This document shows, in pieces, positions 1-64,000 of a DNA stretch of 64,000 nt (the stretch's first letter is position 1; every line of letters starts with the position of its first letter). Source of the stretch: Biscogniauxia marginata (Eukaryota > Ascomycota > Sordariomycetes > Xylariales > Xylariaceae); contig MU404186.1 in assembly GCA_022695795.1 (NCBI GenBank), forward strand, positions 33,727 to 97,726. Reading direction: 5' to 3'. The translations under genes were made by a program, and so were the position numbers. The notes under the pieces were generated by a model, which made no database searches, was not told where the DNA came from, and saw only the letters and a program-made list of their open reading frames with translations.

Positions 1-740
1 CATTTAAAAACCACTTAAGTATTTAAAGAATTTGATAAATAAACTTAAAAACTTTTATCGCTAAAACCTAGATCGCTTAGGGGAATTTGAGAACCCGGTT
101 CGTGACTTAGTTGGGACTAGTTAAAGGAGGGGAAAACCCTTGAAACAAGCACGCTTTACTTAAATTCAAGCTAACATAATGATTTTTTTATATGTTACTA
201 TTCTTTATTAAGACGTTATTACTTTGCCTTAAAAAGTTCTTGCTTCTTTAACTCATTTAAGTTTTTGAGTTTACGCTAAATAAATTTTATTCCTCGTTTA
301 CGAAGAAACTTAAATTGTCGATTTAAGCGGGATATACGAGCTAAAAACTCTTAAAAGCTTTGAAAAATACGTCGGTGTTTTTTAAAGGCCGTATATTTTT
401 CCTTATTAACGCGTAGTTTTTTTAAACGAATGTTTTTTAAGGAATTAAAAGAAATGCGATTTTCGTTATATTAAAAAATATTTGCTTTAATATAGTTTTA
501 ACACTTTTTACGACTTTTTAATATTTTGTAAGTAAGGCCCCGATCGAAATAACGAAAACACGGTATAACTTTGAAACTAAACTCGGTAATTGCGGAAACT
601 AGCTCACGACAATATTTAATAGAACTTTTCTTCGAATTTAATCGAGAATGTTTAGTTATTTTACTTAAAAACATGATAAAAAATAATAAGTATTAACTTA
701 AAGCGTTTTAAGAATAAAACAAATTAAAAAAGAGAAATAG

Positions 741-1124
741 TGTTACGAATTAATAGGGGTTAAAAAGGTAAAGAGTTATATAAACACAGGTCACGTGACA
801 TATAATAGCATTTTTTATGGCTTTTATAAAGAATAAGAGAAAATAATTAAGAATGTTAAGCATTATCTTAAAAAGAAATTTAATATAAAAAGAATAAGAT
901 TTCTCTTGTTTTTAGTTATTTATTCTAATTCTTTAGCTATTAATTTAAGACTATAGTCACTTTTTAATATTATAATGAAAGTACCTTGAAACCTTTTTAA
1001 CGAATATAACATTTTAAATCAATTAAACTAATCTTAATCCATTATTACCTTTAAATCAAGAAAACCTAATACGTACTTACCTGTGAAGTCAGCTAACTAG
1101 GAACACACAGGGAGGTTCGTTACA
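741..1124 (+). repeat. LTR in inverted (+) orientation
   Basis: The copy begins TGTTACGAA and ends GGTTCGTTACA, giving the TG...CA ends of an LTR. Its right part is the reverse complement of the sequence starting at 2171 and at 10589. It is the least mutated end of the family here: it keeps C and G at sites that are T and A elsewhere. The next base after its CA end is antisense gag-region DNA rather than a primer-binding region, so it is not the LTR of the fragment on its right. The flanking 5-mers (aatag and ttttc) do not form a target duplication. Confidence 0.8.
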
Positions 1125-2170
1125 TTTTCCTTGTTTCAGCACCACTTTTATGATTTCCTTTTTTCTATTAATCGCCGTTTTTTCGTTATATCGTCTTTTT
1201 TTTTTTAAAGTACCGTTTAAAGTTTTCGTTATTAATAGTAATTGCTATTATAACGTAATTATTAAACTTTTTAAGTTCTTTTTTTTATATAGATTTATTT
1301 TATATAACTTATTCTTTATATAGTTTTTTAATCTTTAATAAAATAAGTAATTATAATTAACTTACAAGTTTTTTAAACTTAACAACGTAATTCGAAGCCT
1401 TTTTATCTTATCGTAATTTATAAAGTCAAGCTTCGGCTTATTACTTAAAAATTAAGTTATTAAACATAAACCTAAGTTATTTTTTAAACTCCTTATAATC
1501 TTTAAAGACCTTCTTTATATCTTTTTAAGCGTTTAATTTATTATTTAAATAATTTTTTAACACTAGTTAAAACTAAGTTAAAATAGTTTTGATAAGAAGT
1601 TAAAATACCGTAAAAACCCTTTATTCCTTAATAATAATTATTTTATAATAAAATCGTAAGTAAGTTTTAACTTAAATTAAAAATCCTTTTAAATCACTCA
1701 TTTCATTATATTTATTAAATGTAATTAGTTTAAAACTTTTTATATCGAGAGTTATTATGTTATTTTTGTTGTTTAAGCTATTAAGGTCGCTATCGTTTAA
1801 AAGTGGTTTCGGTTATTTATTTCTAAGAAGTAAAAGTTATTTTACTTATTTGTTTTCTTTTTTAAATATTTCTTCTTTCTTTTTTTCTTTTTCTTTAAAT
1901 AATTCTTTTTACTAAGTTTTAAAAGTATTCTTTTAAGGCTCTTTTTTAACTATAACTATAATTAACTTTTATATTAATTCTTTTAAACTTTTTTATTATA
2001 CCGTAAAAAAATCTAAAACTTTTATTTAAAAGCTTATTAATTGTTATTCTCTTATTTATTTCTTTTTTTATTACCCTTTAGTTTTAAGGAGTATACTTAT
2101 CTTAAGACGATTCGATTAAAAGTCCTTTCTTTTAAACCAATATTAAGCACTAATTAAAAAGCTATTAAAA
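1125..2170 (-). mobile_element. Truncated internal fragment of the same LTR element
   Basis: This stretch aligns collinearly with about 9690-10588 of the full element, sharing strings such as ttattaatcgccgtttttt-type words near 1160 and 9730 and the run leading into the LTR at 2171. It is therefore the 5' leader and gag side of a minus-strand copy, cut off on the left where the inverted LTR ends at 1124. It is heavily mutated and carries no intact ORF. Confidence 0.75.
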
Positions 2171-2564
2171 TGTAACGAACCTCCTTATATATTCCTAATT
2201 AATTAACTTCACAAATAAATACGTATTAGGTTTTTTTAATTTAAAAGTAATAATAAATTAAAATTAGTTTAAATAATTTATAATGTTTTATTCGTTAAAA
2301 AGATTTCAATATATTCTTATTATAATATTAAAAAGTAATTATAATCTTAAATTAATAGCTAAAAAACGAGAAATTAATTACATAGGAAATTCCAATCTTT
2401 TTATACTTGTTCTTCTTTCTATATAAATAAAGTAAATAATGAATCGCACATTCTTAATCCATTATTCACTATTCGTTAAATAGTAAATCGCGCATTCTTA
2501 ATCCATTATTCACTATTTATAATTACGTAACCCGCACGTGCTTAATGTTTCGATGGTTATAACA
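2171..2564 (-). repeat. LTR (5' LTR of the truncated copy)
   Basis: On the plus strand it starts TGTAACGAACCTCC and ends GGTTATAACA, so on the minus strand it reads TGTTATAACC...GTTCGTTACA. The first 230 bases match the LTR at 10589-11105 with transition-type differences. Inside, 2442-2473 and 2486-2517 are a near-perfect direct duplication of about 32 bp (aatcgcRcattcttaatcc...). That duplication is absent from the other LTRs, where other short duplications occupy the same zone. Confidence 0.8.
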
Positions 2565-3923
2565 TTTTTAATTTAAAAAAGGTTATTATTATATTATTTA
2601 TATTTATATAAATAATATATATACTTTTTTTAATTTTAATATAATATAAATGTTTTAAAAAATTAAAACATTTATAATAACTCGCGAAATATTTTTATAA
2701 TTTATTTATATTAACGTGTTTTATAAGTAAGTAAGTTATATAAGCGAGTAAGCTAGTTTTTGCAATTTTCGTAGTTTTAACTATTAAAAAATATTTACGC
2801 GACATTAAAGTTAATTAATAATTATTATTATTCGAATCGTTTTTTTTAGTTTTACGCTTTAAAAATTAAATACCTTTTTTATATTAAGTATTTAGTTTTT
2901 TAACGTATAATTTAAGTTAATTAATTTAAAAATAATATGCTTTTTATTATTATTAAAACGCGTAAAATTATATTTATATATGTTTTTTAAAATAAAAAAA
3001 ATTAATAGTATTAATAAAAACTCGAATAACTTATATAATTAAATATAAATAATATTATTCAAAAATAAATTATTATAAATTAATAATACTTTATAATGTT
3101 TTTTATATAACATTATAAAAGCGAAATAATAATATATTTATATAATTAATTATAAAATTAAATATTTAAAAACTTACGTTTTACAAAGAAATAATAATTA
3201 TTCGACGTATTATTAATTTAAATAATCGGGGTTTTTTTTTCGTTTAAATTATATTATCGTAATAATAAATATTTTATTACGTGAACGTGACGCGAGGCGC
3301 GTTAAAAAAAACTAGATTTTTAATTTTATATAGCGATAAAAATTATTATAAATATATTTAAATAAATAAATAAATAAATAAAAAGCTTTATATAAAGATT
3401 TAAATATATATCGAAAATAGTTTAAATTAATACGTAAAACGGTTATAAAGTATAAAATTTTAAAAGAAGATATATATAATTTTAATAAAATAAAATTTAT
3501 ATTCGAAATAATTATTTAAATTAATATAATAATAATAAATATAAAACGATATAAATAACTTTAATAAGCTTAATAAAAAATCAAGAATAAATTATAATTA
3601 TTTAAATTATTAATATTAATAGTTTTATTATGTTATTATTTATTATATTAATTAAAAAAATATTTAACTTTATAATATCATAATAATTTATTATTATTAA
3701 AAAATAAAGTTAAAATGTTAAATAATAACTAAATAATAAATAAGTTTAATATAAAATTTATAAAGCATTTTGACTTTTATATTAAAAATTAAATGCGAGG
3801 TTTTAAGCATTTATTAATTCTAAATAATTACGATAATTATTATTTTATAAAATTTAAAAAATATTATAAAAAACGTAATATTATTATATTTTATATATTT
3901 TAATATTTAAAAAAAAAGATTTT

Positions 3924-4364
3924 TATGACGAACCTTTTTATATGTTTTTAGTTAATTAACTTTATAAGTAAATATATATTAGGTTTTCTTGATTTAAAGG
4001 TAATAATGAATTAAGATTAATTCAAGAGATTTATTATATCTTATTTATTAAAGAGATTTTAAGGTATTTTTATTATAGTATTAAAAAGTAATTATAGTTT
4101 TAAATTAATAGTTAAAAAACTAGAATGAATAACTAGATATATGAAAAACATCGTTCTTTTTATATTTATTTTTTTTATTTTTTATTTTCTATAATTAGTA
4201 TGTTAAATACTTTTAAATAAGTCTTATTTATATTTATTTATATATATTTATATTACGTGATAATAGGTTGCTTTTTTTTCCAGGATTTATATTTAGTGTA
4301 AAAATAAAAATAGTAAGAATAATACCCTTGTTATTTAATTACTTACCTTGGTTAATTTATAATA
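3924..4364 (-). repeat. 3' LTR of the full-length element
   Basis: The plus strand reads tatgacgaacc...ggttaatttataata, matching the right-hand LTR over its length except for a gap of about 75 bp. Most differences from the right LTR are C-to-T or G-to-A type, for example the terminal ttaatttataata against ttggttcgtaata. Confidence 0.82.
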
Positions 4365-4380
4365 TTATTTCTTTCTTTTT
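4365..4380 (-). other. Polypurine tract
   Basis: The minus strand immediately before the 3' LTR reads AAAAAGAAAGAAATAA. A purine-only run at this position primes plus-strand synthesis in LTR retrotransposons. It is the strongest sign that the element runs right to left. Confidence 0.65.
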
Positions 4381-7300
4381 AAAATTTTTATTTCTAAAAA
4401 TTGTTTAGTAAGTTTTTTATTTTATTATATTTATTAATTATAATATTAAATATCGTTATAAAAATTAAAAATAAAATCGTGAGGAGTTTATTAATTAAAT
4501 TAACCGAATAAGTTTTAATATTAATATTTTATTTTATTTTTATTATTTTAATTATAACTTAAAATGTGTAATGTCGCTTAAAATATTAAAGAAATATAGT
4601 AAATACGTTTTTTATTAACGTTAATATAATAAGGTGGGGATTCTTTTTAGCTTTTTTTAAAATTTGGATTATAAGAAGAAACGGTTATCTTTATAAGAAT
4701 ATTAAGTCGAGAAAGCTTTAAAACGACTTTACTAAAATTTAAATAAACTAGAAAAGTAAAAACGTTTAAAAGAGAAGTAAAAACATTTCTAAGTTAAATA
4801 ATAATTTTTAACCAAGTAAGTTAAAGTTGTTTTCGAGGTCGTTTCCTTTTTTAACTTATTTTTCTTAAATTAAGATTTTAAATTTTAAGCCTTTTTAATT
4901 AATTCGGGTTTTATTAATAAAATTTATTAAATATGTTTTTTAAATTCGTTAAATGCTTAAGTGGTTTTTATGTATTTTTAATAAGTATTTTTTATTTAAT
5001 TAATTATTATAATTAATTATTAATTCTTTTTAAGTTTAAAATCTTTTTTATTTTATATTTATTTAGTTTTTTTTAAAGTTTAGTTGATTTTTTTAATATT
5101 AGTTTTAATAACGATATATAAAAAACTAAATATATTTTAAATTCTTTTAATAATTTTAATTTATAATTAATATTCGAGATGATTTTTTCGATTTTATATA
5201 GTTTTAACTTTTTAAATTTAAGTTTTTTATTAAGCCGTTTTATTTTAATTTAAGGTGTTTTTATTATTACGTTTTATAATTAACGAAGTAAATAAACTAT
5301 ATCTTTTTTTTTTTAAAATTAGTCCTTTAATTCTTTTTTTATTATAATATTTTATTATTTTATCTTAAATAAATTATAATTCTTTTTATAGCCGTCGTTA
5401 TACTATTTAAACCTTTTTAGATAATACCTTTACTCTCGGGGCTTTTATTTTAACTTTTAATGCTTTTATAAGTTCGATTAGTTGTTTTTGGATTTCTGCT
5501 TTTTAACTGTATATTACTTCGTATAATGACATTTTTATGTCTTTATTAATCGAGGTATTATATATTATTTAAGCTATTAATAATAATTCTATTTAGTTAT
5601 TTATTTTTTAGTTAATATAGCTTTTTAAATATTGTTTTATTATTTAGTTTAATTTTTTTATTTATTTGTTTATCTAAGAATAATACGTTATAAATAACTT
5701 TTATTTAACTTTTATTCGTTTTATTAAATTAATTTAAAATTTTAACGTAAATAACTTATTTTTATTTAAAATAATGCGTTTTAATAATCTATATTTATTA
5801 ATATATTTTTTTAAGAAATTAAAAACTAGTTATTTTATTATGCTTAACTTATTAAATAGTAAAAAGTAAGTATATTTCGTGAGTTTATTAATAATTACTT
5901 ATATATTGTTATAAGGTATTTTTATAATAAGATCTTTTAACTTAAAAAGTTTTATTACGAAATTTTATATAATTATATGTTACGTTTTATTAGGTATTTA
6001 AGTTAACTATAATAATTTATATGGTTTATATTGTAATACCTTAGCTTTATTATAAACGTTATAATTCTTTATAACTTTTTTAATTGTTTATCACATTTCT
6101 GGAAAATCGAATTCTTCTTAAAATCGTTTTAACGTTTTGAAAATTCCTTAGTGACTATATAAAAAGTGTTTATAAAATTCCTTAACAAATTCGTTTTATA
6201 CTTGTTTTAATATATAAACCTTTTCTTTATATAAAAGAAGTTCGTTATTAAATCCTTATTAAGATTATAATTGTTTTTCTTTTTAATTATAATTCTCCTT
6301 AAAACGTTGTTTTTAGTTTTTTATATTGATTTATATATAAATTAATATAATAAATTTTAAAATTGAATTTAAACAAGAAAATCATTTAATACTTATATTT
6401 TTAATTAAACGTTTATATTATTATAAATCGTGTAAAGTTCTTATAATTTAAATAAATATTAATAGGTTCCTTAGTTTTATTAAGTTATAATTTCTATTTT
6501 TTTAATGCTTTAATAATTATTAATAGTTCTTTATTATAAATCTAATAATTTAGTTTAGTATTATATAGTGCCTTAAATAAATATATAACTAGGTACTATT
6601 TTCCATTATTTTTTAGTTGCTTTAAAATTATTTCGATAACGAAATTTAAAGCGTTTATCTTTAGTCGTTTCTTTTTATTTTCGTTTAAAAGTTTATATAT
6701 AACCTTATTAATTATAACTTTTTTTAGTTATTAAAAAGCTTATTTAGCTTTTTCCGTAAAATGGAAAGTTTTTTTTGTTTTTATTAAAGTAATTAGTTTT
6801 ATTAATAACTTAACAATTCGCCCGAAATTTTAAATAAGTTATTTAACGTAATTAATAAAGCTAAGAAATATATATATATTTATAACACTTTTAAGTTTTA
6901 ACTAATTCTTAATTATTGTTATTTTTCCTTTTTAAATACGGATTTCTTTTAAACTTATTATAAACCTTAAATAGTTTAATTTTTTGATATATTAATTATT
7001 TTTAGTTAAATAAATAAGTAGGTTTACCTTTTTTAAGGCTTTTAATATTTGTTTTATATATTCTTTATATTTTTCTTGCTTTTTAAATAAATTAGTATAT
7101 CTTTTAAATAAGCAAATATAAATTTATCTAGAAACTTACAAAGAACCGTTATAATTATATATTAAAATATAACAAGTGCGTTAATAAGTCTAAATGACAT
7201 AATTTTATATTTATAATGTTTATATATTATTTAAAAAGCGATATATTATTCGTGTTTTTTAATTATTTTAATTATATAATAGTTATTACAAAAATTTAGT

Positions 7301-10300
7301 ATTATAAAGATTTAAGCTTTATTAATAATAACAAATATCCGTTTTTTTATTACTTTATTAAGGTGTTAATAATTAATTACTTGTCGTTATACTAGATTTC
7401 CTTCTTTATTAATACGTTACTTTTCGTTTTTATTAATTTTTAATATTATAATTATCGGGTATTTTAATAAAAACTTCGATTTTTAAATATATTTTTTATT
7501 AAAATTCTTTTAAATTCTTTTTATAGTGCTTTTTATTTTTCTTGATTTATAAGGTATATTAAAAATAATTTTAGTTATTTTCCTTTTTTAAAGTAAATTT
7601 AATAATTTTATTAGTTATATTTTAATAATTCTTTTTTTATTTTATCTTTAAATAATTTATAAAAGCGAAGGTATTTACGTAGTACTTTTTTTGTTAAATT
7701 TTTAAGTTTAGTTACTTGAATTATATAAGCGATATGTTTTATCTTTATATTCGTTTTTCTAGTATTATTTATAGTACTTATTTTATAACTCGTAATAATT
7801 AATTTTTCTTAATTTTGATTTTAATAAAACGTGTTTATCTCGAAATTTATTCGTGGGTTACTTTTTTTAAGTTAATTCATTTTTAGGATTATATCGTGAT
7901 TTAATATATATATAATGTTAAAAATGACTTACTTAAAATGTCTTTAAATAGTTATTAAAAAAGGGATTATTTTTTTAATACTTTTCTATTTTTATAATTA
8001 AATATTTTTTTTAAAGTTTTATAATTTATATAAACTTTATTTATATACTTATAATATATTATTCTTTTAAGTTATTTTAATTAAAACATAGTTTTTATTT
8101 ATTTTTAAGTTTATAAAGGCTTTATACTTCCTTTTATTATATTTAATTTTAATTATAATAATATTATTAAGTCTTAATTAGATTTCGTATAAAGACTTAT
8201 TATTTATAACTTCTCGCTACTTTATTAGCGAAAACCTTTATCGTTTTTTGGTTTTTTACGTCTCTTCTTTTTTAGGTTTCTTTAAGTCGTTACGGCTTTA
8301 GTATCTTTTTATTTTTAGGTTTTTATAAAAACGTGTTTTTAGTAATTATTATTTAAATAATCTTTTTAATTACCTTTTAAATAATAAGGGGTAAAAGGTT
8401 TATTTTTTATATAAAACCTTATATATTAAAACTTTAATTTTTTTTCGAGGGCCTTTTTATAGCTTAAGTCTATTTTTCTATTAATTTAAAGCCTTTTAAA
8501 GTTTTAGATTTATTTATTAAAAGTAACTTAATATCTTTTTATAAGTTTATATATATTTTTAGAAATTTTTTTTCTTTTTTAAAATATGTTTTAACGATTT
8601 GTTTATAGTTTAGTTTAGTTATATATATTTTTATTTATTATTTTATTAAATGCTTTTTTATAAATTTAAATAGACTTATATTATATTTAGCTCGCTCCTC
8701 GAGTTAATATGAAAAATGTAGTTCTTTTTATAATTCCTATAATTCTTTTTTAATTTCGTTTTTTTCGAAACCCGTTTTAAGTAAATTATATATATCGCAT
8801 AGTACTAAAGTATAATATATATAACCTCTAGTGATTATTTCGTTATTTCTTTTGGAACTTAAGTGAAGATAATATATTTTAAGATATTATGGCCATTTTG
8901 GGACGTTATTATAAATATATTCGTTTTTTTATATTATCGCTTTTTAGTTTTTAAAAATAATAACCGGCTTTATCTTTAAAGTTTTTATATATTTAATAAG
9001 CGTCGTTAATATAAAAGCTTTAATATAGCGATATATGTTTTTTATGATTTTATTATTTCAATTTTATTATGTTAAAATGTTTCGTTTTTTAGTTATTTTA
9101 CTATTTTTAGCTTTAATTTAGGTTTTTCGCTTAATAACTTATTAAGCTGGTTAATATTATTTAAGTTTTAATGAATATTATAGTTATTATTTATATAAAA
9201 TTTTTAGTTTAAATTATTATATTTACTTTTTTCTTAATATGTTTTATATTTATCGTCGTTATAATGGCTTTAATATAACTTATTATAGTTTAATTTAATT
9301 TTTAAGTCGTATTTTAGTTTATAAGTATTATATCCTTATTTGGCTTATTTTAATATAAAGTACTTTAAATAGTTTTTACGGTCGACTTAATAATATTTAT
9401 AATTTTTTTTATAAAGACTTCCTCGTTTTTTTTTGCTTTAATAATAATAATAATAAATACTTAATTTATCTCTTTATTGTTTTCGAAATAAACCTTTATT
9501 TTAGAGGTTTTTTCCTCGGGTTAAGAAATCTTTTTTATTTTTAGTTTTTATTTTTTAAGATTTTAATACTCGTTTTTATAATGTTTTTTTTATAATTAAA
9601 ACATTTAATGGTTAATTTGTCTCGCGTTTTTTGTTCCTTTTAAGCGGCGTTAATTTTAATAAGGTTTAATTTAGTTTTAGTGCTTTTTTTGTTCCGGTAT
9701 CGCTTTTATGATTTTCTTTTTTTATTAATCGCCGTTTTTTTGTTATATCGGTTTTTTTTTAAAGTATCGTTTAAAGTTTTCGTTATTAATAGTAATTATT
9801 ATTATAACGTATTTATTAAACTTTTTTGGGTTTTTTTTATATAGTTTTTTAATTTTTAATAAAATAAATAATATAGGTTTTTAATAAGTAGTTATAATTA
9901 ACTAGTAGGTTTTTTAAATTTAATAACGTAATTTAAGGCTTTTTTGTTTTATTATAATTTATAAAATCGAGCTTTAATTTGTTACTTAAGAATTAAGTTA
10001 TTAAATATAAACTTAAGTTGTTTTTTAAATTCTTTATAATCTTTAAAGACTTTTTTCGTGTTTTTTAAGCGTTTTGTTTATTATTTAAATAATTTTTTAA
10101 TATTAATTAAAACTAGGTTAAAGCAATTTTAACAAGGAGTTAAAATACCGTGAAAACCTTTTATATTAAGGGTCGTTATGTTGTTTTCGTTGTTTAAGCT
10201 ATTAAGGTTATTATTATTTAAAAGTAGTTTTAGTTATTTATTTTTAAGAGGTAAAGGTTATTTTACTTGTTTATTTTATTTTTAAGTGCTTTTTTTTTCC

Positions 10301-10588
10301 TCTTTTTTTTCTTTAAATGATTCTTTTTATTAGGCTTTAAAGGTGTTTTTTTAGGGCTCTTTTTTAATTATAATTATAATTAATTTTTATGTTAGTTTTT
10401 TTAAACCTTTTTATTATATTATAAAAGAATTTAAAGTTTTCGTTTAAAAGCTTGTTAATTATTATTATTTTATTTATTTATTTTTTGTTACTTTTTAATT
10501 TTAAGGAGTATACTTGTTTTAAGACAGTTTAATTAAAAATCCTTTCTTTTAAATTAATATTAAGTATTAATTAAATAATTATTAAAAT

Positions 10589-11105
10589 GTAACGAACTTC
10601 TTTATATATTTTTAGTTAATTAACTTTATAAATAAATACGTATTAGGTTTTTTTAATTTAAAGGTAATAATGAATTAAGATTAATTTAAAAGATTTATTA
10701 TGTCTTATTCGTTAAAGAGATTTTAAGGTATTTTTATTATAATATTAAAAAGTAATTATAATTTTAAATTAATAGCTAAAAAACTAGAATAAATAATTAA
10801 ACATATAAAAAATACCGTTTTTTTATACTTATTCTTTTTATTTTTTATTTCCCATAATTAATATATTAAATACCTTTAAATAAGTCTTATTTATATTTAT
10901 TTATTCTTTATTAAATGTTGCTAAATAAGTTCATTTATATATATCTATTTTCCACTAGATGTTACTAGATAAGTTCATCTATATATATCCATATTACGTG
11001 ATAATAAGTTACTTTCCCTTTTAAAATCTATATCCGGTGTAAAAACAAGAATAGTAAGAACAATACCCCTGTCATTTAATTGCTTACCCTGGTTGGTTCG
11101 TAATA
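10589..11105 (-). repeat. 5' LTR of the full-length element
   Basis: The plus strand starts TGTAACGAACTTC and ends GGTTGGTTCGTAATA (original end presumably TAACA). It is 517 bp, longer than the left LTR because of a tandem duplication at about 10913-10990, where two units share the pattern atgttRctaRataagttcat. The segment 11000-11100 is less mutated than the rest of the element. Confidence 0.82.
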
Positions 11106-11924
11106 ATTTTTTAATTAATTTCATAAAAATATTTATTATTATAATAATTATTTTAAATATATAAATTAAGTTTCGCGTAATTAAATTATTATTATATTAT
11201 TTTTTATATAAAAAGCGCATATATTTTTTCTCGATTTTAATATAAATTAAATATTTTAAAAAATTAAAAAATTTATAATAACTTATAAAATATTATTATA
11301 ATTTAATTTTATTATAAATAAAAATAAAAAGCATTAAAAAGTTTTTTATAAGTATTATAAATATTTATAACTAATTTATAAAAATTACTTTATTATTAAT
11401 ATATAAAGTAATTTTATTATAAAATAAAATTACTCGTTTTTAAAAAATAAATTATATTTTTAATAAGCGATATAAAACTAAAAATAAATAATTATAAATA
11501 AGAAAATGATTTAATATAAAAAATAATTTTATAAATTAAAAAAATATTATTATTATTAATAATAAAAAAGGAAACTTCGAAAAAAAGTAATAATTAAATA
11601 AAAACAATATAATAATTAATAATACTTATATAATAAATAAAAAAATATTTAATAATTTAAATTTCGAGGAGTTATAATTGATTTTTGTTAGTAAGTACGT
11701 ACGTATATAAAAACAAAATAACGAATAACGATATAAAAGATAAAGGTGAGATTAATATAATATTAATGTTTAAAAAAGGAACTATTTATAAAGGGTTGCG
11801 TTAACGGCGTGGCCTTTATATGTCAAAGGTATATAAGTACTTCTTATAAGTGATAACAACTAAGTGCTTTGTCATTTAACTATTAATTTTATTTATTATT
11901 TATTTATTATTTTAATTTTAACGG

Positions 11925-12475
11925 GTTTTAACTCGAAAAATGTAATAAATTAAATAATATAAATCATACTTTAAAAACTAAATATTTAATATAAAAAATA
12001 TTCAGTTTTTAAAATATAAAGTTAAATAAAACGATTTAAATAATAATAATTATTAATTAATTTCGATATTATATAAATGATTTTTAATAGTTAAAAGTGT
12101 AATAATTATAAAATTTCGTTTATAAACTTGTTTTATTTACTTATTTATATAATATGTTAACGTTATTAATAAATAAATTAATAATTAATACGTTTAATAA
12201 TATAATAAATAAAAAGATATTTAATAATTTAAATTTCAAAAAATTTTAATTAATTTTAAAGAATTTTAACTTAAAAATATAATTATTTAAATTACGCGTT
12301 AAAAAATTAAATATTTAATATAAAAAAGATATTTAATTTTTAAAATAAAAAATTAAATAAAACGATTTAAATAAAAAATTTTTAAAAATTTTTAATAATT
12401 AAAAATATAAAAGTTATAAAAACTAATTTATTTATTTATATAACTTAGTTATTTATTTAAATAATATGTTATTTT
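11925..12475. repeat. Tandem pair of an AT-rich hairpin repeat
   Basis: Two diverged copies lie head to tail at about 11925-12163 and 12253-12475. Shared blocks include aaatatttaatataaaaaa, gttaaataaaacgatttaaat and a later ttatttatataa block. Each copy contains an inverted repeat; in the first copy the arms are 11973-11986 and 11997-12010 (AAAAACTAAATATT and its partner). A degraded piece of the same family is visible near 13145-13200. The part 12040-12163 recurs in reverse complement at the right edge of the window. Confidence 0.65.
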
Positions 12476-12594
12476 ATTTAAAAATAATAATATAAAATAA
12501 AACTTTAAAAACCCTTTATAAAATTGAAAATTAAAATTTTATTTTATTTTAAAAAAAGTGTTATAATCTTAGTAGTAATCTTAAAACGGGGCTT

Positions 12595-12810
12595 TAATAT
12601 ATTTACTTAGTGTTTAACTATCGCGAGATAAAAGGAAAAAAAGAAAGAGACACTGAAATTACATAGGTGAATCTTGCTTTTATCCTTTTCATTTATCGCA
12701 AGCTATAATAAGTGTGTAAGGCTACTTATAACAGCCACGGTAACAACCTTGTAATGGTTATAACCTTGGCTTAGCAACACGGGATAAGTGGGCCCTGTGA
12801 TTAAAAAGTT
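12595..12810. other. GC-normal island inside the RIP block
   Basis: About 215 bp of ordinary base composition is embedded in otherwise ruined DNA. It contains strings such as gtaacaaccttgtaatgg and cacgggataagtgggccctg, with ends grading into poly-T at 12810. No ORF of note is present. It may be a recently inserted solo LTR or short element not yet mutated, or unique host sequence spared between repeats. Confidence 0.5.
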
Positions 12811-13430
12811 TTTTTTTTTTTTTACTTTTTATATTTTAAATTATTTAAATTATCTTTTTAATTATATTATAATTATTATTATAATAAAGTTATTTAAATT
12901 ATATATTATATTATTATAACTTTATTTTAATATTTAAAAATATATATATAATATATTAATAATATAAAAAACTTTTCTTTTTTTATATAATTCTTTTTTA
13001 TTATAATATAAAGATTTTTTAAGTTTTTATATTTTAAGTTTTATTATAAATTATAATAAATTAATTAAGTTTTTTAATTTTAATTAATAAGACTTATATT
13101 AATAAATATATATATAAAATATAAAATAATAATAAAATAATAACAAGTTAAATAAAACGATATATATTAAAGTGTTTACTTTAAAAACTATTTAATATAA
13201 AGCTATAAAAAAGAAACGGTCTTTATATTAAAGGTATATAAATACATCTTTATTTTAATGTTTATTTATAATTTTATCGTTTTATAAAACTAATAACTTA
13301 TTATTATAATAAGGTTTATTTATATTATAAGCTTGAAAATTATATAAACCTTGTTAATACCTTAAAAATCCCGTTATAATAAGTAAATATATAAGTAATT
13401 TATTTATAAAGCGCATTAATAATCAAGAGA

Positions 13431-14033
13431 AGCAAAGCATATATACTTATCAGTATTGCTTCTTATTAAGGAAGTCAATTAACACTTAGTCTCATGTTCA
13501 TAACATATTATATAATACATTCCTAAGTATTTTGTCACCCGATGACACAAATCCAGCCTTCTCGTCTTATTTCATAGTTAATAATTTCATTTTTCGATGC
13601 CCCGTGAGTCCCCGCTGTCTAAATATCTATTGCAGCCCCCAACACTTTCCCACGTCTGGTCAGACCTATTTGCTTTGAATGTCACTCCAAACCCAATACC
13701 TGATGTGGGTACTGGAAGCGCGACACCATCCTTTGAGCACTTCATGAATGACACCAGTAGATCCCACGATAGATGGGGCATCATATCCATGGAACCCGAA
13801 TCCTCTGGGCATATGCCTATCTTGGGAACGAGTGTGAGGTGTTCTTAAAACGACAAGGGAAATTTTGAAGCAAGAAATACGAGTTTGCTTCAGACGAAAC
13901 GTGGAAAAACTCGTGGCGGGTGTAGTCTTACGTAAGGTAGTTAGCCCCTGTGAAAACGTAATAGATGGGGATAGGGTTAGTCTACGTCGATATGACTCTA
14001 GTAAAAATTGAAGACGAGTAATGGTGTTCGTTA
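13431..14033. other. Boundary and downstream flank
   Basis: This is the transition from the AT-rich block to gene-bearing DNA and the 3' flank of the next gene. The six-frame ORFs here are overlapping and unlike any family I recognise. I see no gene. Confidence 0.6.
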
Positions 14034-17000
14034 TCATAGCTCGTCTTTGACGTGTTCGACGGTCTCCTTGACCCTTTCAGTCACAGAAGAGACGGAACTG
14101 GCAGCAGCGTCGACAACGGAGCCCACCGATTCAGTAGCTTGACCTGCAGCACTGACGACGGTTGCTGACGCGGCAACAGCAATACTCGACGCGGAGGATA
14201 TGCCCGTCGCGTAGGCGCCTGCAAGCCGGGAGTACACCGACTCGGTAAAGGCTGGCTCCTTGCCGACGACCAGCTCGGATACGAGAGAGCTGAGAACCGA
14301 GTACTGTGACGACGCGGCATCGCTGGCCGAAGTAGCGTAGTCTCCAGCTAACGAGGTAGCGGAAGAAACCTGGTCCGCTCCCGCGTCCGCGGCAGAAGCC
14401 GCATACTCGCCAGCAGCAGCATACAAATTTTCGTACCACGGGGTCGGAGTCGGCGCCCCATATACCTGAGAGCTTACCTGGTTAACCAGTAGATCCCATT
14501 TCTCACCGATGGCGGAAGCAGCAGCAGATGCCGATTCACCGGCAACCGATACAGCTGACGAGGCGGACTCATGGATATTGGTCGGGGCGGGTGTCGCAGT
14601 CATTGAGCTCATCGCCATCGAGGCGGCCGCGATAAATTCGGAGTAGCGTGCGTGTGCTATCCCTAGGCCTGCGAAGTAATTGTGCTTGGCCTGATCGAGC
14701 AGTTTCCCGGCCCTTTTCTCTGCTTCTTCTAGATGCGTACTAGGGGTAGGCTCGGCAGCGCCAATTACTACCTTCGCTACCTCGTATTGTCGGGCGGCCC
14801 AGCTAATAGAATCTTGAAGGTTTTGCTGCGCGATGGATTGTGCTTTTTCCCAGTCGACTGGCGACACTGTCGGCAACCCTGACATCCATTTTGTCGTCGG
14901 AGTGCCATAGATGCCTTCCGATGCGGCAGTAACGGCAATACCAAGTCGGGAATTGGCGGACGCCACCGCACCGAGATACGCGCTGGTCACCGAGCTAAAC
15001 ATCTCCTCGTGGACAGGTTTCGGCTCGTCTTTGATCTGAGCCGAGACGGCAGCCATGGCTCGCGAATAGTGGTCTGCCGCTCCCGCAAGGGCAGAACTAT
15101 ACGCAGCTTGGGCGGCCGAAGTCACGCTGGCCGGAACATCCGACTGGACCACAGATACGACGCTCGATAAGGACAAGCCTACGTCGTCATCGAGAATCGG
15201 TTGTCGCGAGGGAGCAGACTGAGCCGCCGCACCGAAGAGGGCGGACTTTATGGTGGTGGAGGCTGTGTGTCCTAGCGACTGTGCAAATCCGTCTGGTGAT
15301 TCTACAATCGTCTCCTGAACTTGTTCCGGCCCATCCACAAGCCCCGAGGTCGGCATTGAGCTGGAATTTTCGATAGAGCTTGCTTCTTCATCAACTGAAG
15401 CCTCAGTGTTCGGTTCGACTGGATCTGATGCCAAGTTGTTGGGGCTGTTGATCGGCTCTGCGCTGAGGCTTTCATTCGGCAGCAACGCTGTGGCCGCGTC
15501 TTCGGAATCTACTTGGGTAAGCGACACCGGGACTATCTCCGCCTCCTCGCCATCGCTGAAATCTGAGGTCTCAGTCCCTTCGGGGAAAAGGACGCTTGAT
15601 GTGCCCCCGTCGAGAACTTCGCTAACCGACTTAACACCAGAGTGAACTACCGATTCTACGTTCTCAGCGGCCTCGGTAGCCTTCTTTGCTACAGCTATGG
15701 CTGCCACCTCCATTCTATTGCTGTCGAAATCATCGGTGAAGTCACTAGCAATGGCTTTCCAGGTTGCTACCTGCTTCAACCTTCCTAGTTCTTCGGCTGC
15801 GGCCTGCGCAACATCCATAGCTTCATCTTCGATATCAGTGCCGGCCGCCTGGGCCGCCAGGAGTCCGGGATGTGTGGTGATCAGACGCTTGAGATCCTCA
15901 GTCCATCCATCGAATCGTGCCTTGAGTTGATGGTACTTCTTCCAGTCCTTGTACGTAACTCCATCCATCCAGGCCCACTTCATACCGATCCTCTGGAGCG
16001 CCAAGTCGCGGGTCTGTTCGAGAATGCTGAAGTGCTCCTGCGCGGCCTTGGTGACGGCAATCTCCATCTCTTGCTCATAGCTCTGACGCCATTCGCGGAT
16101 GTTCTGGGCTCTGCTCTTAATCTCCAAACCCGCACTACGGATCGCAGCCACGAGTTCACCATCTCTCTTCTGGGCATCCTCCGGATTCCTTTCGAGAATG
16201 GCAATGATCGCCTTCTTGAGACCTTCTAGCTCGGAGTCGGCAGTATCCCCTAGTTGTGATACTAGCGATCTGCCCATGGTTTTGGCATTTCTTTCGATCA
16301 TGCGGGCGGCAATCTCATCGACCCGCTCTTCTATCTCGATGGCGCCTTCCTCTGCGGCTTGCGTGAACTTGCCCTCCCAAAGCTCTAGATCCTCAGCGAC
16401 TATCTTGGCGACGTGTTCACGTTCTTCTTGCGGGGTGGCGGGCGCCTTGGCCTCAACCCTGATATGGGACGTTGCGTCTTGGGGCTCTTCAACTATATCA
16501 TCGTCCACTGCGGTTGAGGCTGGGCGGGATTCGACCGTACGTTCGCTATGAGACGTGGCAGAGTTGAAGACAATGGATGACGGCTTAGCCATCGTAGATT
16601 TGGGCGCTGATCTGCTTGTGCATCAGCAGCTAGTCATTGCGTGCGCCAAGATGAAGGGGATAAGAGCGGGGGACTGCACTCAGAAAAGCACTTACGTATT
16701 GCCTTCCTCGGCCACCGGCTTGGGTTTCTTCCCCTTGTACCTACCTAGCCGCTCTCCGATGCGCACAAGTTGCGGCTCGACCTTCATAACATAGACATCC
16801 CGCAAGTGGGGCCAGACGGTCGAGTCGAGGAAGCTATACGTCCTATTCCAGGCCCAAATTGTCGAGGGGATGGCAGTGTCGGTGGTGAAGGCGTAGGCAA
16901 CATCGTAACCCTGCGCGGCGTACGGTTGAACAAAGAGATAGCTGGGCAGAACATAGTCGTGGTACGTCTGCATGGCGTTGGTCCGCGCAATCGTATAGTA

Positions 17001-17638
17001 GGGAGCGACGGCTTCTAAGGCCCTCTGGACATGGGGCGCAACTTTCTGGTCGTACTGTATTTTTGCCAAGGCCTGATATTTCACGATTTGAGGTTGTATT
17101 TTCTTTTCCCACTGTGCCTGCCCAAACGCCTGGACCTGGGCAACCTGTGGCCCCCCCAACTTGATAGCGTAAGTACGGCTGGGGGTGATAATAACGCGAT
17201 CAACGACATCGTAGTAGGGTTTTGCGATTTCGACGTAGGGCGCGGCATATGCATCGTAGTAGGGGGTTATATGGGGCGTGACGGCATCTCTGACGTGGAA
17301 ATAAGGCTTGCAGATCTTGGGAGAAGAATCGGTACAGCCGTCAAGAGTAGGGGGACAGCGAAAGAGGATGGTGTATATTGAGTACCATGTTAATAACCTG
17401 TTGGGAGGGGGCACATAAGATAAATAAGCCGCGAGTTCGACCTGGTGGAAAGCAATCAACTGTTCCCTCACCTTGCAATGACGTTGCAGGACCAGGCAAA
17501 GAAGCCAGTTCGTTTCCGTGGAGGGGTGGTCTTCTTGGAGATGGATACGGCATGGCCGTTTATTCCATTGACCCCTTTGGCAGCACTCAGCGAGCCATTC
17601 GTCCGAGTTTTAGGGGTGTCGTTCGTGGCGGCGACCAT
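14034..17638 (-). CDS. Large Ala/Ser-rich membrane-anchored protein, perilipin-like repeats (database name 'hoxa13-like')
   Basis: The model is exons 17638-17472, 17397-16696 and 16611-14034, giving 1148 aa. Introns are 74 and 84 nt with GTGAGG and GTAAGT donors. The start at 17638 has A at -3. Residues 44-66 form a short hydrophobic anchor. Then comes a Tyr/Pro-rich domain with repeated PYY, AKPYYD and QPYAAQGY motifs. Residues of about 290-560 are acidic and coiled-coil-like. The C-terminal half is a run of Ala/Ser-rich amphipathic helices separated by Pro-Thr breaks (IYGTPTTKW, VYGAPTPTPW). From memory, Sordariomycete homologues are auto-named 'transcription factor hoxa13', but there is no homeodomain. 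The helical repeats instead suggest a lipid-droplet or ER-surface coat protein, which is inference. The chain ends in KDEL. Confidence 0.85.
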
Positions 17639-20155
17639 GATGATGGTGGATGGCAACGGGGATGTGCCACATCAAGGTCGAAGATTATTATGGGTTAACA
17701 CCCAGCTAGAGCACTTTGTGTCTGTGGTGTAAAGTAGGCGAGGCCAGGACGGATGATGCTGTGATCCACGTTAGCATCAAAGCTTGCATGCGCCGTTCTG
17801 GACTAGACGTAGGGCCCGCGGACACGTGGGAAACGTTGTTGATTCAAGGAAAAGAAAGGGAGAGGTATGAGTAGGTACTCGAGAGATATCAAGTGCACAA
17901 GCGATCGGTGTAATAGTAGGTGGTAGGTAGTAGGGGCAGGTAAGAGACAGTGATAGACATACAGACAAGACAACTAGCAAAAAGCCTTGACGTCAAAAAA
18001 GATTTTAAGGTGGATGGAGAGAACAAGGTCTAATAAGGAAGACGACCCGACGGGGGCGGTGGATGTGGACGTGGGCGTGGATGATGATGGTGCAGTGGTC
18101 AAGGCGTTCGGGGTTTTGCGGTCGCGTTTCGAGACCCTGCAAGAGTTGGGACGGAATCAATTCAACGCTACCAGTGGTTTAGCTTCCTGTCGGGGTTCGC
18201 AGTTCACGCTTCATCTGCACGATGCTGGGTCCGTCCAGATGCAGGGGTTTGTTTCTTACTCGGTGTTTATTTTATTTTTCTTGCGCTCCTCGGGATTCAC
18301 GTATAAAAGGTGCGTGATTAGCTAATCCCGTCTCACCTAGGCTTGAACACCGTCTAGTCACGGGGAGAAGGTGAAAACTACTTTTTGAGGTGGTTGAGGC
18401 AAGTTGAACTGTTGGAACAATTTAACGTGAAGTTCTTACACTTACATAGCACATATGTACGTAATATCTACCTACCTAAGGTGGGTAGATATTCAAGATC
18501 ATGAATACATGTCAAGCAGGAAGAAACTGAGCTGACTGGTACCTTCCTACCTCCCTGCGTACCAAAATGTGCGCCTAGGTACCTCTTACATCTCATCTGA
18601 TAGGTACACGAACCCGTGCCATCTTCCGTGCAGGTTATCTAAGGTAACCCGCACACCATCATTTATCTCTCGTTCACCTTGCGAGTAGGCCTGATCGCCG
18701 CCGCCGCCGCCGATGACGACGGGCAATCTTTATTTAACGTCATGCAAGCCGCCACACATGTCACATGTGAGCCAACCATTTCAATCCACCCAGCCGGTTT
18801 AGCTGACCTGACGCATCATTTAGTGTGCCCCTACGCCGTTCGAGAGACGTCATCTGGGTCGTCATTATCTCCAACATCTTCCCTTTTCTTTTGGCGCTCT
18901 GCATTACGTTTTCTGTATTATTGGTTGCTACGGTAGGTATATATTTTAGATTCAGATCGAGTGGATGCTTATACATATTTATGCTGGGACATCCCTCGAT
19001 CGAAAGCCCATAGGGATCAGCATTAACCTAGGCCCAAGAAAGAGGCGCCCAGCATTATCTCAGTGGGATTTCCTGTTTCTATCTGTCGGCATGAGGATAA
19101 TGGCATTCATCTATCCTCTTCACTATTCGAGGGTCACATTGTCTTAGTTCCCTTACGAGCACCAGCTGTGAATAATTATAATACATGGATGTGGTTTACC
19201 GAGCCTGTATTTCTCGATGACGTCATTTAAAGGTATTTATAATTTCAACATTAGGTAGGTAATGTTTGTATATATTCGTTGCTAGATAGGTACCTAGTAG
19301 GTATGTATGTATATCTGGTTGGTATGATTATCTCGCTAGGATGGTATACCGTCTTGGTAGCCGTTTCTTGCATAGAAAGTTTAGGGACGGGACATCTACT
19401 GGGGCTATATACCTTAGGTACTTAAAGTACCTACGTTGAAGCATTTAAAGATCGCCCAAAACAAAAAGGGCACGACATTCGGGTCTACTATTAGTGCAGA
19501 CAGCACAACCCTATACGCCTACCTACACTTACCTAATAATATGTAGGTATACAAATATGTAGGTACTGGGTACCGGGTACATCTCGGGCCTGGGCGGGAT
19601 CCATTGGAACTAGGTTATTACCTAAAATATGTACATAGGTACCTACAAGCAGTGGTAGTGGATCTTCAACATTAGTGGATCTGTGTACCGCCCCTACTTG
19701 CAACCTACTACCAGACATAGGTACATCTGCCGTACCTTGCTTACTTTTATCGCTTTTCTCCGGCGTCTATAACCAAGGCAGACAACTGTCACGACCACGA
19801 CCACTACGACTACGACCACTACGACCACGACCACGACAACGAATAACGGGCCATACGTCTATTACCATAGCTTCGTTTCCAGCTAGTAGAAATTTCCGCG
19901 CTGCGCCTGGCCCTAGCTGCCGTAGTGCGGACGTTACATGCCATCCGCATACCACGCAGCCCTCAGACAAAGCCCAATTCTTCCTTTGCTGCTGTTCGAG
20001 CACCCCGACAACAATCCGCAATACCCTCCGGATATACATATTCCCTTCGTCGACATCGTCCCCCTGCCCATGACCTTGGTAAACTCCTAGTAGCCCTATG
20101 GGCAAGAAACGCCTTTCAGCTCTCAGCCACGATAGCGATTTTGCCACCTTTCATC
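17639..20155. promoter_or_regulatory. Divergent intergenic region, 2.5 kb
   Basis: It lies between the divergent starts of the Ala/Ser-rich protein and the Doa10 gene. It contains many TACCTA/TAGGTA words and palindromic versions (for example near 18,470, 18,580, 19,290, 19,410 and 19,630), a TATAAAA at 18302-18308 with no credible ORF behind it, and a CGN-type short repeat at 19786-19845. I see no gene. Confidence 0.6.
19786..19845. repeat. ACGACC/ACTACG trinucleotide-based microsatellite
   Basis: About 60 bp of (acgacc/actacg) units lie in the leader region upstream of the Doa10 start. The unit length is three, so it makes long but meaningless ORFs in several frames. Confidence 0.8.
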
Positions 20156-23100
20156 ATGGATCATCGACTCCACGACCATTCCGAGCTCGCCGCCGAATTT
20201 TCCCAATCCCCCGAGCGCCGCCAACACCCCCTCGCACGATCCGACACAATGGATGATCCCTCCGCCTCCGGCACCGCCAATTTGCAGAGACAGGACATGG
20301 TCGTCGATCCTGACACCTGCCGAATATGTAGAGGCGAGGGCACGCCCGACGAGCCGCTCTTCTACCCGTGCAAGTGCAGCGGCAGCATCAAATTCGTCCA
20401 CCAGGACTGTCTGATGGAATGGTTGTCGCATTCGCAGAAGAAGCATTGCGAGCTCTGCAAGACTCCCTTCCGCTTCACCAAGCTGTACTCCCCCAACATG
20501 CCCAAGCGGTTGCCCTACCATATTTTCATCAGCCACATGACCAGGTATATGTTCCGCAACATGCTCGTCTGGATGCGGGCCGCCCTCGTCGCTAGTGTCT
20601 GGCTCGGCTGGCTTCCTTATCTTATGCGCTCCGTCTGGTCTTTTTTGTTCTGGATCAGCGACGAAGGGTTTGGTCCCAGCCCGCATACACTCGAAGCCCG
20701 CAATGCGACCACTTCGATGCGTACTGGTGGCGCCGGCGACATGGCCTCGCTTTCTGTGACGGGCACCACCACCTGCCCCTCGACTCCTCTTCTAGCGGCT
20801 ACCACCACCGTCGCCAGCATAGGAGGTATCATCGATCAGATCCCGGTCTCGAACTTGTTAAAGGCTATTTCCAGGCCTCTGAACATGAGTGCAACCCAGT
20901 CTTGGCTCCGTATGCTGTTCGGGATGTCGACTGCTGCTGAGGGTGCCGTCCAAGGCCCCTTGAGCAATGTGAATATCACACACTTCGAGAAGGTGCCTGT
21001 CCCTCCTGCTCACAATTCTCACCCCTCTCTACTTAGCGAGGTTACTATCCTCAAGAACTTGACCCGTAACCCCACAATCAACCGAACCATTATCGCCGTG
21101 CTCGAGGGTCAGGTCATCACGCTCCTAGTCATTGTATGCTTCATCCTGATTATCCTCGTCCGAGACTACGTGGTACAGCAGCAGCCCGAGATCAACATGC
21201 GAGCGGCTTTCGCCCCGAACCCGCTTCCCGCAGAGCCCTTGGACGTGGCCCTACGTGGTCGAGACCAGGAAGGCCAGGATGAAGAGGGCGATGGCAGCGA
21301 CAATAGTTCAGTTATGGCTGTTGACAGCGATGAGGAGCAAGAGATACCGCTGGAGGATAGGCCCGACGTCGCCGGTACCCAGGACTTACGCCAAAGGCCC
21401 ATCGCTGCTGTTCGTCGGAGACCAACACGGCAAAACGCGGCACCTGCACAAGAGCGACCGCCTCCATATCATTTTGCCGAGCCGGATGGGGTCGGCCGGC
21501 CGCATGTAACTGATCCAAGTTTCGCGGAAGAAATCCCCCCAAGCAGCGCCGAGGACGAGCAACAGCTCAGATCTCACGCGGGGAGTGACAGTGACGGTGC
21601 TTCGCCAAGCACGGTAAAGGAGTACCTGCGCATCTACCGAGAAGCTGATGGTGATCGGGACAGGATTCTCCAGATAATCCGAGACGAGGGCCTCGAATAT
21701 CGCCTCCGATACTGGGTTCGGGTGACACACGCAATGGCAACTAACGGAAGAGCCTCCTTTACCGATAATATTGGTCTTGCTGATTTTACGGAAAGCTCTG
21801 AGGCTCGCAGCGAGCATCAGCGAGATCAAAGCCCCTCAATGTCTAGTTCTCTCCAAGTTACTAGAGCTGATAGCGTCGCCTCAAGTTGGACCTGGGCAGA
21901 TTCTGAAGAGGGTGTAGATATGAACGACGTAAAAGGCAAAGGTAAATCGAACCATGCGGATGATGCTTCCAGTGGGCTATCACGCCCGGATTCCAGCGGC
22001 TCCTCTCATGAAAGCCGATACCCTGTTCTCGAGGCGCCAGTGCTGCCGCCCACGTTTACACGGCCTCGATCCGTTTCCGACGGGCCTCAAGTTTACAACA
22101 CCATCAACCCTCTCGCAAATAATAGCTGGTCATTTTCTAATCTACCTCCTAACGACACCCCTAACCCTGGCGAATCGTCAGACTCGGCAGGCTTCAACCA
22201 ACAGGCCCCTTTACCCACCCAACCAATTCCCACCCCTTCTGATATCCCATCAAATATTGATACCATCGCCACGTTCGCGGCTGTCCCGATGAACAATGAC
22301 GCCCCTGTAACGGGAGACGACGGGGTTTTCCCTCAGACCGGTATTGGCCCCCTTCCTGACAACGCCGACGGTCTAGTGGACTTGGTCCAACACGGTGGCG
22401 ATGCGGGTCATGATCTTTACCCAGGGGAAGCCGAACCTACTGGAAATGCAACCGCGCCCATTCAGGACACAGGGCGTGCCGCCAACGTCGTTGAGCAGCG
22501 GCCAGGAGGGATTGTTGATCGAGTAGCAGACTTCATGTGGAGAGACGTAAACCCCGGCCAAGTGGACGCTGTACCCCAGGATCCCGTTGACATCTTTGGT
22601 GATAACCAGAACGCTCCTTTCATGGATGTTGACCGCGACGGGGACGGTAACGACGAAGACGAAGTCGAAATGGCTCCAGACGTCGTCGAGGCTGCTGTCG
22701 CTGCCGGTCTTGACCCTGAAGCTATCGAAGACGCTGAAGATTTCGAAGGTATCATGGAACTAATCGGCATGCGTGGTCCGGTAGCAGGGCTCTTTCAGAA
22801 CGCCATCTTCTGCGCGTTTCTGGTATCCATTTCCATCTTTCTAGGTGTCTTTGTCCCTTACAATATCGGGCGTGTAGCCGTCTGGACACTCGCAAATCCG
22901 ACCCGGCTTATCCGGATGGCCTTCAGTTTCGCCAAGTTCGTGCAGGATGGCGCGCTATTGACAGTTGGTTATATCTTCACCTCTGTTTTCAACATTCTCG
23001 ATAACCTCAGGGTGCTCGCCGGGATCGAGCAGGGGAGACAAATAATGTACGCACTAAGAACCAACGCGAGCAATCTCGCTGCCAGTGCCTTTGATAGGAT

Positions 23101-25584
23101 CGCGAGTAGTTTCATGTCCGAGGTGCCCCTTCTATCGGCCAGTGAGATGCGCAACTTTTCGGTTATCAGCCATGAAGCGCTCATCTTTCTGAAAGGCCAC
23201 ATCCGCTATGCGGTGATGGCCGTCGGCCGCCTTTTCTCATATGTCTTCGGCGGGAACTACGGAGCTAAATGGACGGTAGCAAAAACTTTCATCGCTGCTA
23301 CCTCGCCTATCGTTCTTGGGTTCGCGAAATCTGTTCCGAGGATTGCCCTTCAGCCGAGTTCCTGGATGATCAGTCTCAATCTCCCTGAAGCCTCGTTTTC
23401 GGCAGACTCCGGGCTAGCTTATTGGGATGCCAATGACAAAACTTGGGCTATAATACTTGGTTATCTCTCTATCTCATTTCTCGCCGCACTATATCTAGGG
23501 AGGGGGGCCCCGTTTTCCACGGGCCAGACTGCTCAGGAGTGGGAGGCGTCGATTATAGATGCTTTGAACCAGGCTAGCGGTGTTATGAAAGTTATCTTGA
23601 TTATCAGTATTGAGATGCTCATTTTCCCGCTGTACTGTGGCCTGCTACTGGACTTTGCACTGCTTCCACTCTTCGAGAGCACCAGTCTCAAGTCGCGATT
23701 GCTATTCACCTACAACTACCCACTCACCTCTATCTTCGTGCATTGGTTCGTCGGTACGGGATACATGTTCCACTTTGCGCTATTCGTCTCCATGTGCCGG
23801 AAGATCATGCGCAAAGGTGTTCTATGTCAGTTTACGGAATATTGTAACGAGTTATTGCACATCTTGCTAATTCAGTCACAGATTTCATCCGCGACCCTGA
23901 TGATCCGGAGTTTCACCCGGTTCGCGATGTCCTTGAGCGCAATGTCACTACCCAGCTCCGCAAGATACTATTCTCGGCCTTTGTCTATGGAGCCCTAGTC
24001 GTGGTCTGCCTGGGCGGTGTCGTTTGGGGTTTGTCTATCACACTGCCCAACGTCTTGCCGATCCACTACTCGTCTAATGAGCCAGTCCTGGAATTTCCTA
24101 TCGATCTTCTCTTCTATAATTTCTTGATGCCGCTGGCTGTGAGATTTTTCAAGCCTAGTGATGGCCTGCACGCCATGTACACCTGGTGGTTCCGCAAATG
24201 CGCTCGGGCTCTGCGACTCACCTGGTTCCTCTTCGGCGAGCGACGTGTTGACGAGGAGGGCATACTAACACTGTCCGCTGATTCACCATACCACAATTTG
24301 CCGTGGTGGCGCAAGCTACTCCTTGAAGTCAACAACCAGAACGAAGTCGTACCGAAAACGTGGCACGATGCCTTCGATGGCGGCAGAGCGAAGCCTTCTT
24401 CGAAGATCCCGGCGGACGAGATGATACTTCACAATGACAAAAAGACTGTACTCGTCGACTCCGGGCAGCTCATTGCAGACGGTCGCTTCGTGCGTTCACC
24501 CGCATCGGACCAGGTCAAGATCCCGAAGGGCCAGGCGGTTTTCTTGGATGTATCCGAGCAGGATATTAGACACGATGGTAGGCCGGACCGCTCCGAGACC
24601 GATTTCTACTCAGGTAATCACTACCAGTTCGTCTATGTTCCGCCGTGGTTCCGCGTTCGTGTGTTTCTGTTTATCCTCTTCATATGGATATTCGCGGCTG
24701 TCACCGGGGTTGGCGTTACCATCGTTCCTCTCGTATTTGGCCGACGCATGTTTAAGGTTCTGATTCCTTCCCACATCCGCACAAACGACATCTACGCTTT
24801 CAGCATCGGTATCTATATCCTAGGGTCAGTGACATATTTTGCTTTCCACATACGGTCCATGCTTGAACAGCTCAGGAACTGGAGTGCTTCTGTTGTTGAT
24901 TCCATGTTTGACCGCCACGCTCTTAGTCGATGCGTCCACCTCATACGGCATACATCCCAACTGCTGTACACCTACATCGTCCTCCTATTAGTATTTCCTC
25001 TCCTCATTACGCTCTTGGTAGAGCTTTATTTGCTTATGCCACTTCACACCTACATGTACCCTGTGGGGACGGATGGTACAACGCGGTTTGACGTCCTACG
25101 AGACGGTCATACAATCAGAGTTATACAAGCCTGGACCTTGGGGATTCTCTATCTCAAGTTAGGCTCCCGGGCTCTGACGCTGTATGGTGGTCGGCCCGCC
25201 CAGGCGGTGCGAGCTGTTCTGCGTCAGGGTTGGTTGGAACCAGACGTGGGCGTTCTTACTCGCGCTTTTGTGATTCCCGGGGTCACCGCGTCCCTCGGTA
25301 TGATTTTTATACCGCCGATGATAGCGTCGCTATTCATCACCCAGGGAATGAGCGGCGCCTCACATCTCTCACACGAAATGGAAGTCTTGATCTTCCGACT
25401 GGCGTACCCATTGACGGCGCTCCTCTGGGCTGGCCTCTTGATGGTGCGGAATATGGTACGCGTGTTCGAAGGCTGGCAAGTACGGATTAGGGATGAGGCG
25501 TACCTTATGGGGGAACGTCTCCATAATTTCGGCGGAACAGCGTCAAAAACTTCCACGGTCTGGCGAGGCAGTGCAAGGCTTTAA
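20156..25584 (+). CDS. SSM4: ERAD-C E3 ubiquitin ligase Doa10/Ssm4 (RING-CH, polytopic)
   Basis: The exons are 20156-23825 and 23882-25584, giving 1790 aa. The 56-nt intron (GTCAGT donor, CACAG acceptor) is needed to restore the frame across the stop at 23996, and the join reads ...GVLYFIRDPDDP. Residues 55-101 form a C4HC3 RING-CH finger: C55, C58, C72, C74, H82, C85, C98 and C101. It is followed by many hydrophobic segments, a long acidic and Ser/Pro-rich loop (about 430-860), and a conserved membrane half after about 880. Doa10 (TEB4/MARCH6 in animals) sits in the ER and inner nuclear membrane and ubiquitinates misfolded cytosolic and membrane proteins with Ubc6/Ubc7. It is longer than the yeast protein (1319 aa), as usual in filamentous fungi. 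The ATG at 20156 was chosen because the longer ORF opens with GTG. Confidence 0.93.
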
Positions 25585-26554
25585 GGTAGAGTTGCAAATT
25601 TTTTTACCTAAGTAGTCACCTTTATTGTAACTAGTCGGGTTTCAGAGTATGATAGAGATGACAAACGAATGTTGCGTTCAACTCTTGTACGCTATGACCA
25701 ATAAGAGATATATTCGGATACGTTTTATACGTTTCTTTTTACCTAAATTGCTTAAGACGGAGTGATGTGGCTGCATGTAGAGAGGTAAATGAATCTGACG
25801 CTGTCAATCATATCATAATTTAAATACAGATGAATTCAAGGTAGTCAATCCTACTAACCCAGAATGATCTGACGAGCATAGATATTTGCCTACGACAGTT
25901 TGAGCCGACACTTGAAGGCAAAGGTGTGGATTGGCCACCCAATGAGGGGTCACAATTCGGGGAAAGCAGGAAGTTAAACAGACACATACTAACTACTAGC
26001 AGGTGCATAATTATAGGCGATAGCCTTCGTGGGATGCCAACAGACCATAAACAAATATGATAACATGTGAATTTGTGCCCATTATATCATTCAAATAATG
26101 TACATGAACTTCTCTCTTCTCCGACATTACCCCTGTAAAATCCAGCATCGTTGCAATCAATTCGATAGGCGAAGCGATTCTACATATATCCAATACCACC
26201 CAGTCACGCCATACTTTGACAGCACCCCTCCCCAAACCGCGTGATGTCTCTTAAGGAATAGGAAGTGAGCGCATGTCTAGATTAGGTAGGTAGGTACATG
26301 CCTACCTAGGCAATAATAGATACGCCTTGAATTCTTAGTTACGAACCCTCTCTGCTGAACAATATATTGATAGATAACAGTAGAGAAAGGGGGGTTAAAA
26401 GAAAAAGGAAAAATCGGGGTTAGTTTCTTTTTCTTTTTTCTTTTTCGGGGTGAATATGGAATTTCAGTTTCTAATTGAGGGCGTCTTCTCATCATTTATC
26501 CAGTGAGAACTTGAGAATTGAGCGGCCGAAAATTTATCCTTCTCTTTTTTTCCC
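25585..26554. other. Convergent intergenic region
   Basis: This is 970 bp between the 3' ends of the Doa10 gene and the DHA1 transporter gene. It contains a TAGGTA/TACCTA cluster at 26283-26310 and pyrimidine-rich runs near 26,420. I see no gene. Confidence 0.6.
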
Positions 26555-28585
26555 TTAAGTGGGCATAGACACGATCGTGTTCAGGTTTTGAAGTCGATGG
26601 TGAAGGTGGTTGCCGGAAACTCCGTCCTCTACGCCATTCGCCTCCTCGTCGATGCTGTTCTTACGGCTGTGGACTCGGCTCGGATTGCGGCTCTGGTGCC
26701 GGCTGTGGTAACGGCTCGCGGCGTGCTGGCTTGACACGTAGGAACTACGGCGTGAAGTGGGGCCAAAGCCACCTCCCGGTCGCTGGGGAACACCACCGTG
26801 CTCAACATCCGGGCCGGTAGCACCCGAGTGGTGAGATACGACACTGATCCGGCGACCCTGAAATTCGGCGGCGCCCTGGGCAAGACTCTGAGCGAATGGG
26901 GATCTCTTCCGCAGGGCCGGTCCCTTCCAGTAAATAACGTAGATAGCGGCGACTAGGACCGTTGATATACAGAACAGGATCGTAGAGGCATACTCGAGGT
27001 TCCTTCCCTTCTCGGCGCCGATGTTGGTGTAGAAGGGAGTGGCAGGAACCGTCAGAACACCGGCGAGGAAGTCTCGCGCCCAGCCGTTACCACCTGTGGC
27101 CGAGGCTGAGTACGGGCCGTAGGCGCATATCATATAATCGATAGTGGCCATGTAAATTGCGTAATTGGCGATACCGATGATGCCGCTTCCAAACATGGAC
27201 CCGATCCAGTGTAGCGGCGGCCCGCTGCTCGTCCAGGCGAAGATGATGAGTCCAATCGGCAAACACGGCGCCAGCCAGAGCAGCAAGTACATCCGTGATT
27301 CGTACTGTGCATGCTCGTCGTCTGGATGCGCTGCCCTCCGCTTCTCGTTCTGTTTAAAGGCCGGGATAAACATGAGCCAGGCGATAACGTAGCCGAGGCC
27401 GATGGGGATGAACGAGAGACCGATCTGATACGCATTGAACCCCCACTGTTCGTATACGAGGACGAAAGATTGGATCTGCATGAATATCAGAGCGTCGGAG
27501 AATCCGGAGAGCAAAGAGAGCGTGAGCACGATCGGCTCGGTGAGGAACATGCGGAAGGGTCGAAGCCAGGTATAAATCAACTCCTTGAACGTGAAGCGCT
27601 GCCAGACGGACTCGATCTCGTCGGGACCGTAGATGTTGGGATCCTGCCCTGTCTTTCTGCGCTTCTTGGCAATTTTGTTTAGCATGATGGTCGTACGGGT
27701 CTCGGGGACGGTGAAGAGGTGGAGAAGTTGAACAGCACCGCCAAAGATGAGCTGGATCCAGATGCACCATCTCCAGGCATCCTGTGGGGGGAGAATTTCG
27801 ACAAAGCCTCCGACGATTGGGCCGAGAATAGAGCCCCCGACGGAGGAGAAGACGCTGGAGAGATGAGAGTCAGTGGTTGATTCACACTGCGGGTACAATG
27901 CACTGGTTACCGGAAAGGTAGACAAGTCTCTATATGTTTGAGGGGAGGCGCCCGGGGGGGGACCAGCAACTTACATGTATGCTACAGCATATTGCTGCCT
28001 ATCGCTCTCAAACAGGTCGGCGATCATACCAAGCGTAACACTACCTCCGGCAGTGGACAGACCTCCGAGAGCTCTGCCGGCTAACAGACATCCAAAGTTG
28101 GGTGCCAAGGCGACGGGCAGGGTGAAGATGTTGACGAGGAAGAGTGACAACTGGAGAATCGGCTTGCGTCCGAATTCCTCGGACCAAGGCGCCCAGAGCT
28201 CGCACCCAAAGGCATAGGTGATCAGGAAGATGGCGGCACCGGCACGGGCGGCCTGCTCGCTTACGTTGAAGTGCTCCGATATCCCACCGATACCGTTGGA
28301 GTAGAGGGATGTGTTGAAATTCATCGACGTCTGGACTAGGAAGATGACGGTGAGGATCCACCACTTCTTCCACCACGAGAAGGCAAAGCCCAACTCGGCT
28401 TCGCACTCTTCCTCGGTGATCTCCCGCTTCCCAGTCTGCTCCTTGACCTTTTCCTTCTCGGCGTTCCTAGCGGCGACGGTCTGATCGACGGTGGGGCCGA
28501 CAGCGCTTTTGCCATTGGGCCCGACGGTCGAGTCGGAGCTATGGCCAGCATGATCGCCCTGACCCGGCGTTGAAGATTGGCCCAT
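26555..28585 (-). CDS. MFS multidrug/polyamine-type exporter (DHA1 family)
   Basis: The exons are 28585-27975 and 27854-26555, giving 636 aa. The 120-nt intron has a GTAAGT donor, and the join reads ...QQYAVAYIVFSSVGGSILGP. The longer ORF opens with TTG, so the start is the ATG at 28585 (MGQSSTPG). After a hydrophilic N-terminus of about 80 residues come 12 membrane segments. The signature loop WSEEFGRKPI follows TM2, and SVGGSILGPIVGGF matches the proton-antiporter motif C of TM5. A basic loop of about 60 residues joins the two halves. The Ser/Arg/His-rich cytosolic tail of about 90 residues is typical of regulated plasma-membrane exporters of this group (yeast Tpo1-4, Flr1 relatives). The substrate cannot be read from sequence. 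Confidence 0.9.
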
Positions 28586-31500
28586 GGTTTGGTGACGGAC
28601 GACAACAGCGATGGCGGCAGTGATGGGATCTGTGCATGCGAAAAGGGAATTGTTCTTCCCTCTCTCCGACTCGGAGCTAGTTGGCCGCAAGGGTGGGATT
28701 TATATGAATCAAGGGGCCTAAGAAGAAAAACAAACAAAGCCGACTCCAGCTAAGGCGATGCTCTGGAATGTGAGTGGTAGCGAGGAGCAACCACACAAAA
28801 CAGGAGGCTGGGATTGGTCAGGAAGAGGTGGGCGAGTGAGATCAAAAGAAAGTTCGAACAGAACGGGGGCGCAATCTGGGGGAATGGGGTTGTCCCCAGT
28901 TTATATACCTACATACATGGCGATGGGGGAGGAGACGGCGAGCAGGACGAGCAGGATGAGCAGTATGACGAATGCTGTAAGTAAAGAGCGAGAGCCGAAG
29001 AGACAGAAAAATGATGACTCTCTGATAGACACCCAGACTGGGGGTGGGAAAAAGGAGGGTCCGGACACGGACACGGTGATCCTAGTCCGGTGAATAATAA
29101 GAACAATAATCACAGCTCCATGCCTACCTTGACCGTACGATTTTTTTCCGTACTTGTATCTGGTGGATTGCCTTGTGGCCCCCGGCTGCTTATTACAGGT
29201 CGCCCGCTTTATGTACTTACTTGCCTACCCGCCGGCCTGCTTGCCCACATACATTGCATACCTGACCACAAGTTGACGAGGTTACGTTGCTTACCTGCAC
29301 CGTTATGGAGACTCGGGATAGCGAGTGTTGCTTGTGCCTAGAGGTTAACCGACGACACGCCTCTGTTCATGTCCCAGGGGAGTCCAAGTGGAGTCCAAGG
29401 GGAGATGATAAACGGCCGAGAAGAAGAGAAACTAATGCAAAAGGAATGGGGGGCAGAGGCAGCTTGGAAGTTTAAAGGCGGCTTAGAGGGAGTTTAGAGG
29501 TAGTTTAGAGGCAGCTTGGTTGAATCGACAGCAAACTCTTACAGACCGACCCGCCATGACGCAAGATGGCCAGGGGGGTGGTCATCGGTGCCATCGACGT
29601 CTGATATGCTTTCTCCGAAGAGCCTCGCCTCCGTCTCTCAAAGCTGCGCTGTCCATCTCCAATAGAGACTCTGGCTGGGAAGAACCCAGGAAGGAGGGTT
29701 GGTCTGCCAGGTTGCTGGGTCAAGGGTAGGTGGTTTCGATGGAGTTAAGCGGCGAAAGAAAATCAACTCTGGGGAATTGCGGGATAAAAAATCATTTCGA
29801 GAAGTGGAAAAATGGCAGAGTAACACCACAGGTTTGCGTGGCTAAGATGATGATATCATTGAGAGTGCCGGTGACAGTGTCAGGTCGCGTCCGTTTGGGC
29901 TTGGATACATGTACTTTACTACCTACGTTACCTGAAGTGCCGAGTAGAGCCCCATAAACAGTACGGTACATAGCAGTAAAGGTACCTAAGACGTTACATG
30001 TATTACCTCCAGCCCACCTAAAAGATCGTTGGGTTACCGTATACAGTACGTTCAATGTATGTACTTATTATTTTTATGTGTAGGTACTAAGGTACTAGTG
30101 GGCCTTAGTACATACCTAATATTAAGTATCCAATGTAGAATTCGACGCTTAAACCACAGGGTCACTATTAACTACCTAATCCTTCACTTATAAGAAACCC
30201 TTTGTTTCAACTTTCACTTCACCTTATCTACCTATTTAACCTCACCGTATTTGCCATACTCTCGCAAGACTCTTTTGTAGTCGTGGATAAATCGAATAGT
30301 GATCATGGAAACAATAGGTAGTCGCAAAGATATAATTAATTCTGATTTTGTGGTTTTCGTTTAACTACCTACTTATATACCAGACTTAGATAACATGAAT
30401 ACCTAATAAGCCACTGTCACGCATTCGACCAAGCTGCAGACGAACAAGGTGGATGCGGCGCAAAATTGTCGAGTCTAAGCTCTGCCAAGGACGAGCTCTA
30501 GTACGTCATTGGGCGTCGGAGACACGATGGGGCGCCGGCTTTCATGGGTTGGCCCGGCTCGGCGCTTTTCGATTGACCCTGCCGGCGATATGTACAGATT
30601 AGTGTATTGCTTGTTATTCTTGGTATTATTGGCACACGTAGAGTGGTAGAGCTTAAAAAGATACCTAACATACCTCCAGTTTATTCCTCCGACCATCGTG
30701 AACACCGATCAACTCAACCCCCAACCTTTCCCTAGAGACTTATCTACGCCAAGATAGCTACCGGCTAGTGGTGGTCAAAGTGTTATACAGTATTCAACTT
30801 CGTTCTGACAGTGTGAGGGACTTTCATAAAGTATGACCTCTGATTCACCCCCATCCTGAACCACCCTGCCACCTGGGATCACTACCTATTATTAGAAATC
30901 ACGATTCATTTTCCGTGCCAAGGTGGTCGACCAAGAAAAATTTGGGCACTTTTGGTCGTGATCTACAGTAGAGGTGTGCGAATTATCTTGTCAAGGGACC
31001 TTGCGTGCTATGACAGGCACAAAAAAGCACGTAAATATGGATTCGGCTAAGAAGAAAAGACGCAAATCGTTAGTCAAAACAATCCTAAACTTTCGAAAAG
31101 TCATCCGATCCGATCTACACCACTACTCACAACTAACCACCTAGCTATATCCAGTCAAACTGCCAACTGCGTTCACCGCGAGAAGGGAGCATGAGGCATT
31201 TTATTTTTTCAAAGTAAAAATCGCGTGTTCATGCATGATCTGCTCGACTTTCTCTCTCATCTCGATTTTTAAATGGACGTGCCGCAATTTCGTGATCCTG
31301 CATTGCTTATCCCAGAGCGAGCAAAAGCGAGAGCAGGCGATCGTCCCTCAGCAGCATCTTGGGGAAGTAAGGGGTTCCCCGCCCCCATTGGTGACCATTC
31401 GGGTTTATTTTTCCTTTCTTTTTCTCGCGGAGAGAGCCGCACATGCTCGAGATTCTGAACCAACTGCATGTACGGTAGGATAGGCATGCGCTCCAACTCG

Positions 31501-32230
31501 CTTGGGTAACCATTCTCCTGTGTTGTTCGAATCAAATCTTCAACTTGACTGCAAAGCTTAGGCACAGTGAACAGTAACAGGCAACGGGTGACACCGGGAT
31601 CCTTCATCGTGACCCTCTGGCTGTTGCACACAGGTATGGACCATGATCTAGATCAGAGGCTATTCGTTTTACGAACCGCCCCATTTCATTTACTGAGACT
31701 AAATATTGAGTCCATATCTTACTCTCCATAAGCTATGACCCTCGATTTCCCAATAGCTTGACGCAGCAGTATGTGTGTCCTTAACAATATCGATCGATAA
31801 GCTGGTCAGATGACAGCAGCGGAACGGCTTGATTATGTTGATCAATTGCAGGGCCGTCCTCGGAGTTTGATATGCTTATGCTGTCTTGTCTAGGCACTTA
31901 TGCTAGTTATTTATCTACCTGCTTATCTTGGGCTCTTGGGCAGATCACAGCGGAGACAAGCTATCTTGATATTCTCCGATCTCGTCGGCAAATTAGGACT
32001 GTGCGTCTCATAATTCCCAAGCTATGCAAACTAATAACTTATGAGATGAGCTCGAAGCTGGGAATTTAGAATCAAAAAATTGCTTGACATGTCCATCCCT
32101 GCGAAGCTTCATCAAAGTCGTGGTCTTGTGAGAACTCGGTAGCGTGACATCTTGGTACATCTACAACTTGGAACATTATCCCTCGTGAGGTTGGACTTGA
32201 TTGGGCTGCTCATGATATCGTTGAATAACG
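28586..32230. promoter_or_regulatory. Large divergent intergenic region, 3.6 kb
   Basis: It separates the DHA1 exporter from the FAH-hydrolase gene. It contains a short tandem repeat at 29456-29519, numerous TACCTA/GGTACC words (29,930-30,120) and small overlapping ORFs with no recognisable family. The best of them (31607-31269, minus, 112 codons) has no support beyond being open. I call no gene here. Confidence 0.55.
29456..29519. repeat. Short tandem repeat, GTTTAGAGGNAG-like units
   Basis: Four to five imperfect units of 10-12 bp (agtttagaggtag, agcttggaag, agcttagaggg) are arranged head to tail in the intergenic region. It is probably a minisatellite. Confidence 0.6.
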
Positions 32231-33240
32231 ATGGTCGCGACAGTTTGTGGTAACTTGTTTGCGAACTTGGATACTCGCTGACCGGAGTTGCAGAGATGGA
32301 ATCGGCTTGTACGTTTTGTCGCCCGGCAGGACGGAAAAGAATACGTCGGGGAGCCTGTTGACGAGGCCCAGGACGGTCTGGACCCTGCAAGCTATAAATA
32401 CAGACTACAAATCTTTGCTGACCCGCGATAGTCGGCGCTGCCCTTGCTTTATCACAAGACGTCGAGGTTCGGGTGTTCTCGGGGGGCTCAGCACTCGATC
32501 TCTCGGCAGAGCCAAGTACAGATATACGTACGATAGCGCGGCTCCTGCCGCCCTTATCACGAGCTGAAGTCGGTACTATACGCTGCATTGGTCTAAATTA
32601 TCGAAATCATGCAAAAGAAATGAACCTGGCATTGCCGGACCATCCAACTTTGTTCTTCAAGCCGGCGACCTGTCTCAACGCGCCGAACGCGCCGCTGCTC
32701 ATCCCGTACCAGGCTACAGACGGCCAGGCCGATTACGAAGCCGAATTAGCTGTTGTGATCGCTAAGCCTGCTAGGAACCTGCGGGTAGAGGATGCATTGG
32801 ATTATGTCTTGGGCTATACCTGCTCAAACGACGTCACCGCGAGGAAGCATCAGTTCAACGGCGCGCAGTGGGGATTCGGCAAGGGATTCGACGGCTTCGC
32901 CCCTATTGGACCGTGCCTGGTGTCTACAAGGCAAATACCAGACCCCACAGTTATCGAGCTAAAGACGGAGCTCAACGGCGTGACCATGCAGGAAGGCCGG
33001 GCGGATGACATGATTTTCGCAGTACCGGAGATCATTGCATACCTGTCACAGGGGACTACCTTGGAACCCGGTACTGTTATCATGACTGGTACTCCCCATG
33101 GTATCGGCGTGAGCAAGAAGCCGCCCGTATACTTGAAGCCAGGAGACGACCTGAGGATAGTTATGAGCCACGGGTTGGGAAGCCTTGTCAACCATGTTGA
33201 GTACGAGTGTGTGCCGGTGGAGATGACGAATGGGAAATAA
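32231..33240 (+). CDS. Fumarylacetoacetate hydrolase (FAH) family protein
   Basis: The exons are 32231-32242, 32294-32375 and 32432-33240, giving 300 aa. The first exon is only 12 nt (MVAT), followed by RWNRLVRFVARQDGKEYVG, the usual fungal N-terminus. The second intron uses a GTCTGG donor, but both introns have CTGAC branch sites. The catalytic FAH fold follows: RCIGLNYRNHAKE, the metal-binding YEAELAVVI (two Glu) and TCSNDVTARKHQ (Asp), then MTGTPHGIGV near the end. FAH relatives of this length are acylpyruvases, oxaloacetate decarboxylases or hydrolases of ring-cleavage products. Its neighbours, a Zn2Cys6 regulator and an ACS-family importer, suggest catabolism of an imported organic acid. 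The exact substrate is unknown. Confidence 0.88.
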
Positions 33241-33535
33241 AAAATAACTAGGAAAAGACATACATCAGACACATCGGGACTATAGTTTGGGGTTGAATAG
33301 ACCGATAGAAACTAGATTCCATTCAGGCACATTTTTACTTGTGAAAGCTCGCCCTCATGCGGTGAGATGGAGAACTCATTTCAAAAGGTAGTCAGGTAGC
33401 TATCGTCAGATTCTATCTCTAGTGATCATCCCAGTTGCCTCCATTATAAGTGACTCAGAAACATGGGAGGTAGACAGACAACTTAGTGCCCTTCGGCTTT
33501 TGTACGCTTGCTGAGCTCTGAGAGTTGCAAAGGCA

Positions 33536-35920
33536 TCACGGATTTAGTTGGTCCTGCATTATAGAATTGAGAACATGCTCCCATTGCAGGATATCACCCG
33601 CCTCCGGAAACGAATAAGATGGATCATCCCACATTGTCGGACCTCCCACGGTAGAAAAATTGAAAGGATTCGTAGCCGAGTCGCCAACGAGCGGGCCATC
33701 CCATTGACTCTCGGCAGCGGAGCTTCTATACACCATACCTGTGGGTGCTTGTTGTCGTCCTCTTGTCGCAAGGGCTGGAGAGGGGACGACGGTCGCGGGT
33801 GGCGGCAAAGGAGCCGAAGGGACGTCGTGCGACACCATCCACATCTGCCGGGCCTTCTTGATACACAATTCGACGATCTTTACCTCGGCGATGGCGAACT
33901 CGTTAGTCCACACGTCGTTTCGCTGCATCTCGCAGTACGCCGCGAGGTCCTCGAGGATCGCCTGCGCTCTGCGTGAGTGCGGGTCGCGCACGACGATAAT
34001 ACCCAGCACCAGTGCGCTGTTGAAGAGATGGTGCGGGCCAAGCGTCCACTTGAACCTGTCTGCAAGGGGCTGGCCAAAGTAAGTCAGCCGCATGTCAAGA
34101 TCCGCGCAGGCTGAGCTTATGCAGGCGTCGTGGCTCCGGCGGTAGCGGTCGGTGATCGACTGTCGCAGGAGAAAGGGACGGTGAAGCGTCACCCTGGTGA
34201 AATGGTACATGCTGTGTATGTGTAGCCGGTTCCATGATAGAAAGGAGAGAGCACCGTCTTTCGATCGATCGGGGTTGTCTAATTTGAAGCACGCGGGGAG
34301 CCTAGCTTCCCATGCGACTATCTCGTCATCTAGTGCCAGAACGGCGTCGTACGAGACGCTGAAGAGCCCGAAGCACCGTTCTTGTATCTTACCAACGATC
34401 ATTGCTAGCTCGTGCGATAACCTGCTGCACAGGCTCGGCGTCGGCTCCGAGAAGGGCTTCTCCAGCTCCCTCGCGGCTTCGTCTTCGCTCATCTCGTCCA
34501 ACCAGACGTTCGATGCCAGCTTGACTAGGCACTGCTGATCAACAATCGCGAAGGGCCGCCCGATGGCGAGCGCAATGGTCTTGTCTAGAGTGTAAAGATG
34601 ACTCCAGAGTCTCCGACGAGTTTCCGTCTTCTGCCGGGATAATCTCCATCGCTCGCCGTCGATGTGCATCCCCTGTGCTTGCGCCATCCGCATCGCAAAG
34701 CTCGTGGTAAGCCAGGACTCTGGCACGCGACGGGAGTAGATGAGGTAACGAGTCACCAAAACCCCCGCTCTCACTAGATCGGTAGACTCTCCGTAGAAAG
34801 TCGGTGCGATCACGATCGCTCGCCGAGCAGCCCAGTAGAACCGCAACGACGTCTCTTGAATCTCGCGCTGCGCTTCCTTGCTCTCCCGGGCCGGGCAATC
34901 CAAGAGAACACCGTAGGCTAGGACGATGAAGAGCAGCGCTAGCCATCTCAGGTCGATGGTCGCAAAGTCGTCGAAGCCAAACTTCCGGGACCAGAAGGTC
35001 TCGTACTTCTCCCTGAAGCAGACCGGTCGCACGGCATCGATGGCCCAGTTAAGCTCCCGGAGAAAACATTCCGTCAGCCGGTCTACTGTGGACTTCTTCC
35101 GCGGTAGGAGGCCTAGCAGCTCCCAGATTTGCGAGAACGGACCACCCTCGTCCCGGAAAGAGTGCGTCGCGCTGGCAGGGGCCTTGTGAGACAGCCCGGA
35201 AGAGAAATCCGGTGCTGGGGCCTCGATGATCTTGGCTGCTGCTTGGGGCCCGAAGTAGGACGAGCCGAAGAAAGACGGTGCATCTCGGCTGCTGAACAGA
35301 TCACCAACAGAGCATTCCTGAGGATCGGGCCCGCTCCCCACGACTCTCGCCCTCTCGCGGTTGGAATCGCTAGATTCAAGCGGTAGAGAGGGTGTCAACT
35401 CTGCGTCGCTCCCGGCGACTCGAGCCTCGTTGCTGCCACGTTGGAGAAAAGGAGATCCTGCGCGGCTATCGAGGCGAGACACAACAGGAGACGGGGATGA
35501 GCGTTTATTGCGTGGCGCTTCGTCGGCGCGCGCTGGCAGGTTCGTGTAGGTGCAGCTATACCCTACGCCTCTGCGAGAACAATTGTAACATGGATGAGCC
35601 CCGTCGCACTGATTTCAGGTTAATCGTTAGGGTTGTTTCACCTCTCCCATTCATCTTTTGCAACGTATATCTGGAAATATGCTACCTAATTTACAAAGAA
35701 CCCGGGGGTGCTAAGCTCCACTTACCCTTTGCTTTCTCCTATGGCATGAAGTACATGCAGCTGCACGACGGCCTCTTCTTTTCTTCGGAGGGGGTGAGCT
35801 GGGCTTAGGATACCTATTACTATAATCCTTCTCGTCGTCTGGGCTTGGTCGCCTACGCTTTGGTGATGACTTCGTCTTGTCGGTTTCAGAGTTCATGTTG
35901 ATGCACTGATCCCGAACCAT
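33536..35920 (-). CDS. Zn2Cys6 fungal-specific transcription factor
   Basis: The exons are 35920-35726 and 35608-33536, giving 755 aa. The 117-nt intron splits the zinc cluster; after the join it reads C56-x2-C59-x6-C66-x5-C72-x2-C75-x8-C84, a perfect Zn2Cys6 binuclear cluster. It is preceded by a Lys/Arg/Pro-rich nuclear-localisation stretch. The middle carries the fungal_trans homology region (about 230-480), with landmarks such as GMHIDGERWRLS and ETRRRLWSHLYTLDKTIALA. The longer ORF starts with GTG, so I take the ATG at 35920, which has A at -3. It is transcribed divergently from the MFS importer and convergently to the FAH gene (295 bp between stops), so it is the obvious candidate regulator of both. 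Confidence 0.92.
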
Positions 35921-36501
35921 GATCGGTAAATAGCTATCAGAGGGGATTCGGCTTTTTATCACTCCTCGTCAAGTGAACATTCTCTGGCTCGATATCGACA
36001 TGCCTATCTGAATCGGAATGAACCCTCGTCCGGTTGCGTTCTTGGCTAAGAGATAAGAGCCCGGGTCGTTCCTCGTCTGCCCGGCCGATGGACGTCTTCC
36101 TCTTTGCCAATGCTGAAAAGCAAGTCTAGCTCTGAACAACGATTACTGGCACCCCTGCTTCAGTTACAAGGTATACATATCTACCAATTTCCCCTCCGTT
36201 GGTTTAGTTCTTCCCCCGCCGATGATCACCTGCCTTCAGGCTCTGATAGGGTGGAAAAGGCCGACAACCCATCGGGAAATCCACCTGTACTGCGATAGGA
36301 GAATCGTTCAGATAGGTACCGTCTTAGCTGCCACAACACTTGCTGATATAATCGGGTTGCTAGTTAATGGTCAAAAGTGTTCAAGATGGGATGGATTTGA
36401 TCGAACGAGACAGGATACGACCCTAGTGTCGTACATGTAACCAAGCTACCTAACTGAATTACCAACGCCGGCATTGTCTCTTTGCACTCTCGCGCCTCAC
36501 C
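35921..36501. promoter_or_regulatory. Shared divergent promoter, regulator / ACS importer
   Basis: This 581-bp region separates the starts of the Zn2Cys6 factor and the MFS importer. I see no strong TATA box. It includes one GGTACC inside a TAGGTACC word near 36315. Autoregulation and co-regulation through this segment are inference from layout. Confidence 0.5.
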
Positions 36502-38147
36502 ATGTCACTTGATAAGACGAGTCCCGACGTGAAAGATGGCGATGTAGAGTTGCCTCAACTGGCACAGACGGATCTGACTGTCGACCCCGGCGCCGAAAAG
36601 CGTCTTCTTAGAAAGCTGGATGCATTCCTTGCACCGATGTGCGTTGTGTTCTTTCTGGTAGCTTACTTGGATCGAAGCAATATTGGTTGGTACTCATTCA
36701 AGTGTTTACTCCCAGGACTAAAATCGTATACTGACCACAACCGGCACAGGAAATGCAGCTATCGCGGGAATGACGGAGGATCTTGAGCTTACTGGAAATA
36801 GATTGAATATCGCTGTAACACTCTTCTACGGTATTGCAGAAGCCATTATCTAACTTCTAGCTGAGTAATGGGTTCTAACTAAGTCATTAGTTACCTATAT
36901 TGCTTTTGAGATACCCGCCTCCTTGGTGCTTAAGAAGGCGAGGCCGAGTCGCCTAATCCCCTTTTTCATCATTACTTGGTCGGCCGTCATCATCGGTTCT
37001 GCTTTCGTCCGGAACTACGCTAGCCTGGTCGCTACTCGCCTCTTACTCGGGGTTTTCGAAAGCGGCCTCTTCCCTTGCCTGACACTTTACCTCAGCACGT
37101 TCTATAAGAAGGAGGAACAAGCCCGTCGCATCTCGTACCTTTTCGTAGCCGCCGCACTTTCCGGTGCGTTCGGTGGTCTTCTTGCGTACGGTCTCACTAC
37201 CCTGCACGGTGCCGGAGGCCTCGCCGGCTGGAGGTGGCTGTTCATGGTGGAGGGCATCATCTCCATCGTCGTTGGACTCGTTGCAATCTTCATGCTCCCA
37301 GATAACTTCGAAACGGCATGGTGGCTGCGCGAGGATGAGAAGGCACTCATGCGCATTCGTCATGAGCAGACGAAGGTCTACCTAGGCGAATCAGATACTT
37401 TCGACAAAACCGAAGTAAAACTCGCGTTCAGGGATCCAAAGGTCTGGCTTTCGGCAGGATGCCAGTTCTGTGCCAACACCTGCTCATTCGGTTTCAGCAC
37501 CTTCCTACCCGTCATTATCAAAGGCTTTGGATATGACAGCGTCAAGACCCAGTTGTTGACTGTCCCGGTCTATATCTGGGCCTCGGTCATTTACATATGC
37601 ATATCATTCATGTCGGACCACTTCAACCGGCGTGCTATTTTCATGGTCCCGATGGCGCTTGTCACTGCGACGGGTTATGCGTTGATGCTAGGACTACCCA
37701 TGACCTCAACGGGAGCGCTTTACTTTGCCACGTTCGTCACGGCTACGGGTATATACTGTGTAGTGGGCCTCAATGTCACATGGGTCAGCAACAGCAACGC
37801 CGGATACTTTAAGCGAGCTACCGCTATCGGCTTGCAGCAGACGGTGGGCAACAGTGCTGGAATTCTTGTAAGTGAAATACAGGACCTACACACCTATTGA
37901 ATCACGACTGACTATCCCACAGGCCGGACAAATATACAGAATCACCGCGAGCGATGGGCGTTACACTATTGGACACGGGATATCGCTTGGGACAATCGTG
38001 CTAGCGGCATTTGGATATTTTGCTATGTGGACATGCCTTACGAGGATAAACAGAAGACGGGACAATATGAGCATCAATGATAAGATTCAAGAGATTGACG
38101 CTGGTAAGAAGGGAGATCGCCATCCGGATTTCCGCTACATCGTGTAG
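36502..38147 (+). CDS. MFS importer, anion:cation symporter (ACS) family
   Basis: The exons are 36502-36685, 36750-36830, 36891-37867 and 37923-38147, giving 488 aa. All three introns (64, 60 and 55 nt) start with GT, end with AG and restore one frame. Landmarks are FLVAYLDRSNIGNAAIAGM in TM1, TRLLLGVFESGLFPCLTLYL in TM4, GWRWLFMVEGI in TM6 and VTWVSNSNAGYFKRATAIGL in TM10. These are hallmarks of the Dal5/Tna1/Liz1 group, which imports organic anions such as allantoate, nicotinate, pantothenate and sugar acids together with protons. The tail is short and hydrophilic. Placed beside a FAH-family hydrolase and a regulator, it probably feeds that enzyme's pathway. Confidence 0.92.
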
Positions 38148-38642
38148 AGTTGTATCGGGTGATTGAATACCAGCCTATTTTAGAGCTGGATTCTCCGTCA
38201 TACAACCTTATGGGGGGGATGAACATCCCGTTTGTTTGTTATAGCATTAAATATTCGGGGTGGTAATTTATATGTACCTTTACCATTCGTTATTATAAAT
38301 GGTTAACATATTTCATGTTATGATTTCCAAACCCCTGGTGTGTCATACAGGCTTGGTAGGAACCCAGGAAAATAATTAGAGCATGAGACATCGTGAATTT
38401 GTATGGTATCAATAGTGAAATGTCATCTATCGCCGTAGCTTAATGGAACTTACTTCAACATACCCTGTTGATGGCGAGGATACTTTCTGGGGGTGTTATT
38501 GGATAAGCTGCATACTAAGAAGTTGTTAAGAGTCATCTGGGGACACGTCTAGCTTACTTGTTATTTCGCACTCTATTCGATCCATTGGCAATTCTATGAA
38601 GTGCAGTGGGAACCAAAAATCAGGTAACGTAGGATTATGTAT

Positions 38643-38858
38643 CTAGGAGACTTTTTCGATCTTCTTGATCTCTGCCCGGGCCGGTATACCTAGTCTAGAT
38701 CCATATTCAAACCCATAGGTCCTCATGTCTTGTAATTTAATAAGCTGCGGCTCTGTGGCAAAGCCGGCCTCATTCCCGATGCAGCAAGCGCTGCTCAGGG
38801 AGACCAACCAGGGACCCCAAGCGGCTCCAATCAGCTTGGCCTCGCCCGTCCTCCTAAA
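38643..38858 (-). pseudogene. Protein-like open stretch, probable 3' relic of a gene
   Basis: On the minus strand a frame is open from just after 38858 down to a TAG at 38643. The last 66 codons before the stop have typical codon use and protein-like content, including IGAAWGPWLVSLSSACCIG and YGFEYGSRLGIPARAEIKK. A TTTAG splice-acceptor-like site precedes it, but I find no matching upstream exon in the next 500 bp and no start codon early in the frame. I do not recognise the family. It looks like the last exon of a lost gene, or of a gene I failed to assemble. Confidence 0.4.
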
Positions 38859-39261
38859 CTACGAACCCTAGATAGACTCATTATTCACCGTTGCATGGTA
38901 AATTCAGCTCCAGGTATACACATGGTCTAGACTCGCGTCTGCCTACTTCCATGACTCAGTAAGGCAGACTAAGGTCGCTATTATCAGTTTTCTACGCATG
39001 ATACCCCTATTCTCTTCGCCGCTGTGGGTATCTTGTTCTCAGAATATAACAGGTTTTCTAGCCTTGGGCCATATTAAAAATAGCCAAGATGCGCTTCCTT
39101 CGTCCGCCGAATAAGAACCCGGCACAACAAGAACGGATCGTGTGATTCTAATTTGTAGAGCTAAATCATTTGCAAATCCTTCGCGACATATGACCACGCT
39201 AGTCACCTGTTCATTCATCCTCATGCTACAGGAGGTGGGCTGAAGATGGCGGAGAAAGGAG

Positions 39262-39268
39262 TATAAAA
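39262..39268 (+). promoter_or_regulatory. TATA box of the small secreted protein gene
   Basis: TATAAAA lies 96 bp upstream of the ATG at 39358. It is followed by a C/T-rich leader (tcacctccttcatcttatct) typical of highly expressed fungal genes. Confidence 0.65.
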
Positions 39269-39357
39269 GCCTTTGCTCTTTCCCAGTTTGCTTATTCGGC
39301 TATAGATATCACCTCCTTCATCTTATCTCTCACTAGTAGTTCTTAATCTTAATCATC

Positions 39358-40107
39358 ATGTTCGCCAAACTCGCCGTTGCTTCTCTTCTCATCTCGGCCC
39401 CCTTAGCGTTGGCAATTCCTGACGTGACCGCCAAGGCTCTGCCTCTGAACGACTGCTCGTCATTCCCCGGCTACGATGCCGACTCGAATACTGCTGGTCC
39501 TTGGACCATCCAACTTGTCGATAGCGAGAACAAAGCTATCGAGGGATTCAGCGATATATCGCGCTATTCGATATCATACAATCCTGGCACCGATACCAAG
39601 CCGAGTCTGCGGTGGGGTTCTGTGAGTACCGAAAGCTTTATATGGTCCATAATAAGGGAGGCGGAGCACGTATTCTAACGAAAGAGAAACAAGATCACGT
39701 TCCCAACCCGTAACGATGTCGCCAAGAACCCCCTGAAGTGTGAGGCTGGTGTGTTGAAGGGTTGGCTTCCCACCGACCTAACCGCTGCGGGAGCGCCCAC
39801 AAGTTACTCGTGGACCCCGTTGGTGCTCTCGCCGTACCCATACGACGCAGCCCTGATGTGGAAGATCGAGGGCGAGGCACCCAAAATCTTCGAGCACTAC
39901 GTCGGCGAAGAGAAGCAGAATGGGGTGTTCCTGGGTGGATACGACAACACTACAACCTGGGGACTTAAGTATCAAGCCGCAGACGTCGGCTCAAGCGGGC
40001 TTGATTACTACTACACACGGTTGCTGGGGCCGAACAGCGCAGACCCGACGACTGGTGCGGCCTTGAAGGCGAACGAAACGCTCGCATTCATCAAGATTTC
40101 TGCGTAG
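39358..40107 (+). CDS. Small secreted protein of unknown family
   Basis: The exons are 39358-39621 and 39694-40107, giving 225 aa. The 72-nt intron has a GTGAGT donor, CTAAC branch and AAG acceptor. The N-terminus is a clean signal peptide (MFAKLAVASLLISAPLALA, cleavage after about residue 19). The mature protein has only two cysteines, NDCSSFPG near the start and LKCEAG in the middle, which could pair. It is rich in Trp, Tyr, Gly and Pro (GPWTIQLVD, SYSWTPLVLSPYPYDAALMW, LDYYYTRLLGP), suggesting a small extracellular beta-sandwich. Two NxT sequons are present (DNTT, NET). The upstream TATA box and pyrimidine-rich leader suggest strong expression. I do not recognise the family; a cell-surface protein or effector-like role is possible. 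Confidence 0.8.
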
Positions 40108-41064
40108 GAGTCCTAGGAGAGCAGGGTCAAGGGGCGGGGATGGAGTTTGTTTTTGACAGCTTTTCCCCATGGCTTCCTGCCTTTCAGTGTGGAGGTTTCT
40201 ATGCTGAGAGTAGCCTTCGCATGTTTATAGATCCAATACGGAATGAGAGCATACATATTGCCCAATTATCAATATTGACATGCGGCATCGTTTGAGACCA
40301 CGCTGGCTGATACACCTCTCGGCTCCAGAGAAGAATCATCTCTATCAAAGGTCGCCATCATCTACGCCCAATTGGCGTACACGAGATGGTTAAAACAGTG
40401 TCCCGGTGCTGGGGAGCCCTTGCGATGTACGTAGCATACATATAGCCCCAGTTGACGATTCTCGGTAGCAGGCAAGACAGCCAGGTTCGCTACTTCATTA
40501 GGTAATAAAGGGGCGTAAGCAGAAGCAAGAACGGGGTTAAATTATCGTGCCGCTAATAATAACTACACTAGGTACATACCTAGTCAACGTTCCATAGGAT
40601 CCTCTCAGCTGGTAAGCTCGTTACACTATGTATATAAAGGTGAAAGTGCTGGTTATATCGATAAAATATGTACTAGGTTATGTGCTTAAGGTTACCTAAG
40701 TATTTACACGTACGTAATGTATGTATAATACATACTTACAAATGTGGGCTAGTTAGGCAATGACCCACTTGACAGCTGGGGAGACCCGCCTCGAGAGGTT
40801 AGCTGTAAGGGGCTGAGAGGGGGGCACAATTCTTAACCCCTTTATTATTATATTCTGTATCTCCTATCGAGCTTCCAAACATCAATCTACCTACCTACCT
40901 ACCTACCTAACCTGCCCGACCCATCTCCATCTCCATCTCCGTCTGCGTCTCGGGATATCTTACGCATCTTAGCATACCCCCTCGGCAAACGTCGACTTGC
41001 GCAAATCCTCGTCTCTTCGCATTCTCCGTATCCTACCATCCTCCCCACTCTCTCCGCTGCGACC
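40108..41064. other. Intergenic region with TACCTA motifs
   Basis: It contains a perfect inverted repeat ACTAGGTA-CA-TACCTAGT at 40567-40584, a (CTAC)n microsatellite at 40887-40910 and CCATCT repeats at about 40920-40940 just upstream of the next gene. I see no gene. Confidence 0.65.
40887..40910. repeat. (CTAC)n microsatellite
   Basis: Six tandem CTAC/TACC units lie about 155 bp upstream of the vWA gene start. They form part of the general TACCTA enrichment in intergenic DNA. Confidence 0.85.
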
Positions 41065-41853
41065 ATGGCTCTTAGCGATCCTGATGCGGGCATCCCCCAG
41101 ACGCCCGGCAAGGAGCACGAGGAGTCGCTGTCGTTCCTCTCCTTCTTCGAAACATTGTTCCTGATCGACGATTCCGACCATATGAAACGACAGTGGATCG
41201 ACGTCTCCGCCCTGATCCAGGCTGTCGCCCCGGTCTGTCTAAAATATGATGATAACGGTATCGACATCTACTTCGTCAACCATCGACCCATGCTCTTCTT
41301 CCCGGGTATGTCGATACGCAAGTCAGGTTATAACCATATTGGCAAAGTACATAGCGACTCGGGCAAGCGTGACAGTGCACAGGGCATCTTCCGTGGCGTC
41401 AAGCCCGGTGGGAAGTGCAAGCTGGGCTCCCGGCTGAACGGCCTCATGTCGTGGTACATCGAACAGCTGAAGGCGGACCCCCAACGCGCGCCCCTCAACA
41501 TCATCGTCATAACCGCTGGCATCAGCTCCGACGACTTTCAAGGCCCGCTGATTGCCGCGGCTAAGGAGCTCGATGCTATGAAGGTCCCGGAGCACCAGCT
41601 GGGTGTCATGCTCTTCCAGCTGGGAGATAACGAGGAGGCCCGTAAGGCTTTTGAGCACGCCGATGACGAGATGTGGAAGACGGCCGGTACGCGCGACATT
41701 GTGGACACGGTGGCGTGGCGTGGCTGGCCTGCCAGCTTCACGTCAGACGATATGGCCAAAGCCGTCCTGGGGGCCGTGTCCAAGAAGATGGACGGGGCCA
41801 AGTCGGCTTTGGCAGGAAGGGTGCCGCCGCCACGTCGGGAGACGGAATTATGA
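41065..41853 (+). CDS. Degenerate von Willebrand factor A-like protein
   Basis: This is a single exon of 262 aa with an excellent start context (GACCATGG). The order of elements follows fungal vWA proteins: LFLIDDSDHM at 32-40, then YDDNGIDIYFVNH (61-73), QGIFRGVKPGG (106-116), GSRLNGLMSWYIEQL and LNIIVITAG (144-152), ending with VPEHQLGVMLFQLGD and EMWKTAGTRDIVDTV. The metal-ion-dependent adhesion site is damaged. The canonical DxSxS is DDSDH, the conserved Thr loop GGTPTG is GGKCKLG, and the Asp of ITDG is Ala151. It is probably an intracellular scaffold that no longer binds metal in the usual way. There is no signal peptide or membrane segment. Confidence 0.82.
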   Translation: MALSDPDAGIPQTPGKEHEESLSFLSFFETLFLIDDSDHMKRQWIDVSALIQAVAPVCLKYDDNGIDIYFVNHRPMLFFPGMSIRKSGYNHIGKVHSDSGKRDSAQGIFRGVKPGGKCKLGSRLNGLMSWYIEQLKADPQRAPLNIIVITAGISSDDFQGPLIAAAKELDAMKVPEHQLGVMLFQLGDNEEARKAFEHADDEMWKTAGTRDIVDTVAWRGWPASFTSDDMAKAVLGAVSKKMDGAKSALAGRVPPPRRETEL

Positions 41854-42529
41854 GTTTCCTCGCTATAGTTTTCCTGCACATGGCTCCTTTTTACCTTTAC
41901 GCGCAAGCGTCCCGCACTTCTAGAGAATTCTAGGGAACCGCTATTTGCTTTCTTGCCTGCAGTACCACACGCCTCTCAAATGTATATTATGTGAATGCTC
42001 CACTGGTACGTCATGGTGGGCGGCGTGGATACTGGAAGCACGAAGCCGCGTCTAAGAATAACCCCCGGCGCCTCGTGTCTCTATACCCGGAATCGCCGAC
42101 AACCCGGCCCTCTACTACTCTTAGAACTATGTATAGGTCTAATAAAGTTTTAATATCTCTGGTCTTCCCATATCTGATGCCTTTTGTCCTTATGGCCATG
42201 CTCCTGAGCGACTTGCAACTCTACGCCGACCCACGACTCGTAGACTTCGGCCGAACGATTCGTGTGGTGATTACTCCTGATAGCCCAGTGGCAGAACAAA
42301 CTCGTGCTAACCTAAACAGCGAGCTCTCCTCTAGGTGCCCTGTCACAATGGTTAGCCGATAGAATTATCAACATACGAAAACTCCTTACCCCTCAGCGGG
42401 GGTTCGTCTTGGCTTGTTGTCTGGCCATACCGATGGTATCGCCAAGAAGGCGGAGAAGGCACCCGATTCTAGCAATAAATCATTAACATATCGACTCTAG
42501 ACCACATGTTATCGGGGCTTCTCCGCTGA

Positions 42530-42697
42530 TTAATTGTGTTGTATTGCATATGAGCTGAGCGGAATAGGCAGCTCGACGGTGGGCACGCTGCGGATGCTGG
42601 CCATGTCAACATTAATTCCCTCGTCATCTCTGGCCTCGGCACGATAGGTAGCGGTCAGTAGAGCGCTCTTCTCACGTAGCGGAGGATTCCTTATCAT
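42530..42697 (-). pseudogene. Protein-like open stretch, possible C-terminal relic
   Basis: A minus-strand frame runs from an ATG near 42697 to a TAA at 42530, about 55 codons. It includes SALLTATYRAEARDDEG and VPTVELPIPLSSYAI. Codon use and residue content look like a real C-terminus rather than noise, but the frame is blocked by a TAG some 40 nt upstream of the ATG and no upstream exon is visible. I do not recognise the family. It is a gene remnant or a small gene. Confidence 0.3.
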
Positions 42698-42735
42698 TGC
42701 GTAGGCGGGGAGTGAAAATAAATGGGACTATGCGT

Positions 42736-42742
42736 TATAAAA
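42736..42742 (+). promoter_or_regulatory. TATA box of the M28 peptidase gene
   Basis: TATAAAA lies 112 bp upstream of the ATG at 42848, a normal distance for a fungal core promoter. Confidence 0.6.
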
Positions 42743-42847
42743 ACTGATCAAACGTTCTGTGTATGTATGGATCGACCTCACTTCGCGCATCCAGAATAGC
42801 CTGTGACCGCCCAGCCAACAACTCTGCGACGCGATTTGAGACCACTG

Positions 42848-45774
42848 ATGCGCCATTCAGTATTAGCAACACTCGGCCTAGCTGCCACGGGCATCTATGC
42901 ATGCCAGCGTGACTGGGAGAGTCTTCATCGGCGCATACATAAGCATAAGCGCCATATCCAGACTAAGCGCGCGGTAGTAGAGTTCCCACCATCACTTACC
43001 GAGACCGAGTCGATACTCGTGAACTCGTTTGACAGCAAGTCGCTAGATTCATGGTCATACTACTACACCCATGGCGATCACCTCGGCGGGCATAATAGGA
43101 CTATGGCCGAATGGACCATGGAGCATTGGAATGATGCTGGCTTCAACGCTACCATCGAGGAATACTGGATATGGTACACCGCACCTATCGAGACCGCTTT
43201 GAAGTTGACCAGACCCGATGGGAGCATCCATGAAGTTAGCCTGATAGAAGACATGCTCAAGGAGGACCCCACGACGAGTTACCCTAATCGCATTCCGGCT
43301 TATCATGCAATGAGCGCTAGCGGGACTGTGAAGGCAGAGTATATCTACGTTGGGTACGTGATTAAATCCGATTTAGAAAACCGTTGTGTTAAGACCGTGT
43401 CCTTATGTATGCAGTCGTGGACAACGCGCAGACTTCCAGGTCTTGAAGGATGCCGGTATCGAGCTTGAAGGGAAGATTGCTCTCTCTATGTATGGAGGCA
43501 TTTATCGCGGAACGAAGGTCAAGAACGCTCAGGTATGTTTTAGTTTCCTTCACGAGTAGATTTGGCAAAGAGAAGAAAAAGAGGAAAAAAGAAAAACTGA
43601 CACTATGACAGGACAACGGAATGGCTGGGTGTGTGCTTTTTACTGATCCTCTAGACGATGGAGAGATCACCGAGGCTAATGGCTATCTGCCATATCCTGG
43701 TTCGTTAATCACCTTCCGAAAGCTTGTTAAATTGGTAGTCGCTCACTGGCAATCTAGACGGGCCAGCACGGAACCCGTCGATGATCCAAAGAGGCAGCGT
43801 TCGATTCTCATCACTATACTCAGGGGACCCTTCGACCGTCGGCTACGCATCCGAGAAGGAGTATGTATTTCAAGAGTTAACCTCCCCTCCCCCTCCCCGG
43901 ACCATTTCTTCCTGTCTCAGGAGGTAGAACTTCCTTGTTTGGACAGTTTGAGAGCATTTTGCTCCCGAAATATACGTTTAACCACTATTTTATTTATTAC
44001 AAAAGGTGATTTATAACTCATGATTACAACCAGCGGCCCACGCAACGATGTGTCGCCGTACAACCCATCCATTCCAGTAAGCTAATATTGGAGTCCTTTA
44101 TTGCCCATTATAGCCTGTCTCATGAGTAAAACATGCCTATTCTGGCTTGTTTATGAGTTTTTTTCTCCCGAGACATGTCTCACGAGTTACAATCAGTCCA
44201 AATATAGCAATTACTGACTCCCTTTTCTGCAGTCCGTACCTATCAGTATGAAGGACGCTGTACCCCTTCTCCAAGCCCTCGACGGGAGCGGAATTTCCGC
44301 CAAGGAGGCCAATAGGAGCGGATGGCATGGGGCATTTAGTAACGTGAGCTACAGCAGCGGTCCTACCCCGGAAGCAACGCTTGATATGCACCATTTAATG
44401 AACAGCACGGTGGCCCCAAGCTGGGATGTTATTGGTATCGTGAACGGGACCCATCCCGAGGAAGGCGTACTCATCATCGGTAATCACCGTGATGCCTGGG
44501 TCATCGGGGTAGTGCATTCTTTTCTCAACAAATATATTTCTAAGGCATGTAACTGATGTAACCTTTTTAGGGAGCTGCAGATCCCAACTCTGGAAGTGCT
44601 GTTTTGATCGAACTAGCTAAGGCATTTGGTAAGCTGATTGAGAGCGGGTGGAAGCCGAGGCGAACCATGTATGCCATCTGCGCACACTACACTGTGTATG
44701 AGTACTTGGGTAGGCTGACCTCACTTGCTAGTATTCTCGGATCCTGGGATGCGGAAGAGTTTGGGCTCCAGGGCTCGACCGAATGGGTAGAGAGCCATCT
44801 CCCTTGGCTCATCACAAATGCCGTGGCTTATCTTAACATCGACGTTGCTGTTTCAGGACCGCGAACATCACTCTCTGGCGCGGGAGAGATCCAGACAATT
44901 GCCATTGATATGATGAAAAAAGTCCTGTTCCCTGATACCTGGGGGACCGGTCCGACCCTGTATGACATGTGGTATAATACAACTGAGGGTGAGATTTCAC
45001 CTTTGGGTAGCGGTAGCGACTACGCAGCATTCTATCATAACGGTATTGGCGCGGTATGTCAAGTCTGGCTCCCGGAGTGCGTTGTGTAATTCTTGGTTAA
45101 TTCGACCACTAGATTGATGTGGGATCAGACGGTGGGAAGACAGATCCTGTTTATCATTATCACGGGTGAGAGGGCATCATCTGGTTTACCCCTGAGCTCT
45201 ATATTAATGGGCTTATAGACATTATGACTCGTACGCTTGGATGGCGAAGTATGGCGACCCGGGCTTCAAAGTCCATACCGCCATGGGCCAATGGCTCACT
45301 CTCATAGCGTACCACATCGCCGACGACGTGATCATCCCATGGGATCTACCTAACGCTGGGAAGGTTATTCGTCTGAACTTCGAAGACCTTGTAGAAACAC
45401 TAGAGGACGACTACGTAGATGCACCTATAGACCTCTCGCCTATTGAGGATGCAATTACCGTTTTCGAGGACGCAGCGGAGCGCATCACGAAAGTGGCCTC
45501 ACGGGCACTATCTTTCAATGACAATGTGCTTATCAACGTTGTGAATGGAAAGTACCGGGACTTTTCGCGCGGATTCGCAAGTGTAGGTGGGTTGCCCGGC
45601 CGGCCTACGTTCAAGAATATTATCAGTGCGCCTGGTCTAGATAATGGGTATGGTGCCGATGTGTTCCCGGCTGTCCAGGACAGCCTAAGTGCTGGGAACG
45701 AAGCTCAAGCCGTGGAGTGGGTTGATAAGAGTGCCGCGGCTATCCTTAGAGCAGCCGAGATATTGAAGATTTAA
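42848..45774 (+). CDS. Glutamate carboxypeptidase II-like metallopeptidase (M28B)
   Basis: Ten exons: 42848-43353, 43415-43532, 43612-43699, 43758-43860, 44034-44076, 44233-44508, 44571-44668, 44732-45053, 45113-45165 and 45219-45774, giving 720 aa. The start is the ATG at 42848; a longer ORF opens with GTG. An N-terminal hydrophobic segment (residues 1-20) is a signal peptide or anchor. The PDGPARNPS-type substrate loop appears after joining exons 3 and 4. All co-catalytic zinc ligands are present: H371 (GNHRDAW), D382 (AADPNSG), E420 with base E419 (WDAEEFG), D448 (YLNIDVAV) and H535 (YHYHGHYDSY). A PA-domain insert and a C-terminal helical dimerisation domain complete the usual plan of about 700 residues. 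It removes C-terminal Glu/Asp or similar residues from peptides, extracellularly or in the vacuole. Introns 4 and 5 (173 and 156 nt) are longer than the others. Confidence 0.9.
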
Positions 45775-46972
45775 CTGATCTTATATCAAGTGGTCAATAT
45801 GGGAGAGGATTGAGGATAGTAGAGCTAATTATTTTTATAACCTATATCGGCTGTTCGAAATAATCGGTACCAAAAGACTTACAGGCGAATATCTTAGATA
45901 TGTTGTGTAGCAGCCAGCATCGGTATATCTTACTCGGAAAAGTAACTAGAAGATATATCTATGCAAATTTTGATGGTACTAAGGCTCGTTATCCAATTTT
46001 AACTGGACATCCTATTAATCATGTCATGGAAATCTTATTCGTACCTCTAGCCTTCCGGAATGTGCAGTCTTCTATAGAACTATACAGCTACCAAAAATGA
46101 CTGATCAAGGCATTCAATATGCTGTCAAGGATATCCCACTGCATATCACACCTGGCCTTGTTCACTTAGGTGACTTGCTGGGTGAGTGCTATGCTTTACT
46201 GATAAATAATCGTAGTATAGTCGTTCGCAGTTCTATTATTAGCTACAATATTTACCTCAGCAGCATATCAGGTGCTAGCTAAGTTGCAAAATTTGATTAT
46301 TCATGACAATGGTGAAGTAACCGCATAAAATCTTCACCTTCCTGTACAGGAGGTTAGGATAATAGGCTACACTTGTATGCAAGCCAACAACAATGTATTC
46401 TTTAATAGCACACTATAAACATTCGTTGGCCCATTTTCTGTCCCCTTATACATCTGTTGAAAGTCAAACATGCCACTTAAAGGTCTCACTCCGATGTCTC
46501 TCCTGGCCTCTGGACTTTAGAGCTACTACTACTACTTTCACGTGTCAATTCTTAAACCATAGATATAACAGGAGCATTGTTTCTGTTAAGCTTACGCCCT
46601 TACATTCTTTTAATGTTTCTCACAATGAGATTCAGCTTACATACCGCGAAGTTATCTGTTTTATTTTAGGCAAAACATTAAGTCGGACAAAGGCATCTCT
46701 TTAATACATCCAACAATTGAAATAACGCGATTCATTATAGTGAACAATCTACAGTAAATACAAAAGATCTGATCTAGTTACTAAAAAAATAGTGCGGCCA
46801 GAAAAGGTTGGGAACGTGTATATAGTTCTGCATCCGAGTCAACATGACTTAGCTATAATCAGCAGCTTAGCAATATTCACACAATATCTACTTCTGCAAA
46901 CTCAAAACCGCTAATACCTTCCAAACATAGACTTCGTGCGACATACGACTGAACCTAGTTTCTTCAAATACA
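45775..46972. other. Intergenic region
   Basis: This is 1.2 kb of moderately AT-rich sequence between the M28 gene and the small zinc-ribbon gene. Two overlapping short ORFs (45900-46100 and 46097-46282) have no recognisable content. A TATATA-type box near 46816-46823 may serve the next gene. Confidence 0.5.
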
Positions 46973-47215
46973 ATGCCATCTACACGGGCTTCTTTTACCC
47001 CTGAAAAAATGGCATGCACCCCGATTCCTGCTTTGCCCATTGGGGGCGACGTAGCCCCTTACTCCCCAGAACCAGGTGATTGGGAAAGAGAATGGATGTG
47101 TTGCCAATGCAGACGGGGGATCAAGCTCCAAGCAATGATCTGCAGATTCTGTGGACATAGAAAATGCAGTGAATGTGTCATTGATACCATTGAAGACGGT
47201 GTCTCTAGCGAATGA
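46973..47215 (+). CDS. Small zinc-ribbon-like protein (80 aa)
   Basis: This is an intronless ORF of 80 aa starting with ATG at 46973. The C-terminal half has W-x4-WMCCQC, then 13 residues on ICRFCGHRKCSEC, giving paired CxxC knuckles as in a zinc ribbon or short RING-like fold. A conserved-looking Trp precedes the first pair and GHRKC lies in the second. Small fungal proteins of this type (Trp, CxxC, RCxxCxHRxCxxC) are common in Sordariomycetes, though their function is unknown. It lies isolated between long intergenic stretches. The cysteine spacing argues against chance. Confidence 0.65.
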   Translation: MPSTRASFTPEKMACTPIPALPIGGDVAPYSPEPGDWEREWMCCQCRRGIKLQAMICRFCGHRKCSECVIDTIEDGVSSE

Positions 47216-48704
47216 TTCCTCGGAATACAGTTATGCATGAGGATTGGGGCCACCAGGTCTTTGCTTGTTGACACCCTCCATAACCTCATATTTTACTCTT
47301 GATGAAAAAAAGAGCAAATGATAGTGTACGGGCTGGACCCAAGTGCGCAATATAATTACCTCTAATATATAGATAGATACCTAGGCATTATAATAATATA
47401 ATTACCTTCTTGTGTATAGGCATTTCACGTCCTTCGTGCTGGGCTTGGAACACACGACCGGCTACAAACATATTAATCGTGCCATCATTAACAATATACT
47501 ATAAGCCTAGCAGCCACAAGACGAACTAATATACGTTTCATCGATAAAACGGGTTACCTCTTCGTTTATCACACTGCACAGAGAGGCAGGGGCCATGGTA
47601 GGGTAATGTCAGACAAGGGATGCATGCCTTACTGGACTTACGACAGTTGCAAACATATATTGGCCGCCTCCATAGTCCTATATATATTTGCAATGATGGT
47701 TGGTGTCTAAAATCAAGGTGTTTTAGATCTGGAGAGAAACCCTTGGTAATATTATTCGAGAGCACACCACCTAGCGTGCAGGATGTCAAAGAACAAAGAA
47801 GATTGTATCTTTTTTTAAATTGATTACCGAAAGATATGTACATATTCGTCAAGAATTTATACAAGGCGTTATACAGCAAGATTATGTTCGATGCCGAGGG
47901 TCCCATGTCTTTGGGATTCTGTGTTGGCTAGGACACATAGACCATAGTTCTGGAGAATTTGATAACAATTTCCAAGATTGCAAGGTTTGTTCCTAACAGG
48001 GCCGGAAATATTAAGCTGGTTAATAACACACCTAAGGTGTGAAGTCTATTGTGTACTAATTCATGACTGGCCGTGCAGTTGAATAGTGCTAATACCTCAA
48101 TCTAAGTCGGAGCTTGACTAGGAGAAACCAGGCGGACGATCCCGATACTGTTTTCCCGTTTATAGCAAGTGGAGATTAATACAAGGGCTGCCGGCCGGTG
48201 GAAGAGACAAAAGCCGAGGCCGCTCCGTTGCCTCCTTTTCTCGCCCTCGACACTTGGTTGATTGGTCTATGGGGCACTACTTCTCGGAACGCTTGTTGTC
48301 ACAACTGAGGTGGGGCCAGATACTTTACGAATTAGATGAATGAATGATTGAGTTGTTGATTTCAGGAAAAAGAATGTGTTATACGCCTTAGCTTAGTGAG
48401 GCTTATATTTCAACATAAGTGAGTGGTTTAAAAGAGTGTATTGAGTCCGTTGTAGTGATGACTATGTCTGAGTTTAGTTGTGAACTAACTTGCCGGCGAA
48501 AGAGACAATGAAGATTCCTCGGAAGAGCATATAGATGATTGCATAGGAACCACCTCAGCTGCGTGAAGTAGTTTAAAACAACTACAATACTAATCATTGC
48601 GTACTTAAGAAGACGATCAGAGGGTTTGAAAATTGATGAATCTGATGTGGCATAAAGCGAAAAGTATATACATATTCGTATAAGTCAGATCAATCAACAA
48701 GATG
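47216..48704. other. Intergenic region
   Basis: This is 1.5 kb between the zinc-ribbon gene and the 3' end of the glycoside-hydrolase-like gene. It is moderately AT-rich, with short ORFs on both strands (for example 47538-47906, minus) lacking recognisable motifs. I see no gene. Confidence 0.55.
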
Positions 48705-50436
48705 TTACTTCAACACCACGAAGCTTGTCGAAAGTCCTGGAAGATTGCCACCCGCCACAATCGTTGATCCTGACAACCTCCAAGTCACATTCCCCCAAGG
48801 CGTAGACACAACATCGGATACTTGAATTTCGCCTGGTAAGGTGATTTCTGCAGTCGTAGCTGATGAGTTACTGGGATTCACTACACCCACTAAGATCTCC
48901 TCGCCCAGGAACCAGTAAGCCACGTCAAATCCTCCCGTCTTGCCGTCTTGCAACTGAATGGGGTTGGCTCCAGTGAGGAATTCTAAAACTGGGGATACAG
49001 TGACGACTTTGGCGAGCTGCGAAGCTGCGGCGGCAAGTATATCTGACGGAGGGTAGATCCAAGCTAGCCGTCCCTTGGCCCCATGGTTAAACGCTAGTAT
49101 GTCCATCACCCAGACCTCCCCGGGTGTCGGGTCACGGGCCCAATACTCCTCGCCCGAGAATGACTGGGGGACGGCCCAGACGGGCTTCCGCGCCACCGAT
49201 CCACCGATCCATTCCCGGTAGTCGTGGAAGTCGTCTACGCGATCTGGCACGTCTAGTAGCGAGCCGATACAATTATCGCAGCCGCAGTCGCCGTACGTCG
49301 CGTTGCACGGCGTATCCCAGCGACGCGAGTACGTCGCGTTGATGCCGACCGGGTACGCATCCTCCATGATGATGTCCGCACCGGCGCTGTACTCGCCGAA
49401 GAAGTAGTTCTGACAGTTGAGAACTAGGGCTACCGGGTGGTATTTGTCGAGGGAGGCTAAGAGGTTGTAGGCTTGCGTAGTCGAATCGAGGGGGTAGACC
49501 CAGCCGTCGGGCTCATCGGCCGTGTACCAGGTTAGTAGGGAGGGGTGGTCCTTGACGAGCGGGACTTGCTCGGCAACACTGGACAGGTTCATGAACGATC
49601 CGCGCATGTCGTACTGGAAGAGCAGATTCAGCTCGTCCATCTTGTCGATAGTGTGTGTTAGATCACCATCGGTGAAGGCCGCGACCGGATTAATGGCGGT
49701 GAAGCCTTTGTCTGCGTATGCTTCGACATTGGCGTTGCTAATGTTGAGATACCCAGAGTAATCGGCATAGAAACCAAATGGGAAGACCGGTTCGAACGCC
49801 CCGTCTGTAAAGTCATTGCGATAAAGAAGTGATCCGTATAGATTGTCCACTTTCACGACACTTCCAGTGGTCTTCTCTGGGAGATAGAAGAGCTCGGTGG
49901 ACGCCGAGTAGCTATTGTTGCCAGACGTCGCGGTTGCGCTTATATTTACCTGGTACGCAGTCAGCTTTGGCGCGAGCTGCGCTACATCAAATTTGACAAG
50001 GCTGTCTGTCGTATTGACAGCCACCTTGCCCGAAGTGAGAGTAATCCCCTCGGTCTCGATCCTGAACTCGAGGCTGTCGGATGCATCAACTCCATAAAGA
50101 CTGGAGTAGTACGGCGTTCCATGGATAAACGAGATAGCTGCGTCGACGATGAACTCGGCGGTTTCCTCACTCGCGACATAGATGCTATAACGCGGGGTGA
50201 TCCGAAGGTCTAGGAGCGGGATGGAGGAGAGCTCTGGAGGGCCTATATCCCCCCCCGGAATGACCTCTGGCGAGCTTCAAGATCACAAGTTCAGTAATTG
50301 TCGTCCTACAGTCTCGGAGACTTGAGACGTACCCCGCGGTGTACACTTTCCCACACCACCTATCTTGTGCGGCCCCCCGAGCGGCGAGAAATCCGAACAG
50401 CAGGGGCACGAAGTTACCATGATATGAAGTTGGCAT
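48705..50436 (-). CDS. Secreted glycoside-hydrolase-like (TIM-barrel) protein
   Basis: The exons are 50436-50333 and 50274-48705, giving 557 aa. The 58-nt intron has a GTACGT donor, and the join gives WCGKVYTAGSPEVIPGG. Residues 1-24 are a signal peptide. The first 200 residues form a beta-rich domain (PLLDLRITPRYSIYV). They are followed by a barrel-like region: YADKGFTAINPV, MDELNLLFQYDMRGSF, HPSLLTWYTADEPDGW with E289 as a likely acid/base residue, then PVWAVPQSFSGEEYWARDP and GRLAWIYPP. A closing beta domain starts near WFLGEEILVGVVNPS. About ten NxS/T sequons mark it as extracellular. The plan resembles family 2/5-type hydrolases of clan A, but I cannot assign a family or substrate. Confidence 0.82.
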
Positions 50437-50971
50437 CCTCAAGTCGTGGAACTGGAACTTCGTGGTGCTATATGAGGGAGGGCATACGCGGTGGTTCGAT
50501 CAACAACTCGCGCGAAGCATTACCGGTGCGTGGCGGAGAAGCGGATCTTGCCTAGGTTAGGTAGTCTTGCTTAATCAAAACTCCCTCGATCGATTGACGA
50601 TCAACCCCTGATACACCTGCCTAAGCAGGTATCGGGCTGGAACTGTGCGCGAAGCAAAACTGACCGAAGTCTTGAAGGAACTCTAGTTACAATTATTATG
50701 TAACGCGTAAACGGGGAGTTGCAGGACTAGGGATTATCGCTATAAGTGTGTGTTATGCACTTAAGGAGTTATAGTATAATTTGTCTTCCCTGTTACATCA
50801 GATTATACTGAACCCCTCTCCCTCTCCCCAGACCTTTCCAAGTCTCAAATCTCACACCAGCCTCCCTAGTTGCAATCTCCTTGGCTGGCTTGGACGGTAT
50901 GAATCCCGCTTCTGCCCAGACTGGTGGCTATACCAGGTTATGTACTAATGAATATCGCACAATAACCCGCA
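50437..50971. promoter_or_regulatory. Upstream region of the secreted hydrolase gene
   Basis: This is 535 bp between the start of the glycoside-hydrolase-like gene and the stop of the sugar-porter gene on the same strand. It includes an inverted repeat TCGATCGA at 50587-50594 and CCTGCCTAAGCAGG near 50617-50630. I see no gene. Confidence 0.5.
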
Positions 50972-52879
50972 CTACGGCTTGTTGGTTTGACAAGCAAGGG
51001 CTGAATAACCCTCATCATGGCTAGTTTCTGGCTTTATCTCCTGTGTCTTCGCTCTCGAGGCGACATGCGTGCCTGTACATTTGTACCCACGAAATTTCCT
51101 CGCCGGGACACGGGCCTCAAACTATAGAGCATGTCAGTTTCGGTCTCACCGGGTCGGTTGCCACTGTTCAAAGGTGGCTTACCATTTCATCTATCTCTTC
51201 CAAGGTTCGATCCTTGACTTCGGGCAGGAAAAAGAATATCCAAACCATACATGTCACGCAAGATGGCGCCCAGATGTACCCATATTTGGGTCCCCAGTTG
51301 AGTGCAAGCGGGTTAATAAAATACGGCGCGGTGAAGGTAGTAAGCCACTGCAAGATCAGTCTCAAAAATAACAGGTAGTAATAGTATCGGAGGACCTACC
51401 GTGAACAGGAAACCAATAGCAGTAGCCAAGCCAAAAGTGTAAGATCGCAATCGCTGAGAGGGCAGCTCTCCTCCACTCAGCCATGCGTACGGTGCAATCA
51501 TCCAGTTGTAGCCTACGATATAGGTAATAGACAAGCCAACAATCGCTTTTCCGGTCTTGACAGTTCCTGGCTCAACCGTATAGACAGCCGCAATAGCGAG
51601 CTGTGCAAGACCACAGAGCGCAAACCCCGACATCATCATAACTCGGCGGTAACCAAAGCGCGTAACGAGGGCACTGTTGATGAGCATGGCGACGACGCCA
51701 ATCCCAGTCAGAATACATGAGTTCCGGAACGAGTCTCCGATATTGGCCATCTGAAAGAAGTAGGTGCCGTATGCTAGAAAGTGTGAGCGCTTTTCAATAC
51801 TTCACCAATGAAAGAATGCTAGCGTACATATCACAAACATAGACCCCGACCCGGCTTGTGTAGTTAACGCTAGTACTGCGATAATGGTCCTTCGGCGGTC
51901 AATGGGGTCGTTGAATAAGCTGAAGAAATTGGTCTTAGATTGGAGCTGCGCTTCTGCGGCTAATGCAATCTCCATCTCTCGTAGCTCCTCGGCTACGGCC
52001 CACGTTTTCGGGCGAAGCCACTTTAAGGACTTCTCTGCTCTCGCCGTTTCACTCCGTCCTGCGAGCCATCGAGGCGACTCGGGGATGAAAAAAAGTCCTA
52101 TAGCAATGATTCCCGGGACGATGTAGACGATGCCGAGGGGAACGATATAAGCATTTCTCGTGGGATCTGCCGAGGCTGGATAATCGATAATAGTCCCGAG
52201 GAGTGAACCTGAAACATCAGTGAACTAAACTTTTACCTTCCGAGGTACCCATTATACTTACCGAGGGATATCCAGTATGAGAACATAGCAATGCCCAGAC
52301 CTCTGTACTTCGCAGGGAGAGTCTCCTGTTGTGAGTGTCAGAAACAACCCAGTCTTCTCTAGCCATTCGTGTCTGGAGGATCTATTACTTGGATATATAG
52401 CTGACAGTGTGTCATGAATAAACCATTCGCGAGTCCGATAATTAATCGTCCCGCGTAGAGCGCTCCAATGTCGGTTGTCACCTGCATTATTACAGTGGCA
52501 GCAACAGCTCCAACGCACGCAATCCACAGAGACACCTTTCTACCAAACCACCGTGACGTGAATCCGGCCGAGAATGACGAGATAAAGGCCCCGAGTATCA
52601 TTAAAGATGAGATGAGCTGTTGTCGGTCGGGTGATATGTTCCACCCTGTTGGCGATTCCGGATCCTTTTGGCCGAAGACCTGAAATATGTCAGCCAATGG
52701 CTCAGGTTAGAGTCTTATTGACTTCTGCCCACCTCTAGGAAAGGATTCATAGCTTGTAACCCACCGATAATACCAAAATCGATCCCATATTGAAAAGAAC
52801 TTAGAGAGACGAGAGTAGCCGCGGCCATCGCCCGCCAGTGAGCTTTCAGTTCCATGTCCGGTTTCTGGGCCCGATTCAT
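50972..52879 (-). CDS. MFS sugar-porter family transporter
   Basis: Seven exons: 52879-52733, 52679-52389, 52325-52262, 52208-51828, 51773-51400, 51347-51183 and 51121-50972, giving 523 aa. Introns are 52-63 nt, each GT..AG. Sugar-porter landmarks run in order: FQYGIDFGIIGG in TM1, SRWFGRKVSLW between TM2 and TM3, YAGRLIIGLANGLF in TM4, PAKYRG, PESPRWLAGRSE after TM6, ALTTQAGSGSMFVISYGTYFF in TM7, PSQRLRSYTFGLAT in TM10, and LPEVKDRTLEEIDEMFEARVPARKF after TM12. The last intron joins the EEIDEMF motif perfectly. It probably imports a hexose, disaccharide or glycoside. It lies 536 bp upstream of, and on the same strand as, the secreted hydrolase, so a secrete-and-import pair is plausible. Confidence 0.92.
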
Positions 52880-53743
52880 CGTGAATTATGAAAACTCCTT
52901 GTCCAAGGGATGGCTCTTACAAATTTGGACGAACCTACCCAGAACATACGGAGTGGGCTGGAGCTGTTCTTATGTTTACGTAGCATCATCACGTCTCGAG
53001 TGTCACTTGAACCCCCGCCCAGGTTCTTTTTTACATTGGTAGGGTATCACCCCAGTCTTTAATCACCGTACGAACTATAATCCCTATTTCTCAATGGCAC
53101 TAGCTATCTTATTAGGTGGTTTCGTTGGTCACGGCTGATCACAAGATGACTTCCCCGCACGATGTGCTCGGCTTTATGATAGCGGTGACGTCTAAGTAAC
53201 GGTAGATGTTGGACTGTGGTTTACTCCAAATTGTTCAATATAGCCTGATTAAAGTTGTGAAGTGATTAAAAGGGGGAAATAATAAGGGCGTTATATAGTA
53301 AATTATAAGTTAAGAAGTATAATAATTAGTTATTGAAAGACTTTAAATTAAATAAATATAAAGTACTATTATTTAAAATTATATTTAAAATTAATATAAT
53401 TAATATAAATAATATAAATAATACGAAATTATAAAAATAAATTAAATAAAAAGAATAATAAAAATAAAAAGAAGAAGAAGAATAATAATAATATAACTTA
53501 AAAACTATTATATAAAGAAATAATCGTTACTTATAAAATAACCGTAACTTATTAATGTGTAAATATAGTAGATTAATATGTGTGAGAGAAGGTCCTTGGG
53601 CTTTGGGTTACCATTTATAATCATGAGCTCAAGTATCTAAATTAAAGCTTATGTGGGCATTGAAGTCTCACCACTTTCCAGGTGTGAAAAGAATTCCACT
53701 CGTATCTAAACCAAGTTCTATGTACTTTCGACGAAGCTTGGGA
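52880..53743. other. Intergenic region with AT island
   Basis: This lies between the sugar-porter start and the ferric reductase stop. The central 300 bp is a RIP-like AT island (separate entry). The flanks are of normal composition. I see no gene. Confidence 0.6.
53275..53575. repeat. Small AT-rich (RIP-like) island
   Basis: About 300 bp of nearly pure A/T (attataaaaataaattaaat, then GAA and AAT runs) is set sharply into normal DNA. Composition matches the left-hand RIP block. It is probably the remnant of a short repeat such as a solo LTR or MITE. No terminal repeats are readable. Confidence 0.6.
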
Positions 53744-55735
53744 TCAAAAGCAGAACTCCTCAACATGCAAATGTATACCTTGTGCGCCGGTGCCTTTATG
53801 TACAGCACGCTCGTCGCTAAGCTTCGCGACACTAGTCCTAACATTCGCGACGAGCGACTGCCCACCGCATACAACCACCCCAGTCTCTCCCCCGGTGGCT
53901 TCGACTGCTGACCTGATGAAACTACAAACATCGGGCCTTGATGCTGATAAATGTATGTGCGAATCCGAGCTCGCTTCTGAGAGTCGTTTTCGCGGCGTAG
54001 TCGTTCCCAAGGAATAGGCCTCCGTATTTGTGGAGCTCTCTATGCTTTTGGATGTCACCTTCTCTTCGACACTTGTCGTAGACACGGTCGAAGACGAAAG
54101 TGATGTTTTAGTTATCGCATCTAGCTGACCATTGCCCGTTACTGCTATATATACCGTCAATTCGATACCCGTCGACTCAGCCATCTCGATGGCTTCATGA
54201 AGACGTTTATGGTAAAACCCAATCTCTTCCCCCTGTCTCGTAGCTAGTAGGAAGTCAACCCGCTTAGTACACCGTGTCTCCTTTGAGTGCAACACACTTT
54301 CCAGGATTGGAAGTGTAAATGATGCGCCGGTTGATGCGGAAATGAGTACTAGGGTTTCGAAAATATCCCACCTCGGTGAATGGCCGTATGGTCCTAGTAC
54401 GAAGGTTGTCAGAGAGCTTTTTGTGTCTGACGATGCCAACTTCCGCGCAAACTGATTGAGCCTCTTCGAGAAACCGGAGTGAGATCGTATCACCAGCTGA
54501 ATACTATTGCAAATGCATGTCTCGGGCATCTTATGTGAGGAGGCGATTGTATATGGATGGGCTTCGAGGGCGCCAACCCTCGGTACCCAAAGGTATAGAT
54601 GCTGGCCTGCGGACCACTTGAAGTGAACATCCTTGATAGTAAGCACTGTCGTCGTTTCTCCAACCGGACTGAGGTGTGTCAGGTGACCGAACCACTGACG
54701 TCCTTTGCAACATGACTTTTTTGGATTAAACTTGACATTCTGCCACACAAAGAGCCCAATACGAACGACTCGGTCGGAGCAGATAGCAGCGATAGCAAAC
54801 CAGATGTTGTACCTCGCATTTTCAGGGACATGAACGTAGACGACCCATAAAAACATGACAGCTGCCAAAATGTGCTGGATGACAAAGACCTCGTAGGCCA
54901 GCGACCGGAGCGGCTTGAAAGATGTAATCGTCATCCACAGCAAAATGCCCCATGCGCCTAATCCATAAGGAACCATGGGCATCATGTTGAGTTCCATCTG
55001 GACCATATCAAACCTAACCCATTCGGTCCAAAAATGGAACCCATGGACCGTAGCAGTAAGGAACATGGACCGGGCAACCCACCGATGAAGCCAGTTCAAC
55101 CTTTCGTAACTGATGCCCGTAATCAATCCGATGACGTTTGCCTTGGAAGCTAGTAGATAGAGCAGCGGAATCTGAGTGACCGTGACCCAGGCGTTTCGAT
55201 AGCCGATCCTCTCCCAATAATACGCATCCTTGACCACAACGCTGCGCGCCATCATGTAGATGATGACAGCCCAGTATGTGAGGAGAACGAAAACGCGTCC
55301 CATAGGCGGAGGTGTCACCCAGGACAGGTACCGGTTCGGTATGTACAGTTGGGGATAACTGAGTTCCCGAACAACGGCAGTCAGCGTCGCCCATGTCTGC
55401 CAATACAAGTTTGTCGGTTTCGTGGGATGCTCGACCGAGCTGGTTCTGCAAGTACGCAACCTGCACACAGAAAGGTCAGGAATAAGAAGGCGATCTAGGG
55501 ACATTCCCTCGGCGTTGGGTTGGAGTTTTTACCTTAGCCAATTCTGGGCGAAATTGATGGCGCGGATCAATAGCAATAGGGCCATGACGGCCGCGATGAA
55601 ATACCAGTAACCTTGGGCAAAGGCTATATTGGTCGTCTGGAATACATTGGTACTCATAGACATACCGCCAGACATACCGCCCATGTCGCCCATGTCGCCC
55701 ATGTCGCCCATGTCATTACTGTGCCTGCGATTCAT
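53744..55735 (-). CDS. FRE-type ferric/cupric reductase with Met-rich N-terminus
   Basis: The exons are 55735-55533 and 55460-53744, giving 639 aa. The 72-nt intron has a GTAAAA donor. The start at 55735 is the first ATG. The N-terminus carries a MGD tandem repeat and many Met/Gly residues (about 8-28) before TM1 (42-60). Four haem-ligating histidines sit in two H-x13-H pairs, H193/H207 and H264/H278. The FAD-binding HPYTIAS motif, NADPH-binding VLGPYGHSP and a C-terminal VVVCGGQSLV complete the ferric_reduct/FAD_6/NAD_6 architecture. It moves electrons from cytosolic NADPH across the plasma membrane to reduce extracellular Fe(III) or Cu(II). A Ser/Thr-rich insert (about 525-580) interrupts the NADPH domain. 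The Bim1-like copper protein is the next gene upstream, transcribed divergently. Confidence 0.93.
55674..55711 (-). repeat. 9-bp coding tandem repeat (Met-Gly-Asp)
   Basis: Four near-identical copies of CATGTCGCC (plus strand) encode the Met-Gly-Asp units in the reductase N-terminus. Nine-base units keep the frame when copy number changes, so the Met-rich tail may vary between isolates. Confidence 0.85.
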
Positions 55736-57496
55736 CTCGTGGGACCCGCAGCGCGCAACGCCGACCCGCCGTCTTTGTCCGTTGGATTCCGTTGAATGCT
55801 TCAGCGCAACCGGTTATAATGTGCTTAGGAAACCAGCGAAGATGCGACAAAGCAGATGTCGAGGGTGTCAACCACACATCTGACAGCGAAGCTAGTAAAT
55901 ATACCGGGAGCTCAACACTTGGTGATTGCGGCAGCGGTGTTTCGAATTGGGTAAAGAAAGAAAAATACAATGTAGGAGTTACAATGCGATAGGTTAATGG
56001 ACGTCCAGGGCGTCCGTCGCTAACAAAGAAGACAGAAAATGGCGTAGCTGAGCTTGATGGATCAAAGCCTCGCGGCAAAGGCGAAAAAGAGATGGGAGCA
56101 AGGAGGGTTTGAACGGTTACAACGCCCGTTGTGATGCCGGGCAAACATAAATTGAGGCGAGGCAGATGATAGATGATACTTAACAACCTTAGAGAAGGAA
56201 GCGTACCTCAAGTCACTAGTACTTTAGATACGTACCTATGTGCTATCTGCATGTGCATGTGGATGGATGGATATACCTGGTCGTGAAAGGGGAGAAAGGG
56301 ATCACTCTAAAAGAAAAAACTTGCTCATTTACGCCTGGGCCACCCCCGGTACCTACTGTGTAGATAAGAGTGACATCAGCTGCCCAGCCTTACCTAACCT
56401 TACCCCAGGGCTACATCATAAGAACCACATCTAAAAGGTATGTACCTAATCTACCTGGTACGTATCTACCTGGTATGTACATTATGTAGGTAGGCACTCA
56501 CCTACATGTCCCTACTTCCTCATTGTTAGTCCTCACACAGCTGCGTCGCACGTCGTGTTATGGGAACTCTCATTTATACAGAAGATCAGGTAGTAGTTAT
56601 TCAATTCATGTTATAAACACAGATCACCGTGGTGTAGGTAGTGTCAAATGGCGCGCTAAGGTGATGTTTCGATCAAAGACAAGACAGGCCAAGCTGAGGA
56701 ATGAGACCGACACTAGTGTAGCTAATGCTAACTTTTGGTAGCGTGTCCCAAACCTCATGCCACAATTTGCTCAAATAGCCTCAATCGGCAACCATTGTCA
56801 GCTGCTGACCACTTAGAGCGCCTCTCCCCATCGCCATGTTGGAAACCCTGGTCCCAGCCCGCCTAGTCGTGGTGGGGTTCTCGATTTAGAGGGCCCGGGA
56901 CGGTTGAAGAGTGGGGATTCATCGTCTCTTTTGTGGAACGTACCGCGGAAACATGAACTAGTGTACCTTAACCCCGCCACTTTAACAACTCTTCCACAGG
57001 TTTGCTTACCTATATTAACTTTCACCAGCCTTACATGCTAGGTACCCTAGATATACTTAGTGTGCTTCACCCCTGCGCATCTATGTGGGGTGCCTCCATT
57101 CCCGTCCCAATGTAGCTCCTTATCCTAGTCGTATCAAGTCCTTGGTAAGTATTTCATAGGTAGCTAGCTAGCTGCCAGTTCATTAAAGATATGTGTGCCT
57201 ATACATATTTCACATATGAGCATACCTCCTGCCTCTATGTGCCTAATATAAATATCACTACTGCTACTCTCTTCCCAACACCACTTGCGCTATAGTCTAC
57301 CTCGGTGAACACCTTCAAGAGATTTGTCTCAGTCACGGTCTTGGTCAGTCTCGGTCTCTCACCCTTCCCTATTATAGAATTTAAATCACCCACCACTTTC
57401 TACGCCACTTGGTATCCGTCTGCTTGTTGCACTTCAATTTTCTCTTTCCCTTCGGTCAAGCCTCTTTGCTCAACTATCGGCACCTATACACGCACA
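55736..57496. promoter_or_regulatory. Divergent intergenic region, reductase / Bim1-like gene
   Basis: This is 1.76 kb between two metal-related genes. It carries a dense TACCTA/GGTACC cluster at 56435-56510 and a TATA-like taatataaata near 57244. A minus-strand ORF at 56187-55716 overlaps the reductase promoter without recognisable content. I see no further gene. I did not identify a convincing iron- or copper-regulator site by eye. Confidence 0.55.
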
Positions 57497-58234
57497 ATGC
57501 CTTCTCTGATATCCGTCGCTACGGCAACACTCCTCTTTGCCAATAGTATCCATGCCCATTTCACCGTCCAGTATCCTCCCACCGTCGGACCTTTTCAAGA
57601 CGATACTGAAAGCTCTGCCCCATGTGGAGGCTACTCCCCTAACCTCGACGACCTCAACGCCACCGATTTCCACGTCGATGGGGACTCCATTGCCACCTAC
57701 TCGACACACCCGCAGACCAAGTGGCTATATCGCATTACCACTGACCCCACTGCGAGCGGAAACTGGTCCGGAGTCTGGGGTTTAATCGAGCAGACTGGCC
57801 CGGGCAACTACTGTACACCGGCTGTCACCATTCCCTCTGAATACGTTGGCCAAAAGGCGATCCTAAGCATTGTTGCTAGCGGTCTCGATGGCTATTTATA
57901 TCAGGCGAGTTTCCCAACTACAGAATACGCTCTACTTAGTCCTTGACGCTAACTTGATCCTTTTCTACCCATCCAGTGCTCCGCCGTCAACTTCGTCGAA
58001 GGGACGGGTAACGTCCCCGAAGCCTGTTTCAATAGATCTGGCGTGACAGGCACATTCACCACTGACGATGGGTTGACCGCCCAGCTTGACAGCAGCAGCA
58101 GCAGCAGTGCGACACCGAGCGCTACGGAGACCCCGAATGCCGGGGTCCAGATGGGAGCCAGCTCGGTCGAGGGACTCGGTGCTTTGATGACGGTAGGGAT
58201 AATGGTGGTAGTCGGCGCGTTTTTAGTGATATAG
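57497..58234 (+). CDS. Bim1-like (X325/LPMO-related) GPI-anchored copper-binding protein
   Basis: The exons are 57497-57904 and 57977-58234, giving 221 aa. The longer upstream ORF opens with a non-ATG codon, so I take MPSLISVATA. The signal peptide ends ...SIHA, so the mature chain starts with His21 (HFTVQYPPTVGPF). This is the free N-terminal histidine that forms the copper brace in Bim1/LPMO-like proteins. The APCGGYSP motif, GNYCTPAVTIP, LYQ-CSAVNFVEG and CFNRSG supply the conserved cysteines. Then come a Ser-rich linker and a hydrophobic C-terminus suited to a GPI anchor. Bim1 in Cryptococcus helps copper uptake, and family members do not cut polysaccharide. The intron needs a GC..AG splice (CAG/GCGAGT). 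Proximity to a metal reductase fits copper acquisition. Confidence 0.88.
57905..57976 (+). other. GC-AG intron
   Basis: The 72-nt intron of the Bim1-like gene starts GCGAGT after CAG and ends ATCCAG, with a GCTAAC branch site 25-30 nt before the end. No GT nearby gives a join that keeps the frame and the conserved Gln-Cys. GC donors occur in about one percent of fungal introns. Confidence 0.7.
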
Positions 58235-58917
58235 ATAGACGCTACCCTGCTTTGACGGAATGACTACGTTCTACGTTTAGGAACGGACCTCTGCACGGCA
58301 CCATTCTTGGTAGAAATTCCCACATCATGGTGATAGCACGATAGTCGCGAAGAAACGGCGAAGCGAGTAGATACCCATCTGATGAATGGACCTGTGTTGC
58401 TGCCTATCTTGACTCTCCTTGATAAAATATTTACCACCGCTACTGTGTAATTTGTTAAGAGCACGCCTAGCTAAGCCAGTAACAACATGACCGGGTGGGA
58501 TTCTAAGTCGGTTGTAGGAGCAAGCTTATTACCTCCAGTGGTACGAGGCAGTAGCACCAGACAGCATTGTGAATAGAGTATTAGAACCACCCTTGGTCCA
58601 ATTCTCGCTGGTTCCTTCCTCAAAAGTAACACACTGTATTCAGGTTTCGCCAGTAAAGGGCCCGGAGAAAAGAAGTCTTAAAAATTATTTCAGAGGGGTA
58701 AGGAAAATGTCATCTCTCCCTGCAGTCATATGAATCGGGAATAGAACGCTGTATAGAGGAGATAGCAGGAAGTTGAGAAGAGGGAAGTGCTACTAGTTAG
58801 CACATCCCCGGTTTTTTTTTTGGATGGGGGGTTTCGCTTTTATTTTTAGATTATATGCCATAACAAAACCGTACATGGAACTGGGTATTGACAGTTTCGT
58901 ATTTCGTGAGGTATCGT
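58235..58917. other. Convergent intergenic region
   Basis: This is 683 bp between the 3' ends of the Bim1-like gene and the large multidomain gene. It has a T9 run at 58812-58820. I see no gene. Confidence 0.6.
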
Positions 58918-61900
58918 TTATCTCTTTCCATAACCCATACCAGCGTCATGTAGATGCATCTTACCCATATCGACAGCCAACCCGGGTACCACTGAGCCGC
59001 CGAAGCTCTCCTCCGGTCTGGTAGGTGAAGACCTCTTAGATCCTCTAGCATGCTTAACCCTCAATTCTCTACCGTCGTGGGCCTCGTGAGATGAATGCGG
59101 TTGCAAGAACTCTTCGTCGTCCCCTTCGACCCAGCTCTCCGGATCCGAAACTTCTATGATCTCCTCGATATTACCTCCGCCTGTCGAGATCTTGAAAAAG
59201 GCCTCGCCTCCTGGTAGTCGCACTTCCGTGGCCTCTAGAGTCTCTGCAATGTCACGAAGTAGGACATCCATAGGGCAGATATAAGCTACCTGTTTGCGCT
59301 CGCTCCAGGCGAGCACGTGTCCACAGACGCGGCCGTGGATGCTGTCAATCAACCACGCACCAGAATCGCCAGGGGCACCGAGAGGGGGACTATGCCGATT
59401 GCGTATCCTATTCATACTACTAGAAGTTGGATGCTTGTGCGAATTTGTCGCCGAAGGCAGACTGGTTACTTGATACGTGTGGCTTGGAGATGTTCGCCCA
59501 TAGATCTTGACTGAGGTGAGAGCGGGCATTATTTGGCCAGCCTGTGAAACAAGCCGCAGAGGTTAGTGTATATCGAGTTTTATTGAGGCATCATGATTAT
59601 GCTCACCTGTAGACCGCTTGTGCGCGCGTTACACTGTACTTGGAGGCCTGGTAAAGCATTTGCCGGAACTACCTCCTTCGGCTGTAGAGTTTTAAATGCG
59701 GTAGAAGAGGAAGAGCCTTTGGTGGCGGCTCGGAGGGTTGATATGAGGTTCTCCTGTGGCAGTCTATCGTCATGGAACCCGAATAACGCCCAATCGATCT
59801 CATGAATCAGCCCATCCTCACTTCTTCTCCGTATGCCAGATGATGCGTAGACTTCGCCTAGGCTGTACGAGTCGAGATGATCCTGGACAATAATTAGCAT
59901 GATGAAGCCAACATCCCAAACCAGAATCTTACTACTCAGGTTTTCTTGACCTCGGGGGACAGGTTTGACTTACTTCGTCCTTAGTTTCCTCTGAAGGATA
60001 AAAACCTTCTTCAACATCGTCAAGCGCAGGCTGCGTGACCACATACCCTATAAACATCCATTAGCAGTGAACCTCCAGTAAGACTGAATAGCGACTTCTC
60101 CACCACCACTTTCTTCCTTTTTCCTTTTTCCTTCTTCTTTTATCGAGCAATTTTCTTCTGCGATATATACCACCCACAGTGCCAACGTTACAATATTTGA
60201 AGTTTTTCAAATGGGATAAGGACTTTGAACTATCAGAAGACCCCTACGTACCGTCACCACAGCCAGGCTCTACGCCAGGGATGTCGCCAGGTTCGGTGAA
60301 TTCTTCATCCTCTTCATCATCCTCTTCATCGTCACTTGTGATATCTGTCACCGAGTATTCCGATTCACTGTCTGAGAATTCACACGTAAACTCATCGGCG
60401 CTGCTCTCCTCCGATGAATCACCTTCGTGAAGGGATACCATACCATATCCTAGCGCACTATTATGAAGTGCAGCTGCACCAGCCCTCTTAGCCACTTTTC
60501 CATACTCGGCCGGTTCATCTAACGGTAATGCTGGCCGGTCTGGATCGTCCAACATATGATGGACTGTCATACCATATGGCTTATCATCAACGATAATGAG
60601 GCCCCCAAAGCTCACCGGTGGGAGATGCTTGTCGCCAATCCATGCTCCAATACTAGCCCCATTCTGTGGCCTTTCTTGGTAAGAAGGATTAGCGGCAGCA
60701 TATCGCGCCTCGTCCTCACTATCATCCTGATTGCCAGTTATCTTGGACCTCTCATCCTTTGCCATACTCCGGGTTGGACCTTTCCTAGATCGCATGACAG
60801 ATCCGTGGCATACTTTGAGAGAAAATCCTGTTGTCCCATCAAATAGCACTCCCAGTTTCTTCTTTAGGATTGCCCGGACCTTATTGACGGATGTGCAAAC
60901 GACGAGTACAGTCGGAGTGGTGCTTTGGGGAGATTCGCCAATCGACTCAAGTGAGATCTCAACCGACTCGGGGTTCTTTCGGTAGAAATGCCGCAGGGCC
61001 AGGTTGATTTGCGGCATCACCATATTGTTCCATTGCTCGAGGATTTCGGTCGGCAGTGGTATTTGAGGATATAATCGTAATTTTAGCGATGCGCCCTGTG
61101 AAGGTTCGGTTTTCGCTTTCGCAGTTTTACCTTGTGATGTGTTAGCATTTAAGCAAGCAGAGAAGGTGTCTAGAATGGGTTACCCTCGGGTCGTATCCTG
61201 ATGTTTCTGTCATCGTGCGAGAGTAGTTCCTGTCCTGTCATTTGTTTCGTATCATATTCATGTGTGGTCGGCAGCTTCACGGATGAACCAGGTAGAGATG
61301 CCACAGATGTGTCTGCCTTCTCCCTTGAAGATGGCTTGGCATATTCATCACCTAGTCGCTCGTCTAGACCACTAACGCCATCGAGAATACAGCACGCTTC
61401 CAGATAACGACTAGCCCTAATCTGCACTTGGCTAATGATCTCTTCAGTATTATCTGGATACGCAAGTTCGCGATCAACGGCATTCCAGCATGCCTGCACC
61501 GCTCTCATATACGGAGTCCCACATCTTATAGCGAGTTGTTCAAGGACGGATTCAGAAATACTTGGAGATCCTTGTCCAGGGGTGAGGTTCTCAAGCGTAG
61601 TCCATAGACCTATAGAGACGAGGATCATAGCCAATGAGTACAGGTCTAGCGTTTTAGTATCACCCCTAGAAGCCAAAGGCGATTGACTCGTGGTTCGGGG
61701 GTCGAGCGGGTGTCGATGAAGCAGGAACGCCGAGGATGGTTGATATGGCGTGGAAGGTTCCGGGAAGACATCAAAAGATGAAATCAATGGCCTTCGGACG
61801 TCCACCTCGTCAACCGACATCCCAGGTTCGTTCCCAACAGGACTACAGAACGAGATGGTAGCACCATGGATATTTCCGTGAGTAATCCCTCGGGAGTGCA

Positions 61901-62990
61901 TATCGAAAACCGTATTTGCTAAGTTGTAGGCAAGCCGAAACTTAGCCTCTAGTGTTGGCTCAAAGTCTGGGCGGTTAAGTAACTCGGCCAGGGTGCAAAG
62001 GTTGTCGAGGGGGTTCTGGGTCAGGTTTTCGAACGTAACAGGGTTGAATGTTGGAGGGAATTGATAGATCAGCGCCAACCTTGAGTTTTCTATATCCTCG
62101 TAGTATCCTAACAGGAGGGGGAGACCTATCCATGTGCCCGGGGCTCTATAAGACTCTGTCTGGAGCCCAGCACTTAGCTTCTCAAAACGAGACATATCAG
62201 GCATGATGCCAGTCATGGAATAGATTGGATCGAATTTCGCATACTCTACCAAGAGCGGAGACCAAGGCTGTCGTCCTGGCCCGCGGGTTAGCTCTGAGTA
62301 CGCCTGCTTGTTCATGAAGAATATGTCCTGAGGTCGGTTTTGAGAGGTATCTGTCTCTGAAAGCGGCATCGCCTGCATCGACCTAAGGCTAGTGAGGGTC
62401 CGAGGATCAATTTGCTGCGGTGTTTGTATCCTTGTAGAGCCGTAAGGCCGAAGATCTTCCATGGACGTGTTAGACTTATCCAGTTTAGATGTTCTAGGCG
62501 ATAGTGTTGCTGAGGAACGTGTCCGAGAAAGATCGCAAAGGGTATCGATCGAAGCAGTCAAATCTTTAACCAAGTCTTCGAATCTCCCCTTATCCCAGAC
62601 TATCAGCGGAGTCTTCCGATCGCCCGAGGCCTTCTCTGATGCTTTTTCAGCCCCAGTCAGCCGTTTTGAGGCAAGCCAGAGAGGTTCAGCCTCGGCAAGG
62701 ATGTCCTTTATGGTAGCCATTATGCTGCCGACAAGATCGCTCAAGCCGGCCTTGGAAAGAGACTCATCAATCTCGGCAGCTTGGTTCGGATCAGACCACT
62801 CCAGGCCCCAGCTAACAAGTCTATCCTTCTGGATCCTTAGTTTGCGATGTAATGCCTTGATTTCGGGGTCGTCGGCAGCCTGGACAGGCTCCTGGACAAA
62901 GTCGGAGGACTTTTTGGTGTCATTGTAGAGTCTGCTCAGTCGCCGCTGAAAAGGCCGTTGGAAGCCGCCTTGGGGGAGAAACGACTCCAT
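58918..62990 (-). CDS. HeLo-like / pseudokinase / chymotrypsin-fold serine protease fusion protein
   Basis: Five exons: 62990-61184, 61130-60252, 60047-59974, 59882-59607 and 59541-58918, giving 1219 aa. Intron 1 (61131-61183, 53 nt: GTAACC donor, TGCTAAC branch, ACAAG acceptor) removes the TAG that would otherwise split this into two genes. Residues 40-160 resemble the helical HeLo/HET-S N-terminal domain ([15 protein letters not shown], then [20 protein letters not shown]) but lack its hydrophobic first helix. Residues 220-540 have a protein-kinase fold with dead motifs: HRDxKxxN is HGNIHGATI (370s) and DFG is SSFD (404-407). Residues 740-1110 form a chymotrypsin-like protease with H794 (MTVHHML), D950 (HEIDWALF) and S1072 (GDSGAWL). 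An acidic tract (839-886) lies between H and D. It is probably a cytosolic regulated protease in cell death or defence, which is inference. Confidence 0.8.
61131..61183 (-). other. Key intron joining the pseudokinase and protease halves
   Basis: If unspliced, the upstream half stops at 61170 with ...PEGNPF. Spliced, Gly603 is completed across the junction and the frame runs on as [19 protein letters not shown] into the protease half with no stop. Donor, branch point and acceptor spacing are ordinary for this genome. Confidence 0.75.
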
Positions 62991-63730
62991 GACGGATGGT
63001 GGCCGGGGCACTTTGTACTTTGAACGAGAGTAAAGGGAACTCCACGTAGAGATGTGTATTGAAACTGAGAGGCTAGAGGAGGTTTCCAGTAGGGTTGCCG
63101 TGAGAGGTTGGGTCGAATCAGCTCAACTAGTTGTCCTCTTATCTTGACATGATGATGATGATGATGAGATACTGGTAGAAGTTGAATCACGAACGGAAGG
63201 CTGCAAGAGGTGAAGACAGTATTGATGTTAATGAATATATTTCAGCCGGTTGTCATTCGGGATTCACCCCTGCTATCCAAGTCTGAAAGAGAAACGAGTC
63301 AAAATTTAGCTTATAAGAATCCCTCCTCCCAAACATACGAAGTCAGAGATGGGGTGGTGGGCAGTATTACCGCTGCCTTGAGGCTAGGGATAGACGGATG
63401 AAGAAATCTCGGTGCCTATGAGCGGGCCCATTAAGCTTAGGTTAGACGAAATGTGCTCCTAGTTTGAAACTGTCTCTGCTGTGTAGCAACACCAGATTGA
63501 ACTGATCAATCGTTTGTCGTCGGTTGAAGGAAATCCTGCTGCCTAATCGTGGCCAACCACGAGGCTTGAACATTTTCTATCCAGTCAGGGCCACCCATTT
63601 CGTGCACGAGCCACCAAAGAAAGCGGCGAATGCCGTTGCCAGCTAGCTACGAAATATTGGATCCGTTGTTTTAATTGGATGACGGGGCCTGCTAGCGAGA
63701 GACAGCTGAGTGTCAACTGTCATTATAGCT
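62991..63730. other. Upstream flank of the fusion gene
   Basis: This is the promoter and leader region of the multidomain gene. It includes a (TGA)6 microsatellite at about 63149-63168. I see no upstream exon with the hydrophobic helix expected at the start of a complete HeLo domain, and no other gene. Confidence 0.55.
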
Positions 63731-63769
63731 CTCCCTAGTATAACAATGCGTTATTAATGGCCTTTTTAA

Positions 63770-64000
63770 GTTGATAATTAACAATGTAAAGAAATTTTTA
63801 GTTATATAAAACAATTAAATATATTTAATATTATAAATATAACTTTAAAAAGATATATATTAAAAATAATAATATATTATAACGTATTATATAAATAAAT
63901 AAACGAAATAAACTCGTAAATAAAATTTTATAATTATTACACTTTTAATTATTAAAAATTATTTATATTATATTGAAATTAATTATTATTATTATTATTT
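63770..64000 (-). repeat. AT-rich RIP repeat, inverted copy of the left-hand family
   Basis: Composition drops to nearly pure A/T at about 63770 and continues off the window. The reverse complement of 63880-64000 matches 12040-12163 almost base for base (ttaaaagtgtaataattata is identical), with transition differences. The same repeat family therefore bounds the gene-bearing segment on both sides, in opposite orientation. Confidence 0.8.

Follow-up and report, generated by a model that had tools for sequence, protein, structure and literature searches.

The question raised by this locus is whether a gene that joins a HeLo-like region, a pseudokinase and a serine protease encodes a cell-death effector or belongs to a system with a different role. 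The gene lies on the minus strand of the window, i.e., the whole stretch of 64,000 nucleotides of Biscogniauxia marginata DNA that was analysed, and the first-pass annotation was aware of no functional description of its architecture. Such a description exists for SltB of A. nidulans (PMC4557415 and its follow-ups), in the available text of which the HeLo domain is not named. Comparison of sequences indicates that this B. marginata gene is very probably orthologous to SltB, which acts as signalling protease in a Pezizomycotina-specific cation/alkali stress pathway, and a seemingly undescribed architecture becomes the gene of a known pathway.

An independent re-derivation of the gene gave five exons and 1219 codons, with no stop within and a stop codon at 58918, which bears out the exon structure first proposed (Table 1); the product is letter-for-letter identical to a deposited hypothetical protein of the same species, F5X99DRAFT_71854 (P0001). 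The four introns, of 53, 204, 91 and 65 nt, are all bounded by GT...AG, and each carries a branch-point-like motif ([AG]CT[AG]A[CT]) 16-26 nt before its end. The usual donor consensus is GTRAGT, from which the first intron departs with GTAACC.

Table 1. Features of the SltB-like gene and its upstream region, in positions of the window
Feature	Position	Strand	Remarks
Exon 1	61184..62990	-	encodes the HeLo domain, the pseudokinase and the beginning of the linker (residues 1-602)
Exon 2	60252..61130	-	encodes SltB-CR and the first half of the protease with its acidic insertion
Exon 3	59974..60047	-	25-residue exact match to exon 3 piece in genome search
Exon 4	59607..59882	-	carries catalytic Asp
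Exon 5	58918..59541	-	carries catalytic Ser; runs to stop codon
HeLo domain	62508..62948	-	residues 15-161; PF14479, AF2, hydropathy
Pseudokinase	61371..62438	-	residues 185-540; predicted fold, profile, motif counts
SltB-CR (conserved region)	60778..61089	-	residues 617-720
Chymotrypsin-fold serine protease core	59203..60675	-	residues 755-1125; interrupted by three introns
Catalytic His codon, H794 (LPPVSFGG...GMTVHHM)	60556..60558	-	240/240 aligned rows
Acidic insertion	60286..60540	-	residues 800-884, between catalytic His and Asp
Catalytic Asp codon, D950 (HEIDWALF)	59793..59795	-	239/240 aligned rows, one gap
Catalytic Ser codon, S1072 (GDSGAW)	59362..59364	-	239/240 aligned rows, one gap
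AGGCA, published SltA site	63374..63378	-	388 nt upstream of ATG
Further upstream AGGCA sites	63413-63417, 63540-63544		

Homologs were numerous: of 7991 candidates scored, 670 were found at E<=0.001, far beyond chance, and 118 of the best 120 of these are 1148-1331 aa long. The 343 proteins collected for motif counts, the query among them, are a biased sample, as all were recruited by similarity to the query. Alignments and profiles were built from parts of such sets: A1 from 79 of 240 proteins, A2 from 40 of those 79, the mapping alignment from 16 of the 343, profile A3 from the first exon together with 93 of the 343, and the C-terminal profile A4 from 45 of 120 shorter proteins. The listed members of the family come from Sordariomycetes, Leotiomycetes, Dothideomycetes, lichen lineages and Eurotiales, classes which we presume from the names of the organisms. 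NCBIfam gave no match for the query or for the homolog from Paecilomyces variotii (P0337).

In the available portions of the original account, SltB (AN6132) is a protein of 1272 aa comprising a pseudokinase that lacks VAIK, HRD and DFG, a conserved region, a non-conserved linker and a serine protease, and SltA and SltB co-occur across Pezizomycotina (PMC4557415, 2015). The product of the present gene agrees with this in domain order, length, catalytic Ser and taxonomic range, and its pseudokinase likewise lacks the three motifs. The orthology was assessed through the published SltB residue numbers and the P. variotii homolog (1282 aa), the latter standing in for the AN6132 sequence. SltB Y478, N544, Y568 and E743 are all found in the P. 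variotii homolog at an offset of +8, and F1126, S1142 and G1156 all at +4; in 20000 shuffles both three-residue blocks (without E743) were never matched and one block was matched 58 times, at offsets of 0-12, a range picked after the alignment had been inspected. The P. variotii homolog aligns with the query throughout its length, at an identity of 46% for residues 15-161, 27% for the pseudokinase, 32% for the conserved region and 45% for the protease. Five of the SltB residues (Y568, E743, D1037, S1142 and G1156) correspond to identical residues in the query (Y494, E657, D950, S1072 and G1086), and three differ (Y478 is L402, N544 is S475 and F1126 is P1031). The register of the published residues through P. 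variotii, taken with the agreement in architecture and length, argues for an SltB ortholog. A Colletotrichum study, as far as its available text goes, also reports an SltB homolog and presumes the same mode of action (PMC5193415).

In the protease, TVHH occupies residues 791-794 of the query and GDSG residues 1070-1073, and in the 343 proteins [VAI]HH[MLI] is present in 343, HExDW in 342 and GDSG[AG]W in 341. The counterparts of these motifs in chymotrypsin are TAAH, DIAL and GDSG and, going by the fold match and the order of the motifs, HH, HExDW and GDSG is a complete catalytic triad; the claim of an intact protease with H794, D950 and S1072 is thereby upheld, the motifs being as stated and near-invariant in 240 aligned rows. 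A trypsin-like profile match was not obtained, PF00089 having no match in the query nor in 40 members at E<=1, and no Pfam family matched the protease of the query, which was recognised by its motifs, conservation and predicted fold. A search of the genome with Pfam Trypsin returned 0 matches, from which it follows that this profile is blind to this protease.

The alignment also bears on the active site of SltB itself, for which the available text leaves the Asp as one of D1037, D1046 and D1049 and gives the His as His-939 in the Results and His-925 in the Discussion and a legend (PMC4557415). In the P. variotii homolog there is a conserved Asp at +9 from D1037 and a conserved HH at 876/877; no His corresponds to H925 within offsets of -2 to +13, and His 943 and 952 match H939 but sit in the non-conserved acidic loop. 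As the flanking offsets are +8 and +9, the conserved HH would be expected at 868/869 of A. nidulans, and we predict that the catalytic residues of its SltB are H869, to within one position, and D1037. We take the published His to be a misassignment, although it could mean a real difference between the proteins. The SltB pathway thus gains several predictions: an N-terminal HeLo domain, the His near H869, the Asp at D1037 and, between these two residues, an acidic insertion that is conserved.

In the query this insertion lies in a stretch of 103 aa separating the search motifs, with a net charge of -28. Both search patterns were present in 305 of the 343 proteins (the other 38 were dropped), and in these the stretch from HH to QPA-DD has a median length of 102 residues (79-171), a median net charge of -28 and a median Asp+Glu content of 31%, compared with 15% in the protein as a whole. 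In 274 of the 305 the protein's most acidic 40-residue segment lies within it, and in 31 elsewhere. Composition is kept but sequence is not (13% identity to P. variotii), and the insertion is a candidate for a regulatory or cation-sensing loop.

In fold, the nearest likeness to the protease appears to be NAL1, although this finding should be read with the ranking in mind, as Foldseek's own order places a KSR1 kinase first and NAL1 third, and NAL1 leads only after re-alignment by VIA. The match includes the N-terminal subdomain of NAL1, the VIA range starting at model residue 632 of family member P0005, and this model predicts that SltB-CR belongs to the NAL1-matching unit. Identity to rice NAL1 is 16%, and the solved NAL1 chains, of about 350-410 residues, have no HeLo or kinase part; set against NAL1, the acidic insertion of about 100 residues is a feature of SltB. 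The C-terminal profile A4 gave three matches to the PDB at E<=10, apparently spurious and without NAL1 among them, and NAL1 was absent from the best 60 of the 313 matches of profile A3. NAL1 of rice and ZmNAL1a of maize are described in the available text of one report as trypsin-like proteases that degrade TOPLESS-type corepressors (PMC12915138); no paper linking SltB, its protease and NAL1 was found in the open-access literature searched. A functional parallel is offered by Ssy5 of S. cerevisiae (S64, PF08192), likewise an endoprotease of chymotrypsin type, whose cleavage of a transcription factor activates the latter. Mellado et al. compared SltB with Ssy5, and the overall similarity was very low, with a MEROPS link at an e-value of 9e-2, as given in the accessible part of their paper (PMC4557415); PF08192 is absent from the 10 families matched by the 40 members at E<=1.

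The description of the central part as a degenerate kinase has been confirmed. HGN (371-373) replaces HRD, SSFD (404-407; S-F-D-V-F) replaces DFG, and E249 stands at the expected position of the beta3 Lys, as placed by eye. Similarity to kinases was recovered by the family profile (CLK1, E=1.8e-5) and by a search with the predicted fold, whilst profile A1 gave only weak kinase matches among PDB sequences (best E 0.16) and the DUF7580 match in the query is sub-threshold (16.1 vs 27 bits, Pfam).

The HeLo fold is best known from fungal cell-death proteins. Its presence at the N-terminus, proposed at the first pass, is supported by PF14479, which scores 29.6 bits in the query against a Pfam cut-off of 23.2 and is matched at E<=1 in 38 of 40 family members, and five helices are predicted by AF2 (residues 15-32, 42-65, 68-81, 84-113 and 134-161). 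At E<=1 the Pfam scan of the query returned HeLo and DUF7580 only, with no amyloid signalling motif, although short motifs can escape such a scan. Several entries of the family already bear the name “het-s domain protein” in the databases. In the main text of PMC4557415, so far as available, HeLo, HET-s, prion and MLKL have 0 occurrences, HeLo has likewise 0 in the accessible part of PMC11011638, and no paper in the open-access literature searched was found to connect SltB with HeLo. It therefore appears that, whilst the HeLo annotation pre-exists, its link to SltB is new, as is the finding that the domain sits at the N-terminus of SltB with its membrane-attacking part apparently absent.

A protein of this kind might be a cell-death or incompatibility effector, in which the HeLo domain would kill by attacking membranes, with the pseudokinase as a switch and the protease as its activator. 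The HeLo score above the Pfam cut-off, the het-s names in the databases and a HeLo-pseudokinase pairing reminiscent of MLKL all lend this some appeal, and the available text of a 2025 review records HELL domains fused to kinase or pseudokinase domains (PMC12881547). However, the same portion of that review has HeLo domains depend on their extreme N-terminal helix (PMC12881547), of which the query lacks a hydrophobic version, the peak 19-residue hydropathy in its first 45 residues being -0.75. The N-terminal motif is present in 198 of the 343 homologs, and from the first residue to ten residues beyond this motif their median hydropathy is -0.32 and the maximum 0.68, with 0 of 198 reaching at least 1.6; a coarser count, taken on the first 45 residues as deposited, in 118 homologs of which some have differing starts, gave a maximum of 1.25. 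By comparison, C173, which apart from the query is the one Pfam HeLo protein found in this genome, peaks at 1.79 (first exon by eye), although as a true HeLo control it is a sample of one. C100, also of this genome, is related to pseudokinases and has no Pfam HeLo match; it peaks at 1.74. The het genes are polymorphic, in contrast to the HeLo region here, which is among the most conserved parts of the protein: in the best 120 homologs 65% of positions 46-155 are conserved at an identity level of at least 90%, the same count giving 50% for the pseudokinase, 57% for the conserved region and 41% for the protease with its insertion. Moreover, sltB nulls of A. nidulans are viable, are sensitive to monovalent and divalent cations and to alkali, and have enlarged vacuoles, according to the accessible text of PMC4557415. 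On hydropathy, conservation and the published phenotype the effector reading is rejected as very unlikely, and with it the killer helical domain of the first-pass annotation. Its parallel with HET-Q1/HET-Q2 fares no better, as the substrates of SltB described in the available text are SltB itself and a transcription factor, with no pore former (PMC11011638, PMC5541321). MLKL and the fungal HeLo and HELL effectors likewise place a helical bundle before a pseudokinase, but SltB differs from them in having a protease, no hydrophobic N-terminal helix and a described role in stress signalling. The HeLo domain here probably serves in assembly or protein contacts and not in membrane killing.

That two adjacent genes, one for the HeLo-pseudokinase part and one for the protease, were fused by a wrong intron call at 61131-61183 is scarcely credible and is rejected, for, although the unusual donor of the first intron and deposits of the C-terminal half only (Apiospora saccharicola, 598 aa, P0122; Rhynchosporium agropyri, 619 aa, P0206) could be read in this way, the single proteins of full length noted above include those of other Apiospora species, 112 of the 120 listed shorter models appear to be exon-wise gene calls, and SltB of A. 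nidulans is one protein with an intron confirmed by cDNA in the available text (PMC4557415); the placing of all three parts within one gene is accordingly sustained.

For an SltB ortholog, a mode of action can be proposed from published work, the accessible parts of which report that SltB auto-proteolyses and then processes the zinc-finger factor SltA from 78 to 32 kDa (PMC11011638, PMC5541321), that autoproteolysis frees the N-terminal half bearing the pseudokinase, described as “possibly acting as a prodomain” (PMC11011638), and that the 32 kDa SltA is required for expression of sltB and sltA and controls ion-homeostasis genes (PMC11011638, PMC5541321, PMC4557415). We suggest that the HeLo domain and pseudokinase would together form a non-catalytic prodomain which takes in the stress signal and restrains the NAL1-like protease, until the latter is liberated by self-cleavage, for which the poorly conserved linker (about residues 541-615) may be the site. 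Of the earlier idea that the pseudokinase holds either the protease or the helical domain in check, restraint of the protease by the N-terminal part fits the prodomain of the available text (PMC11011638); a killer helical domain is not supported. If HeLo-pseudokinase units can be stress-sensing prodomains too, the fungal necroptosis-like repertoire would be wider than reviews of cell death suggest. A further-reaching view, which we regard as rather improbable, is that SltB is an ancient necroptosis-like HeLo-pseudokinase switch which lost its killing helix and was joined to a NAL1-type protease, a module that elsewhere triggers cell death being turned into a survival sensor, the acidic insertion being the cation sensor and the freed fragment acting in membrane trafficking; were the last part true, it would explain why certain vps defects are suppressed by slt mutations, as recorded in the accessible text of PMC4557415.

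A C2H2 search of the genome gave 43 finger matches, 30 of them as loci, none of which could be named as SltA. Three AGGCA sites occur in the 1010 nt upstream, against 1.3 expected, and a fraction of 0.11-0.14 of shuffles reached this number, i.e., not above chance; A. nidulans is described, in the text available, as having five within 1.15 kb (PMC4557415). The genome search located the whole protease at this one locus only, barring one weak match (E=0.01, 30% identity over 136 residues) to C66, a possible stand-alone relative of the protease with no Pfam match; weak as it is, this candidate would be at odds with the available published text, in which no gene resembles the C-terminal part of SltB alone (PMC4557415). 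The other HeLo protein of this genome, C173 (G000:C173, L036/L043), has HeLo (75.3 bits) and DUF7580 (42.1 bits) as in the architecture of the query, and may be likened by analogy to PskA of A. nidulans, orthology not being implied; it differs from the query in that no protease is seen and its first exon is hydrophobic.

A second gene with an SltB-like protease half may be present elsewhere in the B. marginata genome, as judged from its motifs (MDWALI, GRTSGxQxG, and GVPGDSGA); neither of its two frames gave any Pfam match, and this locus (L049) is therefore without a recognised HeLo or kinase part. In a reading frame at another locus (L005), an SltB-like pseudokinase is joined to a segment that appears caspase-like by eye (VIFLDCCYAG). 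This segment had no Pfam match, and the frame is perhaps a further protease-pseudokinase fusion, with an unrelated protease. A protein pairing a HeLo domain (75.3 bits) with a DUF7580 pseudokinase (42.1 bits) was also encoded (L036/L043); no protease was seen in it, and its first exon is hydrophobic.

Locations of features described in the text
Feature	Location	Strand	Basis
Possible SltB-like protease half (L049)	G000:C66:115059-115448; two frames, at 487 and 1414 of the locus	+	motifs
Caspase-like and pseudokinase frame (L005)	G000:C15:473173-476835; locus 631-2253	+	caspase-like segment by eye
HeLo and DUF7580 pseudokinase protein (L036/L043)	G000:C173:22650-24470	-	Pfam profiles
Neighbouring gene, small secreted-looking protein	window 57296-58234	+	impression from sequence alone
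AT-rich low-complexity contig end	window 63740-64000		sequence

The homolog P0287, assigned in the database to a MAG named 'Rickettsiales bacterium', shares 45% identity with the B. marginata protein over 94% of the length of the latter, and is almost certainly fungal DNA binned with a bacterium.

Within the window, the product of the neighbouring gene appears to have a hydrophobic C-terminal tail and is possibly GPI-anchored and BIM1-like. The contig end, which is strongly AT-rich, lies upstream of the promoter region of the SltB gene.
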